From NCBI RefSeq assembly GCF_036010665.1, contig NZ_CP108581.1, positions 5,637,501-5,701,500 of the forward strand: 64,000 nt of DNA, read 5' to 3'. A model generated the notes under the pieces. It did no database searches, was not told the origin of the DNA, and saw only the letters and a program-made list of their open reading frames with translations. Below, in pieces: positions 1 through 64,000 of this stretch. Source of the stretch: Microbispora sp. NBC_01189. Its GTDB lineage: Bacteria > Actinomycetota > Actinomycetes > Streptosporangiales > Streptosporangiaceae. Position numbers and translations under genes: made by a program. Position 1 is the stretch's first letter. The number at the start of each line of letters is the position of its first letter.

Positions 1-150
1 GGCGACGACGAACTGAGGAAGGCGGGAATCGAGGCGGCGTACGCGCTGACCGACATCGAGCCCGACGTCGCGAGGTGCGTGGCCGAGGCCGGGCCGCTGC
101 TCGAACGGCTGGCCCGGCGGATCGCGGCCGAGCACCTCACCAGGCGGTAG
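1..150 (+). CDS. glxK: Glycerate kinase, C-terminal fragment
   Basis: Only the last 49 codons are in the window; the gene enters from the left edge and stops with TAG at 148-150. The tail reads [14 protein letters not shown] followed by a leucine-rich helix, which matches the C-terminus of GlxK-type glycerate kinases as I remember the family. Glycerate kinase phosphorylates glycerate formed from glyoxylate, the end product of allantoin breakdown. It lies 49 bp upstream of allantoinase and allantoicase, so the three probably form one purine-catabolism operon. The call rests on a short tail plus context. Confidence 0.7.
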
Positions 151-199
151 GCACCGGCGCGAAACCAGGACGGGAGGCGCCCGGATCGCGGGAGGAGCG

Positions 200-1561
200 G
201 TGGGTTCTTTGCAGGATCACGCGGGGGAAGAGGACGTCTCACCCGGCGGCGGCCGGCGATGCGACCTGGTGGTGCGGTCGCGGCGGGTCGTGACCCCGGA
301 GGGGGAGCGGGCGCTCGCCGTCGCCGTGCGCGGGGGCCTGATCGAGGCCCTCCGGCCCTACGACGACCCGCCCGGCGCCGCCGAGCACGTCGACCTCGGC
401 GACCTGCCGCTGCTCCCCGGGCTGGTCGACTCCCACGTGCACGTCAACGAGCCCGGCCGCACCCACTGGGAGGGCTTCGCGACCGCCACCGCGGCGGCGG
501 CGGCCGGGGGCGTCACCACCATCGTCGACATGCCGCTGAACTCGCTGCCGCCGACCCTGGACGTCGCCTCTCTGGAGGTCAAGCGGAAGGCCGCCGAGGG
601 GCGGTGTCACGTGGACGTCGGCTTCTGGGGCGGCGCGGTCCCGGGGAACCTCCCCGACCTGCGCCCCCTGCACGAGGCCGGGGTCATGGGCGTCAAGTGC
701 TTCCTTTCCCCCTCCGGAGTCGAGGAGTTCCCCGAGCTCGACCACGACGGGCTGCGGGCCGCGCTCGCGGAGGTGGCGAGCTTCGGCGGCCTGCTGATCG
801 CGCACGCCGAGGACCCGGCGCTGCTGTCCGAGCCCGGTGGCCCGGCGTACGACGACTTCCTCAGGTCGCGCCCGCAGGAGGCCGAGCGGCGGGCGGTGGA
901 GCGGGTGATCGCGCTGGCCGCCGAGACGGGCGCCAGGGCGCACATCGTGCACGTGTCGGCCGCCGCCTGTCTCGGGCCGCTGCGGGAGGCGCGGGCGGCC
1001 GGGGTGCGCGTCAGCGCCGAGACGTGCCCCCACTACCTGACCCTGGCGGCCGAACAGGTCACCGGATCGGCGTACAAGTGCTGCCCGCCGATCCGGGAGG
1101 CGGCCAACCGCGACGTGCTGTGGGAGGCGCTCGCCGAGGGGGTGCTGATGGGGATCGTCTCCGACCACTCCCCGTCGACGCCCGACCTCAAGGTGGCCGA
1201 CTTCGCCGAGGCGTGGGGCGGGATCTCCTCGCTCCAGGTCGGCCTGCCCGCCGTGTGGACCGCCGCCCGCGCCCGCGGGTACGGCCTCGCCGACGTGGTC
1301 CGCTGGATGGCCGAGGGCCCTGCCCGCCTCGCGGGCCTGCCGTACAAGGGGGCGATCAGGCCGGGCAACGACGCCGACCTGGTGGCCTTCGACCCCGACG
1401 CCGAGTTCACGGTCGACGTGGCGGCGCTGCACCACCGCAACCCCGTGTCGCCCTATCACGGGCGGCGCCTCTCCGGCGTCGTCCGCACCACCTGGCTGCG
1501 CGGCGCGCCCACCGGCCTCGCCACTCCCGCCGGACGCCTGCTGACCAGAGGAGCGCGGTGA
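200..1561 (+). CDS. allB: Allantoinase
   Basis: Opens the allantoin ring to allantoate in purine catabolism (cytoplasmic amidohydrolase). The 453-aa protein has the metal-binding [10 protein letters not shown] motif near residue 78, a VKCF segment supplying the carboxylated lysine, later histidines in LIAHAEDP and HIVHVSAA, and the metal aspartate in SDHSPS. The length fits the family. The GTG start at 200 is chosen because GGAGG lies about 6 nt upstream. The TGA overlaps the allantoicase GTG (GTGA), indicating translational coupling. It is related to dihydroorotases such as the pyrC product further right, but SDHSPS and the allantoicase neighbour favour allantoinase. Confidence 0.95.
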
Positions 1562-2574
1562 ACGCCTTCACCCGCCTGCCCGACCTCGCCCTCCGCACGT
1601 ACGGCGGGTCGGTCGTGGCGGCCAGCGACGAGTCGTTCGCCGAGCGGGAGGCCCTCATCAGGCCAGGACCGGCCGAGTTCCGGCCGCACACCTTCGGCGC
1701 GAAGGGCCAGGTCTACGACGGCTGGGAGACGCGCCGGCGGCGCGAGGCGGGCCACGACTGGGCGATCGTCCGCCTCGGCATGCCGGGGGTCGTCCGGGGC
1801 GTCGTCGTCGACACCGCGTGGTTCCGCGGCAACTACCCGCCGTACGCCTCGGTGGAGGCGTGCGCGGCGGAGGGGCACCCGGCGCCGGAGGAGCTGGACG
1901 GCTGGGTGGAGATCGTGCCGAAGAGCCCGCTCGGGGGCGACGCGGCCCACGAGTTCGCGGTCACCGATCCCCGCCGGTTCACGCACGTCCGGCTGAACAT
2001 CTTCCCCGACGGCGGCGTCGCGCGGCTGCGGGTGCACGGCCGGGTCGTGCCCGACCCGGCGTTCCTGCGCGGGCTGACCGTCGACCTCGCCGCGCTGGAG
2101 AACGGCGGGCTCGTCACCGCGTGCTCCGACGAGTTCTACTCCTCGCCGGACAACGTCCTCGCGCCCGGCCTCGCCCGCGACCAGGCCGAGGGCTGGGAGA
2201 CGGCCCGGCGGCGCGACGGCGGCAACGACTGGCTCGTCGTCGCCCTCGCCGGGCCCGGCCGGATCGCCGTGGCCGAGATCGACACCACCAACCTGAAGTT
2301 CAACGCCCCCGGCTGGGCCTCCCTGATGGGCGCCGACACCGGCCAGGCACCCCTGGACGACGGCCGAGCGCTCCCGCCGGAGGACGACGCCGGTCGAGCG
2401 CCGCTGCCGGACGCCGCCGCCTGGTTCCCGCTGCTGCCGAAGACCCGGCTCCAACCGGACACCCGCCACCGCTTCCGCCTCGACGACGACCGCCGCGTCA
2501 CCCACGTCCGCCTCGACATCTTCCCCGACGGCGGCCTCGCCCGCCTCCGCCTCCCCGGCACCCTCCTCCTCTGA
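1558..2574 (+). CDS. alc: Allantoicase
   Basis: Hydrolyses allantoate to ureidoglycolate and urea, the step after allantoinase. The 338-aa protein contains the two homologous beta-rich allantoicase repeats: each carries a DGWETxRRR-like motif ([14 protein letters not shown] in the first, [14 protein letters not shown] in the second) and a THVRLxIFPDGG motif. The GTG start overlaps the allB stop by four bases, so the two are co-translated. An open frame continues upstream through allB but is a shadow. No urease or ureidoglycolate gene follows; the next gene is unrelated and lies beyond a promoter and terminator. Confidence 0.95.
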
Positions 2575-2651
2575 CTACCCGAACCGGTGGAATCGCTGCG
2601 TACCGAGCATGTCGCGAAGTAGGGTGGCAGGACGATTTCGGAGGGTAGCGA

Positions 2652-2668
2652 AACGAGTACGACTCGTT
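2652..2668. promoter_or_regulatory. Inverted repeat (candidate operator) before the NYN gene
   Basis: AACGAGT-ACG-ACTCGTT is a perfect 7-bp inverted repeat with a 3-bp spacer. It ends two bases before an extended -10 element, so it covers the -35 region, where a repressor or activator would act. The regulator is unknown. Confidence 0.5.
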
Positions 2669-2669
2669 C

Positions 2670-2678
2670 TGCTACACT
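2670..2678 (+). promoter_or_regulatory. Extended -10 promoter for the NYN gene
   Basis: TGCTACACT fits TGn-TANNNT. No good -35 is visible; the inverted repeat occupies that position. The predicted transcription start is about 2685, giving a leader of about 55 nt that is mostly the hairpin described next. Confidence 0.5.
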
Positions 2679-2690
2679 GGGACCATTACT

Positions 2691-2723
2691 CCCCGCCGTC
2701 CTCCGGGACTGGCGGGGCTTTTT
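2691..2723 (+). terminator. Intrinsic terminator in the leader of the NYN gene (attenuator candidate)
   Basis: CCCCGCC-GTCC pairs with GGAC-GGCGGGG (11 bp, one bulged T at 2710, loop TCCG) and is followed directly by CTTTTT. This is the strongest classical terminator seen in the window. It starts about 13 bp after the -10 and ends just before the coding region. It could terminate upstream allantoicase transcription, attenuate the NYN gene, or both. It has a T-run only on the plus strand. Confidence 0.75.
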
Positions 2724-2741
2724 CATGTGGGAGACGACCTC

Positions 2742-3329
2742 GTGGCCGAACGTGTCGCGGTTTTCCTGGACTTTCAGAACGTCCATCTGAGCGGGCACGG
2801 TCTCTTCGAGGGTTACGGTGTGCCGCCATATAGATGCGTGCCCGATCCCGCCGGGATCGCCGACCTGATCGGTCAACGGAGGTCGCGCGCGAGTGAGGTG
2901 ACGGCGGTGCGGGTCTACCGAGGCCGTCCTGACCCCAACTATCAGCCATTACCGGCAGCAGCAAACGATGCTCAGGCGGCGCGGTGGACACACGACCGCC
3001 GCGTCCAGGTGATTCGACGGCAACTCAACTACCGCGGCTGGACGGATGGGACGCCTCCGCAGGAGAAGGGCATCGACGTCGCCCTGGCCGTCGATCTCAT
3101 CCACCTGGCGCTGCGGAGGCAGTACGACGCTCTGGTGCTGTTCTCGAGTGACACCGACCTTCTCCCGGCGGTGGAGACGATCAAGGGGTTGCGACTCGGG
3201 CACATCGAGGTGGCCTGCTGGTCCGGGTTCAAGCCTCTCCGGATCAAAGGCACCAATCTTCCCTACTGCCACTTCCTGAACAAGGACGACTGGGCAGCGG
3301 TCACTGAGGACTGGACTGACCGCATCTGA
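2742..3329 (+). CDS. NYN-domain (PIN-like) putative ribonuclease
   Basis: A 195-aa single-domain protein. The N-terminal VAVFLDFQNVHL holds the first acidic residue typical of NYN/LabA-like nucleases. KGIDVALAVDLI and LFSSDTDLLPAV supply the other acidic residues of the metal-dependent active site. The family is thought to cleave RNA; the substrate here is unknown. The start is uncertain: GTG 2742 is preferred because GGGAGA lies about 8 nt upstream, while an in-frame GTG at 2727 abuts the terminator. The gene stands alone between the allantoin genes and the convergent PASTA kinase. Its leader is unusual: dyad, extended -10, strong terminator. Confidence 0.85.
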   Translation: MAERVAVFLDFQNVHLSGHGLFEGYGVPPYRCVPDPAGIADLIGQRRSRASEVTAVRVYRGRPDPNYQPLPAAANDAQAARWTHDRRVQVIRRQLNYRGWTDGTPPQEKGIDVALAVDLIHLALRRQYDALVLFSSDTDLLPAVETIKGLRLGHIEVACWSGFKPLRIKGTNLPYCHFLNKDDWAAVTEDWTDRI

Positions 3330-3335
3330 GAGGCG

Positions 3336-3419
3336 ATGGCCAAGGACCGTACAGCTTTCGTGCCGCATACCGAAACCGGCGGTGAGGAGGCCGTCGCCGA
3401 AGCGCGACAAGGCAACTAG
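3336..3419 (+). CDS. Possible 27-aa small ORF after the NYN gene
   Basis: ATG at 3336 opens a 27-codon frame (MAKDRTAFVPHTETGG and an acidic tail) ending in TAG at 3417-3419, seven bases after the NYN stop. GAGAGG lies just upstream but very close to the ATG. Third-position GC is lower than in neighbouring genes and I recognise no family, so it may be chance. The rest of the gap up to 3480 holds nothing recognisable. Confidence 0.2.
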   Translation: MAKDRTAFVPHTETGGEEAVAEARQGN

Positions 3420-3482
3420 GAAGGAGCACATAGACGACCACCGGCGCGCGGAGAGTTACGACGGCGGGCGGGCGGGTGGGGG

Positions 3483-5483
3483 TCAGTGCCAGATCGTGAT
3501 GGTGCTGCCCTGGGGTTGCTGGCCGAGGGGGTTCTCGCCGACGACCCGCTGGGTGCCGACCAGCTCGCGGACCCTGACCCTGAAGCCGGCCGTCTTCAGC
3601 TCGGACACCGCGTCCCGCACCGCCTTGAACCGCACGTCGGGCACGTTCACGAAGTCGGGCGCCGCCTGCGAGGGGTCGGTCTCCCACGGCCAGTGGAAGC
3701 CCTGGTCCGGGCCGCGTGACACGGTCAGGTGGACGGTCGCCCCGGCCGCCGTCTCCGCGCCGCCCGAGGGGTCCTGCGCGATCACGGTGCCCGGCGGGGC
3801 ATCGTCCACCGTCTCGTCGATCTGGACGTTGAAGCCCTTGTCGCGCAGGAACTTCTCCGCCTGGTCGCGCATCATCTGCGTGACGTCCGGCATGAGCAGC
3901 CCGGCGCTGACCACGAAGTTGACCGCGCCGCCCTTCCTGACGCGCTTGCCCACCAGCGGGTTCGTACGGATGACCTGGTCACGCGGGATCGTCTCACTCG
4001 CGCTCCGGCTGACCCGTCCGGGGGCCAGCCCGGCCTCGGCGATCTTGGCCCGGGCGTCCGCCAGGCTGAGGCCCTCGACCTTCGGCACCGGGATCGTCTC
4101 CGGGCCGGCCGACGGGATCAGCTTGAGCACCGCTCCCTTGACCGCCTCGGCGCCCGGCCCGGGCTCGGTGTTCAGGACGACGTCCTTGGGGACCTTGTCG
4201 TCGAACACCGGCTTGAGGACCTGCACCTCGAATCCGCGGTTCTGCGCCTCCTGCCGGGCGACCGTCAGAGGCTTGTTCACCAGGTCGGGCACCTTCGTGT
4301 AGCGGCCCTCGGAGAACCACCAGCCCGTGAAGGCGACGCCCGCGAGCATGACGAGGGCCAGTGCGGCGAGGAACCAGATCGGTCGTGGTCGTGCCCTGCG
4401 GGTCCCGCGGCGCCCTCCCGCCTCCGTGGGGCCGGTCACGACGCCGGTCAGCAGGTCCGCACGCGGCTGGATCACCGTCTGGCCGAGCTGCGCGTGCCCG
4501 GCTGTGCCGGACGCGGGGGTCGCGCCCGCCGGGGCCACGGGCGCGCGGTGCGTCCCCGTGCCGGCGCCGCTGTGCGCGCCCGCCGCGGAGCCCACTACCG
4601 AGTCCGGGCGGGTGTGGCCGCCGGTGTGCCCGGTCCTCGGCAGCGTACGGTGGATCTCGACGGCGGCGACCAGCATGGCGGTCGCGTCCGCCGGGCGCCG
4701 GGCGGGGTCCTTGTCGGTGGCGGCGGTGACGAGCGCGTCGATCTGCGGCGGGATGCCGGGCACGACCGAGGACGGCGCGGGCACGGTCTCGTGCACGTGC
4801 CGGTAGGCGATCGACATCGGCGTCTCACCGGCGTACGGCGGCTGCCCGGTGAGCAGCTCGAACAGCATGATCCCGACGGCGTACACGTCGCTGCGCGCGT
4901 CGGCGAGGCCGGTCGTGACCTGCTCGGGCGACATGTAGCCGATCGTGCCGATCATCATGCCGGTCTTGGTCTGGTTGGTGGCCTCGATCGCCCGGGCCAG
5001 GCCGAAGTCCACGACCTTCACCCGGCCGTCGTCGGCGAGCAGCACGTTCTCGGGCTTGACGTCCCGGTGGATCAGCCCCGCCTGGTGCGCCGCGCCGAGG
5101 GCGGCCAGCACCGGGATGACCATCTCCAGGGCCTCGCGCGCCGGGAGGCGGCCACGCCGGCGCAGGATGTCGCGCAGCGTCCTGCCGGGGACGTACTCCA
5201 TCGACAGGTAGACGTTCGCCCCGTCGGTGCCCTGGTCGAAGACCTGCACGATGTTCGGGTGCGAGAGGCTCGCCACCGACTTGGCCTCGCCGATGAACCG
5301 CTGGACGAACTGCGGGTCCTCGGCCAGCGAACGGTGCATCACCTTGACGGCGACCGTGCGGTCGAGCCGGATGTCCAGAGCCAGATAGACGGAGGCCATG
5401 CCGCCCCGGGCGATCCGGGACTCGACGCGGTAGCGCCCGTCGAGCTGCTGCCCCACGAGCGGATCGGTTAGCGTCGTGTCCAC
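3483..5483 (-). CDS. pknL: PASTA-domain Ser/Thr protein kinase, PknL-like
   Basis: Membrane receptor kinase of 666 aa. The kinase domain spans about residues 17-275, with a Gly loop near 26, catalytic Lys47 (VAVKVM), Asp141 and Lys143 in HRDVKPEN, DFG at 159-161, and an activation loop with TGMMIGTIGYMSPE. A disordered linker rich in Gly, Thr and Ala runs from 280 to 368, one membrane helix spans about 369-390, and four extracellular PASTA repeats bind peptidoglycan or lipid II. The assignment as PknL rests on nearby neighbours: an Rv2175c-like gene, a polyprenyl synthase and metF lie within 7 kb, as around M. tuberculosis pknL from memory. GTG start; TAAACT lies 7 nt upstream, so the message may be leaderless. 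PknB is the alternative name. Confidence 0.88.
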   Translation of the reverse strand: MDTTLTDPLVGQQLDGRYRVESRIARGGMASVYLALDIRLDRTVAVKVMHRSLAEDPQFVQRFIGEAKSVASLSHPNIVQVFDQGTDGANVYLSMEYVPGRTLRDILRRRGRLPAREALEMVIPVLAALGAAHQAGLIHRDVKPENVLLADDGRVKVVDFGLARAIEATNQTKTGMMIGTIGYMSPEQVTTGLADARSDVYAVGIMLFELLTGQPPYAGETPMSIAYRHVHETVPAPSSVVPGIPPQIDALVTAATDKDPARRPADATAMLVAAVEIHRTLPRTGHTGGHTRPDSVVGSAAGAHSGAGTGTHRAPVAPAGATPASGTAGHAQLGQTVIQPRADLLTGVVTGPTEAGGRRGTRRARPRPIWFLAALALVMLAGVAFTGWWFSEGRYTKVPDLVNKPLTVARQEAQNRGFEVQVLKPVFDDKVPKDVVLNTEPGPGAEAVKGAVLKLIPSAGPETIPVPKVEGLSLADARAKIAEAGLAPGRVSRSASETIPRDQVIRTNPLVGKRVRKGGAVNFVVSAGLLMPDVTQMMRDQAEKFLRDKGFNVQIDETVDDAPPGTVIAQDPSGGAETAAGATVHLTVSRGPDQGFHWPWETDPSQAAPDFVNVPDVRFKAVRDAVSELKTAGFRVRVRELVGTQRVVGENPLGQQPQGSTITIWH

Positions 5484-5628
5484 CCGCCCGAGTTTACGGG
5501 TGATTTGCCGTCGGGCGTGTTCCCGAATCCCAAACCGAGACCTGTCCGGATCCCTTTCGCAGGACCCGGAAAGCCGTCCCTCATGCGAAAACCGGCCTTA
5601 CCCGGCGTCCGATTCGGAAACGCGCCGC

Positions 5629-7747
<2,119 letters not shown>

Positions 7748-7748
7748 C

Positions 7749-7847
7749 GCGCTCCCTTCGCCGGCATGACCCGGATCAGGTGGTGGGCGGTCGAGAGCCG
7801 TACGCTCTCCTCTCAGCCCGGTCCGCCGGGCTCCCGCGCGTCTTACG
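7749..7847 (-). promoter_or_regulatory. TPP riboswitch (THI box) upstream of thiO
   Basis: Read on the minus strand, the segment carries the conserved GGGCTGAGAG of the aptamer core, then CTGATCCGGGTCATGCCGG and CGAAGGGAG, matching the thi-box consensus. A TANNNT -10 (TACGCT on the minus strand, 7859-7854) places the transcript start near 7847. The thiO Shine-Dalgarno lies in the aptamer 3' end, so control is most likely translational. Binding of thiamine pyrophosphate should repress thiO-thiS-thiG. Confidence 0.93.
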
Positions 7848-8018
7848 CCCCACAGCGTAGTACGTGGCGGATACCGGCGGATCGCCCGGTTCGGCGCTTG
7901 CGCGGGCGGGCGTGACGCGGCTCACAATCGGGGCTGCCCGAGATGTGCGCGCTCCTTGCCCAACTCGTTATGGGGAGCCGGTTGGCCAGGTCCCCTGTTG
8001 ACAATCTATGGTCAAGGC

Positions 8019-9197
8019 GTGGATCACGTCGTGGTGGTGGGTGCCGGCCTGGCCGGCGTGCGAAGCATCGAGGCGCTGAGGGCCCGGGGGTTCACCGGGC
8101 GCATCACGCTCATCGGCGAGGAACACCATCGCCCCTATGACCGCCCGCCGCTCTCGAAGACGGTGCTGCTCGGCGACGCCGACTCCACCGTGGTCGACTC
8201 CGATCTCGACGCCATGGACGTGCGGCTGTGCCTCGGCACGGCCGCCAAGGGCCTGCGGGACAGCGTGCTGGAGACGACCGAGGGAGAGCTGGAGTACGAC
8301 GGCCTGGTCATCGCCACCGGAGCCACCCCGGTCCGGCTGCGGGGCGAGGGCCACCAGCATGTGCTGCGCACGATCGACGACGCGCTCGCGCTGCGCGAGC
8401 GGCTGGTGCCCGGCGCCCGCGTGGCCGTCGTCGGCGCCGGCTGGATCGGCGCCGAGGTCGCGACCGCGGCGGCCAAAGCGGGGTGCGCGGTGACCGTGGT
8501 GGAGGCGGGGGAGAGCCCGCTCGCCGCCGCGGTCGGCCCGGCGGTCGGCTGCCACACGATCGGCTGGTACGCCCGGGCCGGCGTCGAGCTGCGCCTCGGC
8601 GCGATGGTCGGGACGGTGGACGCCGACGGGCTCACGCTCATGTCCGGCGCGCGGGTGCCCGCCGACGTGGTGGTCTCCGGCGTCGGGGTGCGCCCCTCGG
8701 TCGACTGGCTCAAGGGCTCGGCCGTACGGCTCGACGACGGCGTGGTCGTCGACGAGCACCTGCGCACGTCGCTGCCGAACGTGGTCGCGGTGGGCGACTG
8801 CGCCAACTGGTGGTCGCGCAGGTTCGGCACCCGGCTGCGGGTCGAGCACTGGGACACCGCGCTTCAGGCCCCCGACACGGCCGCCGCCACGCTGCTGGGC
8901 GATGAGGCGGTCTACGACCCCGTGCCGTACTTCTGGTCGGAGCAGTTCGATCACATGCTGCAGTTCGCCGGACACCCGGCCCCGGACGACCGGGTGCTGC
9001 TGCGCGGTGACCCGCGGGCGGACGGGAAGTGGGCGGTGTGCTGGCTGACCCCGGAGGACCGGCTCGCCGCGGTGTTCACCGTGGACCGGCCGCGCGACGT
9101 GGTGCAGGGCCGGCGCCTGGTGGAGGCCGGCCGGAGGCTCGACCCCCGGCGGGTGGCCGATCCGGCCGTGCCGCTCCGCGACTGCATTATGGCGTAG
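8019..9197 (+). CDS. FAD/NAD-dependent ferredoxin-reductase-like oxidoreductase
   Basis: A 392-aa flavoprotein of the class that passes electrons from NAD(P)H to ferredoxin or rubredoxin. It has an N-terminal FAD fold (VVVGAGLAGVRSIEAL), a second nucleotide fold (VAVVGAGWIGAEVA, about residue 140), the ATG motif ATGATPV, and VVAVGDCANWW near the FAD, followed by a reductase C-terminal domain. The start is set at GTG 8019: TATGGT lies exactly 6 nt upstream, typical of a leaderless actinobacterial transcript, and earlier in-frame starts only add an unconserved extension. The partner redox protein is not in the window. It is divergent from the thi operon. Confidence 0.88.
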   Translation: MDHVVVVGAGLAGVRSIEALRARGFTGRITLIGEEHHRPYDRPPLSKTVLLGDADSTVVDSDLDAMDVRLCLGTAAKGLRDSVLETTEGELEYDGLVIATGATPVRLRGEGHQHVLRTIDDALALRERLVPGARVAVVGAGWIGAEVATAAAKAGCAVTVVEAGESPLAAAVGPAVGCHTIGWYARAGVELRLGAMVGTVDADGLTLMSGARVPADVVVSGVGVRPSVDWLKGSAVRLDDGVVVDEHLRTSLPNVVAVGDCANWWSRRFGTRLRVEHWDTALQAPDTAAATLLGDEAVYDPVPYFWSEQFDHMLQFAGHPAPDDRVLLRGDPRADGKWAVCWLTPEDRLAAVFTVDRPRDVVQGRRLVEAGRRLDPRRVADPAVPLRDCIMA

Positions 9198-9240
9198 TCG
9201 AGGTGTTTCCCGGAGGCCCGCATGTGGTAATGGTGGTTCC

Positions 9241-9615
9241 GTGACGCTTACTGTTGCGCAGATAGACCGGGAGACCGACCGGCTCGTCGGGGAGTGGCTC
9301 CCACTTCCGCAGGCCGCCGAGAAGCTGGGGCTCAGCATCGGCCGCACCAAGCAACTCCTGAAGGACAAGAAGCTCGTCGGCGTCCGGCGGGGCGGCGGCC
9401 AGCCGCAGATCCCGTCGGTGTTCGTCGCCCACGGTGAGGTGCTCAAGGGCCTGCCCGGCACGCTCACCGTCCTCTCCGACGCCGGGTACGACGAGGTGGA
9501 GTCGATCCGCTGGTTGTTCACCCCCGACGACTCGCTGCCGGGGGCGCCGATCGACGCGATCGTCAAGGGCCGGCACACCGAGGTCAAGCGCAGGGCCCAG
9601 GCGCTGGGCTTCTGA
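9241..9615 (+). CDS. Rv2175c-family DNA-binding protein
   Basis: A 124-aa protein with a winged helix-turn-helix near the N-terminus (LPLPQAAEKLGLSIGRTKQL) followed by an acidic C-terminal domain (WLFTPDDSLPG). It matches the M. tuberculosis Rv2175c family, a known substrate of kinase PknL. Here the PknL-like kinase lies about 4 kb away with thiamine genes between them, so the kinase-substrate pair is close but not adjacent. GTG start; TAATGG about 7 nt upstream is a weak -10, so the message may be leaderless. DNA targets are unknown. Confidence 0.87.
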   Translation: MTLTVAQIDRETDRLVGEWLPLPQAAEKLGLSIGRTKQLLKDKKLVGVRRGGGQPQIPSVFVAHGEVLKGLPGTLTVLSDAGYDEVESIRWLFTPDDSLPGAPIDAIVKGRHTEVKRRAQALGF

Positions 9616-9642
9616 CCGCCGCCGCATGGCATTGTTGGCCGG

Positions 9643-10293
9643 GTGAACGACACCCGGCGACGGCTCGCGCAGGCCAGGCTCTACCTCTGCACCGACGGCA
9701 GGAGGGACCGCGGCGACCTCGAGGACTTCCTCGACGCGGTCCTGGCCGGCGGCGTGGACATCGTCCAGTTGCGGGAGAAGGGCCTGGAGGCCCGGGAGGA
9801 GCTGGGCCTGCTCGAGGTGTTCCGCGCGGCCTGCGACCGGCACGGCGCGCTGCTGGCGGTCAACGACCGGGCGGACGTCGCGTACGCCGCCCGGCCGGAC
9901 ATCCTGCACCTCGGTCAGGACGACCTCCCGGTCCCCGTGGCCCGGGAGATCCTGGGCTCGGACGTGCTCGTCGGCAGGTCGACCCACTCGGCGGCCGAGG
10001 CGTCGGCCGCCGCGGTGGAGCCGGGCGTGGACTACTTCTGCTGCGGGCCGGTGTGGCCCACGCCGACCAAGCCGGGCCGTCCGGCGCCCGGCCCCGCGCT
10101 GCTGGAGCACGCCGCGAGCCTGGACGCGGGCCGGCCGTGGTTCGGCATCGGCGGCATCGGCCCGGACAACCTCGACGAGGTGATGGCGCACGGCGTGCGC
10201 CGGGCGGTGGTCGTCAGGGCCGTCACCGAGGCCGAGGACCCCGGTGCCGCCGCCGCGGCTCTCAAGGCGCGCCTGTCGGCCGTCCCGCTGTGA
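9643..10293 (+). CDS. thiE: Thiamine phosphate synthase
   Basis: Joins HMP pyrophosphate and thiazole phosphate to thiamine monophosphate. The 216-aa TIM barrel carries the family motifs VQLREK (about residue 42), a NDRADVA metal/pyrophosphate site, VGRSTHS, and [10 protein letters not shown], plus a C-terminal phosphate-binding IGGIG. GTG start, with CATTGT 7 nt upstream as a weak -10. It is not under the TPP riboswitch seen at thiO unless read from elsewhere. It converges with the polyprenyl synthase gene. Confidence 0.95.
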
Positions 10294-10300
10294 GCCGGCC

Positions 10301-10328
10301 CCCGCCGGTCCCGGACGGGAACGGCGGG
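10301..10328. terminator. Hairpin between convergent thiE and polyprenyl synthase
   Basis: CCCGCCGGTCCCG pairs with CGGGAACGGCGGG around a GA loop (13 bp, one G-A mismatch). It lacks a T-run but sits in the 51-bp gap between converging genes, so it probably serves both strands. Confidence 0.5.
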
Positions 10329-10344
10329 CCCGGTGGGGGCGTCG

Positions 10345-11412
10345 TCAGGTGCGGCGGGAGGTGGCGGCGACGGCCAGGGCGGCCAGCGCGGCGCGGGCGT
10401 CCTCCTCGATCGGCGCCTGTTCGAGGGCGTGCATCGCCTCGTCCAGATAGCGCTTGATCATGTCCTCGCAGTCCGTCAGCGCGCCGGTCTCCTCGATCAC
10501 CGTGCGCAGCCGCCCGACCCCGTCGGCGTCGAGCCCCGGGTCGCCCAGCAGGGTCCGTACGACATCCTGCTGGGCGGGGGTGGCCCCGGCGAGCGCCCGC
10601 GCGATGAGCACGGTCCGCTTGCCTTCGCGCAGGTCGTCCCCGGCGGGCTTGCCGGTCTCGGCCGGGTCGCCGAACACGCCGAGGATGTCGTCGCGGAGCT
10701 GGAAGGCGATGCCCACCCGCTGGCCGTACTGCACGCACAGGCGGTCGATCCAGGCGTGCCGGGCCCGGGCGGCGAGGACGAGCCCGAGCCGCAGCGGCTG
10801 CTCGACGGAATACTTTCCGCTCTTGTAAAGGGCCACCCGCAGGGCGCTGTCGAAGGTGCTCTCGCCCTGCGCCTGCTCCAGCAGGTCGAGATACTGCCCG
10901 CACATCAGCTCGGTGAGCATGTAGTCGTGCAGGGGCTGGGCCGCGGCGATCGCCCGGGGGTCGAGGCCGCTGCAGCGCCACATCTCGCCGGACCACACCA
11001 GCAGCAGGTTGCCCAGCAGCACGGCCGAGCCCTCGCCGAACTGCCGCGCCGACCCATGCCAGCCCGCGTCCGCGTGCATGCGCTCGAAGCGCCGGTGCGC
11101 CGAGGGCATGCCGCGGCGCACGTCGCTCGCGTCCATGACGTCGTCGTGGATCAGCGCACTGGCCTGGAGCAGCTCCAGCGACGCGGCGGCGAAGGGCAGG
11201 CCCGGCTCGTCGCCGCCGCCGCCGGCACGCCACCCCCAGTGGCAGAAGGCGGGACGCAGTCGCTTTCCACCGGCGAGGAAGTCCTCCGCGGCGGAGAGCA
11301 GGACGGCCAGGTGCGGGTCCTCGAAGTGGGGGCGCTGCCGGTCGAGGAATTCCCGGAGAACGCGGTCCACCTCCGTACGGATGTGGTCGAGCGTGGCGGC
11401 GGAAGTGGTCAT
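10345..11412 (-). CDS. idsA: Polyprenyl (geranylgeranyl-type) diphosphate synthase
   Basis: Chain-elongating trans-prenyltransferase of 355 aa. The first aspartate-rich motif is LIHDDVMD (about residues 89-96), the second is QLRDDILG, with GGKRLRP near the N-terminus and GKYS upstream of the second motif. The product length cannot be read with certainty; the family supplies GGPP for carotenoids, menaquinone or other terpenoids. The gene lies beside thiE and divergent from metF, as idsA and metF do near pknL in M. tuberculosis (from memory). Confidence 0.9.
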   Translation of the reverse strand: MTTSAATLDHIRTEVDRVLREFLDRQRPHFEDPHLAVLLSAAEDFLAGGKRLRPAFCHWGWRAGGGGDEPGLPFAAASLELLQASALIHDDVMDASDVRRGMPSAHRRFERMHADAGWHGSARQFGEGSAVLLGNLLLVWSGEMWRCSGLDPRAIAAAQPLHDYMLTELMCGQYLDLLEQAQGESTFDSALRVALYKSGKYSVEQPLRLGLVLAARARHAWIDRLCVQYGQRVGIAFQLRDDILGVFGDPAETGKPAGDDLREGKRTVLIARALAGATPAQQDVVRTLLGDPGLDADGVGRLRTVIEETGALTDCEDMIKRYLDEAMHALEQAPIEEDARAALAALAVAATSRRT

Positions 11413-11586
11413 GCCTCAGAGGGTAACCGGGGCAGATCCCGACATCACAGCGCAGATCCCCTCTAAATTGGTCAGCTCGCGCTGTTAGGGCAAAACGTCC
11501 GCATGCTCCGCCAGCGGCCCAGCGGCCCAGTCCACATGGCGAGACCGCGGAGGCCGGGGAGTGGCCCGCACGGTAATCTTTCCCGT

Positions 11587-12513
11587 ATGGCTCTCGGTCT
11601 GCCCTCGCGGCTCCCAGATCGCGTCCCGACGGTCCGCGAACTGCTGGCCGCGGGCGAGCGCTCGTTCTCGTTCGAGTTCATGCCGCCCAAGACCGACGAG
11701 GGGGAGCGCCAGCTGTGGCGCGCGATCCGCGAGCTGGAGGCGCTGCGGCCGACGTTCGTCTCCGTCACCTACGGCGCCGGCGGCTCGACCCGTGACCGCA
11801 CCGTGGACATCGTCGAGCGGCTGGCCCACGAGACGACGCTGACGCCCGTGGCCCACTTCACCGCCGTCGACCACTCGATCCGTGAGCTGCGCCACCTCGT
11901 CGGCCGGTTCGCCGACGCCGGGGTGCGCAACATCCTCGCCGTGCGCGGCGACCCGCGCGGCGGCAACCCGCTGGACGAGTGGGTCAGGCACCCCGAGGGC
12001 GTCCTGTACGCCGAGGACCTGGTGCGGCTGATCCGCCAGGCGGGCGACTTCTGCGTGGGGGTGGCGGCCTTCCCGTACAAGCACCCGAGGTCGGCCACGA
12101 TCGAGTCGGACACGAGCTACTTCGTGCGGAAGTGCCGGGCCGGCGCCGACTACGCGATCACCCAGATGTTCTTCCGCGCGGAGGACTACCTGCGGCTGCG
12201 CGACCGCGTGGCGGCCCAGGGGTGCGACACGCCGATCATCCCGGGCGTCATGCCCGTGACGCAGATGAGCACGATCGCCAGGTCCGAGCAGCTGTCCGGC
12301 GCGCCGTTCCCGCCGGAGGTGGCCGAGCGGTTCGCGGCGGTCGCCGACGATCCGGTGGCGGTCCGCCGCCTGGGGATCGAGCACGCCGCCGCGATGTGCC
12401 GGACGCTCCTGGACGAGGGCGCCCCCGGCATCCACTTCATCACCTTCAACCGGTCGAGCGCGACCCGCGAGGTGTTCCAGGCGCTGCACGGCGTGCCGGC
12501 CGTCGCCGGCTGA
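11587..12513 (+). CDS. metF: 5,10-methylenetetrahydrofolate reductase
   Basis: Reduces methylene-THF to methyl-THF for methionine synthesis. The 308-aa TIM-barrel flavoprotein shows [13 protein letters not shown] at the N-terminus (catalytic Glu region), [26 protein letters not shown] and IIPGVMP. The ATG at 11587 is chosen because TAATCT lies 7 nt upstream, indicating a leaderless message; in-frame codons further upstream lie before the predicted transcription start. Confidence 0.96.
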
Positions 12514-12541
12514 CCCGTTCGCCCGTCCCGCCCGCGCCCGC

Positions 12542-13114
12542 TCAGTCCTCGTGAAGCGGCGCGGGGCCGGGCAACGGCAGCCGCACTCCGGCGATGACGT
12601 ACTCCTCGTAGCCGCCCGGGAAGACGAACCGGGTCATCAGATCGGCGAAGCCCACATCGCGGTAGAGATGGCGGGCGGCCGTGGGGGCGTCGTGCGTGGA
12701 CAGCACGGCGGTGCGCTCCGGGCGGCCCTCGCACAGCGCGTGGATCATGCGCCGCCCGACGCCCTTGCCCTGGTACTCGGGGCGCACGTGGATCTCGGCG
12801 ATCTCCAGGGCGTCGCCGAACCACTCGTCGGCCACCACCGGGCCCGCCCGGTCCTGCAGGCCCCCGCGGACGACGTCGTGCCACCACTGTCCGGGGCCGC
12901 CGTGGAAGCCGTACGCGAAGCCGGCGACGCCCAGGCCCTGTGGGTCCTCGGCGAGTACGCAGGCGAAGCCGGGATAGGCGGCGTGGTTGCGCATTATCGC
13001 CATGCGGCCCGCGAGCTGGTCCGACGGCGGACGCATGGCGTCCGTGTAGATCTCCAGCACGGTGTCCAGCACCGCCCTGAACGTGTCGGGCCCCACCCGG
13101 CGCAGTCGGATCAC
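12542..13114 (-). CDS. GNAT-family N-acetyltransferase
   Basis: A 190-aa acetyltransferase. The acetyl-CoA motif is IAEIHVRPEYQGKGVGRRMI (about residues 110-129, R/Q-x-x-G-x-G/A), followed by a C-terminal YRDVGFADLMTRF segment typical of GNAT folds. The substrate cannot be read from the sequence. GTG at 13114 is preferred: TAGTGT lies 7 nt upstream, and the more distal GTG at 13123 overlaps that -10. It converges with metF and follows the YbaK gene on the same strand. Confidence 0.88.
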   Translation of the reverse strand: MIRLRRVGPDTFRAVLDTVLEIYTDAMRPPSDQLAGRMAIMRNHAAYPGFACVLAEDPQGLGVAGFAYGFHGGPGQWWHDVVRGGLQDRAGPVVADEWFGDALEIAEIHVRPEYQGKGVGRRMIHALCEGRPERTAVLSTHDAPTAARHLYRDVGFADLMTRFVFPGGYEEYVIAGVRLPLPGPAPLHED

Positions 13115-13156
13115 CCGTCGCACACTAGCAAAGCGGCCCGAGGCCGGTCGCGGACG

Positions 13157-13633
13157 TCATCCGACCTCGGCGGGCGTGCCCCCGGTGATCCGTACGAGCT
13201 CGTCGAACGAGGTGGGGAAGACCGAGTGGGGATGCCCGGCGGCGGCCCACACGACCTCGTGCTTGCCCAGCCAGGTGTCCACCAGCGTCCGCACGGGCGC
13301 GGGGTGCCCGACCGGGGCCACGCCGCCGATGGGCTGCCCGGTGTGCTCCCGGACGAACTCCGGCGTGGCCCTGCGCACCTTCGCGGCTCCGACGAGCCGC
13401 GCGATCAGGTCGGTGTTCACGCGATGGGCCCCGCTGGTCAGCACCAGCAGCGGCGCGCCATCCGCGTCGAAGATCAGGCTGTTGGCGATCGCGCCGATCT
13501 CGCAGCCGAGCCGGGCCGCCGCCGTGGCGGCCGTCGGCGCGGCGTCGTCCAGCACGACGACCTCGCCGGTCACCTGCCGGTCCCGCAGGGCCTGCTCGAC
13601 TCGGACGACGTTGGGATGCAACTTTTCCGGCAC
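13157..13633 (-). CDS. YbaK/EbsC-family aminoacyl-tRNA deacylase
   Basis: A 158-aa single-domain protein of the YbaK/ProX editing family, which removes mischarged amino acids from tRNA. It has the AAxxLGCEIGAIANSLIF segment, a GAHRVNTDLIARLVG stretch and the late GGVAPVGHPAPV motif. At the position where YbaK proteins often have a catalytic lysine, this protein reads AIANSL, so the exact specificity is open. GTG start with TAGAGT 6 nt upstream, so a leaderless message is likely. Confidence 0.87.
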   Translation of the reverse strand: MPEKLHPNVVRVEQALRDRQVTGEVVVLDDAAPTAATAAARLGCEIGAIANSLIFDADGAPLLVLTSGAHRVNTDLIARLVGAAKVRRATPEFVREHTGQPIGGVAPVGHPAPVRTLVDTWLGKHEVVWAAAGHPHSVFPTSFDELVRITGGTPAEVG

Positions 13634-13757
13634 CCGGCCACTCTAAACGGATTGCCAGGACAGACGCGGCCGATTATCGCCACTTGTGATCACACGGCTC
13701 GCAATCGGACCGTAAGGTGAGTCCTTTGTTCGGAATCAGGCTTATGAGGGGTTGGTC

Positions 13758-14639
13758 ATGATGAGAGGTCGACGGCGGCCGGCCGTGGCCATGCTCGCCG
13801 CCGTGGGGGCTGTGACCTTCGCGACGGCCGGGGTCGCCGGCCCGGCGCGGGCGGCCGCGGTTCCGGCGGGAGCCGTGACGTACGCGAGGGCCGGGCTCGC
13901 CGGTGCGGCGTCGGCGGCCGGGGCGCCGGCGCTCACGGCGACGGCGGCCGGGGCGCGGGGAGTCCTGCCCGGACGGGCCGGATACCCGCCGTTCGAGGCG
14001 CCGGGGAAGACGCTCAGGCTCGGCGCCAAGGGCGACGCGGTGAAGGCGCTGCAGGCGCGGCTCAGGGAACTCGGCTACGTGCCCGGCAGTGCCGACGGCC
14101 GCTACGGCGGGGCCACGCTGACGGCGCTCTGGGCGTTCCAGAAGGTGCAGGGGATCAAGCCGACCAGCACGGTCGCCGCCCGCACCTGGAGGGCGCTGGA
14201 GAACCCCCGCGCGCCCAGGGTCCTCGTGCCCCGGGGCAGGGCCACCCGGGTCGAGGTGGACCTGACCAAACAGGTGATGGTTCTGTATCGCGCGGGCGTC
14301 CCGATGCTCATCAGCCACATCTCCAGCGGCAGCGGCGTCCCCTACACCGAGTACGCCGTGTGGAACGGCAAGAGGCAGGTGTTCTCCGGCAGTGCCCGCA
14401 CGCCGACCGGCGACTACACGACCACGTGGCGGGCCAGGGGCTGGCACCGGTCCTACCTGGGGCAGCTCTACAACCCGATCTTCTTCAACGGCGGCATCGC
14501 CCTCCACGGCGCGCTGTCGGTGCCGCTCTATCCGGCGTCGCACGGCTGCGTGCGGCTGCCGATGAACGTCGCCGAGATCCTGCCGGGCATGCTCGGCAAA
14601 GGTGTCCCCGTGCACGTCAGAGGCGCTTTCCGGCGGTAG
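13758..14639 (+). CDS. Secreted L,D-transpeptidase with peptidoglycan-binding domain
   Basis: Cross-links or modifies peptidoglycan outside the membrane. The 293-aa protein has an N-terminal signal peptide (basic MMRGRRR then a hydrophobic stretch ending in ARAAA), an Ala-rich linker, a PG_binding_1 domain (LRLGAKGDAVKALQARL, about residues 85-140) and a YkuD catalytic domain with HGALSVPLYPASHGCVRLPM, which holds the catalytic His and Cys. ATG 13758 is preferred with GAGGG 7 nt upstream. It stands alone and ends in its own terminator. Confidence 0.94.
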   Translation: MMRGRRRPAVAMLAAVGAVTFATAGVAGPARAAAVPAGAVTYARAGLAGAASAAGAPALTATAAGARGVLPGRAGYPPFEAPGKTLRLGAKGDAVKALQARLRELGYVPGSADGRYGGATLTALWAFQKVQGIKPTSTVAARTWRALENPRAPRVLVPRGRATRVEVDLTKQVMVLYRAGVPMLISHISSGSGVPYTEYAVWNGKRQVFSGSARTPTGDYTTTWRARGWHRSYLGQLYNPIFFNGGIALHGALSVPLYPASHGCVRLPMNVAEILPGMLGKGVPVHVRGAFRR

Positions 14640-14652
14640 CCCGCTGATGGGA

Positions 14653-14683
14653 GGGCCCCGCGCGACGTTTTCGCGTGGGGCCC
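14653..14683 (+). terminator. Terminator after the L,D-transpeptidase gene
   Basis: GGGCCCCGCGCGA pairs with TCGCGTGGGGCCC (13 bp with one G-T) around loop CGTTT, followed by TTCGTCGT. It isolates the next promoter from read-through. Confidence 0.75.
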
Positions 14684-14709
14684 TTCGTCGTACGTGCCCC
14701 CGCCAGTCC

Positions 14710-14725
14710 TCGAACCCTTGTTCGT
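14710..14725. promoter_or_regulatory. LexA (SOS) box 1
   Basis: TCGAACCCTTGTTCGT contains a perfect CGAAC-N4-GTTCG core, the actinobacterial/Gram-positive LexA consensus. It lies 40 bp upstream of a second box and overlaps the first of two TTGACA hexamers (14725-14730). Confidence 0.75.
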
Positions 14726-14733
14726 TGACATCC

Positions 14734-14762
14734 TTGACAGCGGCCATGGTCGAATCTATGTT
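14734..14762 (+). promoter_or_regulatory. SOS-type promoter for the HEPN gene
   Basis: TTGACA (14734-14739), a 17-bp spacer and TATGTT (14757-14762). The second LexA box covers the -10. The upstream terminator at 14653-14683 means this promoter reads only toward the HEPN gene; the predicted leader is about 260 nt. Confidence 0.65.
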
Positions 14763-14765
14763 CGA
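14750..14765. promoter_or_regulatory. LexA (SOS) box 2
   Basis: TCGAATCTATGTTCGA matches TCGAAC-N4-GTTCGA at all but one position and overlaps the -10 TATGTT, the expected place for LexA repression. Confidence 0.75.
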
Positions 14766-15029
14766 TGGAGTGGGCGCGGGACTCGCGGCCTGCGCCCACA
14801 CCGTCGGATCCGTGCCTACGTCGTCGGCGGAGACGGATGCGGCACGGCCCGCGGCGTGGGCCGGACGGGGAGAGGGGAAGCTCCTCGTCCGGCCGCCCAC
14901 GGGAGCGTGAGAAAGCGTGTGGTCCCGGTGGTGCCCGGGATTACGCGGCCGAGCGAAATTGTCGGTGCTTTCTGCGACTGTGAAGTCACCGGCGGAGTTC
15001 GCCGGATGCCACGACTCAAGGAGGCGGGC
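14766..15029 (+). other. Leader region between the SOS promoter and the HEPN gene
   Basis: About 260 bp with no convincing gene. Arg-rich frames here begin before or at the predicted transcription start and resemble nothing I know. A weak second promoter (TTGTCG 14959-14964, 16 bp, TGAAGT 14981-14986) could give a shorter transcript. Confidence 0.35.
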
Positions 15030-15467
15030 ATGACTGAAGAGAACGGCGACCAGCGGACCGGGCCCCGGCTTCCGCAGGCGGTCCTGGCGCGTCTCGCGGA
15101 CGCCAGGGCCTGCCTCGCGGACGCCACCGTCGGGACCACGCCCGCGGACCGCTACGTGTCGGCCCATCTCGCGGCGCTGCGCGCGGCCGCCGGGATCCTC
15201 GCCGCGCGCCCCCGTCCGATGGACGGCCGCAGGCGGCGGCTGCGCAGCGCCTGGGAGCTGCTTCCCGAGGCCGAGCCGAAGCTCGCGGACTGGGCGGCCT
15301 ACTTCGCGGTCAGCGCGACCAAGCGAGCGGCGGTCGAGGCCGGAATGGTCCGGGCCGTCACTCAGAACGACGCAGACGAGATCATAGCGGAGGCGGACAG
15401 GTTCGTCGGCGAGGTCGAGTCGATCCTCGGCCTGCCCGGCCGCCCCACCCTCCCGATGGCCGGCTGA
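15030..15467 (+). CDS. HEPN-domain protein, SAV_6107-like, with RX4H motif
   Basis: A 145-aa all-helical protein that I recognise as the SAV_6107-type HEPN family. Residues 41-46 read RYVSAH, an R-x4-H motif as in HEPN ribonucleases and toxins, followed by a LAALRAAAGILAAR helix and an aromatic core (WELLPEAEPKLADWAAYF). The start at ATG 15030 follows AAGGAGG with good spacing; a longer frame to 14694 is not supported. Two LexA boxes upstream suggest induction by DNA damage. RNase activity is inference from the motif; nucleotidyltransferase partners that often pair with HEPN proteins are absent. Confidence 0.85.
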   Translation: MTEENGDQRTGPRLPQAVLARLADARACLADATVGTTPADRYVSAHLAALRAAAGILAARPRPMDGRRRRLRSAWELLPEAEPKLADWAAYFAVSATKRAAVEAGMVRAVTQNDADEIIAEADRFVGEVESILGLPGRPTLPMAG

Positions 15468-15482
15468 CGGCGTCAGGCCGGA
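15459..15482. terminator. Hairpin shared by the HEPN gene and arcA 3' ends
   Basis: CCGGC-TGACG-G-CGTCA-GGCCGG forms a stem with one bulge. Both stop codons (plus strand 15465-15467, minus strand 15473-15475) lie in or beside it, so it probably ends both convergent genes. There is no T-run. Confidence 0.45.
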
Positions 15483-16717
15483 TCGCGCTCCAGCGGGCAG
15501 CTCATGCAGCGGGGCCCGCCCCGTCCCCGGCCGAGTTCGCTGCCGCGGATCGGGATGACCTCGATGCCGTGCCTGCGCAGGTGGTTGTTGGTCGTGGTGT
15601 TGCGCTCGTAGGCGACGACCACTCCCGGCTCCAGGGCCAGCACGTTGCAGCCGTCGTCCCACTGCTCGCGCTCGGCCGCGTGCACGTCCTGCGTCGGCGT
15701 GAGGACCTTGATGTCGTCAAGGCCGAGGGCTCGCGCGATCGCCCGGTGCATGTCCTCGGGCGGATGGTCGACGACCTTCAGCTCCTTGTCGGTGTCGCCC
15801 GGCTCCACCGTGTACGACGGCAGCATGCCGAGCCCGGCGTACTTCGTGAACACCCCCACGTCGACGTTGGTCATCACGGTGTCGAGGTGCATGAACGCGC
15901 GGGTCTTGGGGAGGTCGAGCGCCACGATGCGGGTCGCCGCGCCCGCGCGGAAGAGGTTCGTCGCCAGCATCTCCACCGCCTGCGGCTGGGTGCGCTCGCT
16001 CATCCCGACGAGCACGACGCCGTCGCCGAGCACCAGCACGTCGCCGCCCTCGATGGTCGCCGGGGCCATGCGGGTGCCGTCGTACCAGACATCGAACCCC
16101 CCGCCGGACGGGTCGCCGTAGCCCGGGGCGAACATCGGGTGCCACCGGTAGACCGCCTCGTAGTTGAGGGTCTCGCGCCTGCGCGCCTTCTTGCGCATCG
16201 CGTTGATCGACACCCCGCCGTACACCCAGCAGGAGGTGTCGCGGGCGAACAGGTGGTTCGGCAGCGGCGGGAGGACGAAGTCGTCCATGCCGAGCGCGTG
16301 GAAGACGACGGACCCCGGGTCGCAGCCCAGCTCCCTGAGCTCGCGCTTGGTGATCCCGCCGGTCAGGTACGGCGCGAGCGCGGTGCCGTCGAGGGCGTCC
16401 AGCGTGTTGCGGATCGCGTCGCCGGCCAGCGGGCCGAACCAGTGCTCGTCGACGCTGCCGTCGAGGATGTGCTTGCGCGCGTCGGGGACCTCGATCACCT
16501 CCCGCAGGAGGTCGCCGAGGTGGTGCACCCTGACGCCGCGCGCGGTGAGCACCTCGCACCACTCCCGGTGCTCCTCCAGCGCGCGGTGCACCCAGAGCAC
16601 GTCGTCGAAGAGCAGGCCGTCCTTGTTGCCGGGCGTGAGCCGCTTGAGCGCCAGTTCGGGGATGTCGACCAGGACCTGGCGGAGCCTGCCCACCTCCGAG
16701 CCCACAAAAAAAGTCAT
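15473..16717 (-). CDS. arcA: Arginine deiminase
   Basis: Hydrolyses arginine to citrulline and ammonia. The 414-aa protein has the family motifs [15 protein letters not shown] near the start, [35 protein letters not shown] with the catalytic His, and a C-terminal [11 protein letters not shown] with the nucleophilic Cys. arcB and arcC are not adjacent, so it may serve arginine breakdown or acid tolerance alone. The 118-bp gap to the next start holds nothing recognisable. Confidence 0.96.
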
Positions 16718-16835
16718 GTCCTGTCCTATCCCCGTATGACAGGAATCACTCGTGGCGCGGCTCCCCGGCGCGCGAAGGGCCGCTGGGGGCCGCCGCGGCG
16801 GCCCGGCGGCCGGAAGGAACGGTCGGCAGGAGTGG

Positions 16836-17330
16836 TCAGAAGGACTCGACGGCGCGGCGGGCCTCGGCGTCGAGCACGCCCCAGTTGATGAACTCCTCGG
16901 TCAGCTCGACGGGCGACTTGTCGTAGATGACCGCCAGCGAGCGCAGGTCCTCCTGCCGGATGGACAGCACCTTGCCGTTGTAGTCACCACGCTGGCTCTG
17001 GATCGTGGCCGCGTAGCGGGCCAGCGGACCGGCCTTGTCCTTCGGCAGCTGCGACAGCCGCTCCAGGTCGATGACCAGCTTGGGAGCCGGCGCGAGCGGG
17101 CTGGGAGCGGCCCCGCCCGGCAGCAACTCGGAGACCGGCACCCCGTAGAAGTCCGCGAGCTCGGCGAGCTTCTGCACGGTCACCGCACGGTCGCCCCGCT
17201 CATAGGAGCCCACGACGACGGCCTTCCACCGGCCGCGGGACTTCTCTTCGACACCGTGCAGGGACAACCCCTGCTGGGTCCGGATGGCGCGCAGGCGCGC
17301 GCCCAGCGACTTGGCGTAGTCAGACGGCAT
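16836..17330 (-). CDS. bldD: Developmental master regulator BldD
   Basis: A 164-aa transcription factor that represses sporulation genes when bound to cyclic-di-GMP. The N-terminal helix-turn-helix spans about residues 8-70 ([40 protein letters not shown]). The C-terminal domain carries the c-di-GMP signature RXD-X8-RXXD as [15 protein letters not shown]. This marks a differentiating filamentous actinomycete. It is divergent from the pyrimidine operon, as in Streptomyces from memory. A partial 19-bp palindrome lies 158 bp upstream. Confidence 0.97.
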
Positions 17331-17487
17331 CGTGTGGCCCCCGGCTTTCTATGTCTCTTCTCACTTGATTGTGCGTCCTTGTCCTAAGCGTTCCGAACAC
17401 CGGGGCTGGCACCGGGGAGTGGCACTGGGCCCGGTACCTTCGGTGACCGCTGCGTCGGGTTTTACCCAGGAAGGTCGCGTGTTGTGG

Positions 17488-17506
17488 TTACGGACAGTGA
17501 CGGTAA
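17488..17506. promoter_or_regulatory. Imperfect 19-bp palindrome between bldD and pyrR
   Basis: TTACGGACAGTGACGGTAA has TTAC/GTAA ends and is symmetric at 14 of 18 positions. It lies in the 416-bp divergent region. BldD sites carry GTNA-type half-sites, so autoregulation is possible but unproven. The rest of the region has no gene; a GC-rich hairpin at about 17628-17660 precedes the pyr promoter. Confidence 0.35.
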
Positions 17507-17676
17507 AGCCGACACTCCCAAAGGTCAAGCTGATTGGAAAAAAGAGCGCCAAACAGTGCTCTCACCGAAATCCCCGACACCCGATGTGATGTGGCTTCCG
17601 ATCCCTCGGAGGCCGGGGGCGGGCGCCGCCCTCCCGGCGCATCACCCCTGGCGGGAGGGGGGATGACGGAGGGCCC

Positions 17677-17685
17677 TGATACTCT
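17677..17685 (+). promoter_or_regulatory. Extended -10 promoter of the pyr operon
   Basis: TGATACTCT fits TGn-TANNNT. Transcription should start near 17692, giving a leader of about 55 nt that contains the PyrR-binding element. Confidence 0.55.
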
Positions 17686-17707
17686 ATGCAGACCTGACAC
17701 CCTTTTA

Positions 17708-17731
17708 AGACCCGTCCCGTGAGGCGGGAAA
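17708..17731 (+). promoter_or_regulatory. PyrR-binding RNA element in the pyr leader
   Basis: CCCG-TCCCGTGAGG-CGGG forms a small hairpin whose loop matches the PyrR-recognition pattern UCCNGNGAGG. The pyrR Shine-Dalgarno (GGTGG, 17732-17736) starts directly after it and no terminator follows, so bound PyrR probably blocks translation, as described for mycobacteria. Confidence 0.7.
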
Positions 17732-17746
17732 GGTGGTGACTTTTTC

Positions 17747-18304
17747 ATGTCCGATGCCCAAAATCAGGCCCGTGCCGTCCTGGAGGGGCCCGACATCCAC
17801 CGGGCGCTCACGCGGATCGCGCACGAGATCCTGGAGCGGACGAGAGGCGCCGGGAGCGTCGTCCTGCTCGGCATCCCCACCCGCGGCGCCACCCTGGCCC
17901 ACCGGATCGCCGGCCGGATCGCGCAGTTCGAGGGGATCAAGGTTCCCGTCGGCGCGATCGACATCACGATGTACCGCGACGACCTGCGCCTGCGTCCGGC
18001 GCGCCCGCTCGGCCGCACCGAGCTCCCCCCGGACGGCGTGGACGGCAGGACCGTCGTCCTCGTGGACGACGTTCTCTTCTCCGGGCGCACGGTGCGCGCC
18101 GCGCTCGACGCGCTGAACGACGTCGGCAGGCCCCGGGCGGTCCAGCTCGCGACGCTGGTGGACCGCGGCCACCGGGAGCTGCCGATCCGCGCCGACTACG
18201 TCGGCAAGAACCTGCCGACCTCCAAGAGCGAGAAGGTCAAGGTCTTCCTGCAGGAGACGGACGGGCGCGACGCGGTCGTGCTCATCAAGGGGGACGACCG
18301 ATGA
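17747..18304 (+). CDS. pyrR: PyrR, pyrimidine operon regulator / uracil phosphoribosyltransferase
   Basis: A 185-aa PRTase-fold RNA-binding regulator that senses UMP/UTP against PRPP. The PRPP loop is [19 protein letters not shown] (about residues 101-119); [13 protein letters not shown] and DITMYRDDL are typical PyrR segments. It heads the pyr operon, and its leader carries the RNA hairpin it should bind. Its stop overlaps the pyrB start (ATGA). Confidence 0.97.
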
Positions 18305-19236
18305 AGTCGCACCTGCTCTCGACCGGCGACCTCAGCCGCGACGACGCCCTCCTCATCCTCGACACGGCGGAGGAGCTGGCCCGGGTCTCGCAGCGGTCGA
18401 TCAAGAAGCTGCCGACGCTGCGCGGCCGGACGGTGGTGAACCTCTTCTTCGAGGACTCCACCCGGACCCGCATCTCCTTCGAGGCCGCGGCCAAGCGCCT
18501 GTCGGCCGATGTGATCAATTTCTCGGCCAAGGGGTCGAGCGTGTCCAAGGGCGAGTCGCTGAAGGACACCGCGCTCACCCTGGAGGCCATGGGCGCCGAC
18601 GCCGTGGTGATCCGGCACAGCGCCTCGGGCGCGCCGCACCGCCTGGCCAACTGGGTGCGCGGCAGCGTGGTGAACGCCGGCGACGGCACCCACGAGCACC
18701 CGACGCAGGCGCTGCTCGACGCCTTCAGCATCCGCCGCAGGCTCGGCCGGCTCGACGGACTGAAGATCTCGATCGTCGGCGACGTGCTGCACAGCCGGGT
18801 CGCCCGCTCGAACGTGCTGCTGCTGCACACGCTCGGCGCGGAGGTCACGCTGGTCGCGCCGCCGACCCTGCTGCCGGTGGCGGTCGCGAGCTGGCCCTGC
18901 CAGGTCTCCTACGACCTCGACGCGGTGCTGCCGAAGTCGGACGTCGTGATGATGCTGCGGGTCCAGCTCGAACGGATGAACGCGGCCTACTTCCCCTCGG
19001 CGCGGGAGTACAGCCGCCGCTACGGCCTCGACCGCGACCGCTTCGCCCGCCTGCACGACGACGCGATCGTCATGCACCCCGGGCCGATGAACCGCGGCAT
19101 GGAGATCTCCGCGGAGGTCGCCGACTCGCCGCGCTCGACGATCGTCGAGCAGGTCGGCAACGGCGTGACGGTCCGCATGGCCGTCCTCTATCTGCTGCTC
19201 GGCGGTTCCGAGCCCGCCATCGGAGGCGCCGAATGA
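18301..19236 (+). CDS. pyrB: Aspartate carbamoyltransferase catalytic chain
   Basis: Forms carbamoyl aspartate, the first committed pyrimidine step. The 311-aa protein has the carbamoyl-phosphate motif [13 protein letters not shown] (about residue 50), the KGES loop with preceding Ser, HPTQALLD, and [10 protein letters not shown] near the C-terminus. There is no pyrI regulatory chain, as expected for actinobacteria. It overlaps pyrR and pyrC by four bases each. Confidence 0.97.
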
Positions 19237-20564
19237 GCGCGTACGACCTTCACGAGGGAGCTGTGACCACCATCCTCATCAGGGGCGCCCGCATCTTGGG
19301 CGGCGCCCCGCGCGACATCCTGCTGCGCGACGGCGTCGTGGCCGAGATCGGCGACCTCGCGGGCGCCGGCGCGGACCAGACGGTCGACGCCTCCGGGCTG
19401 GTCGCCCTGCCCGGCCTGGTCGACCTGCACACCCATCTGCGCGAGCCCGGCCGGGAGGACGCCGAGACCGTCGAGACCGGCACCCAGGCCGCGGCGCGCG
19501 GCGGATACACCGCCGTCCACGCGATGGCCAACACCTCCCCGGTGGCCGACACCGCCGGGGTGGTCGAGCAGGTCTGGCGGCTCGGCCAGGAATCCGGCCA
19601 CTGCGACGTCCAGCCTGTCGGCGCGGTGACCTCCGGCCTGGAGGGCCGCCAGCTCGCCGAACTCGGCGCGATGGCCGACTCCGCGGCCCGCGTGCGGGTC
19701 TTCTCCGACGACGGCAGGTGCGTGTCGGACGCGGTGCTGATGCGCCGGGCGCTGGAGTACGTCAAGGCGTTCGACGGCGTGGTCGCCCAGCACGCCCAGG
19801 AGCCCAGGCTGACCGAGGGCGCCCAGCTCAACGAGGGCGAGGTGTCGGCCCGGCTCGGCCTCACCGGCTGGCCGGCCGTCGCGGAGGAGGCGATCATCGC
19901 GCGCGACTGCCTGCTCGCCGCGCACGTCGGCTCCCGGCTGCACGTCTGCCACGTCTCCACCGCGGGCTCCGTCGAGATCATCCGATGGGCCAAGTCGAAG
20001 GGCTGGGACGTGACCGCCGAGGTCACCCCGCACCACCTGCTGCTGACCGACTCCCGCGCCGAGACCTCGCCGCTAGGGCCGTACAACCCGATCTACAAGG
20101 TGAACCCGCCGCTGCGCACCGCCGAGGACGTGCGGGCGCTGCGCGAGGCCCTCGCCGACGGCACGATCGACTGCGTGGCCACCGACCACGCCCCCCACCC
20201 GGTCGAGGACAAGGAGACCGAGTGGGCCGCGGCGGCCATGGGCATGATCGGCCTGGAGACCGCCCTGCCGGTGGTCCAGGAGGCCATGGTCGAGACCGGG
20301 CTGCTCGACTGGGCCGGCGTCGCCGACCGCATGTCCGCGCGCCCGGCCAGGATCGGCCGCCTGGCCGGGCACGGCCGGCCCATCGAGCCCGGCGCGCCCG
20401 CCAACGTCACCCTGTACGACCCGTCGGTCCGGCGGCCCGTCGACCCCGGCGCGATGGCGTCGAAGAGCCGGAACACCCCGTACGAGGGGATGACCCTGCC
20501 CGGCCGCGTGGTCGCCACGTTCCTGCGCGGCCGCCCCACCGTTCTCGAAGGGAAGCTCGTATGA
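19233..20564 (+). CDS. pyrC: Dihydroorotase
   Basis: Cyclises carbamoyl aspartate to dihydroorotate. The 443-aa amidohydrolase has the metal site [10 protein letters not shown] (about residue 64), [12 protein letters not shown], and the catalytic Asp in [12 protein letters not shown] 19233 overlaps the pyrB stop (ATGA) with GGAGG about 6 nt upstream; GTG 19263, behind GAGGGAG, is an alternative that would remove ten residues. It is homologous to allB in this window but keeps the dihydroorotase HLREPG and TDHAPH signatures. Confidence 0.96.
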
Positions 20565-21671
20565 CAGCCCTGCTGGTTCTCGAGGACGGACGCGTCTTCG
20601 AGGGAACGCCGTACGGCGCCGTGGGCGAGACGTTCGGCGAGATGGTCTTCAACACCGGCATGACCGGCTACCAGGAGACTCTCACCGACCCCTCCTACCA
20701 CCGCCAGATCGTGGCGATGACCGCCCCCCACATCGGCAACACCGGCGTGAACGACGAGGACCCCGAGTCCCGCCGCGTCTGGGTCGCGGGCTACGTGGTG
20801 CGCGAGCCGTCGCGGATCCCGTCGAACTGGCGCTCCCGCCGGACGCTCGACGACTACCTGCGCGAGCAGGGCGTCGTCGGCATCGCCATGTCCGGCACCC
20901 GGGCCCTCACCCGCCACCTGCGCGAGCGCGGCGCGATGCGCGCCGGCGTCTTCAGCGAGGGCGGCGACGTCGCCGAACTGGTCGAGCGCGTGCGGCGCTC
21001 GCCCGGCATGGAGGGCGCCGACCTCGCCCGCGAGGTCAGCACGCCCGAGCCGTACGTCGTGCCCGCACGCGGGCGCAAACGCTTCACCGTCGCCGCGGTC
21101 GACCTCGGCATCAAGGCGATGACCCCCGAGCGGATGGCCGAGCGGGGCTGCGAGGTGCACGTGCTGCCCGCCACCGCCGGCGCCGCCGACATCCTCGCCC
21201 TCGGCCCCGACGGCGTCTTCTTCTCCAACGGCCCCGGCGACCCCGCCGCGGCCGGGTACGCGGTCGAGTCGCTGCGCGAGGTGCTGGACGCGAGCGTGCC
21301 GTTCTTCGGCATCTGCTTCGGCAACCAGATCCTTGGCCGGGCGCTCGGCCTCGGCACCTACAAGCTGCGGTACGGCCACCGCGGCGTGAACCAGCCCGTG
21401 CAGGACCGCAGGACCGGCAAGGTCGAGATCTCCGCGCACAACCACGGCTTCGCCGTGCGGGCGCCGCTCGACGGGCCCTTCGAGACGCCGTACGGCGCGG
21501 CGGAGGTCAGCCACGTCAACCTCAACGACGACTGCGTGGAGGGGCTGCGCCTGCTGGACCGTCCGGCGTTCAGCGTCCAGTACCACCCCGAGGCGGCGGC
21601 CGGCCCGCACGACGCCGCGTACCTGTTCGACGAGTTCTGTGACCTGATGGACAAGAAGAAGGGGGCCGAGG

Positions 21672-21679
<8 letters not shown>
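20561..21679 (+). CDS. carA: Carbamoyl-phosphate synthase small (glutaminase) chain
   Basis: Supplies ammonia from glutamine to CarB. The 372-aa protein has the N-terminal CarA domain ([17 protein letters not shown]) and a class I glutamine amidotransferase domain with the catalytic Cys in [17 protein letters not shown] upstream, and His-Glu in [13 protein letters not shown]. The ATG overlaps the pyrC stop by four bases; the end overlaps carB by eight. Confidence 0.97.
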
Positions 21680-24950
<3,271 letters not shown>

Positions 24951-24992
24951 CCCGGGACAGCGGAGCGCGCCACGAGCGCAAAGGAGCAGGGA

Positions 24993-25850
24993 GTGACCGG
25001 GAGTCCGGTTCAGGTCACAGGCACGGTGCTGACGACGCGCAGGGTGGACGCCTACCATGCGCTCACCGTCGTCGCTCCGGGCATCGCCGACCGGTTCCGG
25101 CCCGGCCACTTCGTCACGGTCGCCGTGGGCGGCCGGAACACCTCGATGCTCACCCGGCGGGCCTTCACCGTCCACGACGTGAAGCCGGACTACGGTGGCA
25201 CGGTGGAGCTCGTCTTCGGCGTGCGCGGCGCGGGGACGGCCTGGCTCGCCGACCTCAGGGCGCGCGACACGCTCGACCTGGTCGGCCCGCTGGGCCGGCC
25301 CTTCCCGCTGCCCCGCGATCCCTGCACCTGCGTGCTGGTGGGCGACGAGCACGGCTCGGCGGCGCTGTTCGCGCTGGGCGACGGGCTGCAGCAGCGGGGC
25401 TGCCGGATCGACTTCGTGCTCGGGGCGTCGTCGGCCGACCGGGTCTTCGGCGCCCTGCGGGCCCGCCGGATGGGCGAGACGACCACGCTGACCACCGCGG
25501 ACGGCTCGCTCGGCATGCGCGGCAGGGTGACCGACGTGCTGCCCGGGGTCATCGCCGACGCGCGGGCCGACGTCGTTTACGCCTGCGGCCCGATGGAGAC
25601 GCTGCGCGGCGTCACCGCGGTCGCGGCCGAGTTCGGCATCCCGGTGCAGGTCGCCGTGGAGGAGCGGATGGCGTGCGGCATCGGCGTCTGCATGACGTGC
25701 GTGGTGCCGATCATCGGCGACGACGGCGTGACCCGGATGGTCCGCGCGTGCGCCGACGGGCCGGTGTTCCGCGGCGAGCGCGTGCGGTTCGACGACGTCG
25801 GAACGATCCCGTTCGACGCGCTCGGCGCGCCAGGCGGACGGCATGCCTGA
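24993..25850 (+). CDS. pyrK: Dihydroorotate dehydrogenase B, electron-transfer subunit
   Basis: FAD and 2Fe-2S protein of 285 aa that links PyrD-1B to NAD. It has an FAD-binding barrel (LTRRAFTVHDV, about residue 50), an NAD domain (VYACGPMETLRGV) and a C-terminal cluster loop with Cys in ERMACGIGVCMTCVVP and VRACADGPV, giving four ligands. It lies directly before pyrD, matching the heterotetramer partner. GTG start with GGAGCAGGGA upstream. Confidence 0.95.
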   Translation: MTGSPVQVTGTVLTTRRVDAYHALTVVAPGIADRFRPGHFVTVAVGGRNTSMLTRRAFTVHDVKPDYGGTVELVFGVRGAGTAWLADLRARDTLDLVGPLGRPFPLPRDPCTCVLVGDEHGSAALFALGDGLQQRGCRIDFVLGASSADRVFGALRARRMGETTTLTTADGSLGMRGRVTDVLPGVIADARADVVYACGPMETLRGVTAVAAEFGIPVQVAVEERMACGIGVCMTCVVPIIGDDGVTRMVRACADGPVFRGERVRFDDVGTIPFDALGAPGGRHA

Positions 25851-25871
25851 GCCGGGGCGGGGGCGCCGGCG

Positions 25872-26846
25872 GTGACGGCCGACCTCCGGACCTATCTGGC
25901 GCACGTGGAACTGCCCAACCCGATCCTGACCGCCTCCGGCTGCGGCGGGACCGGCCGTGAGCTCGCCCAGTTCTCCGACGTCCACCGGCTGGGCGCGTTC
26001 GTCACCCGGTCGATCACCATGGCCCCGCGTGCGGGACGGCCGACGCCGCGGATGGCCGAGACCCCCTCCGGGCTGCTGAACGCCGTGGGTCTCCAGGGCC
26101 CCGGCGTCGAGGCTTTCCTGGAGCGCGAGCTGCCCTGGCTGGCCGAGCGGGGCGCCCGCACGGTCGTGTCGATCGGCGGCGGCACCGTGACCGAGTACAC
26201 GGCGCTGGCACGGCGCTTGGCCGAGGTCACCGGCGTCACCGCCGTCGAGGTCAACCTCTCGTGCCCGAACGTCGAGGACCGCGGCAGGGTGTTCGCCCGC
26301 GAGGGCTCGGCCGCCGCGGAGGTCGTGGCCTCGGTGCGCGCGGCCACGCCGTACGACGTGCCGGTGATCGCCAAGCTGTCGCCGGACGTGGCCGACGTCG
26401 TCGCGGTCGCGCGCGCCTGCGTGGACGGCGGCGCCGACGCCCTCGCGATGATCAACACGCCGGTCGGGATGAGCATCGACGTGGACACGATGCGGCCCGC
26501 GCTCGCGGCCGGCACCGGGGGCCTGTCCGGCCCCGCCGTACGGCCCCTGGCGGTGCGCTGCGTGTGGCAGGTGCACGCGGCGCTGCCCGGGGTGCCGATC
26601 GTGGGCATGGGCGGCGTGACGACCGGCAGGGACGCCCTTGAGCTCGTCCTGGCGGGCGCCTGCGCCGTCGCGGTGGGCACGGCCCTGTTCCACGACCCCT
26701 ACGCCTGCCCGCGCGTCCTCAGGGAGCTTGAGGAGCTTCTGCAGGCGCGCGGGTTCGACCGCCTCGCCGATGCCGTGGGCCTGGCCCACCGCCCGGCGGG
26801 CGCGCAACCACGCACACGCACGGATCTCGAGGAGAGTTCGCTTTGA
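25872..26846 (+). CDS. pyrD: Dihydroorotate dehydrogenase, class 1B catalytic subunit
   Basis: Oxidises dihydroorotate to orotate in the cytoplasm with PyrK. The 324-aa FMN barrel shows [21 protein letters not shown], the catalytic Cys in [12 protein letters not shown], a flavin lysine in VIAKLSPD, and phosphate binding by [11 protein letters not shown] and VGTALFHDP. Presence of pyrK and absence of an N-terminal membrane helix make it class 1B. GTG start; its stop overlaps the pyrF start. Confidence 0.95.
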
Positions 26847-27553
26847 TCACGCCCGCCCCCATCGCCGTCGCCCTGGACGCGCCCGACCTGGAGACCGCGG
26901 CCCGCTGGGCCGGCCTGGTCACCCCGCACGTCTCCACGGTGAAGGTGGGACTGGAACTCTACCTGCGGTACGGGCCCGACGTGATCGCCTCGGTGCGCGG
27001 CGCGAGCGGCGTGCAGGTCTTCCTGGACCTGAAGCTGCACGACATCCCGAACACCGTGGGCGCCGCCGCCCGGGCCGTCGCCCGGCTGAAGCCCACCTAC
27101 CTGACCGTGCACGCCGCAGGGGGTCCCGCCATGGTCCGGGCGGCCGTCGAGGCGTCCCCCGGCACGCGCATCGCGGCCGTGACGCTCCTGACGTCGCTCT
27201 CCGAGGCCGATCTCCGCGAGGTGGGCATCCAGGGACCCCCGGCCGACGCCGCGCGCCGTATGGCCGCCGTGGCCGTCGGAGCGGGGGCGCAGGCCCTCGT
27301 CTGCTCGCCCCGCGAGGTCGCCGCCGTGCGGGCCGAGGTCGGTCCCGGGATCACGCTCATCACCCCCGGCGTACGGCCCGCGGGCGCCGGGACCCAGGAC
27401 CAGGCGAGGGTGGCCACCCCCGAGGACGCGGTCGCCCAGGGGGCCGACCTCCTCGTGATCGGGCGTCCCATCACCGGGGCGCCCGACCCCGGCGCCGCCG
27501 CCGCCGCGATCGCCGCCGCGCTGCGCCGCGTGCGCCCCGTGGGCACTCCCTGA
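26843..27553 (+). CDS. pyrF: Orotidine 5'-phosphate decarboxylase, type I
   Basis: Last step to UMP. The 236-aa TIM barrel has the catalytic D-x-K-x-x-D in [13 protein letters not shown] (about residue 60), [12 protein letters not shown] for substrate, VHAAGG, and phosphate binding by TPGVR and VIGRPIT. It is the short type I enzyme rather than the longer type II form I recall from streptomycetes and mycobacteria, which together with PyrD-1B/PyrK marks the lineage. It ends the pyr operon. Confidence 0.95.
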
Positions 27554-27791
27554 GCACCCCGGGCACCCCTGAAAGTCCCTGAACGTCTCATCGGGCCCGT
27601 CACCAAGCGTCATCCGGTTCCGGGCCTGCTGAGGCGGTTTTGATCTACACAGAGTAACTTTTCCAATACCGGAAGTAGTAAAATTGATTTTATGGTCCAA
27701 GAACCGTCTCTTGACGTTGCCGTTACGGCCAAGACCAGCTAGTTTCCCCCATCGTCCGAGTACATCGACATGAAATTCGAGGTGACCCGGC
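27554..27791 (+). promoter_or_regulatory. AT-rich promoter region of mihF
   Basis: 238 bp without a gene and clearly richer in A+T than its surroundings, especially 27640-27700. It contains a perfect palindrome TAAAAT-TG-ATTTTA (27679-27692), a TTGACG at about 27712 and a GCCG-TTA-CGGC dyad. No -35/-10 pair with ideal spacing was found. AT-rich stretches attract nucleoid proteins such as mIHF or Lsr2, so autoregulation is possible. Confidence 0.5.
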
Positions 27792-28115
27792 GTGGCTCTT
27801 CCTCCCTTGACCCCCGAGCAGCGCGCCGCAGCTCTTGAGAAGGCCGCCAAGGCACGCAAGGAGCGTGCCGAGGTCAAGAACCGTCTCAAGCACGGCGCGG
27901 TTTCTCTGGCTGAGGTGCTGAAGGATGGGCAGACCGACGACGTCATCGGCAAGATGAAGGTCTCGGCTCTGCTGGAGTCGCTCCCTGGCGTCGGCAAGGT
28001 CCGCGCCAAGCAGCTCATGGAGCGCCTTGGTATCGCCGAATCCCGCCGCGTGCGGGGTCTCGGCGCCAACCAGCGCGCCTCCCTGGAGCGCGAGTTCGGC
28101 GGCGCCGAGAGCTGA
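27792..28115 (+). CDS. mihF: Integration host factor, actinobacterial type
   Basis: Small basic nucleoid-associated protein of 107 aa that bends DNA. After a helical basic N-terminus (LEKAAKARKERAEVKNRLK) it carries a helix-two turns-helix segment (LLESLPGVGKVRAKQLMERL, about residues 64-83) typical of mIHF/sIHF. GTG start with GAGGTGA 6 nt upstream. It lies between the pyr operon and gmk, the conserved place of this gene in actinomycetes as I recall. Confidence 0.96.
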   Translation: MALPPLTPEQRAAALEKAAKARKERAEVKNRLKHGAVSLAEVLKDGQTDDVIGKMKVSALLESLPGVGKVRAKQLMERLGIAESRRVRGLGANQRASLEREFGGAES

Positions 28116-28152
28116 TCTCGGCGGCGTACGAACGAGTTAACGGGGGTACGGA

Positions 28153-28797
28153 GTGACCGACACGTCCTGGTCCGCTGGAGATCGGGCCCATGAGGCGGCC
28201 ACCTGCAGCGGGTCCCGGGCACGCGGAGGTGACTCCACGCCCCGCCCGCGCCTGACGGTCCTGTCCGGTCCGTCGGGTGTGGGCAAGTCCACGGTCGTCG
28301 CCGAGCTCCGGCGGTCCCACCCGGAGGTGTGGCTGTCGGTCTCGGTGACAACCCGGAAGCCCCGTCCGGGGGAGACGCACGGCGTGGAGTACTTCTTCGC
28401 CGGCAACGACGAGTTCGACCTGCTCGTCGCCTCCGGCGAGCTTCTCGAGTGGGCCGAGTTCGCCGGCAACCGGTACGGCACGCCCAGGCGTCCGGTGCTG
28501 GAGAAGCTGGCGGCGGGCGTCCCCACTCTGCTGGAGATCGACCTGCAGGGCGCCAGGCAGGTGCGCAGGACCATGCCCGAGGCCCTGCTGGTGTTCCTGG
28601 CCCCGCCGACCTGGGAGGAGCTGGAGCGGCGGCTGCGCGGCCGAGGCACCGAGCCTCCCGACGTGATCGCCCGCCGTCTTGAGGCGGGGCGCGTCGAGAT
28701 GGCGGCGGAGAAGGAGTTCGACCTCACCCTCGTCAACACGTCGGTCAATGACGTGTGCCACCGGCTGATAACCTTGCTGGGACACTCACCTAGCTAG
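28153..28797 (+). CDS. gmk: Guanylate kinase
   Basis: Phosphorylates GMP to GDP. The 214-aa protein has a P-loop [13 protein letters not shown] (about residues 37-49), the GMP-binding [12 protein letters not shown] and GVEYFF motifs, and [13 protein letters not shown]. An N-terminal extension of about 33 residues before the core strand is longer than in most homologues, so a later start is possible, though no better internal start is evident. Followed by rpoZ after 13 bp. Confidence 0.95.
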
Positions 28798-28810
28798 GGG
28801 AATCACTGAC

Positions 28811-29074
28811 GTGGCAAGCAGCGCCGCCTACGCGGAAGGCATCACCAACCCGTCGATCGACTCGCTCCTCGACATCGTCGACAGCAAGTACAGCCTTGTG
28901 ATCATGGGGGCGAAGCGGGCGCGCCAGATCAACGCCTACTACTCCCAGCTCGGCGAGGGCCTGCTGGAGTACGTCGGCCCCCTCGTGGAGACCCACGCCC
29001 AGGAGAAGCCGCTGTCCATCGCCCTGCGCGAGGTCGCCGAGGGCCTGCTGACCTCCGAGCCCATCGAGGGCTGA
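28811..29074 (+). CDS. rpoZ: RNA polymerase omega subunit
   Basis: An 87-aa subunit that helps assemble RNA polymerase. It contains [20 protein letters not shown] followed by [13 protein letters not shown], the conserved region that clamps the beta-prime subunit, and ends in [19 protein letters not shown] start. It is placed between gmk and coaBC as in most actinobacteria. Confidence 0.97.
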
Positions 29075-29107
29075 CCCCGCCCCGCCGACGGCGAAGCGGG
29101 AAACACG

Positions 29108-30307
29108 ATGACATCGATCGTGCTGGGAGTGAGCGCGGGCATCGCGGTCTACAAGTCCTGCGAGCTGCTGCGCCTCTTCACGGAGTCGGGGCACGACGTG
29201 CGCGTCGTGCCGACCAGGGACGCCCTGCGTTTCGTGGGTGAACCGACCTGGGCCGCGCTGTCGGGCAACCCGGTGACCACCGAGGTGTGGGAGTCGGTGC
29301 ACGAGGTGCCGCACGTGCGCATCGGGCAGTCCGCCGACCTGGTGGTCGTCGCCCCGGCGACGGCCGACGTGCTGGCCCGGGCCGCGCACGGCATGGCGAA
29401 CGACCTGCTCACCAACACGCTGCTCACGGCGCGCTGCCCGGTGGTGTTCGCGCCCGCGATGCACACCGAGATGTGGGAGCACCCCGCCACGCGCGCCAAC
29501 GTGGGGACGCTGCGGGAGCGGGGCGCGGTGGTGATCGAACCCGCGACCGGCAGGCTCACCGGCGCCGACACGGGCACCGGGCGGCTGCCGGACCCCGCCG
29601 AGATCTTCGAGGTCTGCCGGCGCGTGCTCGCGGGCCGCGGCGGCGATCTGGCGGGACGGCACGTCGTCGTCTCCGCCGGCGGCACCCGAGAGGCGATCGA
29701 CCCCGTCCGCTTCATCGGCAACCGCTCCTCCGGGCTGCAGGGATACGCCCTCGCCCGTACGGCCGTCGCCAGGGGTGCGGAGGTCACACTGGTGTCGGCC
29801 AACGTGGCGCTGCCCGACCCGGCGGGCGCGAAGGTCGTGCGGGTCGAGTCGGCGGCCCAGCTCCGCGAGGCGGTCCTGGCCGCGTCGGAGCACGCCGACG
29901 CCGTCGTCATGGCCGCCGCCGTCGCGGACTTCCGGCCCGTACGGCAGAGCGGCACGAAGATCAAGAAGTCGGCTGCCGAACCCGATCCAATCCATCTCAC
30001 GAAAAATCCGGACATCTTGGCTGAGCTGGGGGAGACCCGCCGGGCCGGGAGCGGGACGCACCCCCGGGTGATCGTCGGTTTCGCGGCGGAGACGGACGAC
30101 GTGCTCGCCAACGGGCGCGCCAAGCTGGAACGCAAGGGCTGCGACCTCCTCGTGGTCAACCAGGTGGGGGAGAACCTCGCCTTCGGCACGCCCGACAACG
30201 CCGCCGTCGTCCTCACCGCGGAGGGAGAGCCGGTGGAGATTCCGAGGGGTCCCAAAGAGGATCTCGCCGACGTAGTGTGGAACCTGGTGGTACGGCGTCT
30301 CCCCTGA
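29108..30307 (+). CDS. coaBC: Bifunctional phosphopantothenoylcysteine decarboxylase/synthetase
   Basis: Two steps of coenzyme A synthesis. The 399-aa protein has an N-terminal flavin decarboxylase domain (VLGVSAGIAVYKSCEL, then PATADVLARAAHGMANDLL and FAPAMHTEMW with the active-site region) and a C-terminal synthetase domain from about residue 185 (VVSAGGTREAIDPVRFIGN, AAAVADFRP, KKSA, LTKNPDIL). It follows rpoZ closely and precedes a small unknown gene. Confidence 0.96.
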   Translation: MTSIVLGVSAGIAVYKSCELLRLFTESGHDVRVVPTRDALRFVGEPTWAALSGNPVTTEVWESVHEVPHVRIGQSADLVVVAPATADVLARAAHGMANDLLTNTLLTARCPVVFAPAMHTEMWEHPATRANVGTLRERGAVVIEPATGRLTGADTGTGRLPDPAEIFEVCRRVLAGRGGDLAGRHVVVSAGGTREAIDPVRFIGNRSSGLQGYALARTAVARGAEVTLVSANVALPDPAGAKVVRVESAAQLREAVLAASEHADAVVMAAAVADFRPVRQSGTKIKKSAAEPDPIHLTKNPDILAELGETRRAGSGTHPRVIVGFAAETDDVLANGRAKLERKGCDLLVVNQVGENLAFGTPDNAAVVLTAEGEPVEIPRGPKEDLADVVWNLVVRRLP

Positions 30308-30401
30308 CCCCTCGCGGACCTCGACCCCTCGTGGACCTCGCGTGGTGCCGGTGCGGGCGTCCGTGCCCGCCTCCGCAGGGTGCGTCGAGGGAGCGATCGC
30401 C

Positions 30402-30770
30402 ATGCCGGTGTCCGCCACGATCCGAGAGCGCTGCCGGGCCATGCTCGGCCCCGGCGAGGACATCCGCTACGTCTTTCCCGCGGTGGCGCTCCCTCCGCCC
30501 GCCATGATCAGTTTTCTCGTCGTCGTGACGAACCGCTCGGTCACGCTGCTGTCCACCAAGATGCTCACGCGGGACGAGCCGTCGCGGGTGTGGGCCCGCT
30601 ATCCCCGCCGCACCCGACTCGGACCGCTCGAGTTCGGGTCGGGACCGAAGATCGAGATCGACGGCATGACCCTGGAGGTCGACGACGAGTACGCGGCGGT
30701 GGTCGCGGCCGCCGACGCCGAGGCCTTCTCCCCGGGTGACCTGCCCAGAGATCCCCTCCCCGACCTCTGA
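30402..30770 (+). CDS. Small protein of unknown function, PH-like
   Basis: A 122-aa protein without signal peptide. A short N-terminal helix (RERCRAMLGPGEDIRYVFPA) is followed by alternating beta strands with FLVVVTNRSVTLLSTKML and LEFGSGPKIEIDGMTLEV, a pattern like bacterial PH-type domains; the tail is acidic. ATG 30402 has GAGGGAG upstream. It lies between coaBC and metK and I know no function. Confidence 0.6.
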   Translation: MPVSATIRERCRAMLGPGEDIRYVFPAVALPPPAMISFLVVVTNRSVTLLSTKMLTRDEPSRVWARYPRRTRLGPLEFGSGPKIEIDGMTLEVDDEYAAVVAAADAEAFSPGDLPRDPLPDL

Positions 30771-30873
30771 CGGGCGTCCGGCGCCGCTGCGGGCACGTCC
30801 TTCCCGCCGCCGATCGGGGGAGCGGTGACGGGGCCGGTACCGGTATGGCTGTCCCGCGCCGCATCGCCTGAGG

Positions 30874-30962
30874 CTAGACTCGCGTGAGCATCGAACGCCG
30901 CCGGTAGGCCCTACCGCCGGTCGTTCACAGACGTCAGCAGCCGCTGCATGAGGAGCCCAGAG
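30874..30962 (+). promoter_or_regulatory. Promoter and structured leader of metK
   Basis: TAGACT (30874-30879) is a good -10, placing the start near 30886. The leader contains a hairpin CGGTAG-GCC-CTACCG (30902-30916) and then AGGAG 8 nt before the TTG start. I looked for a SAM riboswitch and did not find one of the known types. Confidence 0.45.
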
Positions 30963-32150
<1,188 letters not shown>

Positions 32151-32185
32151 CCCGTCCCTGAGGGACCTCGCCGCCTGTCGTCGCA

Positions 32186-32223
32186 CCGGTCCGGCGCCGC
32201 CCTTCGCGGCGGTGCCGGACCGG
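32186..32223 (+). terminator. Long GC hairpin after metK
   Basis: CCGGTCCGGC pairs perfectly with GCCGGACCGG, and inside it GCCGC pairs with GCGGC around CCTTC. There is no T-run. It probably ends the metK transcript. Confidence 0.6.
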
Positions 32224-32328
32224 CGCGCCCGGCTGCGGCAAGCCGGCTTCCTGACCAGTCCCGGCGGCCCCGCCGGTTCGGCGCGACCACGGGCCGTTCC
32301 GGCCCGCCGGGTCTGGTAGGACGTACAC

Positions 32329-34716
32329 GTGACCGAGCCGACCCGTGCCCCGCATCCGCAGGAGGCGCTCCTCCCGGCGCCTCCCGCCGCCGGGAAGCGG
32401 TTCACCCGGCCCACCGAGCGGACGCGTGAAGACAGCGCGCGGACGCGTGAAGTCACCGAGCGGACGCGTGGCGGCACCGAGCGGACGCGTGCGGCGGGCT
32501 CCGAGCGGGGCCGGGCGGGCGCGCGCAAGGGGGCGCGTGAGGCGGCGGCGAGCCTTCCGGTCGCCCGGATCGTGGTGGACACGCCGTTACCGCACCTGGA
32601 CCGGCCGTTCGACTACCTCGTCCCCACCGCGATGGACGCCGAGGCCGTGCCCGGCTGCCGCGTGCGGGTCCGCTTCGCCGGCCAGCTCGCCGACGGCTAC
32701 CTGCTCGAACGGCTGGCCGAGAGCGAGCACGAGGGACGGTTGTCCTTCCTGGAGCGGGTGATCTCCCCGGAGCCCGTTCTCACCCCCGAGATCGCCCGCC
32801 TGGCCCGCGCGGTGGCCGACCGCTACGCCGGAACCCTGCCCGACGTCCTGCGGCTGGCGATTCCGCCGCGGCACGCCCGGGTCGAGGCCGAGGCGCGCAC
32901 CCCCGTCCGCCGGGCCGATCTCCCCGCCGATCTCCCCGGCGACACCGACGCCGATCTCCCGGCCGACACCGACGCGGCCGCCCCGGCGGAGGGCGACGAG
33001 GCGGGCCGGCACGCGGCTCGGGAACAGACGAGGCCTACGCCGGTGAGCGCGTACGCGGGTCCGTGGGAGGCCTATCCGGCGGGGGTCTCGTTCCTGGAGG
33101 CGCTGGCGGAGGGCAGGGCGCCGCGGGCGGTGTGGACCGCCCTGCCCGGCACGGACGCCGGCGGACCGGCGTGGCCCCACGCCATCGCGGCGGCCGCGCG
33201 GGCGACGCTGGAGGGCGGCCGGGGCGTCGTCGTGGTGGTTCCCGACGGCAAGGACGTGGCGCTGGTGACCGAGGCCCTCGGCGACACCCCGCATGTCGCG
33301 ATCACCGCGGACCTCGGGCCCGCCGAGCGATACCGGCGCTGGCTCAAGGCACTGCGCGGGGAGGCCGGCATCGCGGTGGGCAACCGCCCCGCGGCCTTCG
33401 CCCCGGTGGCCCGGCTGGGCCTCGCGGTCATCTGGGACGACGGCGACGACCTGCACGCCGAGCGGCACGCCCCCTATCCCCACGCGCGGGAGGTCCTCGG
33501 CCTGCGCGCCCACCAGGCGGGCGCGGGCCTGCTCGTGGGGGGCTACGCCCGCACCGCCGAGGCGACGGCGCTCGTCGAGACGGGCTGGGCCGGCCCGCTG
33601 GCGCCCGACCGCGCGGCGGTCCGGGCGCGGGCCCCGAGGGTCCGCCCGGCGGGCGACGACGCCGAACTGGCCCGCGACCAGGCGGCCAGGGCCGCCCGCC
33701 TGCCCAGCGTCGCCTGGCGGGCGCTGCGCGAGGGCCTGGAGCACGGGCCGGTTCTCGTGCAGGTGCCGCGCAGGGGCTACCTGCCCGCGCTCGCGTGCCG
33801 CCACTGCCGCGCCCCCGCCCGCTGCTCGGGCGCGCCGCCGACGCGCCCCGCCACCGAGCCGTCGAACACAGGGCCGTCGCCCACCGAGCCGTCACACATA
33901 GGGCCGTCGCTCGCAGGGCCGTCATACGGGGAGCCGTCGTACACGGGGCCGGTCTGCTCGGGACCGCTGGCCCTGCGGGGCGGGCACGCCATGCCGTACT
34001 GCCGCTGGTGCGGCCGGATCGCGGGCGACTGGCGCTGCCCCTCCTGCGGGGGGAACGGCGTTCGGGCAGTGATCGTCGGCGCCCGGCGCACGGCGGAGGA
34101 GCTGGGCCGGGCCTTCCCGTCCGTGGCCGTGCGCACGAGCGGGCGCGATGGGGTCCTGGCCAGGGTGAGCGGCGCCCCGTCGCTGGTCGTGGCGACTCCC
34201 GGGGCCGAACCGGTGCCCGACGGCGGCTACGCGGCCGCCGTGCTGCTCGACGGGTGGGCCCTCCTCGGCCGTCCCGACCTGCGCGCGGCCGAGGAGACCC
34301 TGCGGCGCTGGGCGAACGCCGCCGCGCTGCTGCGGCCGGCGGGTGAGCTGGTCGTCCTGGCCGACGCGGCGGTCCCGGCCGTGCAGGCCCTGCTGCGCTG
34401 GGACCCCGTCACCTTCGCCGAGCGGGAGCTCGACGACCGGGCCGAGCTGGGCTTCCCGCCGGCCGTGCGGATGGCGACGCTGACCGGCCCGGCGGCCGCC
34501 GTCAGGGAGACGCTCGCGGGCGCCGATCTGCCCCCGGGGGCCCAGGTGCTGGGGCCGGTGCCGGTGGACGGCGGGCAGGAACGCGCCATGGTCCGGGTGC
34601 CGCGCCATCTCGGCTCGGCGCTCGCCCGAGCGCTCAAGGGCGCCTCCGGAGTGCGCTCGGCACGCAAGGCACCGGAGGTGGTCCGAGTGAACATTGATCC
34701 GCTCGATCTCATCTGA
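32329..34716 (+). CDS. priA: Primosomal protein PriA, helicase-inactive actinobacterial form
   Basis: A 795-aa replication-restart protein. The N-terminal 3'-DNA-binding domain starts near residue 77 (VARIVVDTPLPHLDRPFDYL). The ATPase site is degenerate: the Walker A position reads GTDAGGPAW and the DEEH box reads WDDGDDLH, as in actinobacterial PriA. Eight zinc cysteines are present (490, 493, 499, 543, 558, 561, 570, 573), but C499 and C543, normally a CxxC pair, are separated by 43 residues encoded by a 15-bp tandem repeat. A second repeat adds heptads near residues 30-57. GTG start, TAGGAC 6 nt upstream. Confidence 0.93.
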   Translation: MTEPTRAPHPQEALLPAPPAAGKRFTRPTERTREDSARTREVTERTRGGTERTRAAGSERGRAGARKGAREAAASLPVARIVVDTPLPHLDRPFDYLVPTAMDAEAVPGCRVRVRFAGQLADGYLLERLAESEHEGRLSFLERVISPEPVLTPEIARLARAVADRYAGTLPDVLRLAIPPRHARVEAEARTPVRRADLPADLPGDTDADLPADTDAAAPAEGDEAGRHAAREQTRPTPVSAYAGPWEAYPAGVSFLEALAEGRAPRAVWTALPGTDAGGPAWPHAIAAAARATLEGGRGVVVVVPDGKDVALVTEALGDTPHVAITADLGPAERYRRWLKALRGEAGIAVGNRPAAFAPVARLGLAVIWDDGDDLHAERHAPYPHAREVLGLRAHQAGAGLLVGGYARTAEATALVETGWAGPLAPDRAAVRARAPRVRPAGDDAELARDQAARAARLPSVAWRALREGLEHGPVLVQVPRRGYLPALACRHCRAPARCSGAPPTRPATEPSNTGPSPTEPSHIGPSLAGPSYGEPSYTGPVCSGPLALRGGHAMPYCRWCGRIAGDWRCPSCGGNGVRAVIVGARRTAEELGRAFPSVAVRTSGRDGVLARVSGAPSLVVATPGAEPVPDGGYAAAVLLDGWALLGRPDLRAAEETLRRWANAAALLRPAGELVVLADAAVPAVQALLRWDPVTFAERELDDRAELGFPPAVRMATLTGPAAAVRETLAGADLPPGAQVLGPVPVDGGQERAMVRVPRHLGSALARALKGASGVRSARKAPEVVRVNIDPLDLI
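32416..32499 (+). repeat. Four 21-bp tandem repeats in the 5' part of priA
   Basis: Units start GAGCGGACGCGTG or GCGCGGACGCGTG and encode heptapeptides ERTREDS, ARTREVT, ERTRGGT, ERTRAAG. The period keeps the reading frame; the segment lies before the conserved PriA core. Confidence 0.85.
33856..33951 (+). repeat. 15-bp tandem repeats inside the priA zinc-binding region
   Basis: About 6.4 units of GAGCCGTCNNNNNN or GGGCCGTCNNNNNN, encoding pentapeptides EPSNT, GPSPT, EPSHI, GPSLA, GPSYG, EPSYT and GP. The array falls between the third and fourth zinc cysteines. Units differ at third and fourth codons, so it is not a recent perfect expansion. Confidence 0.9.
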
Positions 34717-34756
34717 CCGATTCGCCTCGCACAAAGCGAGCCGTTAGCGTGCGTGT

Positions 34757-36421
34757 GTGTCGATCGAATGGGTGAACCGGGCCGTCGACGGCCTCCGCGC
34801 CTGGGGGCGGGAGAGGAACGTCGAGGTCGACGTCGACGAGGTACGGCTGCTGTGCGACTACGCCAGCGACTATCTGGAGGTCAACGAGCTGGGTGATTTC
34901 CGGCCGGGCACCTTCGAGGAGCTCCTGCTGGAGATCTACCCGCGCAAGGTCATCGCGCCGCCCGAGAGCGCGCCGGAGACGGTCGCCGCGGCGCGCACGC
35001 TGGTCGAGTTCCTCCTGGACACGGGCGAGATCGGCGGCAAGACCGCCGCCCGCATGCGGACGACGATCGACGAGATCGAGCCCGAGATGCCCCGGGCGCT
35101 CGCCGACACGTCCAAGTTCGGCATGGCCAAGAGCCTGTTCAGCGCCATCGGCCCCGACTCGCTGGAGCTCGACGCCGCGGGCGGCCGGGCCGAGGGGGAG
35201 CCGGACGGCCCCGACTGCGACTGCCCCGGTTGCGCGCCGCTGCCGCCCGTACGGCTCGCGCCGCCCGAGGAGGTGGCGCGCGCGGCGCGCGAGGTGCCGC
35301 TGCTCGCCGACGCCCACCGCGTGGTGACGTGGCTGGCGGAGGGCCGCCGCACCCTCACCCTGCGCCGCTCGCTGCGCGCCGCGGACGCCCGCGCGATCAG
35401 GGACGGCCTCGGCGTGCGACGGCCCGAGGCCGCCTGGCGCCTGGCGCTCGAACTGGGGCTGGCCCACTCCGGCCCTCCGACCGTCGAGGCGGCCGAGGGC
35501 TTCCGCGACCTGGCGGGGCGCGGCGACGAGGAGGTGCTCGACCTCTGGACGGGGGCGCTGGAGCTGCTGGTCGAGGGTCTGGTGCCGCTGACCGGCGAGC
35601 GGGTGGTCGACGACGGGATGGCCCAGATCCACGATCTGCTCTACCGGCTGCAGTCGCCCGTCCCGGTGGACGCGCTCGCCGACTACCTGCGTGAGCTGGC
35701 CGACGGGCGGCCGGTGGGACGGCTCGACGAGGCGCTGAACGGCCTGGCGTACGCGGGAACGGTCCAGCGTACGGAGGACGGCCTGACCCTCACCCCGCAC
35801 GCCCTGTGGGGCCTGCGCGAGGTCTACGCGGGCATGGGCCTGGACGCGCCGCTCGCCCCCGACCTGGCCGAGGGCGACGCGAGCGGCCTCATCGCCGGCC
35901 TCATCGGCGACGGCCCGGCGGACGAGGCGGCCGAGCGGGACATCGCCGAGTGGCTGTCCCGCCGTACGCCCGAGGAGGCCGCGGAGGAGCTGCTGGCCGC
36001 CGTCGCGGGCGCCCCGGCGGAGGTGCGCGGGGTCGCGGTGACCATCGTCGACCGGCTGGGCCGGGAGGCGGCTCCCGTCGTGCGGACCTACCTGGACGAC
36101 GCCGAGCTCCGCCCGCACGCCATCCACTGGCTGTCCTCGCGCGGCCTGGAGGCCCCCGCGCTCACGCCGGACGAGGTGCTGTGGATGAGCGTCGACATGC
36201 TGGCGCTGGCGCTGCCCGCCGCCGAGGCCGACCCCGAGGGCTTCGCGGAGAACATCGCGGCCTCCGGCCCGCCCCCGCATCTGATCGAGGACATGTGGCG
36301 GGTGGAGCACCCCGACGTCGTCGAGGTCCTGGAGCTGCTCGGCAACACGCTGCGGGACCAGGCGGCCGCGAAGGCCGCCCGGAAAGCCGCCTTCAAGGCA
36401 CGTTCGCGGGGCATCAGGTGA
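34757..36421 (+). CDS. Unknown protein, 554 aa, paralogue of the next gene
   Basis: Soluble, acidic, no signal or membrane helix. The first 140 residues are a helical acidic domain (DVDEVRLLCDYASDYLEVN), then a short Cys cluster (C154, C156, C159 in DCDCPGC) and a long helical C-terminal half with HEAT-like character (WLSRRTPEEAAEELL, LGREAAPVVRTYLDD). It ends AAKAARKAAFKARSR. The C-terminal half aligns with the next protein. TAGCGT lies 6 nt before the GTG, so the message is probably leaderless. Function unknown; position between priA and def may hint at a housekeeping role. Confidence 0.85.
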   Translation: MSIEWVNRAVDGLRAWGRERNVEVDVDEVRLLCDYASDYLEVNELGDFRPGTFEELLLEIYPRKVIAPPESAPETVAAARTLVEFLLDTGEIGGKTAARMRTTIDEIEPEMPRALADTSKFGMAKSLFSAIGPDSLELDAAGGRAEGEPDGPDCDCPGCAPLPPVRLAPPEEVARAAREVPLLADAHRVVTWLAEGRRTLTLRRSLRAADARAIRDGLGVRRPEAAWRLALELGLAHSGPPTVEAAEGFRDLAGRGDEEVLDLWTGALELLVEGLVPLTGERVVDDGMAQIHDLLYRLQSPVPVDALADYLRELADGRPVGRLDEALNGLAYAGTVQRTEDGLTLTPHALWGLREVYAGMGLDAPLAPDLAEGDASGLIAGLIGDGPADEAAERDIAEWLSRRTPEEAAEELLAAVAGAPAEVRGVAVTIVDRLGREAAPVVRTYLDDAELRPHAIHWLSSRGLEAPALTPDEVLWMSVDMLALALPAAEADPEGFAENIAASGPPPHLIEDMWRVEHPDVVEVLELLGNTLRDQAAAKAARKAAFKARSRGIR

Positions 36422-36444
36422 CTGCTGTGCAGTAAGTTGCTGGA

Positions 36445-37686
36445 ATGGCCGACAGCGACGTGCTCACCTTCCCGCCGGTCGACATCGCCCCCGACGAGGA
36501 GCTCGTCCACGCGGTCCGGGAGGTCCCCCTCGTACGCGACGCCCGCCGCCTCGCCGAGTGGGTCGAGGGCCGCTGCGCGGCCTCCCCCCGGGGCTTCTGC
36601 GAGGTGACCGAGCAGGGGCTGCCGCACCCGGCCGAGGCGGAGGCGGCCGTCGCCGCGCTGGGCCTGGCGGCCGCCCGGCTCCGGCTGCTGTGGGTGGTCG
36701 CGGTGAACGGCCGTCTCGTGGAGGTCACCCGCCAGGGCGCCCGCTCCGGGCCGGGCGTCCCGGACCCCATGGAGTTCTGGGACGGCGTGGTCATGGACGT
36801 GCTCGACCGGACGGAGGAGGGCCTCACCGGCTCGGCCGTGGTCGACGAGCATCTCACCGAGATCCTCGCCACGATCTACTCGGTGCGCGAGGGCATGCCG
36901 CTCGCGGCGCTCGCCGGAGGCATCCTGCAGGCGCACGAGGTGGGCTGCGAGGGGCGGGCGGCGGACCTGCGGCGGCTGCGGATGACCCTGCCGGGCGAGC
37001 TGTCGGCGGCGATGGCGCTGCTGGAGTACTGCGGCCTGATCGAGCTGACCGGCGAGCTGGTCCGCCTCAGCCGGCCGGGCGTGTGGGCGGTGCGCCGCGA
37101 CCTGCTGCGGGAGGGGCACGACGCGCCGTCCCTGGGCGAGGTGGCCGCGCTGGCCGAGCTGGGGGCGGCCGACCTCATCGACGCGATGCTGCACGGCCGG
37201 GCGTCCGCCAGCGCCGCCACCCTGTGGCTGGAGCGCCGGGTCCCGGAGGACGCCGCGCGGGAGCTCATCAAGATCGCCGCGTCGGGTGACGCGGCCCAGC
37301 GCGGCACCGCGGGGACCGTGCTGGAGGAGCTCGGCCCCGAGGCCGCCCAGGCCGTACGGGAGGCCCTGGACGAGCCGATGATGTGGCGCTACGCCGCGGC
37401 CTGGCTGGGCGTGCGGGACCTGGAGGCGCCCGCCCTCGGCGAGGGCGACGGCGCCTGGGTGGCGGTGGACACCCTCGCCGCCCTGCTCTACATCGGCGCC
37501 CCGGTCGATTCGGTGGCCCATTTCGACCTGCTCGGCGAGGACCTGCTCGCGCTGGTGCCCGAGATGGGCCGGGCCGACCACCCCGACGCCCTCGCCGTGC
37601 TGGAGATGCTCGGCCGGCACCACCCCGATCCGCTGATCGCGAAGACGGCCAGGAAGACGGCGATGAAGGCGCGTTCACGCCCTTAG
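36445..37686 (+). CDS. Unknown protein, 413 aa, paralogue of the previous gene
   Basis: Soluble, acidic, helical. Shared blocks with the upstream gene in the same order: AVREVPLVRDARRLAEWVEG, WLERRVPEDAARELI, LGPEAAQAVREALDE, LEAPALGEGDGAWVAVDTLA, HPDALAVLEMLG and a Lys/Arg/Ala tail ending KARSR. It lacks the N-terminal acidic domain and Cys cluster. TAAGTT lies 6 nt before ATG 36445, so it has its own, probably leaderless, promoter 23 bp after the upstream stop. No function recognised. Confidence 0.85.
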   Translation: MADSDVLTFPPVDIAPDEELVHAVREVPLVRDARRLAEWVEGRCAASPRGFCEVTEQGLPHPAEAEAAVAALGLAAARLRLLWVVAVNGRLVEVTRQGARSGPGVPDPMEFWDGVVMDVLDRTEEGLTGSAVVDEHLTEILATIYSVREGMPLAALAGGILQAHEVGCEGRAADLRRLRMTLPGELSAAMALLEYCGLIELTGELVRLSRPGVWAVRRDLLREGHDAPSLGEVAALAELGAADLIDAMLHGRASASAATLWLERRVPEDAARELIKIAASGDAAQRGTAGTVLEELGPEAAQAVREALDEPMMWRYAAAWLGVRDLEAPALGEGDGAWVAVDTLAALLYIGAPVDSVAHFDLLGEDLLALVPEMGRADHPDALAVLEMLGRHHPDPLIAKTARKTAMKARSRP

Positions 37687-37732
37687 ACTGTGGTGATCCT
37701 CCTCGTGTGCATGACGTGAACGGAGCCGACCC

Positions 37733-38281
37733 TTGGCCATTCAGCCGATCCGCCTGTTCGGCGATCCCGTGCTGCGCACGCCGGCCGAGCCGGTGGTCGA
37801 CTTCGACAAGGAGCTGCGCAGGCTCGTGAAGGACCTGACCGACACGATGATGGACGCGCCGGGCGCCGGGCTCGCCGCGCCGCAGATCGGCGTCGGGCTG
37901 CGTGTGTTCACCTACTACGTGGACGAGCAGCTCGGGCACGTCATCAACCCCGATCTCGACCTCGGTGACGAGCTGGACGCTGACGGCGAGGAGGGCTGCC
38001 TGTCCTTCCCCGGCCTGTCCTTCCCCACGCCGCGGGCGATCCGGGCGGTCGCCAAGGGCTTCGACATGCACGGTGAACCGGTGACGATCGAGGGCACCGA
38101 CATCATGGCGCGCTGCTTCCAGCACGAGACCGACCACCTGGACGGCGTGCTGTTCATCGACAGGATGGACGTCAAGCAGCGCAAGCTCGCCATGAAGGCG
38201 ATCCGCGAGGCCGAGTGGAGCGGCCTGTCGGCCCCGGTGGTGAAGCTCTCGCCGCACGCCACGCAGGGACGGGCCCTGTAG
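37733..38281 (+). CDS. def: Peptide deformylase
   Basis: Removes the N-formyl group from new proteins. The 182-aa metalloenzyme has all three motifs: [20 protein letters not shown] with the metal Cys, and [12 protein letters not shown] with the two His and catalytic Glu. TTG start at 37733 with GGAG upstream. The stop overlaps the fmt start by one base, pairing deformylase with formyltransferase. Confidence 0.95.
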
Positions 38282-39210
38282 TGCGCCTGGTCTTCGCCGG
38301 CACCCCCGACACCGCGTTGCCGTCGCTGCGCGCCCTGCTGGACTCGCCCCGGCACGAGGTGGCCGCCGTCGTCACCCGGCCGGACGCGCAGTCGGGCCGC
38401 GGGCGGAGGGTGCACCCCAGCCCGGTGGCCCAGCTCGCGGAGGAGTCGGGCATCGAGGTGCTCAAACCGGCGAAGGCCGGCGACCCGGACTTCCTGGAGC
38501 GGCTGCGGGCGATCGGCCCGGACTGCTGCCCGGTGGTCGCCTACGGCGCACTGCTCCCGCAGACGGCCCTCGACATCCCACCCCGCGGCTGGATCAACCT
38601 CCACTTCTCCGTGCTGCCGGCGTGGCGGGGCGCGGCCCCCGTCCAGCACGCCGTGCTGCACGGCGACGACCTGACCGGCGCCTCGACCTTCCGCATCGTG
38701 AAGGAACTGGACGCCGGGCCGGTCTTCGGCGTGCTGACCGAGCCGATCCGCGACGACGACACCAGCGGCACGCTGCTGGCCCGGCTCGCCGAGGCGGGCG
38801 CGGGCCTGTTGCTGGCCACTCTGGACGGCGTCGAGGACGGCGCGCTGGAGGCGCGCCCGCAGCCCGCGGAGGGCGTCAGCCTCGCCCCCAAGATCGAGGT
38901 CGACGACGCGCGCGTCGACTGGGCCGCGCCCGCGATGCGGGTGGACCGGCTCGTCCGGGCCTGCGCCCCCGCTCCCGGCGCGTGGACGGAGTTCCGCGGC
39001 CAGCGGGTCAAGATCGGCCCGGTGCGGCTCGCCCCCGACGCGGACAAGCTCGCGCCGGGCGAGATCGCGGCCACCAGGAAGGCCGTGCTCGTCGGAACCG
39101 CCAGCCACCCCGTCGAGCTCGGCGAGGTGCAGCCGCAGGGCAAGCGGCAGATGACCGCCGCCGAGTGGGGCCGCGGTGTCCGTTTCGCCGACGGTGAGAC
39201 GCTGGTCTGA
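38281..39210 (+). CDS. fmt: Methionyl-tRNA formyltransferase
   Basis: Formylates initiator Met-tRNA using 10-formyl-THF. The 309-aa protein starts [19 protein letters not shown], has the active-site loop [19 protein letters not shown] (Asn and His) and ELDAGPVF, then a C-terminal tRNA-binding domain with GQRVKIG. GTG start overlaps the def stop by one base; an in-frame extension further upstream is a shadow of def. Confidence 0.95.
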
Positions 39211-39236
39211 GGGTTTCGGGCTGGTTCGCGGATGAC

Positions 39237-39296
39237 AGGGTCGAGAGCGGCAGGGTTGAGGGCGGCAGGGTGAAGCAGGGCAGGGGTCAGGGCGGC
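39237..39296 (+). repeat. Four 15-bp tandem repeats across the rsmB start
   Basis: AGGGTCGAGAGCGGC, AGGGTTGAGGGCGGC, AGGGTGAAGCAGGGC and AGGGGTCAGGGCGGC lie end to end. The GTG start codon of rsmB (39270) is inside the third unit, so the array supplies both leader and first codons. Confidence 0.8.
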
Positions 39297-40817
39297 GACG
39301 CTGCGGGCGGCGCGGGGCGCGGCCGGTGGGGCGGCCAGGCGGGAAGCCAGGGCGGCCCGAGCGGGGGCCAGAGCGGACGAGGACAGCGCGGCGGTTCCGG
39401 CCGGGCCCGGCCCGGAGGCGGCGCGCAGGCGGGGCACGCCGGGCAGGCCGCGCACGCGGCGAAGGCCGGGCAGCGGAGGCAGGGCCGTGGCCGCCCGCCG
39501 CGCGACGAGGCACGCAACGCCGCCTACGACCTGATGCGGGCCGTCGACGAGCGCGACGCGTACGCCAACCTGCTCCTGCCCACGCTGCTGCGGCAGCGGC
39601 GGATCGGCGGCCGGGACGCCGCCCTCGCCACCGAGCTGGCCTACGGGACGCTGCGCGGCCTCGGCACCTACGACGAGGTGATCGCCGCGTGCAGCGACCG
39701 CCCGCCGGAGAAGGTCGACCCGCCGCTGCTCGACGCGGTGCGTCTCGGCGTGCACCAGCTTCTGAGCACGCGGATCCCGCCCCACGCCGCCGTCAGCGCC
39801 ACCATCGACCTCGTACGGCTGCGCGTCGGGCCGGGCCCGTCCAAGTACGCCAACGCCGTGCTGCGGAAGGTCGCGGGCCGCACGCTGGAGCAGTGGCTGG
39901 AGATCGTGGCGCCGCCCCGCGAGGAGGACCCGACGGGCAACCTCGCCGTCACCCACAGCCATCCGCGCTGGATCGTCACCGCGCTGCGCGACGCGGTCGG
40001 CGGCGACCTGGACGAGACGGCCGCGCTGCTGGAGGCCGACAACGAGCGGCCCCGGGTGGCGCTGGTGGCGCGGCCCGGGCGGGCCACGGTGGCGGAACTG
40101 GTCGACGCCGGGGCGGAGCCCGCCGCCTACTCGCCGTACGCCGCGTATCTGCCGGAGGGCGACCCCGGCTCCCTCGCGGCGGTGGGGGAGGCGCGGGCGG
40201 CGGTCCAGGACGAGGCCAGCCAGTTGGTCGCGCTCGCGCTGACCCGCGTGCCGCTCGACCACGACACGACCTGGCTGGACATGTGCGCGGGCCCCGGCGG
40301 GAAGGCCGGGCTGCTCGATGCGGTGGCCACCGAGCGGGGCGCCCGGCTGCTCGGCGCCGACCTGCAGTATCACCGTGCCCGCCTGGTCTGGGGCACCACC
40401 CGCGAGGCGAAGGTGATCACGGCGGACGGCACCCGGCCCGCCTGGCGGCCCGGCGCGTTCGACCGGGTGATGCTCGACGCGCCCTGCACCGGGCTCGGCG
40501 CGCTGCGCAGGCGGCCGGAGGCCCGGTGGCGGCGCGACCCCCGGAGCATCCCCGAGCTCACCGCGTTGCAGCGGCGGCTGCTCGACTCGGCGCTGGAGGC
40601 CGTCAGGCCGGGCGGCGTGGTGGCGTACGTGACCTGCTCGCCGCACCTGGCCGAGACCCGCGCGGTGGTGGAGGACGTGCGCGACCGGGCCGAGGTGCTG
40701 GACGCGCGGGCGTTCCTGCCCGAGGTCCCGGGGCTCGGCGACGGGCCGTACGCGCAGTTCTGGCCGCATCGGCACGGCACCGACGCGATGTTCCTGGCCC
40801 TGCTGCGCCGTCCCTGA
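39270..40817 (+). CDS. rsmB: 16S rRNA m5C methyltransferase RsmB-like
   Basis: Methylates a cytosine in 16S rRNA. The 515-aa protein has an N-terminal NusB-like domain (ARNAAYDLMRAVDERDAYAN, about residue 82) and a SAM-dependent domain with WLDMCAGPGGKAG, LDAPCTGLGALRRRPEARWR and VTCSPH, holding the two catalytic Cys. The first 78 residues are a disordered Gly/Gln/Arg-rich tail (repeated QGG, RGQRGG) not needed by the fold. The GTG start sits in a tandem repeat; a start nearer residue 75 is possible. Confidence 0.9.
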   Translation: MKQGRGQGGDAAGGAGRGRWGGQAGSQGGPSGGQSGRGQRGGSGRARPGGGAQAGHAGQAAHAAKAGQRRQGRGRPPRDEARNAAYDLMRAVDERDAYANLLLPTLLRQRRIGGRDAALATELAYGTLRGLGTYDEVIAACSDRPPEKVDPPLLDAVRLGVHQLLSTRIPPHAAVSATIDLVRLRVGPGPSKYANAVLRKVAGRTLEQWLEIVAPPREEDPTGNLAVTHSHPRWIVTALRDAVGGDLDETAALLEADNERPRVALVARPGRATVAELVDAGAEPAAYSPYAAYLPEGDPGSLAAVGEARAAVQDEASQLVALALTRVPLDHDTTWLDMCAGPGGKAGLLDAVATERGARLLGADLQYHRARLVWGTTREAKVITADGTRPAWRPGAFDRVMLDAPCTGLGALRRRPEARWRRDPRSIPELTALQRRLLDSALEAVRPGGVVAYVTCSPHLAETRAVVEDVRDRAEVLDARAFLPEVPGLGDGPYAQFWPHRHGTDAMFLALLRRP

Positions 40818-40846
40818 GGAGCGCCGTCGCCACCGCCTCCCGGGGC

Positions 40847-40907
40847 GGCACGGGTCAGGCACGGGTAGGCACGGGCAGGGGCGGGCAGGCACGGGCAGGG
40901 GCGGGGA
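40847..40907. repeat. Imperfect GGCACGGG tandem repeat between rsmB and rpe
   Basis: Four copies of GGCACGGG alternate with TCA, TA and CAGGGGCGGGCA spacers in the 123-bp gap. It may be slippage-derived; no function seen. The rpe -10 (TAGACT, 40926-40931) follows. Confidence 0.6.
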
Positions 40908-40940
40908 CATGGCGTCAGGGCTGAATAGACTGCAGGGACT

Positions 40941-41612
40941 ATGGCCGTTCAGATCTCGCCCAGCATCCTGTCCGCCGATTTCGCCCGCCTCGCCGACGAG
41001 GCCGCGCGGGTCGAGAACGTCGCCGACTGGCTCCACGTCGACGTGATGGACTACCGGTTCGTGCCCAACCTCACGCTCGGCCTGCCGGTCGTCGAGTCGT
41101 TGCTGAAGACGACCTCGACGCCGGTCGACTGCCACCTCATGATCGAGGAGCCGGACCGGTGGGCGCCCGACTACGCCGAGGCCGGCGCGGGCAGCGTCAC
41201 GATCCACGCCGAGGCGGCCAAGGCGGCCGTGCGCACGCTGCGGGCGATCCGCGCGGCCGGGGCCAGGGCCGGTCTGGCGCTGAACCCGGCGACCGCCGTG
41301 GAGGGCTACGAGGACCTGCTGCCCGAGATCGACATGCTGCTCGTCATGACCGTGGAACCCGGCTTCGGCGGGCAGCGCTTTCTCGACATCGTGCTGCCGA
41401 AGGTGTCGCGGGCCCGCACGCTTATCGACAAGTACGGCGGCGAGGTGTGGCTCCAGGTCGACGGCGGCGTGTCCACGGAGACCATCGAGCGCTGCGCCGA
41501 GGCCGGGGCCGACGTCTTCGTGGCCGGCAACGCCGTCTACGGCGCCGACGACCCCGCCCGCGCCGTCGAGGAGCTCAGGAACCTCGCCGAGCGGGCCACC
41601 CCGCCCGCCTGA
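40941..41612 (+). CDS. rpe: Ribulose-phosphate 3-epimerase
   Basis: Interconverts ribulose-5-P and xylulose-5-P in the pentose phosphate pathway. The 223-aa TIM barrel has [49 protein letters not shown] and [10 protein letters not shown] with phosphate-binding [16 protein letters not shown] lies 9 nt before ATG 40941, so the leader is at most a few bases. It converges with the peptide transporter operon with only a 6-bp gap. Confidence 0.96.
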
Positions 41613-41618
41613 CGGGGG

Positions 41619-42650
41619 TCAGGCCAGGGCGGGGTCGAGGACCACGTCCTCGCCCTGGGTGGTGGGCGCCTCGGGGAAGTGGCACGCGGTCAGATGGCCC
41701 TCGCGGTTGCCGCTGAGCCGGACCAGGGGCGGCACCTCCTCGGCGCACTTGTCCTGCGCCTTCCAGCAGCGCGTGCGGAACCGGCAGCCGGACGGCGGGT
41801 TGATCGGCGAGGGCACGTCGCCCGCCAGGCGGATGCGCTCACGCGGCTCGCTCGACATGTCGGGCTCCGGCACCGCAGACAGCAGGGCGTGCGTGTACGG
41901 GTGCCGGGGCCGCTCGTAGATCGACGCCCGGTCGCCGATCTCGACGATCTTGCCGAGGTACATGACCGCGACCCGCTGGGAGAAGTGCCGGACGATCGCG
42001 AGGTCGTGCGCGATGAACAGGAACGCGATGCCGAGGTCGCGCTGCAGTTCCTGCAGCAGGTTGACCACCTGCGCCTGGATGGAGACGTCCAGCGCCGACA
42101 CCGGCTCGTCGGCGATGATCAGCTTGGGGTCGAGCGCCAGGGCCCGGGCGATCCCGATGCGCTGGCGCTGGCCGCCGGAGAACTCGTGCGGGAAGCGGTT
42201 GTAGTGCTCGGGGTTCAGGCCGACGATCTCCAGCAGCTCCTGCACCCGCTGCCTGCGCCCGCCGGGCGGGTCGATGTCGTTGACCTCCATCGGCCCGCGG
42301 ATGATCGTGCCGACGGTCTGGCGCGGGTTGAGCGAGCTGTACGGGTCCTGGAAGATCATCTGGATCTCGGGCCTGATCGGCTTGAGATCCCGGCGCGAGC
42401 TGTGGGCGATGTCCCGCCCGCGATAGAGGATCTCGCCCGAGGTGGGTTCGAGCAGGCGGGCAGCCAGGCGGCCGGTGGTGGACTTGCCGCAGCCCGACTC
42501 GCCCACCAGGCCGACGGTCTCGCCCTGGCCGACGGCGAGGTCGATGCCGTCCACCGCGTGGACGGCCCCGACCTGGCGCTTGACCAGCGCGCCGCCCCGT
42601 ACGGGGAAGTGCTTGACCAGGCCCTTGAGCTCCAGCAGCGTCTCGTTCAT
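41619..42650 (-). CDS. oppF: Oligopeptide/dipeptide ABC transporter ATPase (OppF-like)
   Basis: A 343-aa ATPase with Walker A VGESGCGKSTTG (about residue 48), Q-loop MIFQDPYSSLNPR, signature FSGGQRQRIGIARAL, Walker B LIIADEPVSALD and H-loop AHDLAI. The C-terminal oligopeptide-type extension contains the Cys-rich GCRFRTRCWKAQDKC segment. The start ATG overlaps the oppD stop (ATGA). A frame continuing upstream is a shadow of oppD. Last gene of the operon. Confidence 0.93.
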   Translation of the reverse strand: MNETLLELKGLVKHFPVRGGALVKRQVGAVHAVDGIDLAVGQGETVGLVGESGCGKSTTGRLAARLLEPTSGEILYRGRDIAHSSRRDLKPIRPEIQMIFQDPYSSLNPRQTVGTIIRGPMEVNDIDPPGGRRQRVQELLEIVGLNPEHYNRFPHEFSGGQRQRIGIARALALDPKLIIADEPVSALDVSIQAQVVNLLQELQRDLGIAFLFIAHDLAIVRHFSQRVAVMYLGKIVEIGDRASIYERPRHPYTHALLSAVPEPDMSSEPRERIRLAGDVPSPINPPSGCRFRTRCWKAQDKCAEEVPPLVRLSGNREGHLTACHFPEAPTTQGEDVVLDPALA

Positions 42651-43732
42651 GCGGGGTCCTCCGTCCGGTCCTCGGTCTGCTCGGTCTGGGCGGTGCGAAG
42701 TTCGCTCTTCTGCGCGAGGGTGAGATAACAGGCGTCCCCGTGGCCCGTCTCGGGGGAGACGTCCGGCCGCTGCCCGAAGCACAGTTCGGGCCCCGCGAGC
42801 CGCGGATAGTCGCAGCGCGGGTGGAACGGGCAGCCGGACGGCGGATTGAGCAGGCTCGGGGGAGTGCCGCGCACCGGCTTCAGCGGGACGTCCACGCTGG
42901 AGTTCAGCCGTGGCATCGACGACAGCAGGCCCCACGTGTAGGGGTGGCGCGGCTCGCGCAGCACCTCGCGGACCGTGCCGCGCTCGGCCGCCCGCCCAGC
43001 GTACATGACGAGCACGTTGTCGGCGGTGTTGGCGACGACCCCGAGGTCGTGCGTGATCAGGATGATCGAGGTGCCGAACTGCTGCTGCAGGTCCTTGAGC
43101 AGGTCGAGGATCTGCGCCTGCACGGTCACGTCGAGCGCGGTGGTCGGCTCGTCGGCGATGAGCAGGTCCGGGTCACAGACCAGCGCCATCGCGATCATGG
43201 CGCGCTGCCGCATGCCACCGGAGAACTCGTGCGGATAGTGGTCCACCCGCACCTCCGGCTGCGGGATGCCCACCCGCCGGAGCATCTCGACGGCCCGGTC
43301 CCGGGCCTCCTTCTTGCTCGCGCCCCGGTGCTTGCGGAAGACCTCGCCGATCTGCCGGCCGATCGTGTGGAACGGCGACAGCGCGGTCAGCGGGTCCTGG
43401 AAGATCATCGCGACCCGGTCGCCGCGGAGCTTCTCCATCGTCGTGCGCTCGGCGGAGATCAGCTCCTTGTCCTCCAGCCAGATCTCGCCGCCGATCCGCG
43501 TGTACGCCGGATTGTGCAGGCCGAGGATGGCGAGGTTGGTGACGGACTTGCCCGACCCCGACTCGCCGACGATGCCGAGCGTGGTGCCCTTCTCCAGATC
43601 GAAGGACAGACCGTCGACGGCGTGGACGACGCCGTCCTCGGTGTCGAACTCGACGCTCAGGTCACGGACGGACAGGAACGGCCCGGGGCCGCGAGAGGTC
43701 CCCGGCTCGCCGCTCCACGACACGGTGGTCAC
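42647..43732 (-). CDS. oppD: Oligopeptide/dipeptide ABC transporter ATPase (OppD-like)
   Basis: A 361-aa ATPase with Walker A VGESGSGKSVTN, Q-loop MIFQDPLTALSPF, signature FSGGMRQRAMIAMAL, Walker B LLIADEPTTALD, H-loop THDLGVV, and the oligopeptide C-terminal GCPFHPRCDYP motif. It pairs with oppF as the two motor subunits of one importer. It begins 49 bp after the oppB stop. Confidence 0.93.
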   Translation of the reverse strand: MTTVSWSGEPGTSRGPGPFLSVRDLSVEFDTEDGVVHAVDGLSFDLEKGTTLGIVGESGSGKSVTNLAILGLHNPAYTRIGGEIWLEDKELISAERTTMEKLRGDRVAMIFQDPLTALSPFHTIGRQIGEVFRKHRGASKKEARDRAVEMLRRVGIPQPEVRVDHYPHEFSGGMRQRAMIAMALVCDPDLLIADEPTTALDVTVQAQILDLLKDLQQQFGTSIILITHDLGVVANTADNVLVMYAGRAAERGTVREVLREPRHPYTWGLLSSMPRLNSSVDVPLKPVRGTPPSLLNPPSGCPFHPRCDYPRLAGPELCFGQRPDVSPETGHGDACYLTLAQKSELRTAQTEQTEDRTEDPA

Positions 43733-43781
43733 TTGCTGCTCCAGTTCCAGGTTTCGGGCGTACGGCTCGATGCGGCGCGGC

Positions 43782-44762
43782 TCAGGTCAGGCGGACCCGC
43801 GGGTCGATGAACGCGTAGAGCACGTCCACCACGATGTTAAGGAGCACGATCATCGCGGCGCCCACGATGGTCACCCCGAGCAGCATCGGCAGGTCGTTGT
43901 TCTGCACCGCGCGTACGGCCAGCTCGCCGATGCCGTGCAGGGTGAACGTCTGCTCGGTGATGATGGCGCCGCCCAGCAGGGTGGCGAGGTCGACACCGAA
44001 GATCGTGACGATGGGGATCATCGCGCCGCGCCAGGCGAACCTGAAGAACACCGTGCGGTTCGACATGCCCTTGGCCCGCGCCGTGCGGACGTAGTCCTCG
44101 GCGAGCTGCTCCACCATCTGGGAGCGGGTCATCCTGGTGTAGTTCGCGGTGAAGATGATCGACAGCACCACCCACGGGAGGAGCAGATGGGTGAACCAGC
44201 CCACCGGGTCGTCGGTGATCGGCACGTAGGATGGGCGCGGGATCAGCTGCATGGTGTCGACGAGGTAGAAGGCCAGCAGCGGGCCGATGAAGTAGATCTG
44301 CAGCGAGGCCCCGATGACGGACGAGGCGCTGGCGATCTTGTCGAGCGGTTGCCCGACCTTCCACGCCGCGATCATGCCGGTGATGATGCCGAACGCGAGG
44401 ATGACGATCGACGCCCCGAAGGTCAGGGACAGCGTCACCGGGAAGCGGTCCACGATGGCGCCGAACACCGGCTCCTGGGTGGCGAAGGAGTAGCCGAGGC
44501 AGGGGGCGGGGCAGTCGCCGAACTGCACGAGCTCCCGGCCGGCGAAGATTCCCGCCAGCCAGTGCCAGTACTGCACGAACAGCGGCTCGTCCATGCCCAG
44601 GTTGTGCCGGACCAGCTGGAGCGTCTCCGGCGGGCAGATCTTGCCGCAGAACGCCCGGGCGGGGTCGCGGGGGACGGCGTAGAAGAGGTAGAACGTGACC
44701 GCGCTGATGATCAGCAGGATCATGAGGGCGCCGAGGATCCGGCGTACCAGGAAGCTGGTCAT
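43782..44762 (-). CDS. oppB: Oligopeptide ABC transporter permease (OppB-like)
   Basis: A 326-aa membrane protein with about six helices. An N-terminal helix (LGALMILLIISAVTFYLFYAV) is followed by a periplasmic-type loop with three Cys (FCGKICPPE, DCPAPCLG). The permease EAA-like loop is EDYVRTARAKGMSNRTVFFR. It ends VDVLYAFIDPRVRLT, the typical OppB tail. The Cys-bearing extracellular loop is longer than in dipeptide permeases I recall. Confidence 0.92.
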   Translation of the reverse strand: MTSFLVRRILGALMILLIISAVTFYLFYAVPRDPARAFCGKICPPETLQLVRHNLGMDEPLFVQYWHWLAGIFAGRELVQFGDCPAPCLGYSFATQEPVFGAIVDRFPVTLSLTFGASIVILAFGIITGMIAAWKVGQPLDKIASASSVIGASLQIYFIGPLLAFYLVDTMQLIPRPSYVPITDDPVGWFTHLLLPWVVLSIIFTANYTRMTRSQMVEQLAEDYVRTARAKGMSNRTVFFRFAWRGAMIPIVTIFGVDLATLLGGAIITEQTFTLHGIGELAVRAVQNNDLPMLLGVTIVGAAMIVLLNIVVDVLYAFIDPRVRLT

Positions 44763-44801
44763 GGTCTCGTACGTGCTCCAGCGGTCGGAACGGGCGGGGG
44801 C

Positions 44802-44828
44802 CCGCCGCCCCGCCCGCGGGGGCGGCGG
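44802..44828 (-). terminator. Hairpin between oppA and oppB
   Basis: CCGCCGCCCC pairs with GGGGCGGCGG (10 bp, 7-nt loop) just after the oppA stop on the minus strand. It has no T-run and probably attenuates or stabilises the mRNA so that the binding protein is made in excess. Confidence 0.5.
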
Positions 44829-44846
44829 CGGCGGACCCGGGTGGTG

Positions 44847-46640
44847 CTACTTCACGTAGATGTTCAGCGCGGACTGCTCGCCCTGGATCGGGTCGAACCG
44901 CACCCCGCCGAGGCCCGAGCCGTACAGGCCGAAGTAGGTCTGGTAGAACTCGGGGATGATCGCGGCCTGTTCCATGATCTGCCGGTCGATCGCGGCCCAC
45001 GCCTTGCCCGCCTCGGCGGGGTCGGTGGCCGCGTTGGCCTGGTCGATGGCCGAGTTGATCTCCGGCACGTTCAGGTGGCTGTAGTTCGGCGCGTTGTCGG
45101 AGATCTGGCGGCCGTCGAACTGCGGCTGGATCGCGGTGGAGCCGGTCGGCCAGTCGGCCGCCCAGCCGCCCCAGTAGACGTCGAACTTGTTGTCCACCGG
45201 GCCGATGGCGTCATAGTAGGTGCCCGCGTTCAGCGGCTTGCCCACCACCTTGATCCCGGCCTTGGCCAGCGCCTCCTTGATGGCGATGGTGACCTTCTCC
45301 TGCGTCGGCGTCTGGTTGTAGGCGTAGACGATGGTCGGGGTGGCGTTCCCGGCCTTCGCCAGCAGCGCCTTCGCGGCCTCGGGGTCGCCCTCGGGCTTGG
45401 TCAGCTTCTCGTACAGGTCGAAGTCCTCGTAACCCAGCACGGTCGGGCTCATCACGGTCGTGGCGATCTTCCCGGCCGAGATCTCGCCGCCCTGGAGCTG
45501 CTGGATCTGCTTGGACGGCCAGGCCAGCTGGATCGCCTTACGGACGTTGACGTCCGTGACCCGCTTGGTGTTGATGTTGTAGAAGGTCGTGAACGGCGTC
45601 AGGCCCTGCAGCGACCGCTTCATCAGGTCGGCGTTGCCGAGCACCTCCTGGATCCGCTCGGGGGCGACCGGGTTGTGGAAGGTGAACGCCTGCTTGTCGT
45701 TGCCCGCGTCGGCCATGAAGCGCTCGGTGGACTGCTGGCTCTGCAGGCCGAACTCCATGTGGAACTTGTCCGGGTACGCGTGCCGGATCGGGTCGGTGTT
45801 CTTGTCCCAGTTCTCGTTGCGCTCCAGGTCGAGCGACTTGTCCGTCACGTGACTGACGATCTTGTACGGACCGGACGACCAGGGCTGCTTGTCGTACTTC
45901 TGCTTGGTGTCGTGCGCCTTCGGCACTGCGCCGTAGCCGGTCATGGCGACGGTGAAGTTGAAGTCCGGGTGCGCCGCGTTCAGGTGGAAGACCACCGTCT
46001 TGTCGTCCGGCGTCTCGATCGTGTCGAGCTCCTTGCCGTCGTACGGGCCCTTGTACTGGTCGCGGAACGGCTTGTTCGCGTCGGGGACAAGCCAGGTCTC
46101 GGCGTAGTCGGGGCCCTCGGTGATGAAGTCGGCGAACAGGCGCTCGAAGCTGTACTTGACGTCAGCGGAGGTGATCGGCGCGCCGTCCTGCCACTTCAGG
46201 CCGTCCTTGAGGGTGAACTTCCAGGTCTTGCCGCCGTCGGTGGTGGCGCCCGTGTCGGTCGCGAGGTCGCCGACGAGCTTGATGTTGCCCGCGTCGTCCT
46301 GCTTGTAGTTGGTCAGCGTCCGGGTGAACAGGGCCGAGACCGAGGCGTTGTAGTTCATGTAGACGCGACCGGGGTCGAGGTGGCTGAAGTCGTCACGGTC
46401 GATCATGTAGACCGTGCCGCCCGGCTTGGCGCCCGGAACCTCTGGGGCGGGTCCCGCGGAGTCGTCGGCGGTGCCGACCGATATCGCGCTGACGGCCTTG
46501 TTCTCCAGCGGCTTCTGGGAGCTGCCCGCGGCGCCCTCGGGAGCCCCGCCGCCACCGCCCTTGGCGCAGCCGGCCAGCGCCAGCGCGCCCGCCGCGAGCA
46601 CGGCCGTCATGGAGACGAATCGCCTGCTGTGCGATCTCAT
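44847..46640 (-). CDS. oppA: Oligopeptide-binding lipoprotein (OppA-like)
   Basis: Extracellular substrate-binding lipoprotein of 597 aa (SBP family 5). The signal peptide ends in a lipobox (ALALAGCAKG), followed by a Gly-rich linker. SBP_bac_5 features include DLATDTGATTDGGKTWKFTL, LKWQDGAPITSADVKYSFER and KRVTDVNVRKAIQLAW. ATG at 46640 is preferred because GGAAGG lies upstream; the longer frame adds ten unlikely residues. It is encoded between two permeases, an uncommon but known order. Ligand unknown. Confidence 0.92.
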   Translation of the reverse strand: MRSHSRRFVSMTAVLAAGALALAGCAKGGGGGAPEGAAGSSQKPLENKAVSAISVGTADDSAGPAPEVPGAKPGGTVYMIDRDDFSHLDPGRVYMNYNASVSALFTRTLTNYKQDDAGNIKLVGDLATDTGATTDGGKTWKFTLKDGLKWQDGAPITSADVKYSFERLFADFITEGPDYAETWLVPDANKPFRDQYKGPYDGKELDTIETPDDKTVVFHLNAAHPDFNFTVAMTGYGAVPKAHDTKQKYDKQPWSSGPYKIVSHVTDKSLDLERNENWDKNTDPIRHAYPDKFHMEFGLQSQQSTERFMADAGNDKQAFTFHNPVAPERIQEVLGNADLMKRSLQGLTPFTTFYNINTKRVTDVNVRKAIQLAWPSKQIQQLQGGEISAGKIATTVMSPTVLGYEDFDLYEKLTKPEGDPEAAKALLAKAGNATPTIVYAYNQTPTQEKVTIAIKEALAKAGIKVVGKPLNAGTYYDAIGPVDNKFDVYWGGWAADWPTGSTAIQPQFDGRQISDNAPNYSHLNVPEINSAIDQANAATDPAEAGKAWAAIDRQIMEQAAIIPEFYQTYFGLYGSGLGGVRFDPIQGEQSALNIYVK

Positions 46641-46673
46641 GTGGTCCTTCCTATGGAGATGCGCGCTCATGGG

Positions 46674-47693
46674 TCAGCGCTTGGTGCGTGGGTCGAAGGC
46701 GTCGCGGATGGAGTCTCCGAGCAGGTTGAAGGCCACCACGAAGATCAGCATCGAGACGCCGGGGAACAGCAGGTAGGTGACGTCGGAGTGGTAGACGTTC
46801 ACGCCCACCTGGAACATGCGGCCCCAGTCGGGGGTGGGCTCGGTCATGCCCACGCCGAGGAAGCCGAGTCCCGCCTCCGCGCCGACGTAGAGCGGGAGCG
46901 CGAGCGTGGCCTGGATGATGATCGGCGTCCAGAGGTTGGGCAGCAGTTCCTTGAAGATCACCCGGGCCGGCGACGCGCCGGTCACGCGGGCGGCCTCCAC
47001 GAACTCGCGGGCCCGCAGCGACAGCACCTGGGCGCGCAGCAGGCGGGCGATCGTGGCCCAGCCGAGGACGGTGAGAACGACGCAGATCGACACGTACCGC
47101 AGCCAGACGGGCGTCTCCTCCTCGGGCAGCACGAGAGCCGCCTCGACGACCGGGAGGAAGACGATAAGGAAGAGCTGCGAGGGGAACGCGAGCAGCGTGT
47201 CGATGACCCGCCCGATCACGTAGTCGGTGCGGCCGCCGATGTAACCCGACGTGATGCCCATCACGACCCCGATGATCGTGGTGAGGACGGTCACGATGAC
47301 GGCGATGCTCAGCGAGGTGCGGATGCCGTACACCAGTTGCGTGAAGACGTCGCGGCCCAGGCCGGGCTCCAGGCCGAACCAGAAGTCCCCGCTCATGCCG
47401 CCGTTCGGCGCGACGGGATAGCCGAACTGGTTGAGCAGGCCGGGCTGGTTCTGCCCGTACGTGGTGTACGGGTCCTTGCCGTACAACCCGGCGATCACGG
47501 GAGCCAGGAGCGCGATCAGGAAGAAGGCGAGCACGACGATCGCCGAGGCGACGCCTGTCCTGTCGCGCCGGAAGCGGCGCCACATGAGCCGCCCGGGCGA
47601 GCGGCCGACGACGGCGGAACCGGACGCGGCAGGGTCCGCGGTGTCCGCGGGCTCCGCGGCGGCGTCGGTCGCGGTCGAGGGGGGGAACGTCAT
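46674..47693 (-). CDS. oppC: Oligopeptide ABC transporter permease (OppC-like)
   Basis: A 339-aa permease and first gene of the operon. A 30-residue Ala/Asp-rich cytoplasmic lead is followed by helix 1 (ASAIVVLAFFLIALLAPVIA), a long outer loop, and the permease motif EFVEAARVTGASPARVIFKE. The tail reads FNLLGDSIRDAFDPRTKR, typical of OppC. It is divergent from the riboflavin operon across 635 bp. Confidence 0.92.
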   Translation of the reverse strand: MTFPPSTATDAAAEPADTADPAASGSAVVGRSPGRLMWRRFRRDRTGVASAIVVLAFFLIALLAPVIAGLYGKDPYTTYGQNQPGLLNQFGYPVAPNGGMSGDFWFGLEPGLGRDVFTQLVYGIRTSLSIAVIVTVLTTIIGVVMGITSGYIGGRTDYVIGRVIDTLLAFPSQLFLIVFLPVVEAALVLPEEETPVWLRYVSICVVLTVLGWATIARLLRAQVLSLRAREFVEAARVTGASPARVIFKELLPNLWTPIIIQATLALPLYVGAEAGLGFLGVGMTEPTPDWGRMFQVGVNVYHSDVTYLLFPGVSMLIFVVAFNLLGDSIRDAFDPRTKR

Positions 47694-47723
47694 GGTTCGG
47701 TGCTCCCGGGTGGACCATTAACG

Positions 47724-47744
47724 ATCGGAAGAGATCCGACTATA
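47724..47744 (-). promoter_or_regulatory. Promoter of the opp operon with a start-site dyad
   Basis: On the minus strand TATAGT (47744-47739) is a good -10, and TCGGA-TCTCT-TCCGA (47738-47724) is a 5-bp dyad across the expected start. No clear -35 was found. Confidence 0.45.
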
Positions 47745-47900
47745 GGGAACCCTGGCAACTGATTTGGCAGGGGTCAATCACTTCGCGCGGGCAGTTCGCC
47801 GCGTTCCTGCTTCGTTGTGCAATGTAAATCACCTTGTGTCCTGCGGCCGCGTTGACCTTGGTAGACGCGTCGCGGGACACTGCATATTACATGAATGCAC

Positions 47901-47924
47901 TTATGTCACAACTTTGTGACATAA
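47901..47924. promoter_or_regulatory. Perfect 24-bp palindrome between opp and rib operons
   Basis: TTATGTCACA-ACTT-TGTGACATAA has 10-bp perfect arms. It lies in an AT-rich part of the 335-bp intergenic stretch (47694-48028), about 207 bp upstream of oppC and 120 bp before the rib promoter. It looks like a dimeric-regulator operator; which regulator is unknown. The rest of the stretch has no gene. Confidence 0.6.
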
Positions 47925-48024
47925 CCCACACATACCCGAGAAGAAGCGCAACGGTAAGAATCCCTGTTCGATCACCTCTCCGATCACCGCAATCCCGCAC
48001 TATGGCCGTCGAGCCGGGCATGGC

Positions 48025-48030
48025 TACACT
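48025..48030 (+). promoter_or_regulatory. -10 element of the riboflavin operon
   Basis: TACACT (48025-48030) fits TANNNT and places the transcript start near 48037, just before the FMN aptamer. Confidence 0.45.
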
Positions 48031-48044
48031 GGTGGTAGCAGAGC

Positions 48045-48195
48045 AGCGTGCTCCGGGGTCGGTGTAATTCCGAACCGGCGGTGACATCCCTGTCCCCAGG
48101 GGTGAAGTCCGCGACCCGGCCGAAGCCATCGGCCGGTGGACCTGGTGAGACTCCAGGACCGACGGTGAAAGTCCGGATGGGAGGAAGCGCGCGAA
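48045..48195 (+). promoter_or_regulatory. FMN riboswitch (RFN element)
   Basis: The conserved RFN blocks appear in order: CCGGGGTCGGTGTAATTCCG, ACCGGCGGTGACAT, GTGAAGTCCGCGACCCG, a variable stem GGCCGAAGCCATCGGCC, GGTGGACCTGGTGAGACTCC, and GACCGACGGTGAAAGTCC with GGATGGGAGGAAG. It controls the whole rib operon. The 130 bp between aptamer and ribD contain several GC hairpins but no T-run, so translational control is likely. Confidence 0.95.
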
Positions 48196-48328
48196 CGGGC
48201 GGTCGTGTGCCGCCGGGCGCCCCCCACGGGGCCGCTCCGGCAGCGGGCTGCCCGCGCAGGTGGTGCGTGGCCGCATCCCGATCGTTCCCCGGGGCCCGCC
48301 GTTACGGCAACGGCGAGAGGAAGACCGG

Positions 48329-49495
48329 GTGACCTCGCGGGACATCCTTCACATGCGGCGCGCGATCGCGCTCGCCGCCCGCGGACTGGGCGGCACCAGC
48401 CCCAATCCCGTCGTCGGCTGCGTCGTCCTCGACCCGTCGGGCGAGGTCGCCGGGGAGGGCTTCCACGCCTACGCCGGAGGCCCGCACGCCGAGGTCGTGG
48501 CGCTGCGCGAGGCGGGTGGACGGGCCCGGGGCGGCACGGCCTACGTGACGCTGGAGCCGTGCGCCCACACCGGCAGGACCGGGCCCTGCGCCACCGCCCT
48601 CCTGGAGGCCGGGGTGGTGCGGGTCGTCGTCGCCGTCCCCGACCCCAACCCCGTGGCCGCCGGCGGCGCGGAGGTCCTGCGGCGGCACGGCGTGCGGGTG
48701 GACGAGGGCGTGCTGACGGCGGAGGCCGAGGAAGGCAACGCCGCCTGGCTGACCTTCGTTCGGGCCCGCAGGCCCTTTGTGACCTGGAAGTTCGCCGCGA
48801 CGATGGACGGCCGCTCGGCGGCCTCCGACGGCACCAGCCAATGGATCACCTCGCCGGAGGCGCGGGCCGACGTGCACCGCCTGCGGGCCGAGAGCGACGC
48901 CGTCGTCGCCGGCATCGGCACCGTGCTCGCCGACGATCCCCGGCTGACCGTCCGCCCACCCGCCGGATCAAGCGTCGCGCCCGTGCTGCGCGTCGTCGCC
49001 GACCCCGGCGCCCGCACCCCCGCCGGCGCCCGCGTGCTGGACGGCGCGGCGCCGACGCTGGTCGCGGTGGCCGAGGACGCCGCCGTCCCCGCCCACCTGT
49101 CCCCGGTCGTACGAATCCCCCGTGTCCAGGGGGGAATAGATCTCCACGCCCTCCTGGCTGAGCTGCACGGGAGGCGAATCGTGAGCGTGCTGGTCGAGGG
49201 AGGTCCCACGCTCGCGGGCGCGTTCCTGCGGGAGGGCCTGGTCGACCGGGTCGTCGGCTACCTCGCCCCGGCGCTGCTGGGCGCCGGCGCGGCGGCCCTC
49301 GGCCCGGCGGGCGTGTCGACGATCACCGAGATCCACCGGCTGGAGTTCGCCTCGGTGACCCCCGTCGGGCCGGACCTCAAGGTGGTCCTGCGGCCCAAGG
49401 CCCCCGCGCACCAGTCCTCCCTTCCCGCGCATCCCCTGGTCACCGATCCCCTGGTCACCGATCCCCAGGTCGTACAGTCCCCTAAGGAGAGCTGA
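48329..49495 (+). CDS. ribD: Riboflavin biosynthesis deaminase/reductase
   Basis: Two steps after GTP cyclohydrolase II. The 388-aa protein has an N-terminal deaminase domain with the zinc site HAEVVALREA and LEPCAHTGRTGPC, then a reductase domain (FVTWKFAATMDGRSA, GIGTVLADDPRLTVR, LVEGGPTLAGAF). GTG 48329 with GAGAGGAAG upstream is chosen; a longer frame starts inside the riboswitch leader. The last 15 residues contain a duplicated LVTDP from a 15-bp repeat. Confidence 0.95.
   Translation: MTSRDILHMRRAIALAARGLGGTSPNPVVGCVVLDPSGEVAGEGFHAYAGGPHAEVVALREAGGRARGGTAYVTLEPCAHTGRTGPCATALLEAGVVRVVVAVPDPNPVAAGGAEVLRRHGVRVDEGVLTAEAEEGNAAWLTFVRARRPFVTWKFAATMDGRSAASDGTSQWITSPEARADVHRLRAESDAVVAGIGTVLADDPRLTVRPPAGSSVAPVLRVVADPGARTPAGARVLDGAAPTLVAVAEDAAVPAHLSPVVRIPRVQGGIDLHALLAELHGRRIVSVLVEGGPTLAGAFLREGLVDRVVGYLAPALLGAGAAALGPAGVSTITEIHRLEFASVTPVGPDLKVVLRPKAPAHQSSLPAHPLVTDPLVTDPQVVQSPKES
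49436..49465 (+). repeat. 15-bp duplication at the ribD 3' end
   Basis: Two exact copies of CTGGTCACCGATCCC encode LVTDP twice in the unconserved tail of RibD. Confidence 0.75.
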
Positions 49496-49496
49496 G

Positions 49497-50105
49497 ATGT
49501 TCACCGGAATCGTCGAGGAGCTCGGCGAGGTCGTGGCTCTGGAGTCTCTGGGCGACTCCGCGCGCCTCACGGTGCGCGGCCCGGTCGTCACCGGCGACGC
49601 CCGGCACGGCGACTCGATCGCCGTCAACGGCGTGTGCCTCACCGTGGCCGGCGCGGAGGGCGACTCCTTCACCGCCGACGTGATGAAGGAGACCCTCGTC
49701 AGGTCCGCGCTCGGCGCGCTGCGCCCCGGCTCACGGGTCAACCTGGAGCGCGCCGTACGGGCCGGCCAGCGGCTCGGCGGGCACATCGTGCAGGGCCACG
49801 TGGACGGGACCGGGGAGGTGCTGTCGCGCGAGCCCGGGGAGCACTGGGAGGTCGTGCGGATCTCGCTGCCCGCCGGGCTCGCCCGCTACGTCGTGGAGAA
49901 GGGCTCGATCGCCGTGGACGGGGTCAGCCTGACCGTGGCGGCGGTGACCGGCGACTCCTTCGCCGTCAGCCTTATCCCCACCACCCTGGAGCTGACCACG
50001 CTCGGCCGCAAGCAGCCGGGCGAGCCGGTCAACCTCGAGGTGGACGTCATCGCCAAGTACGTCGAGAAGCTGACCGCGGCGACCGCCAAGGAGGTCGTGG
50101 CGTGA
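49497..50105 (+). CDS. ribE: Riboflavin synthase alpha chain
   Basis: Dismutates two lumazines to riboflavin. The 202-aa protein consists of two homologous lumazine-binding barrels: [12 protein letters not shown] and [11 protein letters not shown] in the first, GHVDGTGEV and [14 protein letters not shown] in the second. Starts 1 bp after ribD; the stop overlaps the next GTG by four bases. Confidence 0.96.
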
Positions 50106-50734
50106 GCTGGACCGAGGCGGGATTCGACGTGTACGGCCAGCACGTCCTGTGGACCGACCTGGTGGGCAACGTGTGCGCGCTGGGCACGGTCTGGCTCGCG
50201 ATCAAGAAGACGATCTGGACCTGGCCGGTGCAGCTGCTCGGGTCGGTCCTGCTGTTCGTGGCGTCGGTCGGCGCGCACATCACGGGCAACGCGCTCAAGC
50301 AGGCGCTGTTCGGCGTCCTCGCGGTCTACGGCTGGGTGAAGTGGTCGCGCGGCACCCGCGGCGGCGCGCAGCTGCCGATCCGGTCGGCGCGGCCGGGGGA
50401 GCGGGCGGCGCTCGCAGGCCTGCTGGTGGCCGGGACGGTGGTGGTGGCGCTCACCTTCACCTTCCTCAACTCCCGGGGCTGGAACATCTCCTGGAGCCCG
50501 TGGCCCGACGCGTACATCTTCGTGGGCAGCGCGGCGGCGACGTGGGCGCAGGGCAGGGCCCTGGTCGACTTCTGGATCATCTGGGTGGCCGTCGACCTCG
50601 TGGGCGTCCCGCTGGCGTTCAGCTCCGGGCTGGTCGTCTCCGGGGTGGTCTACGGGCTGTTCTTCGTGATGGTGATGATCGGCTTCCGTGGCTGGCTGCG
50701 CCAGTCGCGCGCGCTGCGGGCGGTGATCGCGTGA
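50102..50734 (+). CDS. ribM: Riboflavin/nicotinamide-riboside transporter, RibM/PnuX type
   Basis: A 210-aa PnuC-family membrane protein with about six hydrophobic helices ([58 protein letters not shown]) and the Trp-rich [19 protein letters not shown] loop. Its place between ribE and ribBA behind an FMN riboswitch indicates riboflavin import, as for RibM/PnuX of Streptomyces and Corynebacterium. GTG start overlaps ribE; stop overlaps ribBA. Transport of nicotinamide riboside is the less likely alternative. Confidence 0.88.
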
Positions 50735-51990
50735 GCGGGATCAGGCTGGACCCGATCGAGCGGGCCGTCGCCGACATCCGGGACGGCCGGCCCGTCGTCG
50801 TGGTCGACGACGAGAACCGCGAGAACGAGGGCGACCTCATCTTCGCCGCGTCCAAGGCGACGCCCGAGCTGGTCGCCTTCATGATCCGCCACACCAGCGG
50901 CGTCATCTGCGTGGGCATGGAGGGCGCCACGCTCGACCGGCTCGGCCTGCCGCTGATGGTGCAGGACAACCGCGAGCGTCTGCGCACGGCGTACACGATC
51001 AGCGTGGACGCCAGGGACGGCGTGACGACCGGCATCTCCGCCGCCGACCGGGCGAAGACCATCAGGACCCTGTGCGACTCGGCGACCGAGCCGTACGAGC
51101 TGGTGCGGCCGGGACACATCTTCCCGTTGCGCTACCGCGAGGGCGGCGTGCTGGCGCGCCGCGGCCACACCGAGGCGTCGGTGGACCTCGCCCGGCTGGC
51201 CGGGCTGTCCCCGGCCGGCGCGCTCGCCGAGATCGTCAACGACGACGGCACGATGGCGCGCCTGCCGGGGCTGCGCGAGTTCGCCGACGAGCACGACCTC
51301 GCGCTCGTGTCGATCGAGCAGCTCGTCGAGCACCGCCGCCGGTCGGAGCGGATGGTCACCCGGGTCGCCGAGACCGGCATCCCGAACCGGTACGGCATGT
51401 GGCGCGCGTACGGCTACGCCAGCGCGCTCGACGGCGGCGAGCACCTCGCGATGGTGTACGGCGACCTCGGCGACGGCGAGAACGTGCTCGTCCGGGCGCA
51501 CTCCGAGTGTCTCACCGGCGACGTGCTCGGCTCCCTGCGCTGCGACTGCGGGGTGCAGCTCGACACCGCGATGCGGATGATCGCCGAGTGCGGCCGCGGC
51601 GTGATCGTGTACCTGCGCGGGCACGAGGGGCGGGGCATCGGCCTGCTGGCCAAGCTGCGGGCCTACGGCCTGCAGGACAACGGCAGCGACACCGTCGACG
51701 CCAACCTGGAGCTGGGGCTGCCGGTGGACGCCAGGGAGTTCTCCAACGCCGGGCAGATGCTCGCCGACCTCGGCGTGAGGTCGGTGCGGCTGCTGACCAA
51801 CAACCCGGCCAAGACGCGGGGCATGGACGGGTACGGCGTCAAGGTCCTCGGCCGCGAACCCATGCCGGTGGCGATGAACCCCTACAACGAGCGGTATCTC
51901 ACGGCCAAGCGCGACCGGCTCGGCCACGAGATCTCCGGCGGCGTACCCCGCGACATCCACGGCGAGCACTTCGGCAGGGAGGCCTCATGA
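50731..51990 (+). CDS. ribBA: DHBP synthase / GTP cyclohydrolase II bifunctional protein
   Basis: Starts both branches of riboflavin synthesis. The 419-aa protein has an N-terminal DHBP synthase domain ([17 protein letters not shown] with catalytic acids, [16 protein letters not shown]) and a C-terminal GTP cyclohydrolase II domain from about residue 207 with the zinc site [20 protein letters not shown] and [15 protein letters not shown] start overlaps the ribM stop. Confidence 0.97.
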
Positions 51991-52066
51991 GTGAGCGAAG
52001 CGAGCGAACGAGCAGGCACAGCGCGTTTCGCGCATGCGGCTCCGAGCCGTCAGGCGAGGAGGGCGC
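51987..52066. repeat. Palindrome-rich insert between ribBA and ribH
   Basis: The stretch GAGCGAAGCGAGCGAACGAG is followed by the hairpins GCGCG-TTT-CGCGC and CGGCTC-C-GAGCCG. It starts within the ribBA stop and supplies the GAGGAGGG before ribH. It resembles dispersed intergenic repeats of actinomycetes, but only this copy is in the window. Confidence 0.45.
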
Positions 52067-52537
52067 ATGAGCGGCGAGGGACGGCCGGGCGCGGCGGCGG
52101 TGGAGGCGGGCGGGCTCACCGTCGGCATCGTCGCGGCCCGGTGGCACGAGAAGATCACCGACCAGCTCCTGGCCCGGGCCGTCCGGGCGGCCGAGGACAG
52201 CGGCGCGGCCGTGGTCACGGCCCGGGTGGCCGGGTCGCTGGAGATCCCGGTGGTCGCGCAGGCCCTGGCGCGGCGCTGTGACGCCGTCGTCGCGCTCGGC
52301 GTGGTGATCAGGGGCGACACGGCCCACTTCGACTACGTCTGCGACTCGGTGACCGCGGGGCTGACCAGGGTCGGCCTCGACGAGTCCACCCCCGTGGGCA
52401 ACGGGGTGCTGACCTGTGACACCCTTGATCAAGCGGTCGAGCGGTCCGGCGTGCCGGGCAGCAGCGAGGACAAGGGGTACGAGGCGACGATCGCCGCCCT
52501 GGAGACCGCGGTCCTCCTGCGCGGCCTCGCCGGCTGA
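52067..52537 (+). CDS. ribH: 6,7-dimethyl-8-ribityllumazine synthase
   Basis: Condenses the two riboflavin precursors. The 156-aa protein has [47 protein letters not shown] with catalytic His, and [14 protein letters not shown] 52067 with GAGGAGGG upstream. The N-terminus ([13 protein letters not shown]) is slightly extended. Last gene of the rib operon, separated from ribBA by a short repeat-like insert. Confidence 0.96.
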
Positions 52538-52645
52538 CCCCCGCGCGATCCTCGCATCCGCAGCGCCGAGCCGGGAAGATGTCACTGGTGATCACGTTCC
52601 GTCCGTCCGCCGGGCATGCCGTACGCAGCCGTGAGGGGGATCGTC

Positions 52646-53095
52646 ATGCCTGAGGGCGTGCCGTCGTTGCCCGTCACCTGGCGGCCCCGGAGCACGACGA
52701 TCATCGCGTACGGCCTCGCGGCGGTGATGGTGACCGGCGCGATCGTGCTGGCGGTCGGCCTGCCGGAACAGTTCCAGCTGCCCGACCGGCTGGGCATGGT
52801 CGGCTTCGGGCTGCTCGTGGCGTTCGTGCTGCACCTGCTCGGCCGCCTGCGGGTGCGGGCGGACGAGCGGGGGATCACGGTGGTGAACCCGCTGCGGGTC
52901 CACCACTTCGAGTGGGCCGAGGTGCTCGACGTCACGATGGTGGAGGGCGACCCCTGGCCCAAACTGGACCTCGCGAACGGGCTCAGCCTGGGCGCGATGG
53001 GCATCCAGAGCACCGAGAGGGAGCGCTCGCGCCGGGCGGTCGCCCAGCTCACCGCCCTCATCCGGGAACGCGGCGAGGCCCCCGACCACCCCTGA
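52646..53095 (+). CDS. PH-domain-containing membrane protein
   Basis: A 149-aa protein with two N-terminal helices (IIAYGLAAVMVTGAIVLAVG and GMVGFGLLVAFVLHLLGRL) then a soluble bacterial PH-like domain (LRVRADERGITVVNPLRVHH, FEWAEVLDVTMVEGDPWPKL). This fits the small actinobacterial PH membrane family often found behind ribH. ATG 52646 with GAGGGGG 7 nt upstream is preferred; an in-frame ATG 30 bp earlier is possible. Role unknown. Confidence 0.8.
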   Translation: MPEGVPSLPVTWRPRSTTIIAYGLAAVMVTGAIVLAVGLPEQFQLPDRLGMVGFGLLVAFVLHLLGRLRVRADERGITVVNPLRVHHFEWAEVLDVTMVEGDPWPKLDLANGLSLGAMGIQSTERERSRRAVAQLTALIRERGEAPDHP

Positions 53096-53134
53096 CGGCC
53101 GGGGACCTCGCCGCGGAGAGGCGGGCGCGCGGGG

Positions 53135-54265
53135 TCAGGCGGTCAGCCGTACGGGCGCGGCGCCGAGCAGGCCGCGGCGGCGCAGTTCGGGCAGCACGCC
53201 CTCCCCGAACCAGTAGGCCTCCTCCAGGTGCGGATAGCCGGACAGGACGAACTCCTCCACCCCGAGTGAGGCGTACTCCTCGACGAGATCGGCGACCTCC
53301 GCGTGGCTGCCGACGAGCGCCGTGCCGGCGCCGCCGCGCACCAGGCCGACCCCCGCCCACAGACCGGGGTGGATCTCCAGGTCCCTGACCCTGCCGCCGC
53401 GGAAGCCCTCGTGGAGCGCGAGCATCCGCTGCTGCCCGACCGACTCGCTGCGGCGGAGGACGGCCCGCGCCGCGTCGATGTCCTCGGGGGAGATCTGGTC
53501 GAGCAGCCGCCTCGCCTCCGCCCACGCCTCCTTGGACGTGTCCCTCGTGATCACGTGCAGCCGGATGCCGAAGCGCAGCGTACGGCCCTCGGCGGCGGCC
53601 AGTTCGCGCATCCGGTCGAGCTTGGCCGCGACCTGCGACGGCGGCTCGCCCCAGGTGAGATAGACGTCCACGTGCCGGGCCGCGACCGGGCCGGCGGCGG
53701 CGGACGAGCCGCCGAAGTAGAGCTCGGGCACGGGGTCGGGCCGCTCGGCGACCGTCGCGCCCTCGACGTCGTAGTAGTGGCCCGAGAAGTCGAACGGCCC
53801 GTCCCAGGCGCCGCGGACGATCGTCAGGAACTCCGCGGTCCGGGCGTACCGCTCGTCCTTGGCCAGGTGGTCGCCGAAGCGCCGCTGCTCGGCCGTCTCA
53901 CCCCCGGTGACCACGTTGAGCAGCAGCCGCCCGCCGGAGATCCGCTGGTAGGTGGCGGCCATCTGGGCCGCCAGTGTGGGCGACAGCGCGCCGGGCCGGA
54001 ATGCGACCAGGAACTTCAGCCGCGTGGTGACCTGGGTCAGCGCGGCGGTGACCAGCCACGCGTCCTCGCAGTAGGTCCCCGTCGGGGTGAGCACGGCCTC
54101 GAACCCCGCCTGCTCGGCCGCGCGGGCCACCTGGGCGAGATAGTCGATCGTGGGCGGGCGGCGCGTGGCCGCCGCGGACAGGCCGTGGCTCCGCGTCAGG
54201 CCGTGCCCGCCGCCGACGATCGCCCGGCCGTCGCCGGACGTGGGCAGGAACCAGTGGAATCTCAT
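53135..54265 (-). CDS. ssuD: FMNH2-dependent alkanesulfonate monooxygenase
   Basis: Releases sulfite from alkanesulfonates. The 376-aa luciferase-fold protein begins MRFHWFLPTSGDGR and has FEAVLTPTGTYCEDAW, LVAFRPGALSPTLAAQMAAT, LLNVVTGGE and FVLSGYPHLEEAYWFGEGVLP, all typical of SsuD. Last gene of ssuCBAD; the ATG overlaps the ssuA stop. The flavin reductase SsuE is not in the window. Confidence 0.95.
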   Translation of the reverse strand: MRFHWFLPTSGDGRAIVGGGHGLTRSHGLSAAATRRPPTIDYLAQVARAAEQAGFEAVLTPTGTYCEDAWLVTAALTQVTTRLKFLVAFRPGALSPTLAAQMAATYQRISGGRLLLNVVTGGETAEQRRFGDHLAKDERYARTAEFLTIVRGAWDGPFDFSGHYYDVEGATVAERPDPVPELYFGGSSAAAGPVAARHVDVYLTWGEPPSQVAAKLDRMRELAAAEGRTLRFGIRLHVITRDTSKEAWAEARRLLDQISPEDIDAARAVLRRSESVGQQRMLALHEGFRGGRVRDLEIHPGLWAGVGLVRGGAGTALVGSHAEVADLVEEYASLGVEEFVLSGYPHLEEAYWFGEGVLPELRRRGLLGAAPVRLTA

Positions 54266-55254
54266 CTCGCGGCCTTTCCGACGACATCGTTGAACCGGTC
54301 GTCAACGAACTGGGAGAAGGTGACCGTGCCGGGGATCAGGCCCTCGGCGCCGAAGGCGTCGGCGATCTCCTGCTCGGAGGAGACGACCGAGTCGTCGATC
54401 TCGATCGGGGTGGCCACGGCGCCCGCGACGGCGGCGTCCGCCACCTCGGCGGGCAGGCCGGTCTCCCGCGCCCAGACCTTCGCCCACTCGTCCAGGTGGG
54501 CGGCGGCCCAGACCCGGGCCCTGGCGAGGCGGGTGAGGAAGTCGGCGATCGCGGCCCGCTTGCCGGTGTCCTCGAGCGCGGCCGGGGCCGCGACCTGGAA
54601 GCCCAGGCCGTTCACGACGCCCGTGCCGTCGACCAGCAGCCGCGCCCCGTGCTGGATCTCCGCCTGGGAGGTGAAGGGGTCCCAGATGGCCCAGGCGTCG
54701 ACCGTGCCGGAGGAGAAAGCCGCCAGGGCGTCGGCCGGCTGGAGATACTGCGGCTGGATGTCCGCGAAGGACAGCCCGGCCTTCTTCAGCACGGCGAGCA
54801 GGTGGTAGTGGGCCGAGCTGCCCTTGGCCACCGCGACCTTCCTGCCCTTGAGCTGCTCCGGCGAGGTGATCGCGGACCCGCCGGGGACGAGGATCGCCGA
54901 CCCCTTGGCGCTCTGCCGGTAGGCCGAGACCACCTTGATCTTCGATCCGGAGGCGGCGGCGAAGACGGGCGGGGTGTTGCCCACGCCGCCGATGTCGACC
55001 GCGCCGGCGTTCACGGCCTCCAGCAGCGGCGGACCGGAGGTGAACTGCGACCACGTGATCGTGTAGGAGGTGCCGCCGAGCAGCCCGGCGGCCTTGAGGA
55101 TGGCCTCCGAACCGGCCTTCTGGTCGCCGACCCGCAGAGTGACGCGTCCCTTGGCCTCGCCCGGCTGCCCGGCGGCGTCCGGCCCGGTCGAGCCGCAGGC
55201 CGCCGTACCGGTCGTCAGGGCGAGCAGCAGCGCGGCGAGGAGTCTCCTGGTCAT
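54262..55254 (-). CDS. ssuA: Aliphatic sulfonate-binding lipoprotein
   Basis: Extracellular binding protein of 330 aa for sulfonates. Signal peptide with lipobox (TTGTAACGS), then VTLRVGDQKAGSEAILKAAG, GAVDIGGVGNTPPVFAAASG and GSSAHYHLLAVLKKAGLSF, typical of SsuA/TauA-type proteins. ATG 55254 overlaps the ssuB stop (ATGA); longer frame upstream is a shadow. Confidence 0.94.
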   Translation of the reverse strand: MTRRLLAALLLALTTGTAACGSTGPDAAGQPGEAKGRVTLRVGDQKAGSEAILKAAGLLGGTSYTITWSQFTSGPPLLEAVNAGAVDIGGVGNTPPVFAAASGSKIKVVSAYRQSAKGSAILVPGGSAITSPEQLKGRKVAVAKGSSAHYHLLAVLKKAGLSFADIQPQYLQPADALAAFSSGTVDAWAIWDPFTSQAEIQHGARLLVDGTGVVNGLGFQVAAPAALEDTGKRAAIADFLTRLARARVWAAAHLDEWAKVWARETGLPAEVADAAVAGAVATPIEIDDSVVSSEQEIADAFGAEGLIPGTVTFSQFVDDRFNDVVGKAAR

Positions 55255-56024
55255 TTCGTTCCTTCCGGGGGCACGCCCAGGGCGGCCAGCAGGGCCGCGC
55301 GCAGGGCGAGGAGGTCGTGGTGGTCGCGGTGCCGGGGGCGCGGCGCGGTGACGGTCCAGGAGTGGGCGACCCGCCCGCCGTCGAGCACCAGGATCCGGTC
55401 GGCGAGGGCCAGCGCCTCGTCCACGTCGTGGGTCACCAGCAGCACGGCCGGGCCGTGCGCCGACCACAGGTCGAGCACGAGGCGGTGCACGGTGATCCGG
55501 GTCAGCGCGTCGAGCGCGCTGAACGGCTCGTCGAGCAGCAGCAGGCGGGGCTCGCGGACGAGGGCCCGGGCGAGGCTCGCCCGCTGCGCCTCGCCGCCGG
55601 AGAGCGTCAGCGGCCATGCCCCGGCGCGCTCGGTCAGGCCGACCTCGGCCAGCGCGGCGTCCGCCCTCGCGGCCGGTCCCGGCGCGTCCAGGCCGAGCGT
55701 GATGTTGTCGCGCACCCGCTTCCACGGCACCAGCCGGGGCTCCTGGAAGGCCACGGCCACCGAGCCGCCGACCTCGATGTCACCCTCGACCTCCTCGTCC
55801 AGCCCGGCGAGCGCGCGTAGCAGGGTGGACTTGCCCGAGCCGCTGAGGCCGAGCAGCGCGACGAACTCGCCGGGCGCGATCGTCAGGTCGAGGCCGTCCA
55901 GCACCGCGCGGTCGCCGAAGCGCCGGGTGAGCCCGCGTACCGAGGCGGCGGGCGGCCCGCCGGGGCGGCCCGCGTCGCCGGCGGGGGCCGTGCCGCTCAG
56001 CGGGACAGGAACTCGCGCCGCCAT
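55251..56024 (-). CDS. ssuB: Aliphatic sulfonate ABC transporter ATPase
   Basis: A 257-aa ATPase with Walker A LGLSGSGKSTLLRAL, Q-loop VAFQEPRLVPW, signature LSGGEAQRASLARAL, Walker B LLLLDEPFSALD and H-loop VTHDVDEAL. It drives SsuC. The start overlaps the ssuC end by 28 bp. Confidence 0.95.
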   Translation of the reverse strand: MAARVPVPLSGTAPAGDAGRPGGPPAASVRGLTRRFGDRAVLDGLDLTIAPGEFVALLGLSGSGKSTLLRALAGLDEEVEGDIEVGGSVAVAFQEPRLVPWKRVRDNITLGLDAPGPAARADAALAEVGLTERAGAWPLTLSGGEAQRASLARALVREPRLLLLDEPFSALDALTRITVHRLVLDLWSAHGPAVLLVTHDVDEALALADRILVLDGGRVAHSWTVTAPRPRHRDHHDLLALRAALLAALGVPPEGTK

Positions 56025-56848
56025 CCGAGCGCCCTCCTTTCGAGCAGCCGGACCAGGGCGTCGGTGAGCAGGCCGAGAGCGCTGTAGACCAGCAGGCCGA
56101 CCACGATCACGTCGGTGCGGAGGAACTCCCGCGCATCGTTGATCAGGTAGCCGAGCCCGGCGTCGGCGTTGACCTGCTCGGCCACGATCAGCGCCAGCCA
56201 GGCCACGCCGAGGCTCTGGCGCAGCCCGACGAGGGTCTGGGGGAGCGCGCCGGGGAGCACGATGTGCCGCACCAGCGCGGCCCGGCCGAGCCGGAGCGTA
56301 CGGGCGAGTTCGGCGAGTTTGCCGTCCACGCCCCGGATGCCGGAGAACGTGTTGAGGTAGAGAGGGAAGGACACGGCGAGCGCGACCAGCAGCACCTTGG
56401 GCGCCTCACCGATGCCGAACCAGAGGATGAACAGCGGGATCAGCCCGAAGAACGGCAGTGCCCGGAGCATCTGCATGATCGGGTCGACCGCGTTCTCACC
56501 GGCCCGGCTCAGCCCGGCCACCAGCGCCAGGACGACGCCGGCCGCCGCGCCCGCCGCGAAGCCCAGCAGGACCCGTTCGAGCGACACGGCGATCGCCGTC
56601 GGCAGCGTCCCGGACCGCACCAGGTCGAGCGCGGTCGCCGCGATCCGCGACGGCGCGGCGAGTGATCGGGCGGGCAGCAGCCCGCTGCCGCTCGCGGCCT
56701 GCCACAGCAGCACGACGACCACGGGGCTCACCCACCGGTACGACCGCCTCGCTGCGGCGCGGGCGGCGGCGGCACGGGCGGCGGCACGGGGGCGGGACCG
56801 GGACTCCACCCGGACCCCGCCCCCGAGTTCGACGACGGACATGGACAC
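55997..56848 (-). CDS. ssuC: Aliphatic sulfonate ABC transporter permease
   Basis: A 283-aa permease with about six helices. A basic Ala/Arg-rich lead precedes helix 1 (WVSPVVVVLLWQAASG). The permease motif is ELARTLRLGRAALVRHIVLPGALP, and the tail ends LLERRALGWRREFLSR. First gene of the ssu operon. Upstream at 56897-56913 lies CCTA-N9-TAGG around TTGACT on the minus strand, a possible promoter and sulfur-control site. Confidence 0.93.
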   Translation of the reverse strand: MSMSVVELGGGVRVESRSRPRAAARAAAARAAARRSYRWVSPVVVVLLWQAASGSGLLPARSLAAPSRIAATALDLVRSGTLPTAIAVSLERVLLGFAAGAAAGVVLALVAGLSRAGENAVDPIMQMLRALPFFGLIPLFILWFGIGEAPKVLLVALAVSFPLYLNTFSGIRGVDGKLAELARTLRLGRAALVRHIVLPGALPQTLVGLRQSLGVAWLALIVAEQVNADAGLGYLINDAREFLRTDVIVVGLLVYSALGLLTDALVRLLERRALGWRREFLSR

Positions 56849-56896
56849 ACCTCGCAGGGAACGTCGGAAGATTCCCCAACAGGGTTACCGACATTT

Positions 56897-56913
56897 CCTA
56901 CCAAGTCAATAGG
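56897..56913 (-). promoter_or_regulatory. TTGACT promoter with CCTA/TAGG dyad upstream of ssuC
   Basis: Read on the minus strand: CCTATTGACTTGGTAGG, a 4-bp dyad around a -35-like TTGACT; TAACCC lies 16 bp further as a poor -10. It probably drives ssuCBAD. The dyad may be a sulfur regulator site. Confidence 0.4.
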
Positions 56914-56914
56914 T

Positions 56915-57880
56915 TTACTGCCCTCGTGATGAGGCGCGGGCGGCGCGGGCGGCCAGCGCACGCAGATACGCGCGCAGCTCGGGAGGCTCGTGTACCTCGA
57001 ACTCGCAGCCGAGCATGAGCAGACGCGACGCGAGCCACTCCAGGGTGTCGGCCGGTCCGCGTACGCGGCAGCTGTGGTCGTCCACCGGCTCGACGCTCCC
57101 CGCGGCGGCGCCGAGCCGGCGTGCCGCCTGACCGGCCGGAAGGCGCAGGGTCGCCACCACCTCGTAAACGGGTGCGGACGAGTACAGCTTGGCGGCGACG
57201 AACTCGGCCGGGTCCTGTTCCGGTGGCACGCGGGCCGGGAACCGTACGCCGGTCGGGTGAGGGTCGCCGATGCGGTCGGCGCGGAAGATCCGCCAGTCGT
57301 CGCGGTCGTCGTCGAACGCCAGCAGATACCACCGGCGTGCGGCCGCGACCAGGCGGTACGGCTCGGTCAGGCGCCTGGTCTCGGCGCCGTCGCCGGACCG
57401 GTAGGCGAAGCGCAGCCGCTCGCGGTTGGCGACGGCTCCGGCGAGCACCACCAGGGTCCGCGGGTCCACGGGCGGCTCGGCTCCCGCGAGCATCGGCACC
57501 GTCGCGGTGGCGAGTGCGCCCACCCGGCGCCGCAGCCGGGAGGGCAGCACCTGCTCCAGCTTGGCCAGGGCGCGCACGGACGCCTCGTCGATGCCCTCCA
57601 CCGGATGCGCGGCGGCCGTGCGCAGGCCTACGGCGATGGCCACCGCCTCCTCGTCGTCCAGCAGCAGCGGCGGCATGGCGGCACCCGCGGCGAGCCGGTA
57701 GCCGCCCACCGCGCCCATCGTCGCCTGGACCGGATATCCCAGCTCGCGTAGGCGGTCGACGTCGCGGCGTATGGTCCGTGGGCTGACTCCCAGACGCCCG
57801 GCCAGTTCGCTCCCCGGCCACTCGCGGGGCGTCTGCAGCAGCGACAGCAGAGTGAGCAACCGCGCGGACATGTCACTCAT
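56915..57880 (-). CDS. WYL-domain transcriptional regulator (YafY-like)
   Basis: A 321-aa DeoR-type regulator: N-terminal helix-turn-helix (WPGSELAGRLGVSPRTIRRD, about residues 21-40), a middle region (DEEAVAIAVGLRTAA) and a WYL domain with VAAARRWYLLAFDDDRDDWR, where small ligands or oligonucleotides are thought to bind. ATG 57880 is preferred over 57892. It is divergent from the epoxide hydrolase with an AGGTC-AC-GACCT dyad between them, so it probably controls that gene. Confidence 0.9.
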   Translation of the reverse strand: MSDMSARLLTLLSLLQTPREWPGSELAGRLGVSPRTIRRDVDRLRELGYPVQATMGAVGGYRLAAGAAMPPLLLDDEEAVAIAVGLRTAAAHPVEGIDEASVRALAKLEQVLPSRLRRRVGALATATVPMLAGAEPPVDPRTLVVLAGAVANRERLRFAYRSGDGAETRRLTEPYRLVAAARRWYLLAFDDDRDDWRIFRADRIGDPHPTGVRFPARVPPEQDPAEFVAAKLYSSAPVYEVVATLRLPAGQAARRLGAAAGSVEPVDDHSCRVRGPADTLEWLASRLLMLGCEFEVHEPPELRAYLRALAARAARASSRGQ

Positions 57881-57909
57881 GGCACCAAGCATGCCCGGTC
57901 ATCTAGGAC

Positions 57910-57921
57910 AGGTCACGACCT
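57910..57921. promoter_or_regulatory. Dyad between the WYL regulator and epoxide hydrolase genes
   Basis: AGGTC-AC-GACCT is a perfect 5-bp dyad. A TAGCGT (57932-57937) lies downstream of it and may be the -10 of the epoxide hydrolase gene. Likely the regulator's operator. Confidence 0.5.
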
Positions 57922-57968
57922 ACATGCGCCCTAGCGTCGATCCGTCATCGCGACGCATCGGGAGAGAC

Positions 57969-59102
57969 ATGAGCACAGAGATTCGCCCATTTCGTATTGA
58001 GATCGCTTCGGCCGACCTGGACGACCTGAACGACAGGCTGGACCGCGCCCGGTGGCCTCGTGAGCTGCCCGGCGACGGATGGAGCCGCGGCGTCCCCGCC
58101 GCCCTCCTCCGGGAGCTCGCCCGCTACTGGCGCCAGGAGTACGACTGGCGCCGGCACGAGGCGCGGCTGAACGAGTTCCCGCAGTTCATGACCGAGATCG
58201 ACGGCCAGGACATCCACTTCCTGCACATACGATCGGCCGAGCCCGGCGCTCTGCCGCTCGTCCTCACGCACGGCTGGCCGAACTCGTTCCTGGAGTTCAC
58301 CGAGCTCATCGGCCGTCTCGCCGACCCCCGTGCGTACGGCGGCGACCCGGCCCTGGCGTTCCACGTCGTGGCGCCCTCCCTGCCGGGCTTCGGCTTCTCC
58401 GCGCCGCCGCGCGGCACCGGCTGGACCGCGGCGCGCGTGGCGCGGACCTGGGCGGAGCTGATGCGTCGTCTCGGCTATGAGCGGTACGGCGCGCAGGGCG
58501 GGGATTTCGGGGCCTACGTCGCCCCGGAGGTGGCCAAAGCGGCGCCGGACCACGTGGCCGGCGTCTACGTCGTCAGCGGTCTCGGCTTCCCCACGGAGAA
58601 GGACCTTCCGGAGATGACCGAGGACGAGCGGACGGCCTATGCCCGGCTGATGAAACAGGACTGGATGCACGGCGTCGACCACCACGCGCTGCTGCGCGCG
58701 GCGCCGCAGACCTTCACGTACGGGTGGCACGACTCACCGCTCGCGGCGCTGGCCTGGATGACCCAGAAGTTCCAGGAGTTCAACGCCTCCGGCAGGCCAC
58801 TCGAGGAGGTCGTCGACCGGGACCTGTTCCTGACCAACGTCAGCCTCTACTGGTTCACGGGGACGTTCGGGACGTCGGCCTGGCCCTACTACGAGAGCAC
58901 CGGCTCCGGCTGGCCGGAGGGCCAGACCGTCGCGCCGACCGGTGTGTACAGCGGACCGCCCGGCATCCGCCGGCTCGCCGAGCGGCACAACATCGTCCTT
59001 CACTGGCCGGAGGACAACCCGGGCGGCCACCACTTCATCGCGATGGACCAGCCGGATCACCTCGCGGCCGACATCCGCGCGTTCTTCGCCAGGGTGGGCT
59101 GA
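57969..59102 (+). CDS. Epoxide hydrolase, alpha/beta-fold
   Basis: A 377-aa protein with the N-terminal EHN domain (FRIEIASADLDDLNDRLDRA, WRRHEARLNEFPQF) and an alpha/beta hydrolase core: HGWPNSF oxyanion region, nucleophile Asp in AQGGDFGAY, and the late His in NPGGHHFIAMDQP. This is the microsomal-type epoxide hydrolase family. ATG 57969 with GGGAGAG upstream. Probably detoxification, controlled by the divergent WYL regulator. Confidence 0.92.
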   Translation: MSTEIRPFRIEIASADLDDLNDRLDRARWPRELPGDGWSRGVPAALLRELARYWRQEYDWRRHEARLNEFPQFMTEIDGQDIHFLHIRSAEPGALPLVLTHGWPNSFLEFTELIGRLADPRAYGGDPALAFHVVAPSLPGFGFSAPPRGTGWTAARVARTWAELMRRLGYERYGAQGGDFGAYVAPEVAKAAPDHVAGVYVVSGLGFPTEKDLPEMTEDERTAYARLMKQDWMHGVDHHALLRAAPQTFTYGWHDSPLAALAWMTQKFQEFNASGRPLEEVVDRDLFLTNVSLYWFTGTFGTSAWPYYESTGSGWPEGQTVAPTGVYSGPPGIRRLAERHNIVLHWPEDNPGGHHFIAMDQPDHLAADIRAFFARVG

Positions 59103-59146
59103 CCGGCGCGGTCCAGCCGCGCCGTCCTCACCCCGTCGCCTCACCC

Positions 59147-59167
59147 CGTCGCCTCGCGGAGGCGACG
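59147..59167. terminator. Hairpin after the epoxide hydrolase gene
   Basis: CGTCGCCTC-GCG-GAGGCGACG is a perfect 9-bp stem between convergent genes. CCCCGTCGCCTC occurs twice in tandem here, and the second copy forms the stem. Confidence 0.5.
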
Positions 59168-59224
59168 CGGCCGCCCGTCCGGTGGTCGCCCCGGCCGGGC
59201 CCGGAGCGGCGTCCGCCGCGGCGG

Positions 59225-59815
59225 TCAGCTCGCGCCCGGGACGGTGACGTTCCGCTCCTTGAACGGGTAACCGGTCTTCGCGGCGTCGCTCTGCAGCCCG
59301 CTCATCGAGCGCTGGCCGGCGGTCAGGTCGGCCTCCGACGCCGTGCCGCTCTTGAGCCTGTCAGTGAGAGCCCTGACCTTGGTGTCGACGCCCTCGACAG
59401 CCCTGCAGAGCGTGGGGTTGGCCACGGCGAAGCCCTTGGCGACCCTCAGTTCGTGCAGCGCGAACAGGCCCGCCACCGCGGCCTTGGCGAACGTCCGCTT
59501 GCGCTTCTCCGCTCCCTGCTGGAAACCGCCACTGCGCAGCGGTTTGTAGATGTAGCGGTGGAAGGCGCCGAGGGCGAGGCCCGCGTGCAGCGCGAAGCGC
59601 GTCTTGGCGAGCCGCCTGGCGTTGCCGGCCTGCGGGCATGGCGAGTCGTACTCGCTCTCCGTCGCGGACGGCGTGGCGACCACCGCCGGGCCGGCGGCGG
59701 CCGCGTCTCCGGACGCCACGTCGGTGGTCGTGCGTCCGCAGCCGGTGAGCAGCGCCAGCGTCAGTGTGACCGCGGCCGTGAGCGCGGTAAGGGATCGGGC
59801 ATGTCGTGCGGCCAT
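59225..59815 (-). CDS. Putative lipoprotein of unknown function
   Basis: A 196-aa protein with a signal peptide and lipobox (ALLTGCGRT, Cys about residue 24). The mature part has a Thr/Ala linker, then a helical basic core (RRLAKTRFALHAGLALGAFH, RYIYKPLRSGGFQQGAEKRK) ending in FKERNVTVPGAS. I recall similar unnamed actinomycete proteins but no function. ATG 59815 with GGGGG upstream is chosen. It is divergent from the secreted Cys-rich peptide gene. Confidence 0.8.
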   Translation of the reverse strand: MAARHARSLTALTAAVTLTLALLTGCGRTTTDVASGDAAAAGPAVVATPSATESEYDSPCPQAGNARRLAKTRFALHAGLALGAFHRYIYKPLRSGGFQQGAEKRKRTFAKAAVAGLFALHELRVAKGFAVANPTLCRAVEGVDTKVRALTDRLKSGTASEADLTAGQRSMSGLQSDAAKTGYPFKERNVTVPGAS

Positions 59816-59970
59816 CGTTTCCCCCTGAGACCCTCTGGTTGCGCGACCGTGCCTGCGCGGCCCGATCTGGGCCGCCGCGGGCACGTTCTGGACGAGGTTG
59901 CCGTACGGATGCCAAATATTCGGGCTTTTGCCGTATGCGGAGGAGCTCATCGCAATGGTCGGCCGGGCAC

Positions 59971-60000
59971 TTGACAGACGCGGTTCCGGAACAACGTAGA
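59971..60000 (+). promoter_or_regulatory. Possible promoter of the Cys-rich peptide gene
   Basis: TTGACA (59971-59976) is followed by the palindrome GTTCCGGAAC (59983-59992) in the spacer and a poor -10 (CGTAGA or TAGACA). A leader of about 210 nt would result. The palindrome may be an operator. The remaining gap up to 60217 holds only a 70-codon frame with atypical codon use. Confidence 0.35.
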
Positions 60001-60217
60001 CATCGGGCCAGGAGAATGGCAGGAACCGGTCATCACCGATCGATTCACCAGGGCTCTCGGCCGATCCCCGTCGATGGGGATATAGAGACTCGTGATGAAT
60101 TCACCCCGGATTATCACCGGTGTCGGCCGTCGGTCTGGACGCGCTCGGGAGCCGATCCGGACTATGGGAGAGGAACACCCGAATCCACGCGTGACGTGAT
60201 CGGAGAGGAGAACGGCC

Positions 60218-60457
60218 ATGCGAGGTAGGCGACTCGGCATGACCATCGGCTCAGCGCTGCTCACCACGGTCGCGCTCTGGCCGGCGGCGGGAGCCCCGGC
60301 GCAGGCGTCCGCGATCTCCGGTGGCGCGGTCGTCGCGCAGACGGCTCCCGGCGCGTCCGTCGCGAAACCGAAGCCGCCCAAGTGCACCAACCGGTGCACG
60401 AACCACCGCAAGTTCAGGTGCTGTCCGAAGTGCAAGCGCGTGCCGGGCAAATGTTAG
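60218..60457 (+). CDS. Small secreted cysteine-rich peptide
   Basis: A 79-aa precursor. The signal peptide (MRGRRLGMTIGSALLTTVAL then a hydrophobic stretch ending AQASA) is followed by an Ala/Val/Gly pro-region and a basic 26-residue tail from PPKC with six Cys: C-x3-C-x7-C-C-x2-C-x6-C. The CC pair and spacing resemble disulfide-rich defensin or knottin-like peptides, though I do not recognise the family. Third-position GC is high, so it is a real gene. ATG 60218 with GGAGAGGAGA upstream. Antimicrobial, signalling or metal-binding roles are all open. Confidence 0.75.
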   Translation: MRGRRLGMTIGSALLTTVALWPAAGAPAQASAISGGAVVAQTAPGASVAKPKPPKCTNRCTNHRKFRCCPKCKRVPGKC

Positions 60458-60556
60458 CCGCCGATCGACCCGGAACGCGGAGGCGGCCGACGGCGTAGCG
60501 GGCGGCCTTCCGGCAGAGCCGCTCCGGGCATTCCCGCGTTCGCCTGAGACCGCCCG

Positions 60557-60592
60557 GATGTGACCGGCGCGCACTTTGCGGCCGGTCACATC
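60557..60592. terminator. Long perfect hairpin after the Cys-rich peptide gene
   Basis: GATGTGACCGGC pairs exactly with GCCGGTCACATC, and inside it CGCA pairs with TGCG around CTT with one bulged G. It separates the peptide gene from the convergent transporter. No T-run. Confidence 0.65.
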
Positions 60593-60638
60593 CCGGTCAC
60601 CTCCCTCTCGTACCGGCTTCCGCGGAGCAGCGCCTTGG

Positions 60639-62388
60639 TCAGGACCGGCGGGCCTGCCGTACGCCGCCGGGACCCACCGGCCCGGCCTTCGCATCGATCC
60701 GATGATGCGGATGAATCCTGCTGGTGAGCAGGGCGAGCGGTCGCGGTGGGAGCGCGAGGGCGCCTACCCCGGCAACGAGCCAGGACGTGGCAGCGATCCA
60801 TGACATCGCGTTGTCGTAGACCTGGAACTGCCACGCCCACGAGTGGGGATGGCCCGCGCCGTCCGCGCCCCAGAAAGCGACGATGATGAACCCCGCTACC
60901 GGCAGGACCCAGGAGGAGGCCCTGCCGAAGACGCGGCCGGACACCAGGGCGAGCCCGGCATAGAGCATCAGGTTCCGTATCGCCTCTGCCGCACCTCCGG
61001 GTGACCCGGTGATCGCTGTGGCAGTGCCGAGGAGGACTGCGGCGAGCAGCAGCGACGTGGCTGTGTGCAGTAGCTCGGCCCTGATCAGCCGTCGCGTCGC
61101 CGCCTGCTCCAGGGACGCCATCGAGCTGTGCAGGCTGCCGGCGGCGAATGCGGCGAACGGGATGGGGGTCGCGGTCGTGCTCGCCATCTCCGACCACCCT
61201 CGACTGTTCGCCGCGGGCAGGACGATGTCGCTGCTGCCCGCCCAACAGGCGACGACCGTCGCCGCCGCACAGCCGATCAGCAACTGTGGAAGGTGGTGCA
61301 CCTGGGAATAGCGCCGGATGTTCCTCGTGGAAGAAACGATCTTCCTCGCCCGGCGGCACGTCGCAGTCAGGCTCCGTCCGTGCGCCAACCGCTGACGACA
61401 GGAAGAAGGGCACAGAAACGGCGCCGTCGAGGAGCTGGAAATCCGTTCCCGCCTCCGGAAGCGACGGGTCGCGCAGTCCGTGCTCGTAGAAGGTGTCGGG
61501 GAACTTGAGCACGCCACCCGGCAGTTCTGCCAGCCGGGCCACCATCGCGTTGATCGGTTCGAGGAACTTCCGGTTCTCCGGCCATACGCACACACGTGGA
61601 GACGCGTCGGAGCAAAGAGGATGGGCCGGAGCCGGACGGGAGACCTGAAGCGGGCCCGCTGCGAACATCGCGCTGATACCGGCGACGACAAGAGCGGCCG
61701 CGGTTGTTCCGATCGGAGTGACTTTTCGTGTCGCTCCGGCGTCATGGACGACCCGCCGTGGAGGTAGCGCCACTGCCAGAACTGTCAGGAACAGCGCGAA
61801 GGTGAACCGAATGAGGATCGCAGGCGCTGAAAGCTCCACTTCCGCGTGCCCAGAGAGCGTGTAGAAGCGGATGGGCCGCAACATGATCTGCCCGAACAGG
61901 CATACCGCGACCGCGATGGGTGGAATGAACCGGGACTGCCACAGCTTACCCGCCAGGTGACCGACGCTCACGCTCAGTGCTATCAGGCTCGCGCCGAGGA
62001 GGAGGTAGGACGGCCAGAGGAACCCTGGTCCCGCGTCCGCCACGCTCACGACGAACGCGAGCAGCACGCCGGGGATGTACGAGATCAGTCCGAAGATCAG
62101 GGAACTTGTCCATATCGGCAGTTCGATCCGCCACCGGGGCTGCATGGCGGCGGCGAGCTGTTCGCCCGTACCCGCTCGGTGCACCCGCCCCGCCGCCCAC
62201 GCGGCGCCACCACCGAGGACGATTCCGAAGAAGTAGGCGGGGAGCTGGGCCGCCGCGCTCGCCTCCGGCCAGACCCCGATCCACCAGGTGCCGCGGCCGA
62301 ACAGCATGGCCAGATCCAGCGTGACGAGCACCGGCAGCAACCATCGCAGCGGAGAACGACGCAACTCCAGCGACAGCACGCGCTTCAC
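60639..62388 (-). pseudogene. ABC-type membrane protein with a frameshift
   Basis: The N-terminal two-thirds read in one frame from GTG 62388 (VKRVLSLELRRSPLRWLLPV, six or so helices such as LPAYFFGIVLGGGAAWAAG and ALFLTVLAVALPP, then a Cys-bearing outer domain with HPLCSDASPRVCVWPENRKF). Near 61310-61325 the hydrophobic pattern jumps to another frame, which continues YSQVHHLPQLLIGCAAATVV through further helices (AELLHTATSLLLAAVLLGTA, VLPVAGFIIVAFWGADGAG) to 60639. The total length is one base over a multiple of three. It pairs with the ATPase upstream (4-bp overlap). Decay or a sequencing error are both possible. Confidence 0.75.
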
Positions 62389-63077
62389 GCCGGCACCTCC
62401 AGCCCGGCGAGGAGGCTCATGTATCCACGTTCCAGCGGGGTGTCTCCCTCTGAACCGGGACGGGCGGCGGCGGCCAGACTCTCCGGATCCCCCTGCCAGA
62501 CCAGCCGTCCCTCCGCCATCACCACAATGTCGTCACAGACCGCCGCGGCATCCTCGACCAGGTGAGTGCTGAGCACGACCGCGGTGCCGGACTCCCGGAG
62601 CTTCCGTATGACAGCGCGGAACTCCAGTCGCTGCGCGGGATCGAGGCCCACGGTCGGCTCGTCCAACAGCACCAGCCTCGGCTGACCCACGATCGCCGAG
62701 GCGATCCCGCATCGGCGGATCATTCCTCCGGACAGCGACTTCATCTTGGCGTCCGACCGTTCGGAAAGATCGACGAAGGCGATGGCCTCGCGTGTCGCGG
62801 TGTCCGCTGTGGAATCCGGAAGGCCGCGAAGCCATCCGGAATAACGGACGAAGTCATAGACCGTAAATGCGGGATAGAACCCAAAATGCTGCGGTAGATA
62901 TCCGATGTGTCGTCGAGCCCGCCGTACCTCTCGCTGCGAGTCCACCTGCACTCCACAGATTCGTACGGCACCACGAGTCGGCGGCACCACGGTCGCCAGC
63001 ATCCGCAGCAGGGTGGTTTTACCAGCGCCATTTGGCCCGAGCAGGCCGAGCACACCCGGTCGTACACCCAGATCCAC
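62385..63077 (-). CDS. ABC transporter ATPase with degenerate 5' end
   Basis: Walker A LLGPNGAGKTTLLRML, Q-loop YLPQHFGFYP, signature SLSGGMIRRCGIA, Walker B LVLLDEPTVGLDP and H-loop STHLVEDAA are all intact, so the core could work. The first usable start, GTG 63077, falls inside the usual N-terminal strand. The frame reads through upstream as RAQKISLSRREVIHD, homologous in pattern to normal N-termini, until TAG, with CTA where a start codon would be expected. So the natural start seems lost. It may be a pseudogene like its partner permease. Confidence 0.75.
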   Translation of the reverse strand: MDLGVRPGVLGLLGPNGAGKTTLLRMLATVVPPTRGAVRICGVQVDSQREVRRARRHIGYLPQHFGFYPAFTVYDFVRYSGWLRGLPDSTADTATREAIAFVDLSERSDAKMKSLSGGMIRRCGIASAIVGQPRLVLLDEPTVGLDPAQRLEFRAVIRKLRESGTAVVLSTHLVEDAAAVCDDIVVMAEGRLVWQGDPESLAAAARPGSEGDTPLERGYMSLLAGLEVPA

Positions 63078-63292
63078 GTCGTGAATGACTTCACGCCTGC
63101 TAAGGGATATCTTCTGCGCCCTTAGCTAGATGGGCCCGGGGGCGAGGAGTAGTCGTTTGCCCCGGCATTGCATGTGTGATCGGCTTCCATATTCCTGGTG
63201 AGGGAACTGCGAATGTGCCGGCCGTCGCGCGCGGGGCCGCGGCCCACGCCCGCGCCGCCGGCCTATGCTGGCCGGCGACGACGGGAGAGCGC

Positions 63293-63571
63293 ATGGCGGT
63301 GCTGATCGACCGGCCGAACTGGCCGGGTCCCCGGGGGCTGCTCTGGTCCCACCTGGTCAGCGACTCGTCACTGTGGGAGCTGCACGCGTTCGCCCGCCTG
63401 CTCGACGTGCCGGAACGCGCCTTCGACCGGGACCACTACGACGTGCCGGAGACGGTCTACGACCGGGCCGTCCTGCTCGGCGCCGAGCCGGTCGGCAGCC
63501 AGGAGCTGGTGCGGCGGTTGCGCGCGTCCGGTCTGCGTCGCCCGAAGGCCCGCAGCAGATCTACATTGTAA
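63293..63571 (+). CDS. DUF4031-domain protein
   Basis: A 92-aa protein beginning MAVLIDRPNWPGPRGLLWSH, followed by LVSDSSLWELHAFARLLDVP and FDRDHYDVPETVYDRAVLLG, as in actinobacterial DUF4031 proteins. Function unknown. ATG 63293 with GGGAGA upstream; TATGCT (63264-63269) is a likely -10. It converges with the HD hydrolase gene; GGCCGCC-TCAGA-GGGCGGCC (63577-63596) may be a shared terminator. Confidence 0.82.
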   Translation: MAVLIDRPNWPGPRGLLWSHLVSDSSLWELHAFARLLDVPERAFDRDHYDVPETVYDRAVLLGAEPVGSQELVRRLRASGLRRPKARSRSTL

Positions 63572-63582
63572 AGGCGGCCGCC

Positions 63583-64000
63583 TCAGAGGGCGGCCAGCTC
63601 CCGGGTCATGTTCGCGCGCGCCCGGTCCTCCCACAGGTCCCGGCCCACGGGAGTGCCGTACAGGCGGGGTTTGCCGAGCAGGGCGCGCAGCACGGCGGCG
63701 CGGCCGGCCCGGAAGGCGTCGTCGGGCACGTGCCGATACTCCTCCCGTACGGCCCTCGCGTACGCCTCGTACGCCTCGGGCGGCGCCCCGAGGATCGCGA
63801 GGTCGGCGTCGCACAGGACGGCCGCGTTCGCGTCGCCGGGCTCGTACGTGTGCCCGGTTGTGAGCCGCACCAGCCGGGCGACCTCGGCGACCCGTTCCGG
63901 GGGCAGACCGCAGGCGGGCAGCCGTGCCTGGGCGAGCTGGGCGCTGTGCTCCTCGTCCCGCCCGGGCCGCCCGTCGTAGACGGCGTCGTGGAACCACGCG
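63583..64000 (-). CDS. HD-domain metal-dependent phosphohydrolase, C-terminal part
   Basis: Runs off the right edge; 139 codons are visible. The visible N-terminal part reads AWFHDAVYDGRPGRDEEHSA, the HD motif of predicted metal-dependent phosphohydrolases, followed by RLTTGHTYEPGDANAAVLCD, with another His/Asp pair, and a helical tail ending MTRELAAL. Substrate unknown. Confidence 0.85.
   Translation of the reverse strand, partial: AWFHDAVYDGRPGRDEEHSAQLAQARLPACGLPPERVAEVARLVRLTTGHTYEPGDANAAVLCDADLAILGAPPEAYEAYARAVREEYRHVPDDAFRAGRAAVLRALLGKPRLYGTPVGRDLWEDRARANMTRELAAL

What the first reader, a model, noticed from the sequence alone, without database searches (positions are those of the whole stretch)
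60218..60457. Secreted six-cysteine mini-protein, possible new peptide family
The precursor has a clear signal peptide and a basic tail with C-x3-C-x7-CC-x2-C-x6-C spacing, unlike bacteriocins I know and reminiscent of knottins or defensins. Codon use marks it as a real gene, with its own strong hairpin terminator. A nearby ABC exporter is decaying, so the peptide probably leaves by Sec/Tat.
Basis: partly seen in the sequence, partly recalled or inferred. Interest (0 to 1): 0.65.

Follow-up and report, generated by a model that had tools for sequence, protein, structure and literature searches.

The report
Secreted six-cysteine peptide of Microbispora
A tiny, strongly positively charged peptide that looks secreted and disulfide-bonded is conserved across a genus of actinobacteria, matches no known protein family searched here, and so marks an apparently undescribed peptide family whose job still has to be found at the bench.

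Summary
ORF 60218-60457 (+) encodes a 79-aa precursor: apparent Sec signal peptide, fast-evolving linker, and a +11 core with C-x3-C-x7-CC-x2-C-x6-C. It is a real gene: 14 of 15 searched genomes of its genus (Microbispora) carry it, 13 at one locus. Six cysteines and one histidine are invariant in 18 sequences. Core dN/dS is 0.11, against 0.83 (signal) and 1.03 (linker). Three genomes of one other genus carry a longer-looped form. No relative was found in Pfam, NCBIfam, PDB sequences, plasmids, phages or viral contigs, nor convincingly in 395 other genomes of the phylum. Corrections: the Tat motif is not conserved; the broken ABC transporter is not shared by relatives; the hairpin lacks a U-tract and its repeat occurs in 4 of 13 orthologues. 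It is not a CSalphabeta defensin (0 of 18). Spacing is knottin-compatible in 14 of 18, but the fold is unproven (AlphaFold pLDDT 55). Best reading: a disulfide-clamped polycation binding anionic envelope polymers. Function is inferred.

The parts
60136..60165 (+). Promoter-like element TGGACG-N18-GACTAT upstream of the peptide gene
   Evidence: TGGACG and GAC[A/T]AT at constant spacing in 13 of 13 syntenic orthologues. The strict sigma-70 consensus scan found nothing here, so the promoter call is inference from conservation.
60202..60210 (+). Ribosome-binding site GGAGAGGAG
   Evidence: Purine-rich stretch 7 bases before ATG; a purine-rich run in the same place in the orthologues.
60218..60457 (+). 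Precursor gene of the six-cysteine peptide, 79 aa plus stop
   Evidence: orthologues in 14 of 15 genomes of the genus, own genome included.
60218..60313 (+). Apparent Sec signal peptide, residues 1-32 (cleavage at ASA|IS by eye)
   Evidence: Basic n-region, hydrophobic core, AxA site in the translation; twin Arg in 3 of 13.
60314..60364 (+). Propeptide or linker, residues 33-49, near-neutral evolution
   Evidence: dN/dS 1.03 over 13 orthologues.
60365..60454 (+). Cationic six-Cys core, residues 50-79, net charge +11, pI about 10
   Evidence: dN/dS 0.11; six Cys and one His invariant in 18 sequences; charge and pI.
60556..60593 (.). Hairpin, 13-bp perfect stem, possible transcription terminator without a U-tract
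   Evidence: z -5.25 for 60530-60610; same inverted repeat after the gene in 4 of 13 orthologues, single copy in those 4 of 15 genomes.
59225..59815 (-). Divergent neighbour: lipoprotein precursor, 196 aa, predicted four-helix domain; next to the peptide gene in 12 of 13 syntenic Microbispora loci
   Evidence: adjacent tail-to-tail in 2 genomes of genus g23.

Best explanation
The gene encodes a preproprotein. The Sec pathway exports it; signal peptidase, and probably a second protease in the unconserved linker, release a core of about 30 residues. Outside the membrane its six cysteines form three disulfides, giving a small, rigid, very basic mini-protein (net +11 in 30 residues, few hydrophobic side chains). 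It most likely works by binding polyanions of a cell envelope (teichoic-acid-like polymers, lipid-linked wall precursors or extracellular nucleic acid) rather than by making membrane pores. Its conservation and stable locus suggest a standing role at the producer's own surface or in constitutive defence rather than a fast-evolving bacteriocin. Shown here: gene, conservation, Cys pattern, charge, selection, synteny. Inferred: export, cleavage, disulfides, target and role.
For: 14 of 15 genus genomes carry it and 13 share the locus. Core dN/dS 0.11 against 0.23-0.34 for four neighbouring genes and 0.57 for the lipoprotein. Cys, one His and the GKC/GRC end are conserved while signal and linker drift. 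Net charge of the core +8 to +12 in 15 members; residues AVILMFWY make up 7-17% and GRAVY is negative in all 18 cores, which argues against an amphipathic pore-former. A promoter-like element is conserved in 13 of 13. No ABC exporter is shared beside it: the window's permease pieces occur in 1 of 18 neighbourhoods; no immunity or modification gene was recognised among the shared neighbours.
Against: No expression, secretion, disulfide or activity data. AlphaFold could not model the peptide (pLDDT 54.6). The low core ratio owes much to high synonymous divergence (dS 0.75 against 0.17-0.26 for four neighbours); core dN (0.083) is a little above that of those neighbours (0.045-0.065). Constraint does not exclude an antibiotic: the same paper that reports positive selection in Actinomyces defensins found none in fungal and animal defensins (PMC8819291). 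The invariant His, and the seventh Cys in the linker of 4 of 18 members, are not explained by a simple three-disulfide clamp. The clade of G001 and G004 lacks the gene at this locus, and G004 lacks it altogether in the searches, so it is not essential to the genus.
Confidence: 0.4

Rival explanations
1. A constitutive antimicrobial or antifungal peptide, working like a cationic defensin (for example by binding a wall precursor) but with its own cysteine framework.
For: Strong positive charge, six Cys, apparent secretion signal; a second, diverged copy in G014 and a relocated one in G001. Actinomyces defensins show that actinobacteria use six-Cys peptides as antibiotics, and fungal and animal defensins in the same study show no positive selection, so constraint is no bar (PMC8819291, section 9 read).
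Against: Actinomyces defensins come as several clustered genes between ABC transporter genes and show positive selection (omega 3.17 at about 20% of sites; PMC8819291); here there is one gene per locus, no shared ABC exporter and a constrained core. No dedicated immunity gene was recognised.
Confidence: 0.3
2. A secreted metal-binding peptide: six Cys plus the invariant His bind zinc or copper at the surface or outside the cell.
For: C-x3-C-x2-H-x4-CC with the His invariant in 18 of 18; extra His residues in the long-loop members.
Against: An exported peptide is expected to be oxidised (general knowledge); the zinc-knuckle spacing C-x2-C-x4-H-x4-C is met by 0 of 18; no metal-transport gene was recognised next to it, but this was not searched systematically.
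Confidence: 0.13
3. A knottin-type enzyme inhibitor (protease, amylase or chitinase).
For: C-C-CC-C-C order; spacing fits a recalled ICK consensus in 14 of 18.
Against: The C4-C5 loop varies from 2 to 8 residues and the four type-B members break the consensus; no confident structure; no match to a solved inhibitor by sequence (one search lists three unrelated chains at E 0.15-2.1, none).
Confidence: 0.08
4. A chance ORF with no product.
For: No transcript or peptide evidence was available.
Against: Conserved in 14 of 15 genomes with a constrained core and conserved upstream elements.
Confidence: 0.02

Closest known systems
Bacterial cis-defensins (CSalphabeta; actinomycesin, xanthusin-1)
   Same: Small, mostly cationic, six cysteines, made as precursors, found in some actinobacteria and myxobacteria (PMC8819291 section 9; PMC11561630 part 1 of the Results and methods section 13).
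   Different: CSalphabeta pattern with terminal C-x-C is met by 0 of 18 members; adjacent CC in the middle instead; one gene per locus, constrained core.
Inhibitor cystine knot peptides (knottins)
   Same: C-C-CC-C-C order, and loop lengths compatible with a recalled consensus in 14 of 18.
   Different: Disulfide pairing unknown; long-loop members break the consensus; no sequence match to solved knottins. The one literature search pairing this order with ICK and bacteria listed six papers, by title and abstract start five on animal peptides and one on ginkgo (of these only PMC10138031 was opened, passages).
Snakin/GASA peptides of plants (recalled)
   Same: A CC-x2-C followed by V, G and C, recalled from memory.
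   Different: None of 15 members matches such a Pfam family at E up to 10 (HMMER's filters drop most matches above 0.1); GASA domains have twelve Cys (recalled), this has six; a typed GASA-like spacing is met by 0 of 18.

Membership tests
Bacterial cis-defensin (CSalphabeta) | Cys pattern CX(2,18)CX(3)CX(2,12)CX(4,17)CXC (PMC11561630) | tested here: not met
   0 of 18 members; pattern read in section 13 of the paper.
Bacterial cis-defensin (CSalphabeta) | CSalphabeta fold (helix and antiparallel sheet) | tested here: inconclusive
   AlphaFold pLDDT 54.6, no secondary structure assigned.
Inhibitor cystine knot (knottin) | Six-Cys spacing of the ICK consensus (recalled: C-x3-7-C-x3-8-C-x0-7-C-x1-4-C-x4-13-C) | tested here: inconclusive
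   Met by 14 of 18, not by the 4 long-loop members; shuffled window cores fit in 218 of 20000.
Inhibitor cystine knot (knottin) | Disulfide pairing 1-4, 2-5, 3-6 with the knot | not testable with these tools
   Needs mass spectrometry or a solved structure; the model was not confident.
Snakin/GASA | Match to the family profile in Pfam | tested here: not met
   0 of 15 members; the only listed family was PHD20L1_u1, 2 members, best E 0.07.
Bacteriocin or RiPP cluster | Dedicated exporter, modification or immunity genes conserved beside the precursor | tested here: not met
   The ABC permease pieces occur in 1 of 18 neighbourhoods; genes shared by the syntenic loci are the lipoprotein (12 of 13), an Ssu-type import cluster, g63176 and the 63583-63999 gene. 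The lipoprotein also occurs in 53 genomes that I do not count as peptide carriers. Only homologues of 12 window genes were compared.
Zinc knuckle (CCHC) | C-x2-C-x4-H-x4-C (recalled) | tested here: not met
   0 of 18.
Tat substrate | Twin arginine in the n-region | tested here: not met
   RR in 3 of 13 syntenic orthologues, the window's copy among the three; GR in the other 10. Not met as a family feature.

The most novel reading that the evidence does not exclude
A bacterial-born inhibitor-cystine-knot family: a secreted C-C-CC-C-C mini-protein, inherited mostly vertically in Microbispora, with a polyanion-binding surface and a role in the producer's envelope or development, possibly in concert with the adjacent four-helix lipoprotein.
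Probability: 0.2. Interest if true: 0.75.

Novelty: new variant of a known kind. Interest (0 to 1): 0.5.

Why it matters
Disulfide-rich secreted mini-proteins are well known from animals, plants and fungi, while the bacterial ones described in the two defensin papers read here are CSalphabeta defensins. A genus-wide, constrained family with another cysteine order would widen that list, give a ready set of natural variants for folding studies, and offer a simple knockout question in an actinobacterial genus. If the oxidised core binds wall precursors it is also an antibiotic lead.

Tried and rejected
Relatives elsewhere: plasmids and phages gave no match; 39 viral-contig stretches fitted the motif but none encoded a relative. 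Two searches drawn across the phylum (396 genomes each, the window genome included) gave only weak rows: with the full profile one other genome at E 6e-4; with the core profile four others at E 0.001-0.007, each covering part of the core. A scan of these five loci and of 30 other weak-match loci (35 in all) for the six-Cys pattern found it in none; one (L141) has C-x3-C-x7-CC without the His or the sixth Cys. Caveat: in the large searches only part of the first-look candidates was scored per genome (for example 14, 16, 20 or 23), so distant relatives can have been missed.

Rows dropped before counting: in the family search 42 of 341 genomes matched at E<=0.001; I count 14 Microbispora and 3 g23 genomes as carriers. 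The other 25 align mainly over signal and linker (most within positions 1-58, the widest 1-74 or 25-77 of 79). Thirteen of these 25 have fetched loci (L036-L048), and none of the 13 shows the six-Cys pattern; none of the 25 matched the core profile at E<=0.01. Ten of the 25 are among the 53 lipoprotein genomes counted as non-carriers. The core search of the order had 19 of 345 genomes; I dropped two (E 0.008 and 0.010, partial).

Fold: AlphaFold on the mature peptide, 18 sequences, gave no confident model; no fold search was run on it. AlphaFold on the lipoprotein gave four confident helices from about residue 70 (mean pLDDT 75.6), but Foldseek had no match at E<=0.001 and the VIA second look listed assorted helical bundles, best Z 12.9, within what that tool calls common for helical proteins. 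It gives no function.

Idea that the lipoprotein is a dedicated immunity protein: judged unlikely, because 67 of 341 family genomes have it and 53 of these are outside the 12 Microbispora and 2 g23 genomes with both genes.

Idea of one inserted cassette (lipoprotein plus peptide): not decided. G001 and G004 form one clade (support 1.00, unrooted tree of 15 genomes) and both lack both genes at the native locus, which fits one loss or one later gain.

Literature: eight searches (two of them found no paper) brought no report of this peptide in the titles and abstract starts listed; two searches listed 15 of 35 and 12 of 34. Papers opened: PMC8819291 (passages, section 9), PMC11561630 (outline with abstract, part 1 of the Results, section 13), PMC13352647 and PMC10138031 (passages, nothing used).

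Full report
What is there. The ORF at 60218-60457 (+) is exact and encodes 79 residues. Residues 1-32 read as a Sec signal peptide (basic start, hydrophobic stretch, ASA before the presumed cut; my reading, no predictor was run). Residues 33-49 are a linker and 50-79 the core KPKPPKCTNRCTNHRKFRCCPKCKRVPGKC, net charge +11, pI about 10. A purine-rich ribosome-binding site precedes the ATG.

Is it a gene. The window lies in genome G000. Two close matches in named records are Microbispora amethystogenes (99%) and M. triticiradicis (86%), and their contig lengths equal those of contigs in G011 and G009, two genomes of the same genus; hence the genus name, by inference. The peptide is in 14 of 15 genomes of the genus, the window genome included, both by single sequence and by profile (the profile was built from these hits); G004 is the miss. 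In 13 of the 14 it lies between an Ssu-type import cluster and two genes (g63176 and the one at 63583-63999), that is, at one locus (18 neighbourhoods compared, fetched). In G001 the peptide lies elsewhere, and the native locus of both G001 and G004 joins ssuC to g63176 without peptide or lipoprotein. Those two genomes form one clade (unrooted).

Selection. Over 13 syntenic orthologues the Nei-Gojobori ratio is 0.83 for the signal, 1.03 for the linker and 0.11 for the core. Four neighbouring genes give 0.23-0.34 and the lipoprotein 0.57. The low core ratio owes much to high synonymous divergence in the core (dS 0.75 against 0.17-0.26 in the four neighbours); core dN, 0.083, is slightly above their 0.045-0.065. 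So the core is held about as firmly as an ordinary conserved protein while the rest of the precursor drifts. Why the core's synonymous sites diverge so much is unexplained.

The family. In an alignment of 18 mature sequences (13 syntenic, the G001 copy, three of genus g23, and a second copy in G014) the six cysteines, one histidine, one proline and one glycine are invariant. Type A (14 sequences) has 2-4 residues between CC and the fifth cysteine; type B (the three g23 sequences and the second G014 copy) has 8. Four of 18 have a seventh cysteine in the linker, which fits either removal of the linker or a dimer. The copy in G233 has its signal peptide out of frame and may be decayed or mis-sequenced. 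Beyond these genomes nothing convincing was found: Pfam, NCBIfam, PDB sequences (one search lists three unrelated chains at E 0.15-2.1; none), plasmids and phages, viral contigs, and 395 other genomes drawn across the phylum (weak rows told under Tried and rejected, loci scanned). PHROGs gave three weak rows, best E 0.083.

Surroundings. The divergent neighbour 59225-59815 (-) is a lipoprotein (LLTGC lipobox, my reading) of a broad family without a Pfam match near a cut-off (weak DUF4179 rows in 19 of 28 members, best E 0.0026): 67 of 341 genomes of the taxonomic family have it, and the model has four helices without an informative structural match. It lies next to the peptide in 12 of 13 syntenic loci, head to head, and in two g23 genomes tail to tail. 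Repeated adjacency in two arrangements hints at a link, but 53 genomes with the lipoprotein are not counted as peptide carriers. The pieces of the broken ABC permease occur in none of the 17 other neighbourhoods, and the ATPase matches there only at 30-35% identity, so this transporter says nothing about how the peptide leaves the cell. The twin arginine is present in 3 of 13, so Sec is the likely route. Upstream, TGGACG and GAC[A/T]AT keep a fixed spacing in 13 of 13, a plausible promoter although the strict scan did not score it. Downstream, the hairpin at 60556-60593 is strong but lacks a U-tract; its inverted repeat follows the gene in 4 of 13 orthologues and is single-copy in those genomes. 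By the coordinates those four are the loci with over 1 kb between the peptide gene and g63176; in the other nine the gap is under 0.4 kb.

What it resembles. No member fits the pattern used to mine bacterial cis-defensins (0 of 18; pattern from PMC11561630). Actinomyces defensins come as several genes between ABC transporter genes and show positive selection, whereas fungal and animal defensins in that study do not (PMC8819291, section 9 read). So constraint separates this family from the Actinomyces case but does not rule out an antibiotic. The C-C-CC-C-C order and loops fit a recalled knottin consensus in 14 of 18; shuffles of the window core fit it in 218 of 20000, so the fit is not trivial but it proves no knot. 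AlphaFold did not model the peptide with confidence.

How it probably works. Shown: gene, conservation, pattern, charge, selection. Inferred: Sec export, cleavage, three disulfides, and electrostatic binding to anionic envelope polymers. The scarcity of hydrophobic residues (7-17%) speaks against pore formation. Constraint, stable locus and lack of a shared exporter or a recognised immunity gene speak for a standing role over an arms-race bacteriocin; a constitutive antimicrobial is the main rival, metal binding the next.

Verdict. A real and, as far as these searches reach (databases above; literature listings), undescribed family of a known broad kind (secreted Cys-rich mini-proteins) with an unusual framework for bacteria.

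Noticed in passing
60586-63077 (-): ABC permease in two overlapping frames plus an ATPase, reading as a broken transporter; permease pieces not found in 17 other neighbourhoods, so an insertion not shared by the relatives compared.
   Followed up: partly
59225-59815 (-): Lipoprotein family with two conserved cysteines after the lipobox and a predicted four-helix domain, present in 67 of 341 genomes of the family.
   Followed up: partly
60218-60232: CGA at codons 2 and 5 is the same in all 13 syntenic orthologues, and GGT at codon 3 in 12, though third positions are mostly G or C; synonymous sites in the signal part are far less diverged than in the core.
   Followed up: no
60556-60593: Inverted repeat TGTGACCGGC...GCCGGTCACA is single-copy in 4 of 15 genomes of the genus and sits just after this gene in each; the outer stem differs between genomes with pairing kept.
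   Followed up: partly
56915-59102: WYL-type regulator (by eye) and epoxide hydrolase (Pfam) present in only part of the syntenic loci, another sign of a variable spot.
   Followed up: no
L011:1501-1734: The G006 orthologue has a TTA leucine codon in its signal peptide, the codon that in Streptomyces depends on bldA (recalled).
   Followed up: no
63176-63571 (+): Small conserved gene downstream of the peptide in the syntenic loci, with a weak match to phrog_4887 of unknown function (E 1.9e-4).
   Followed up: no
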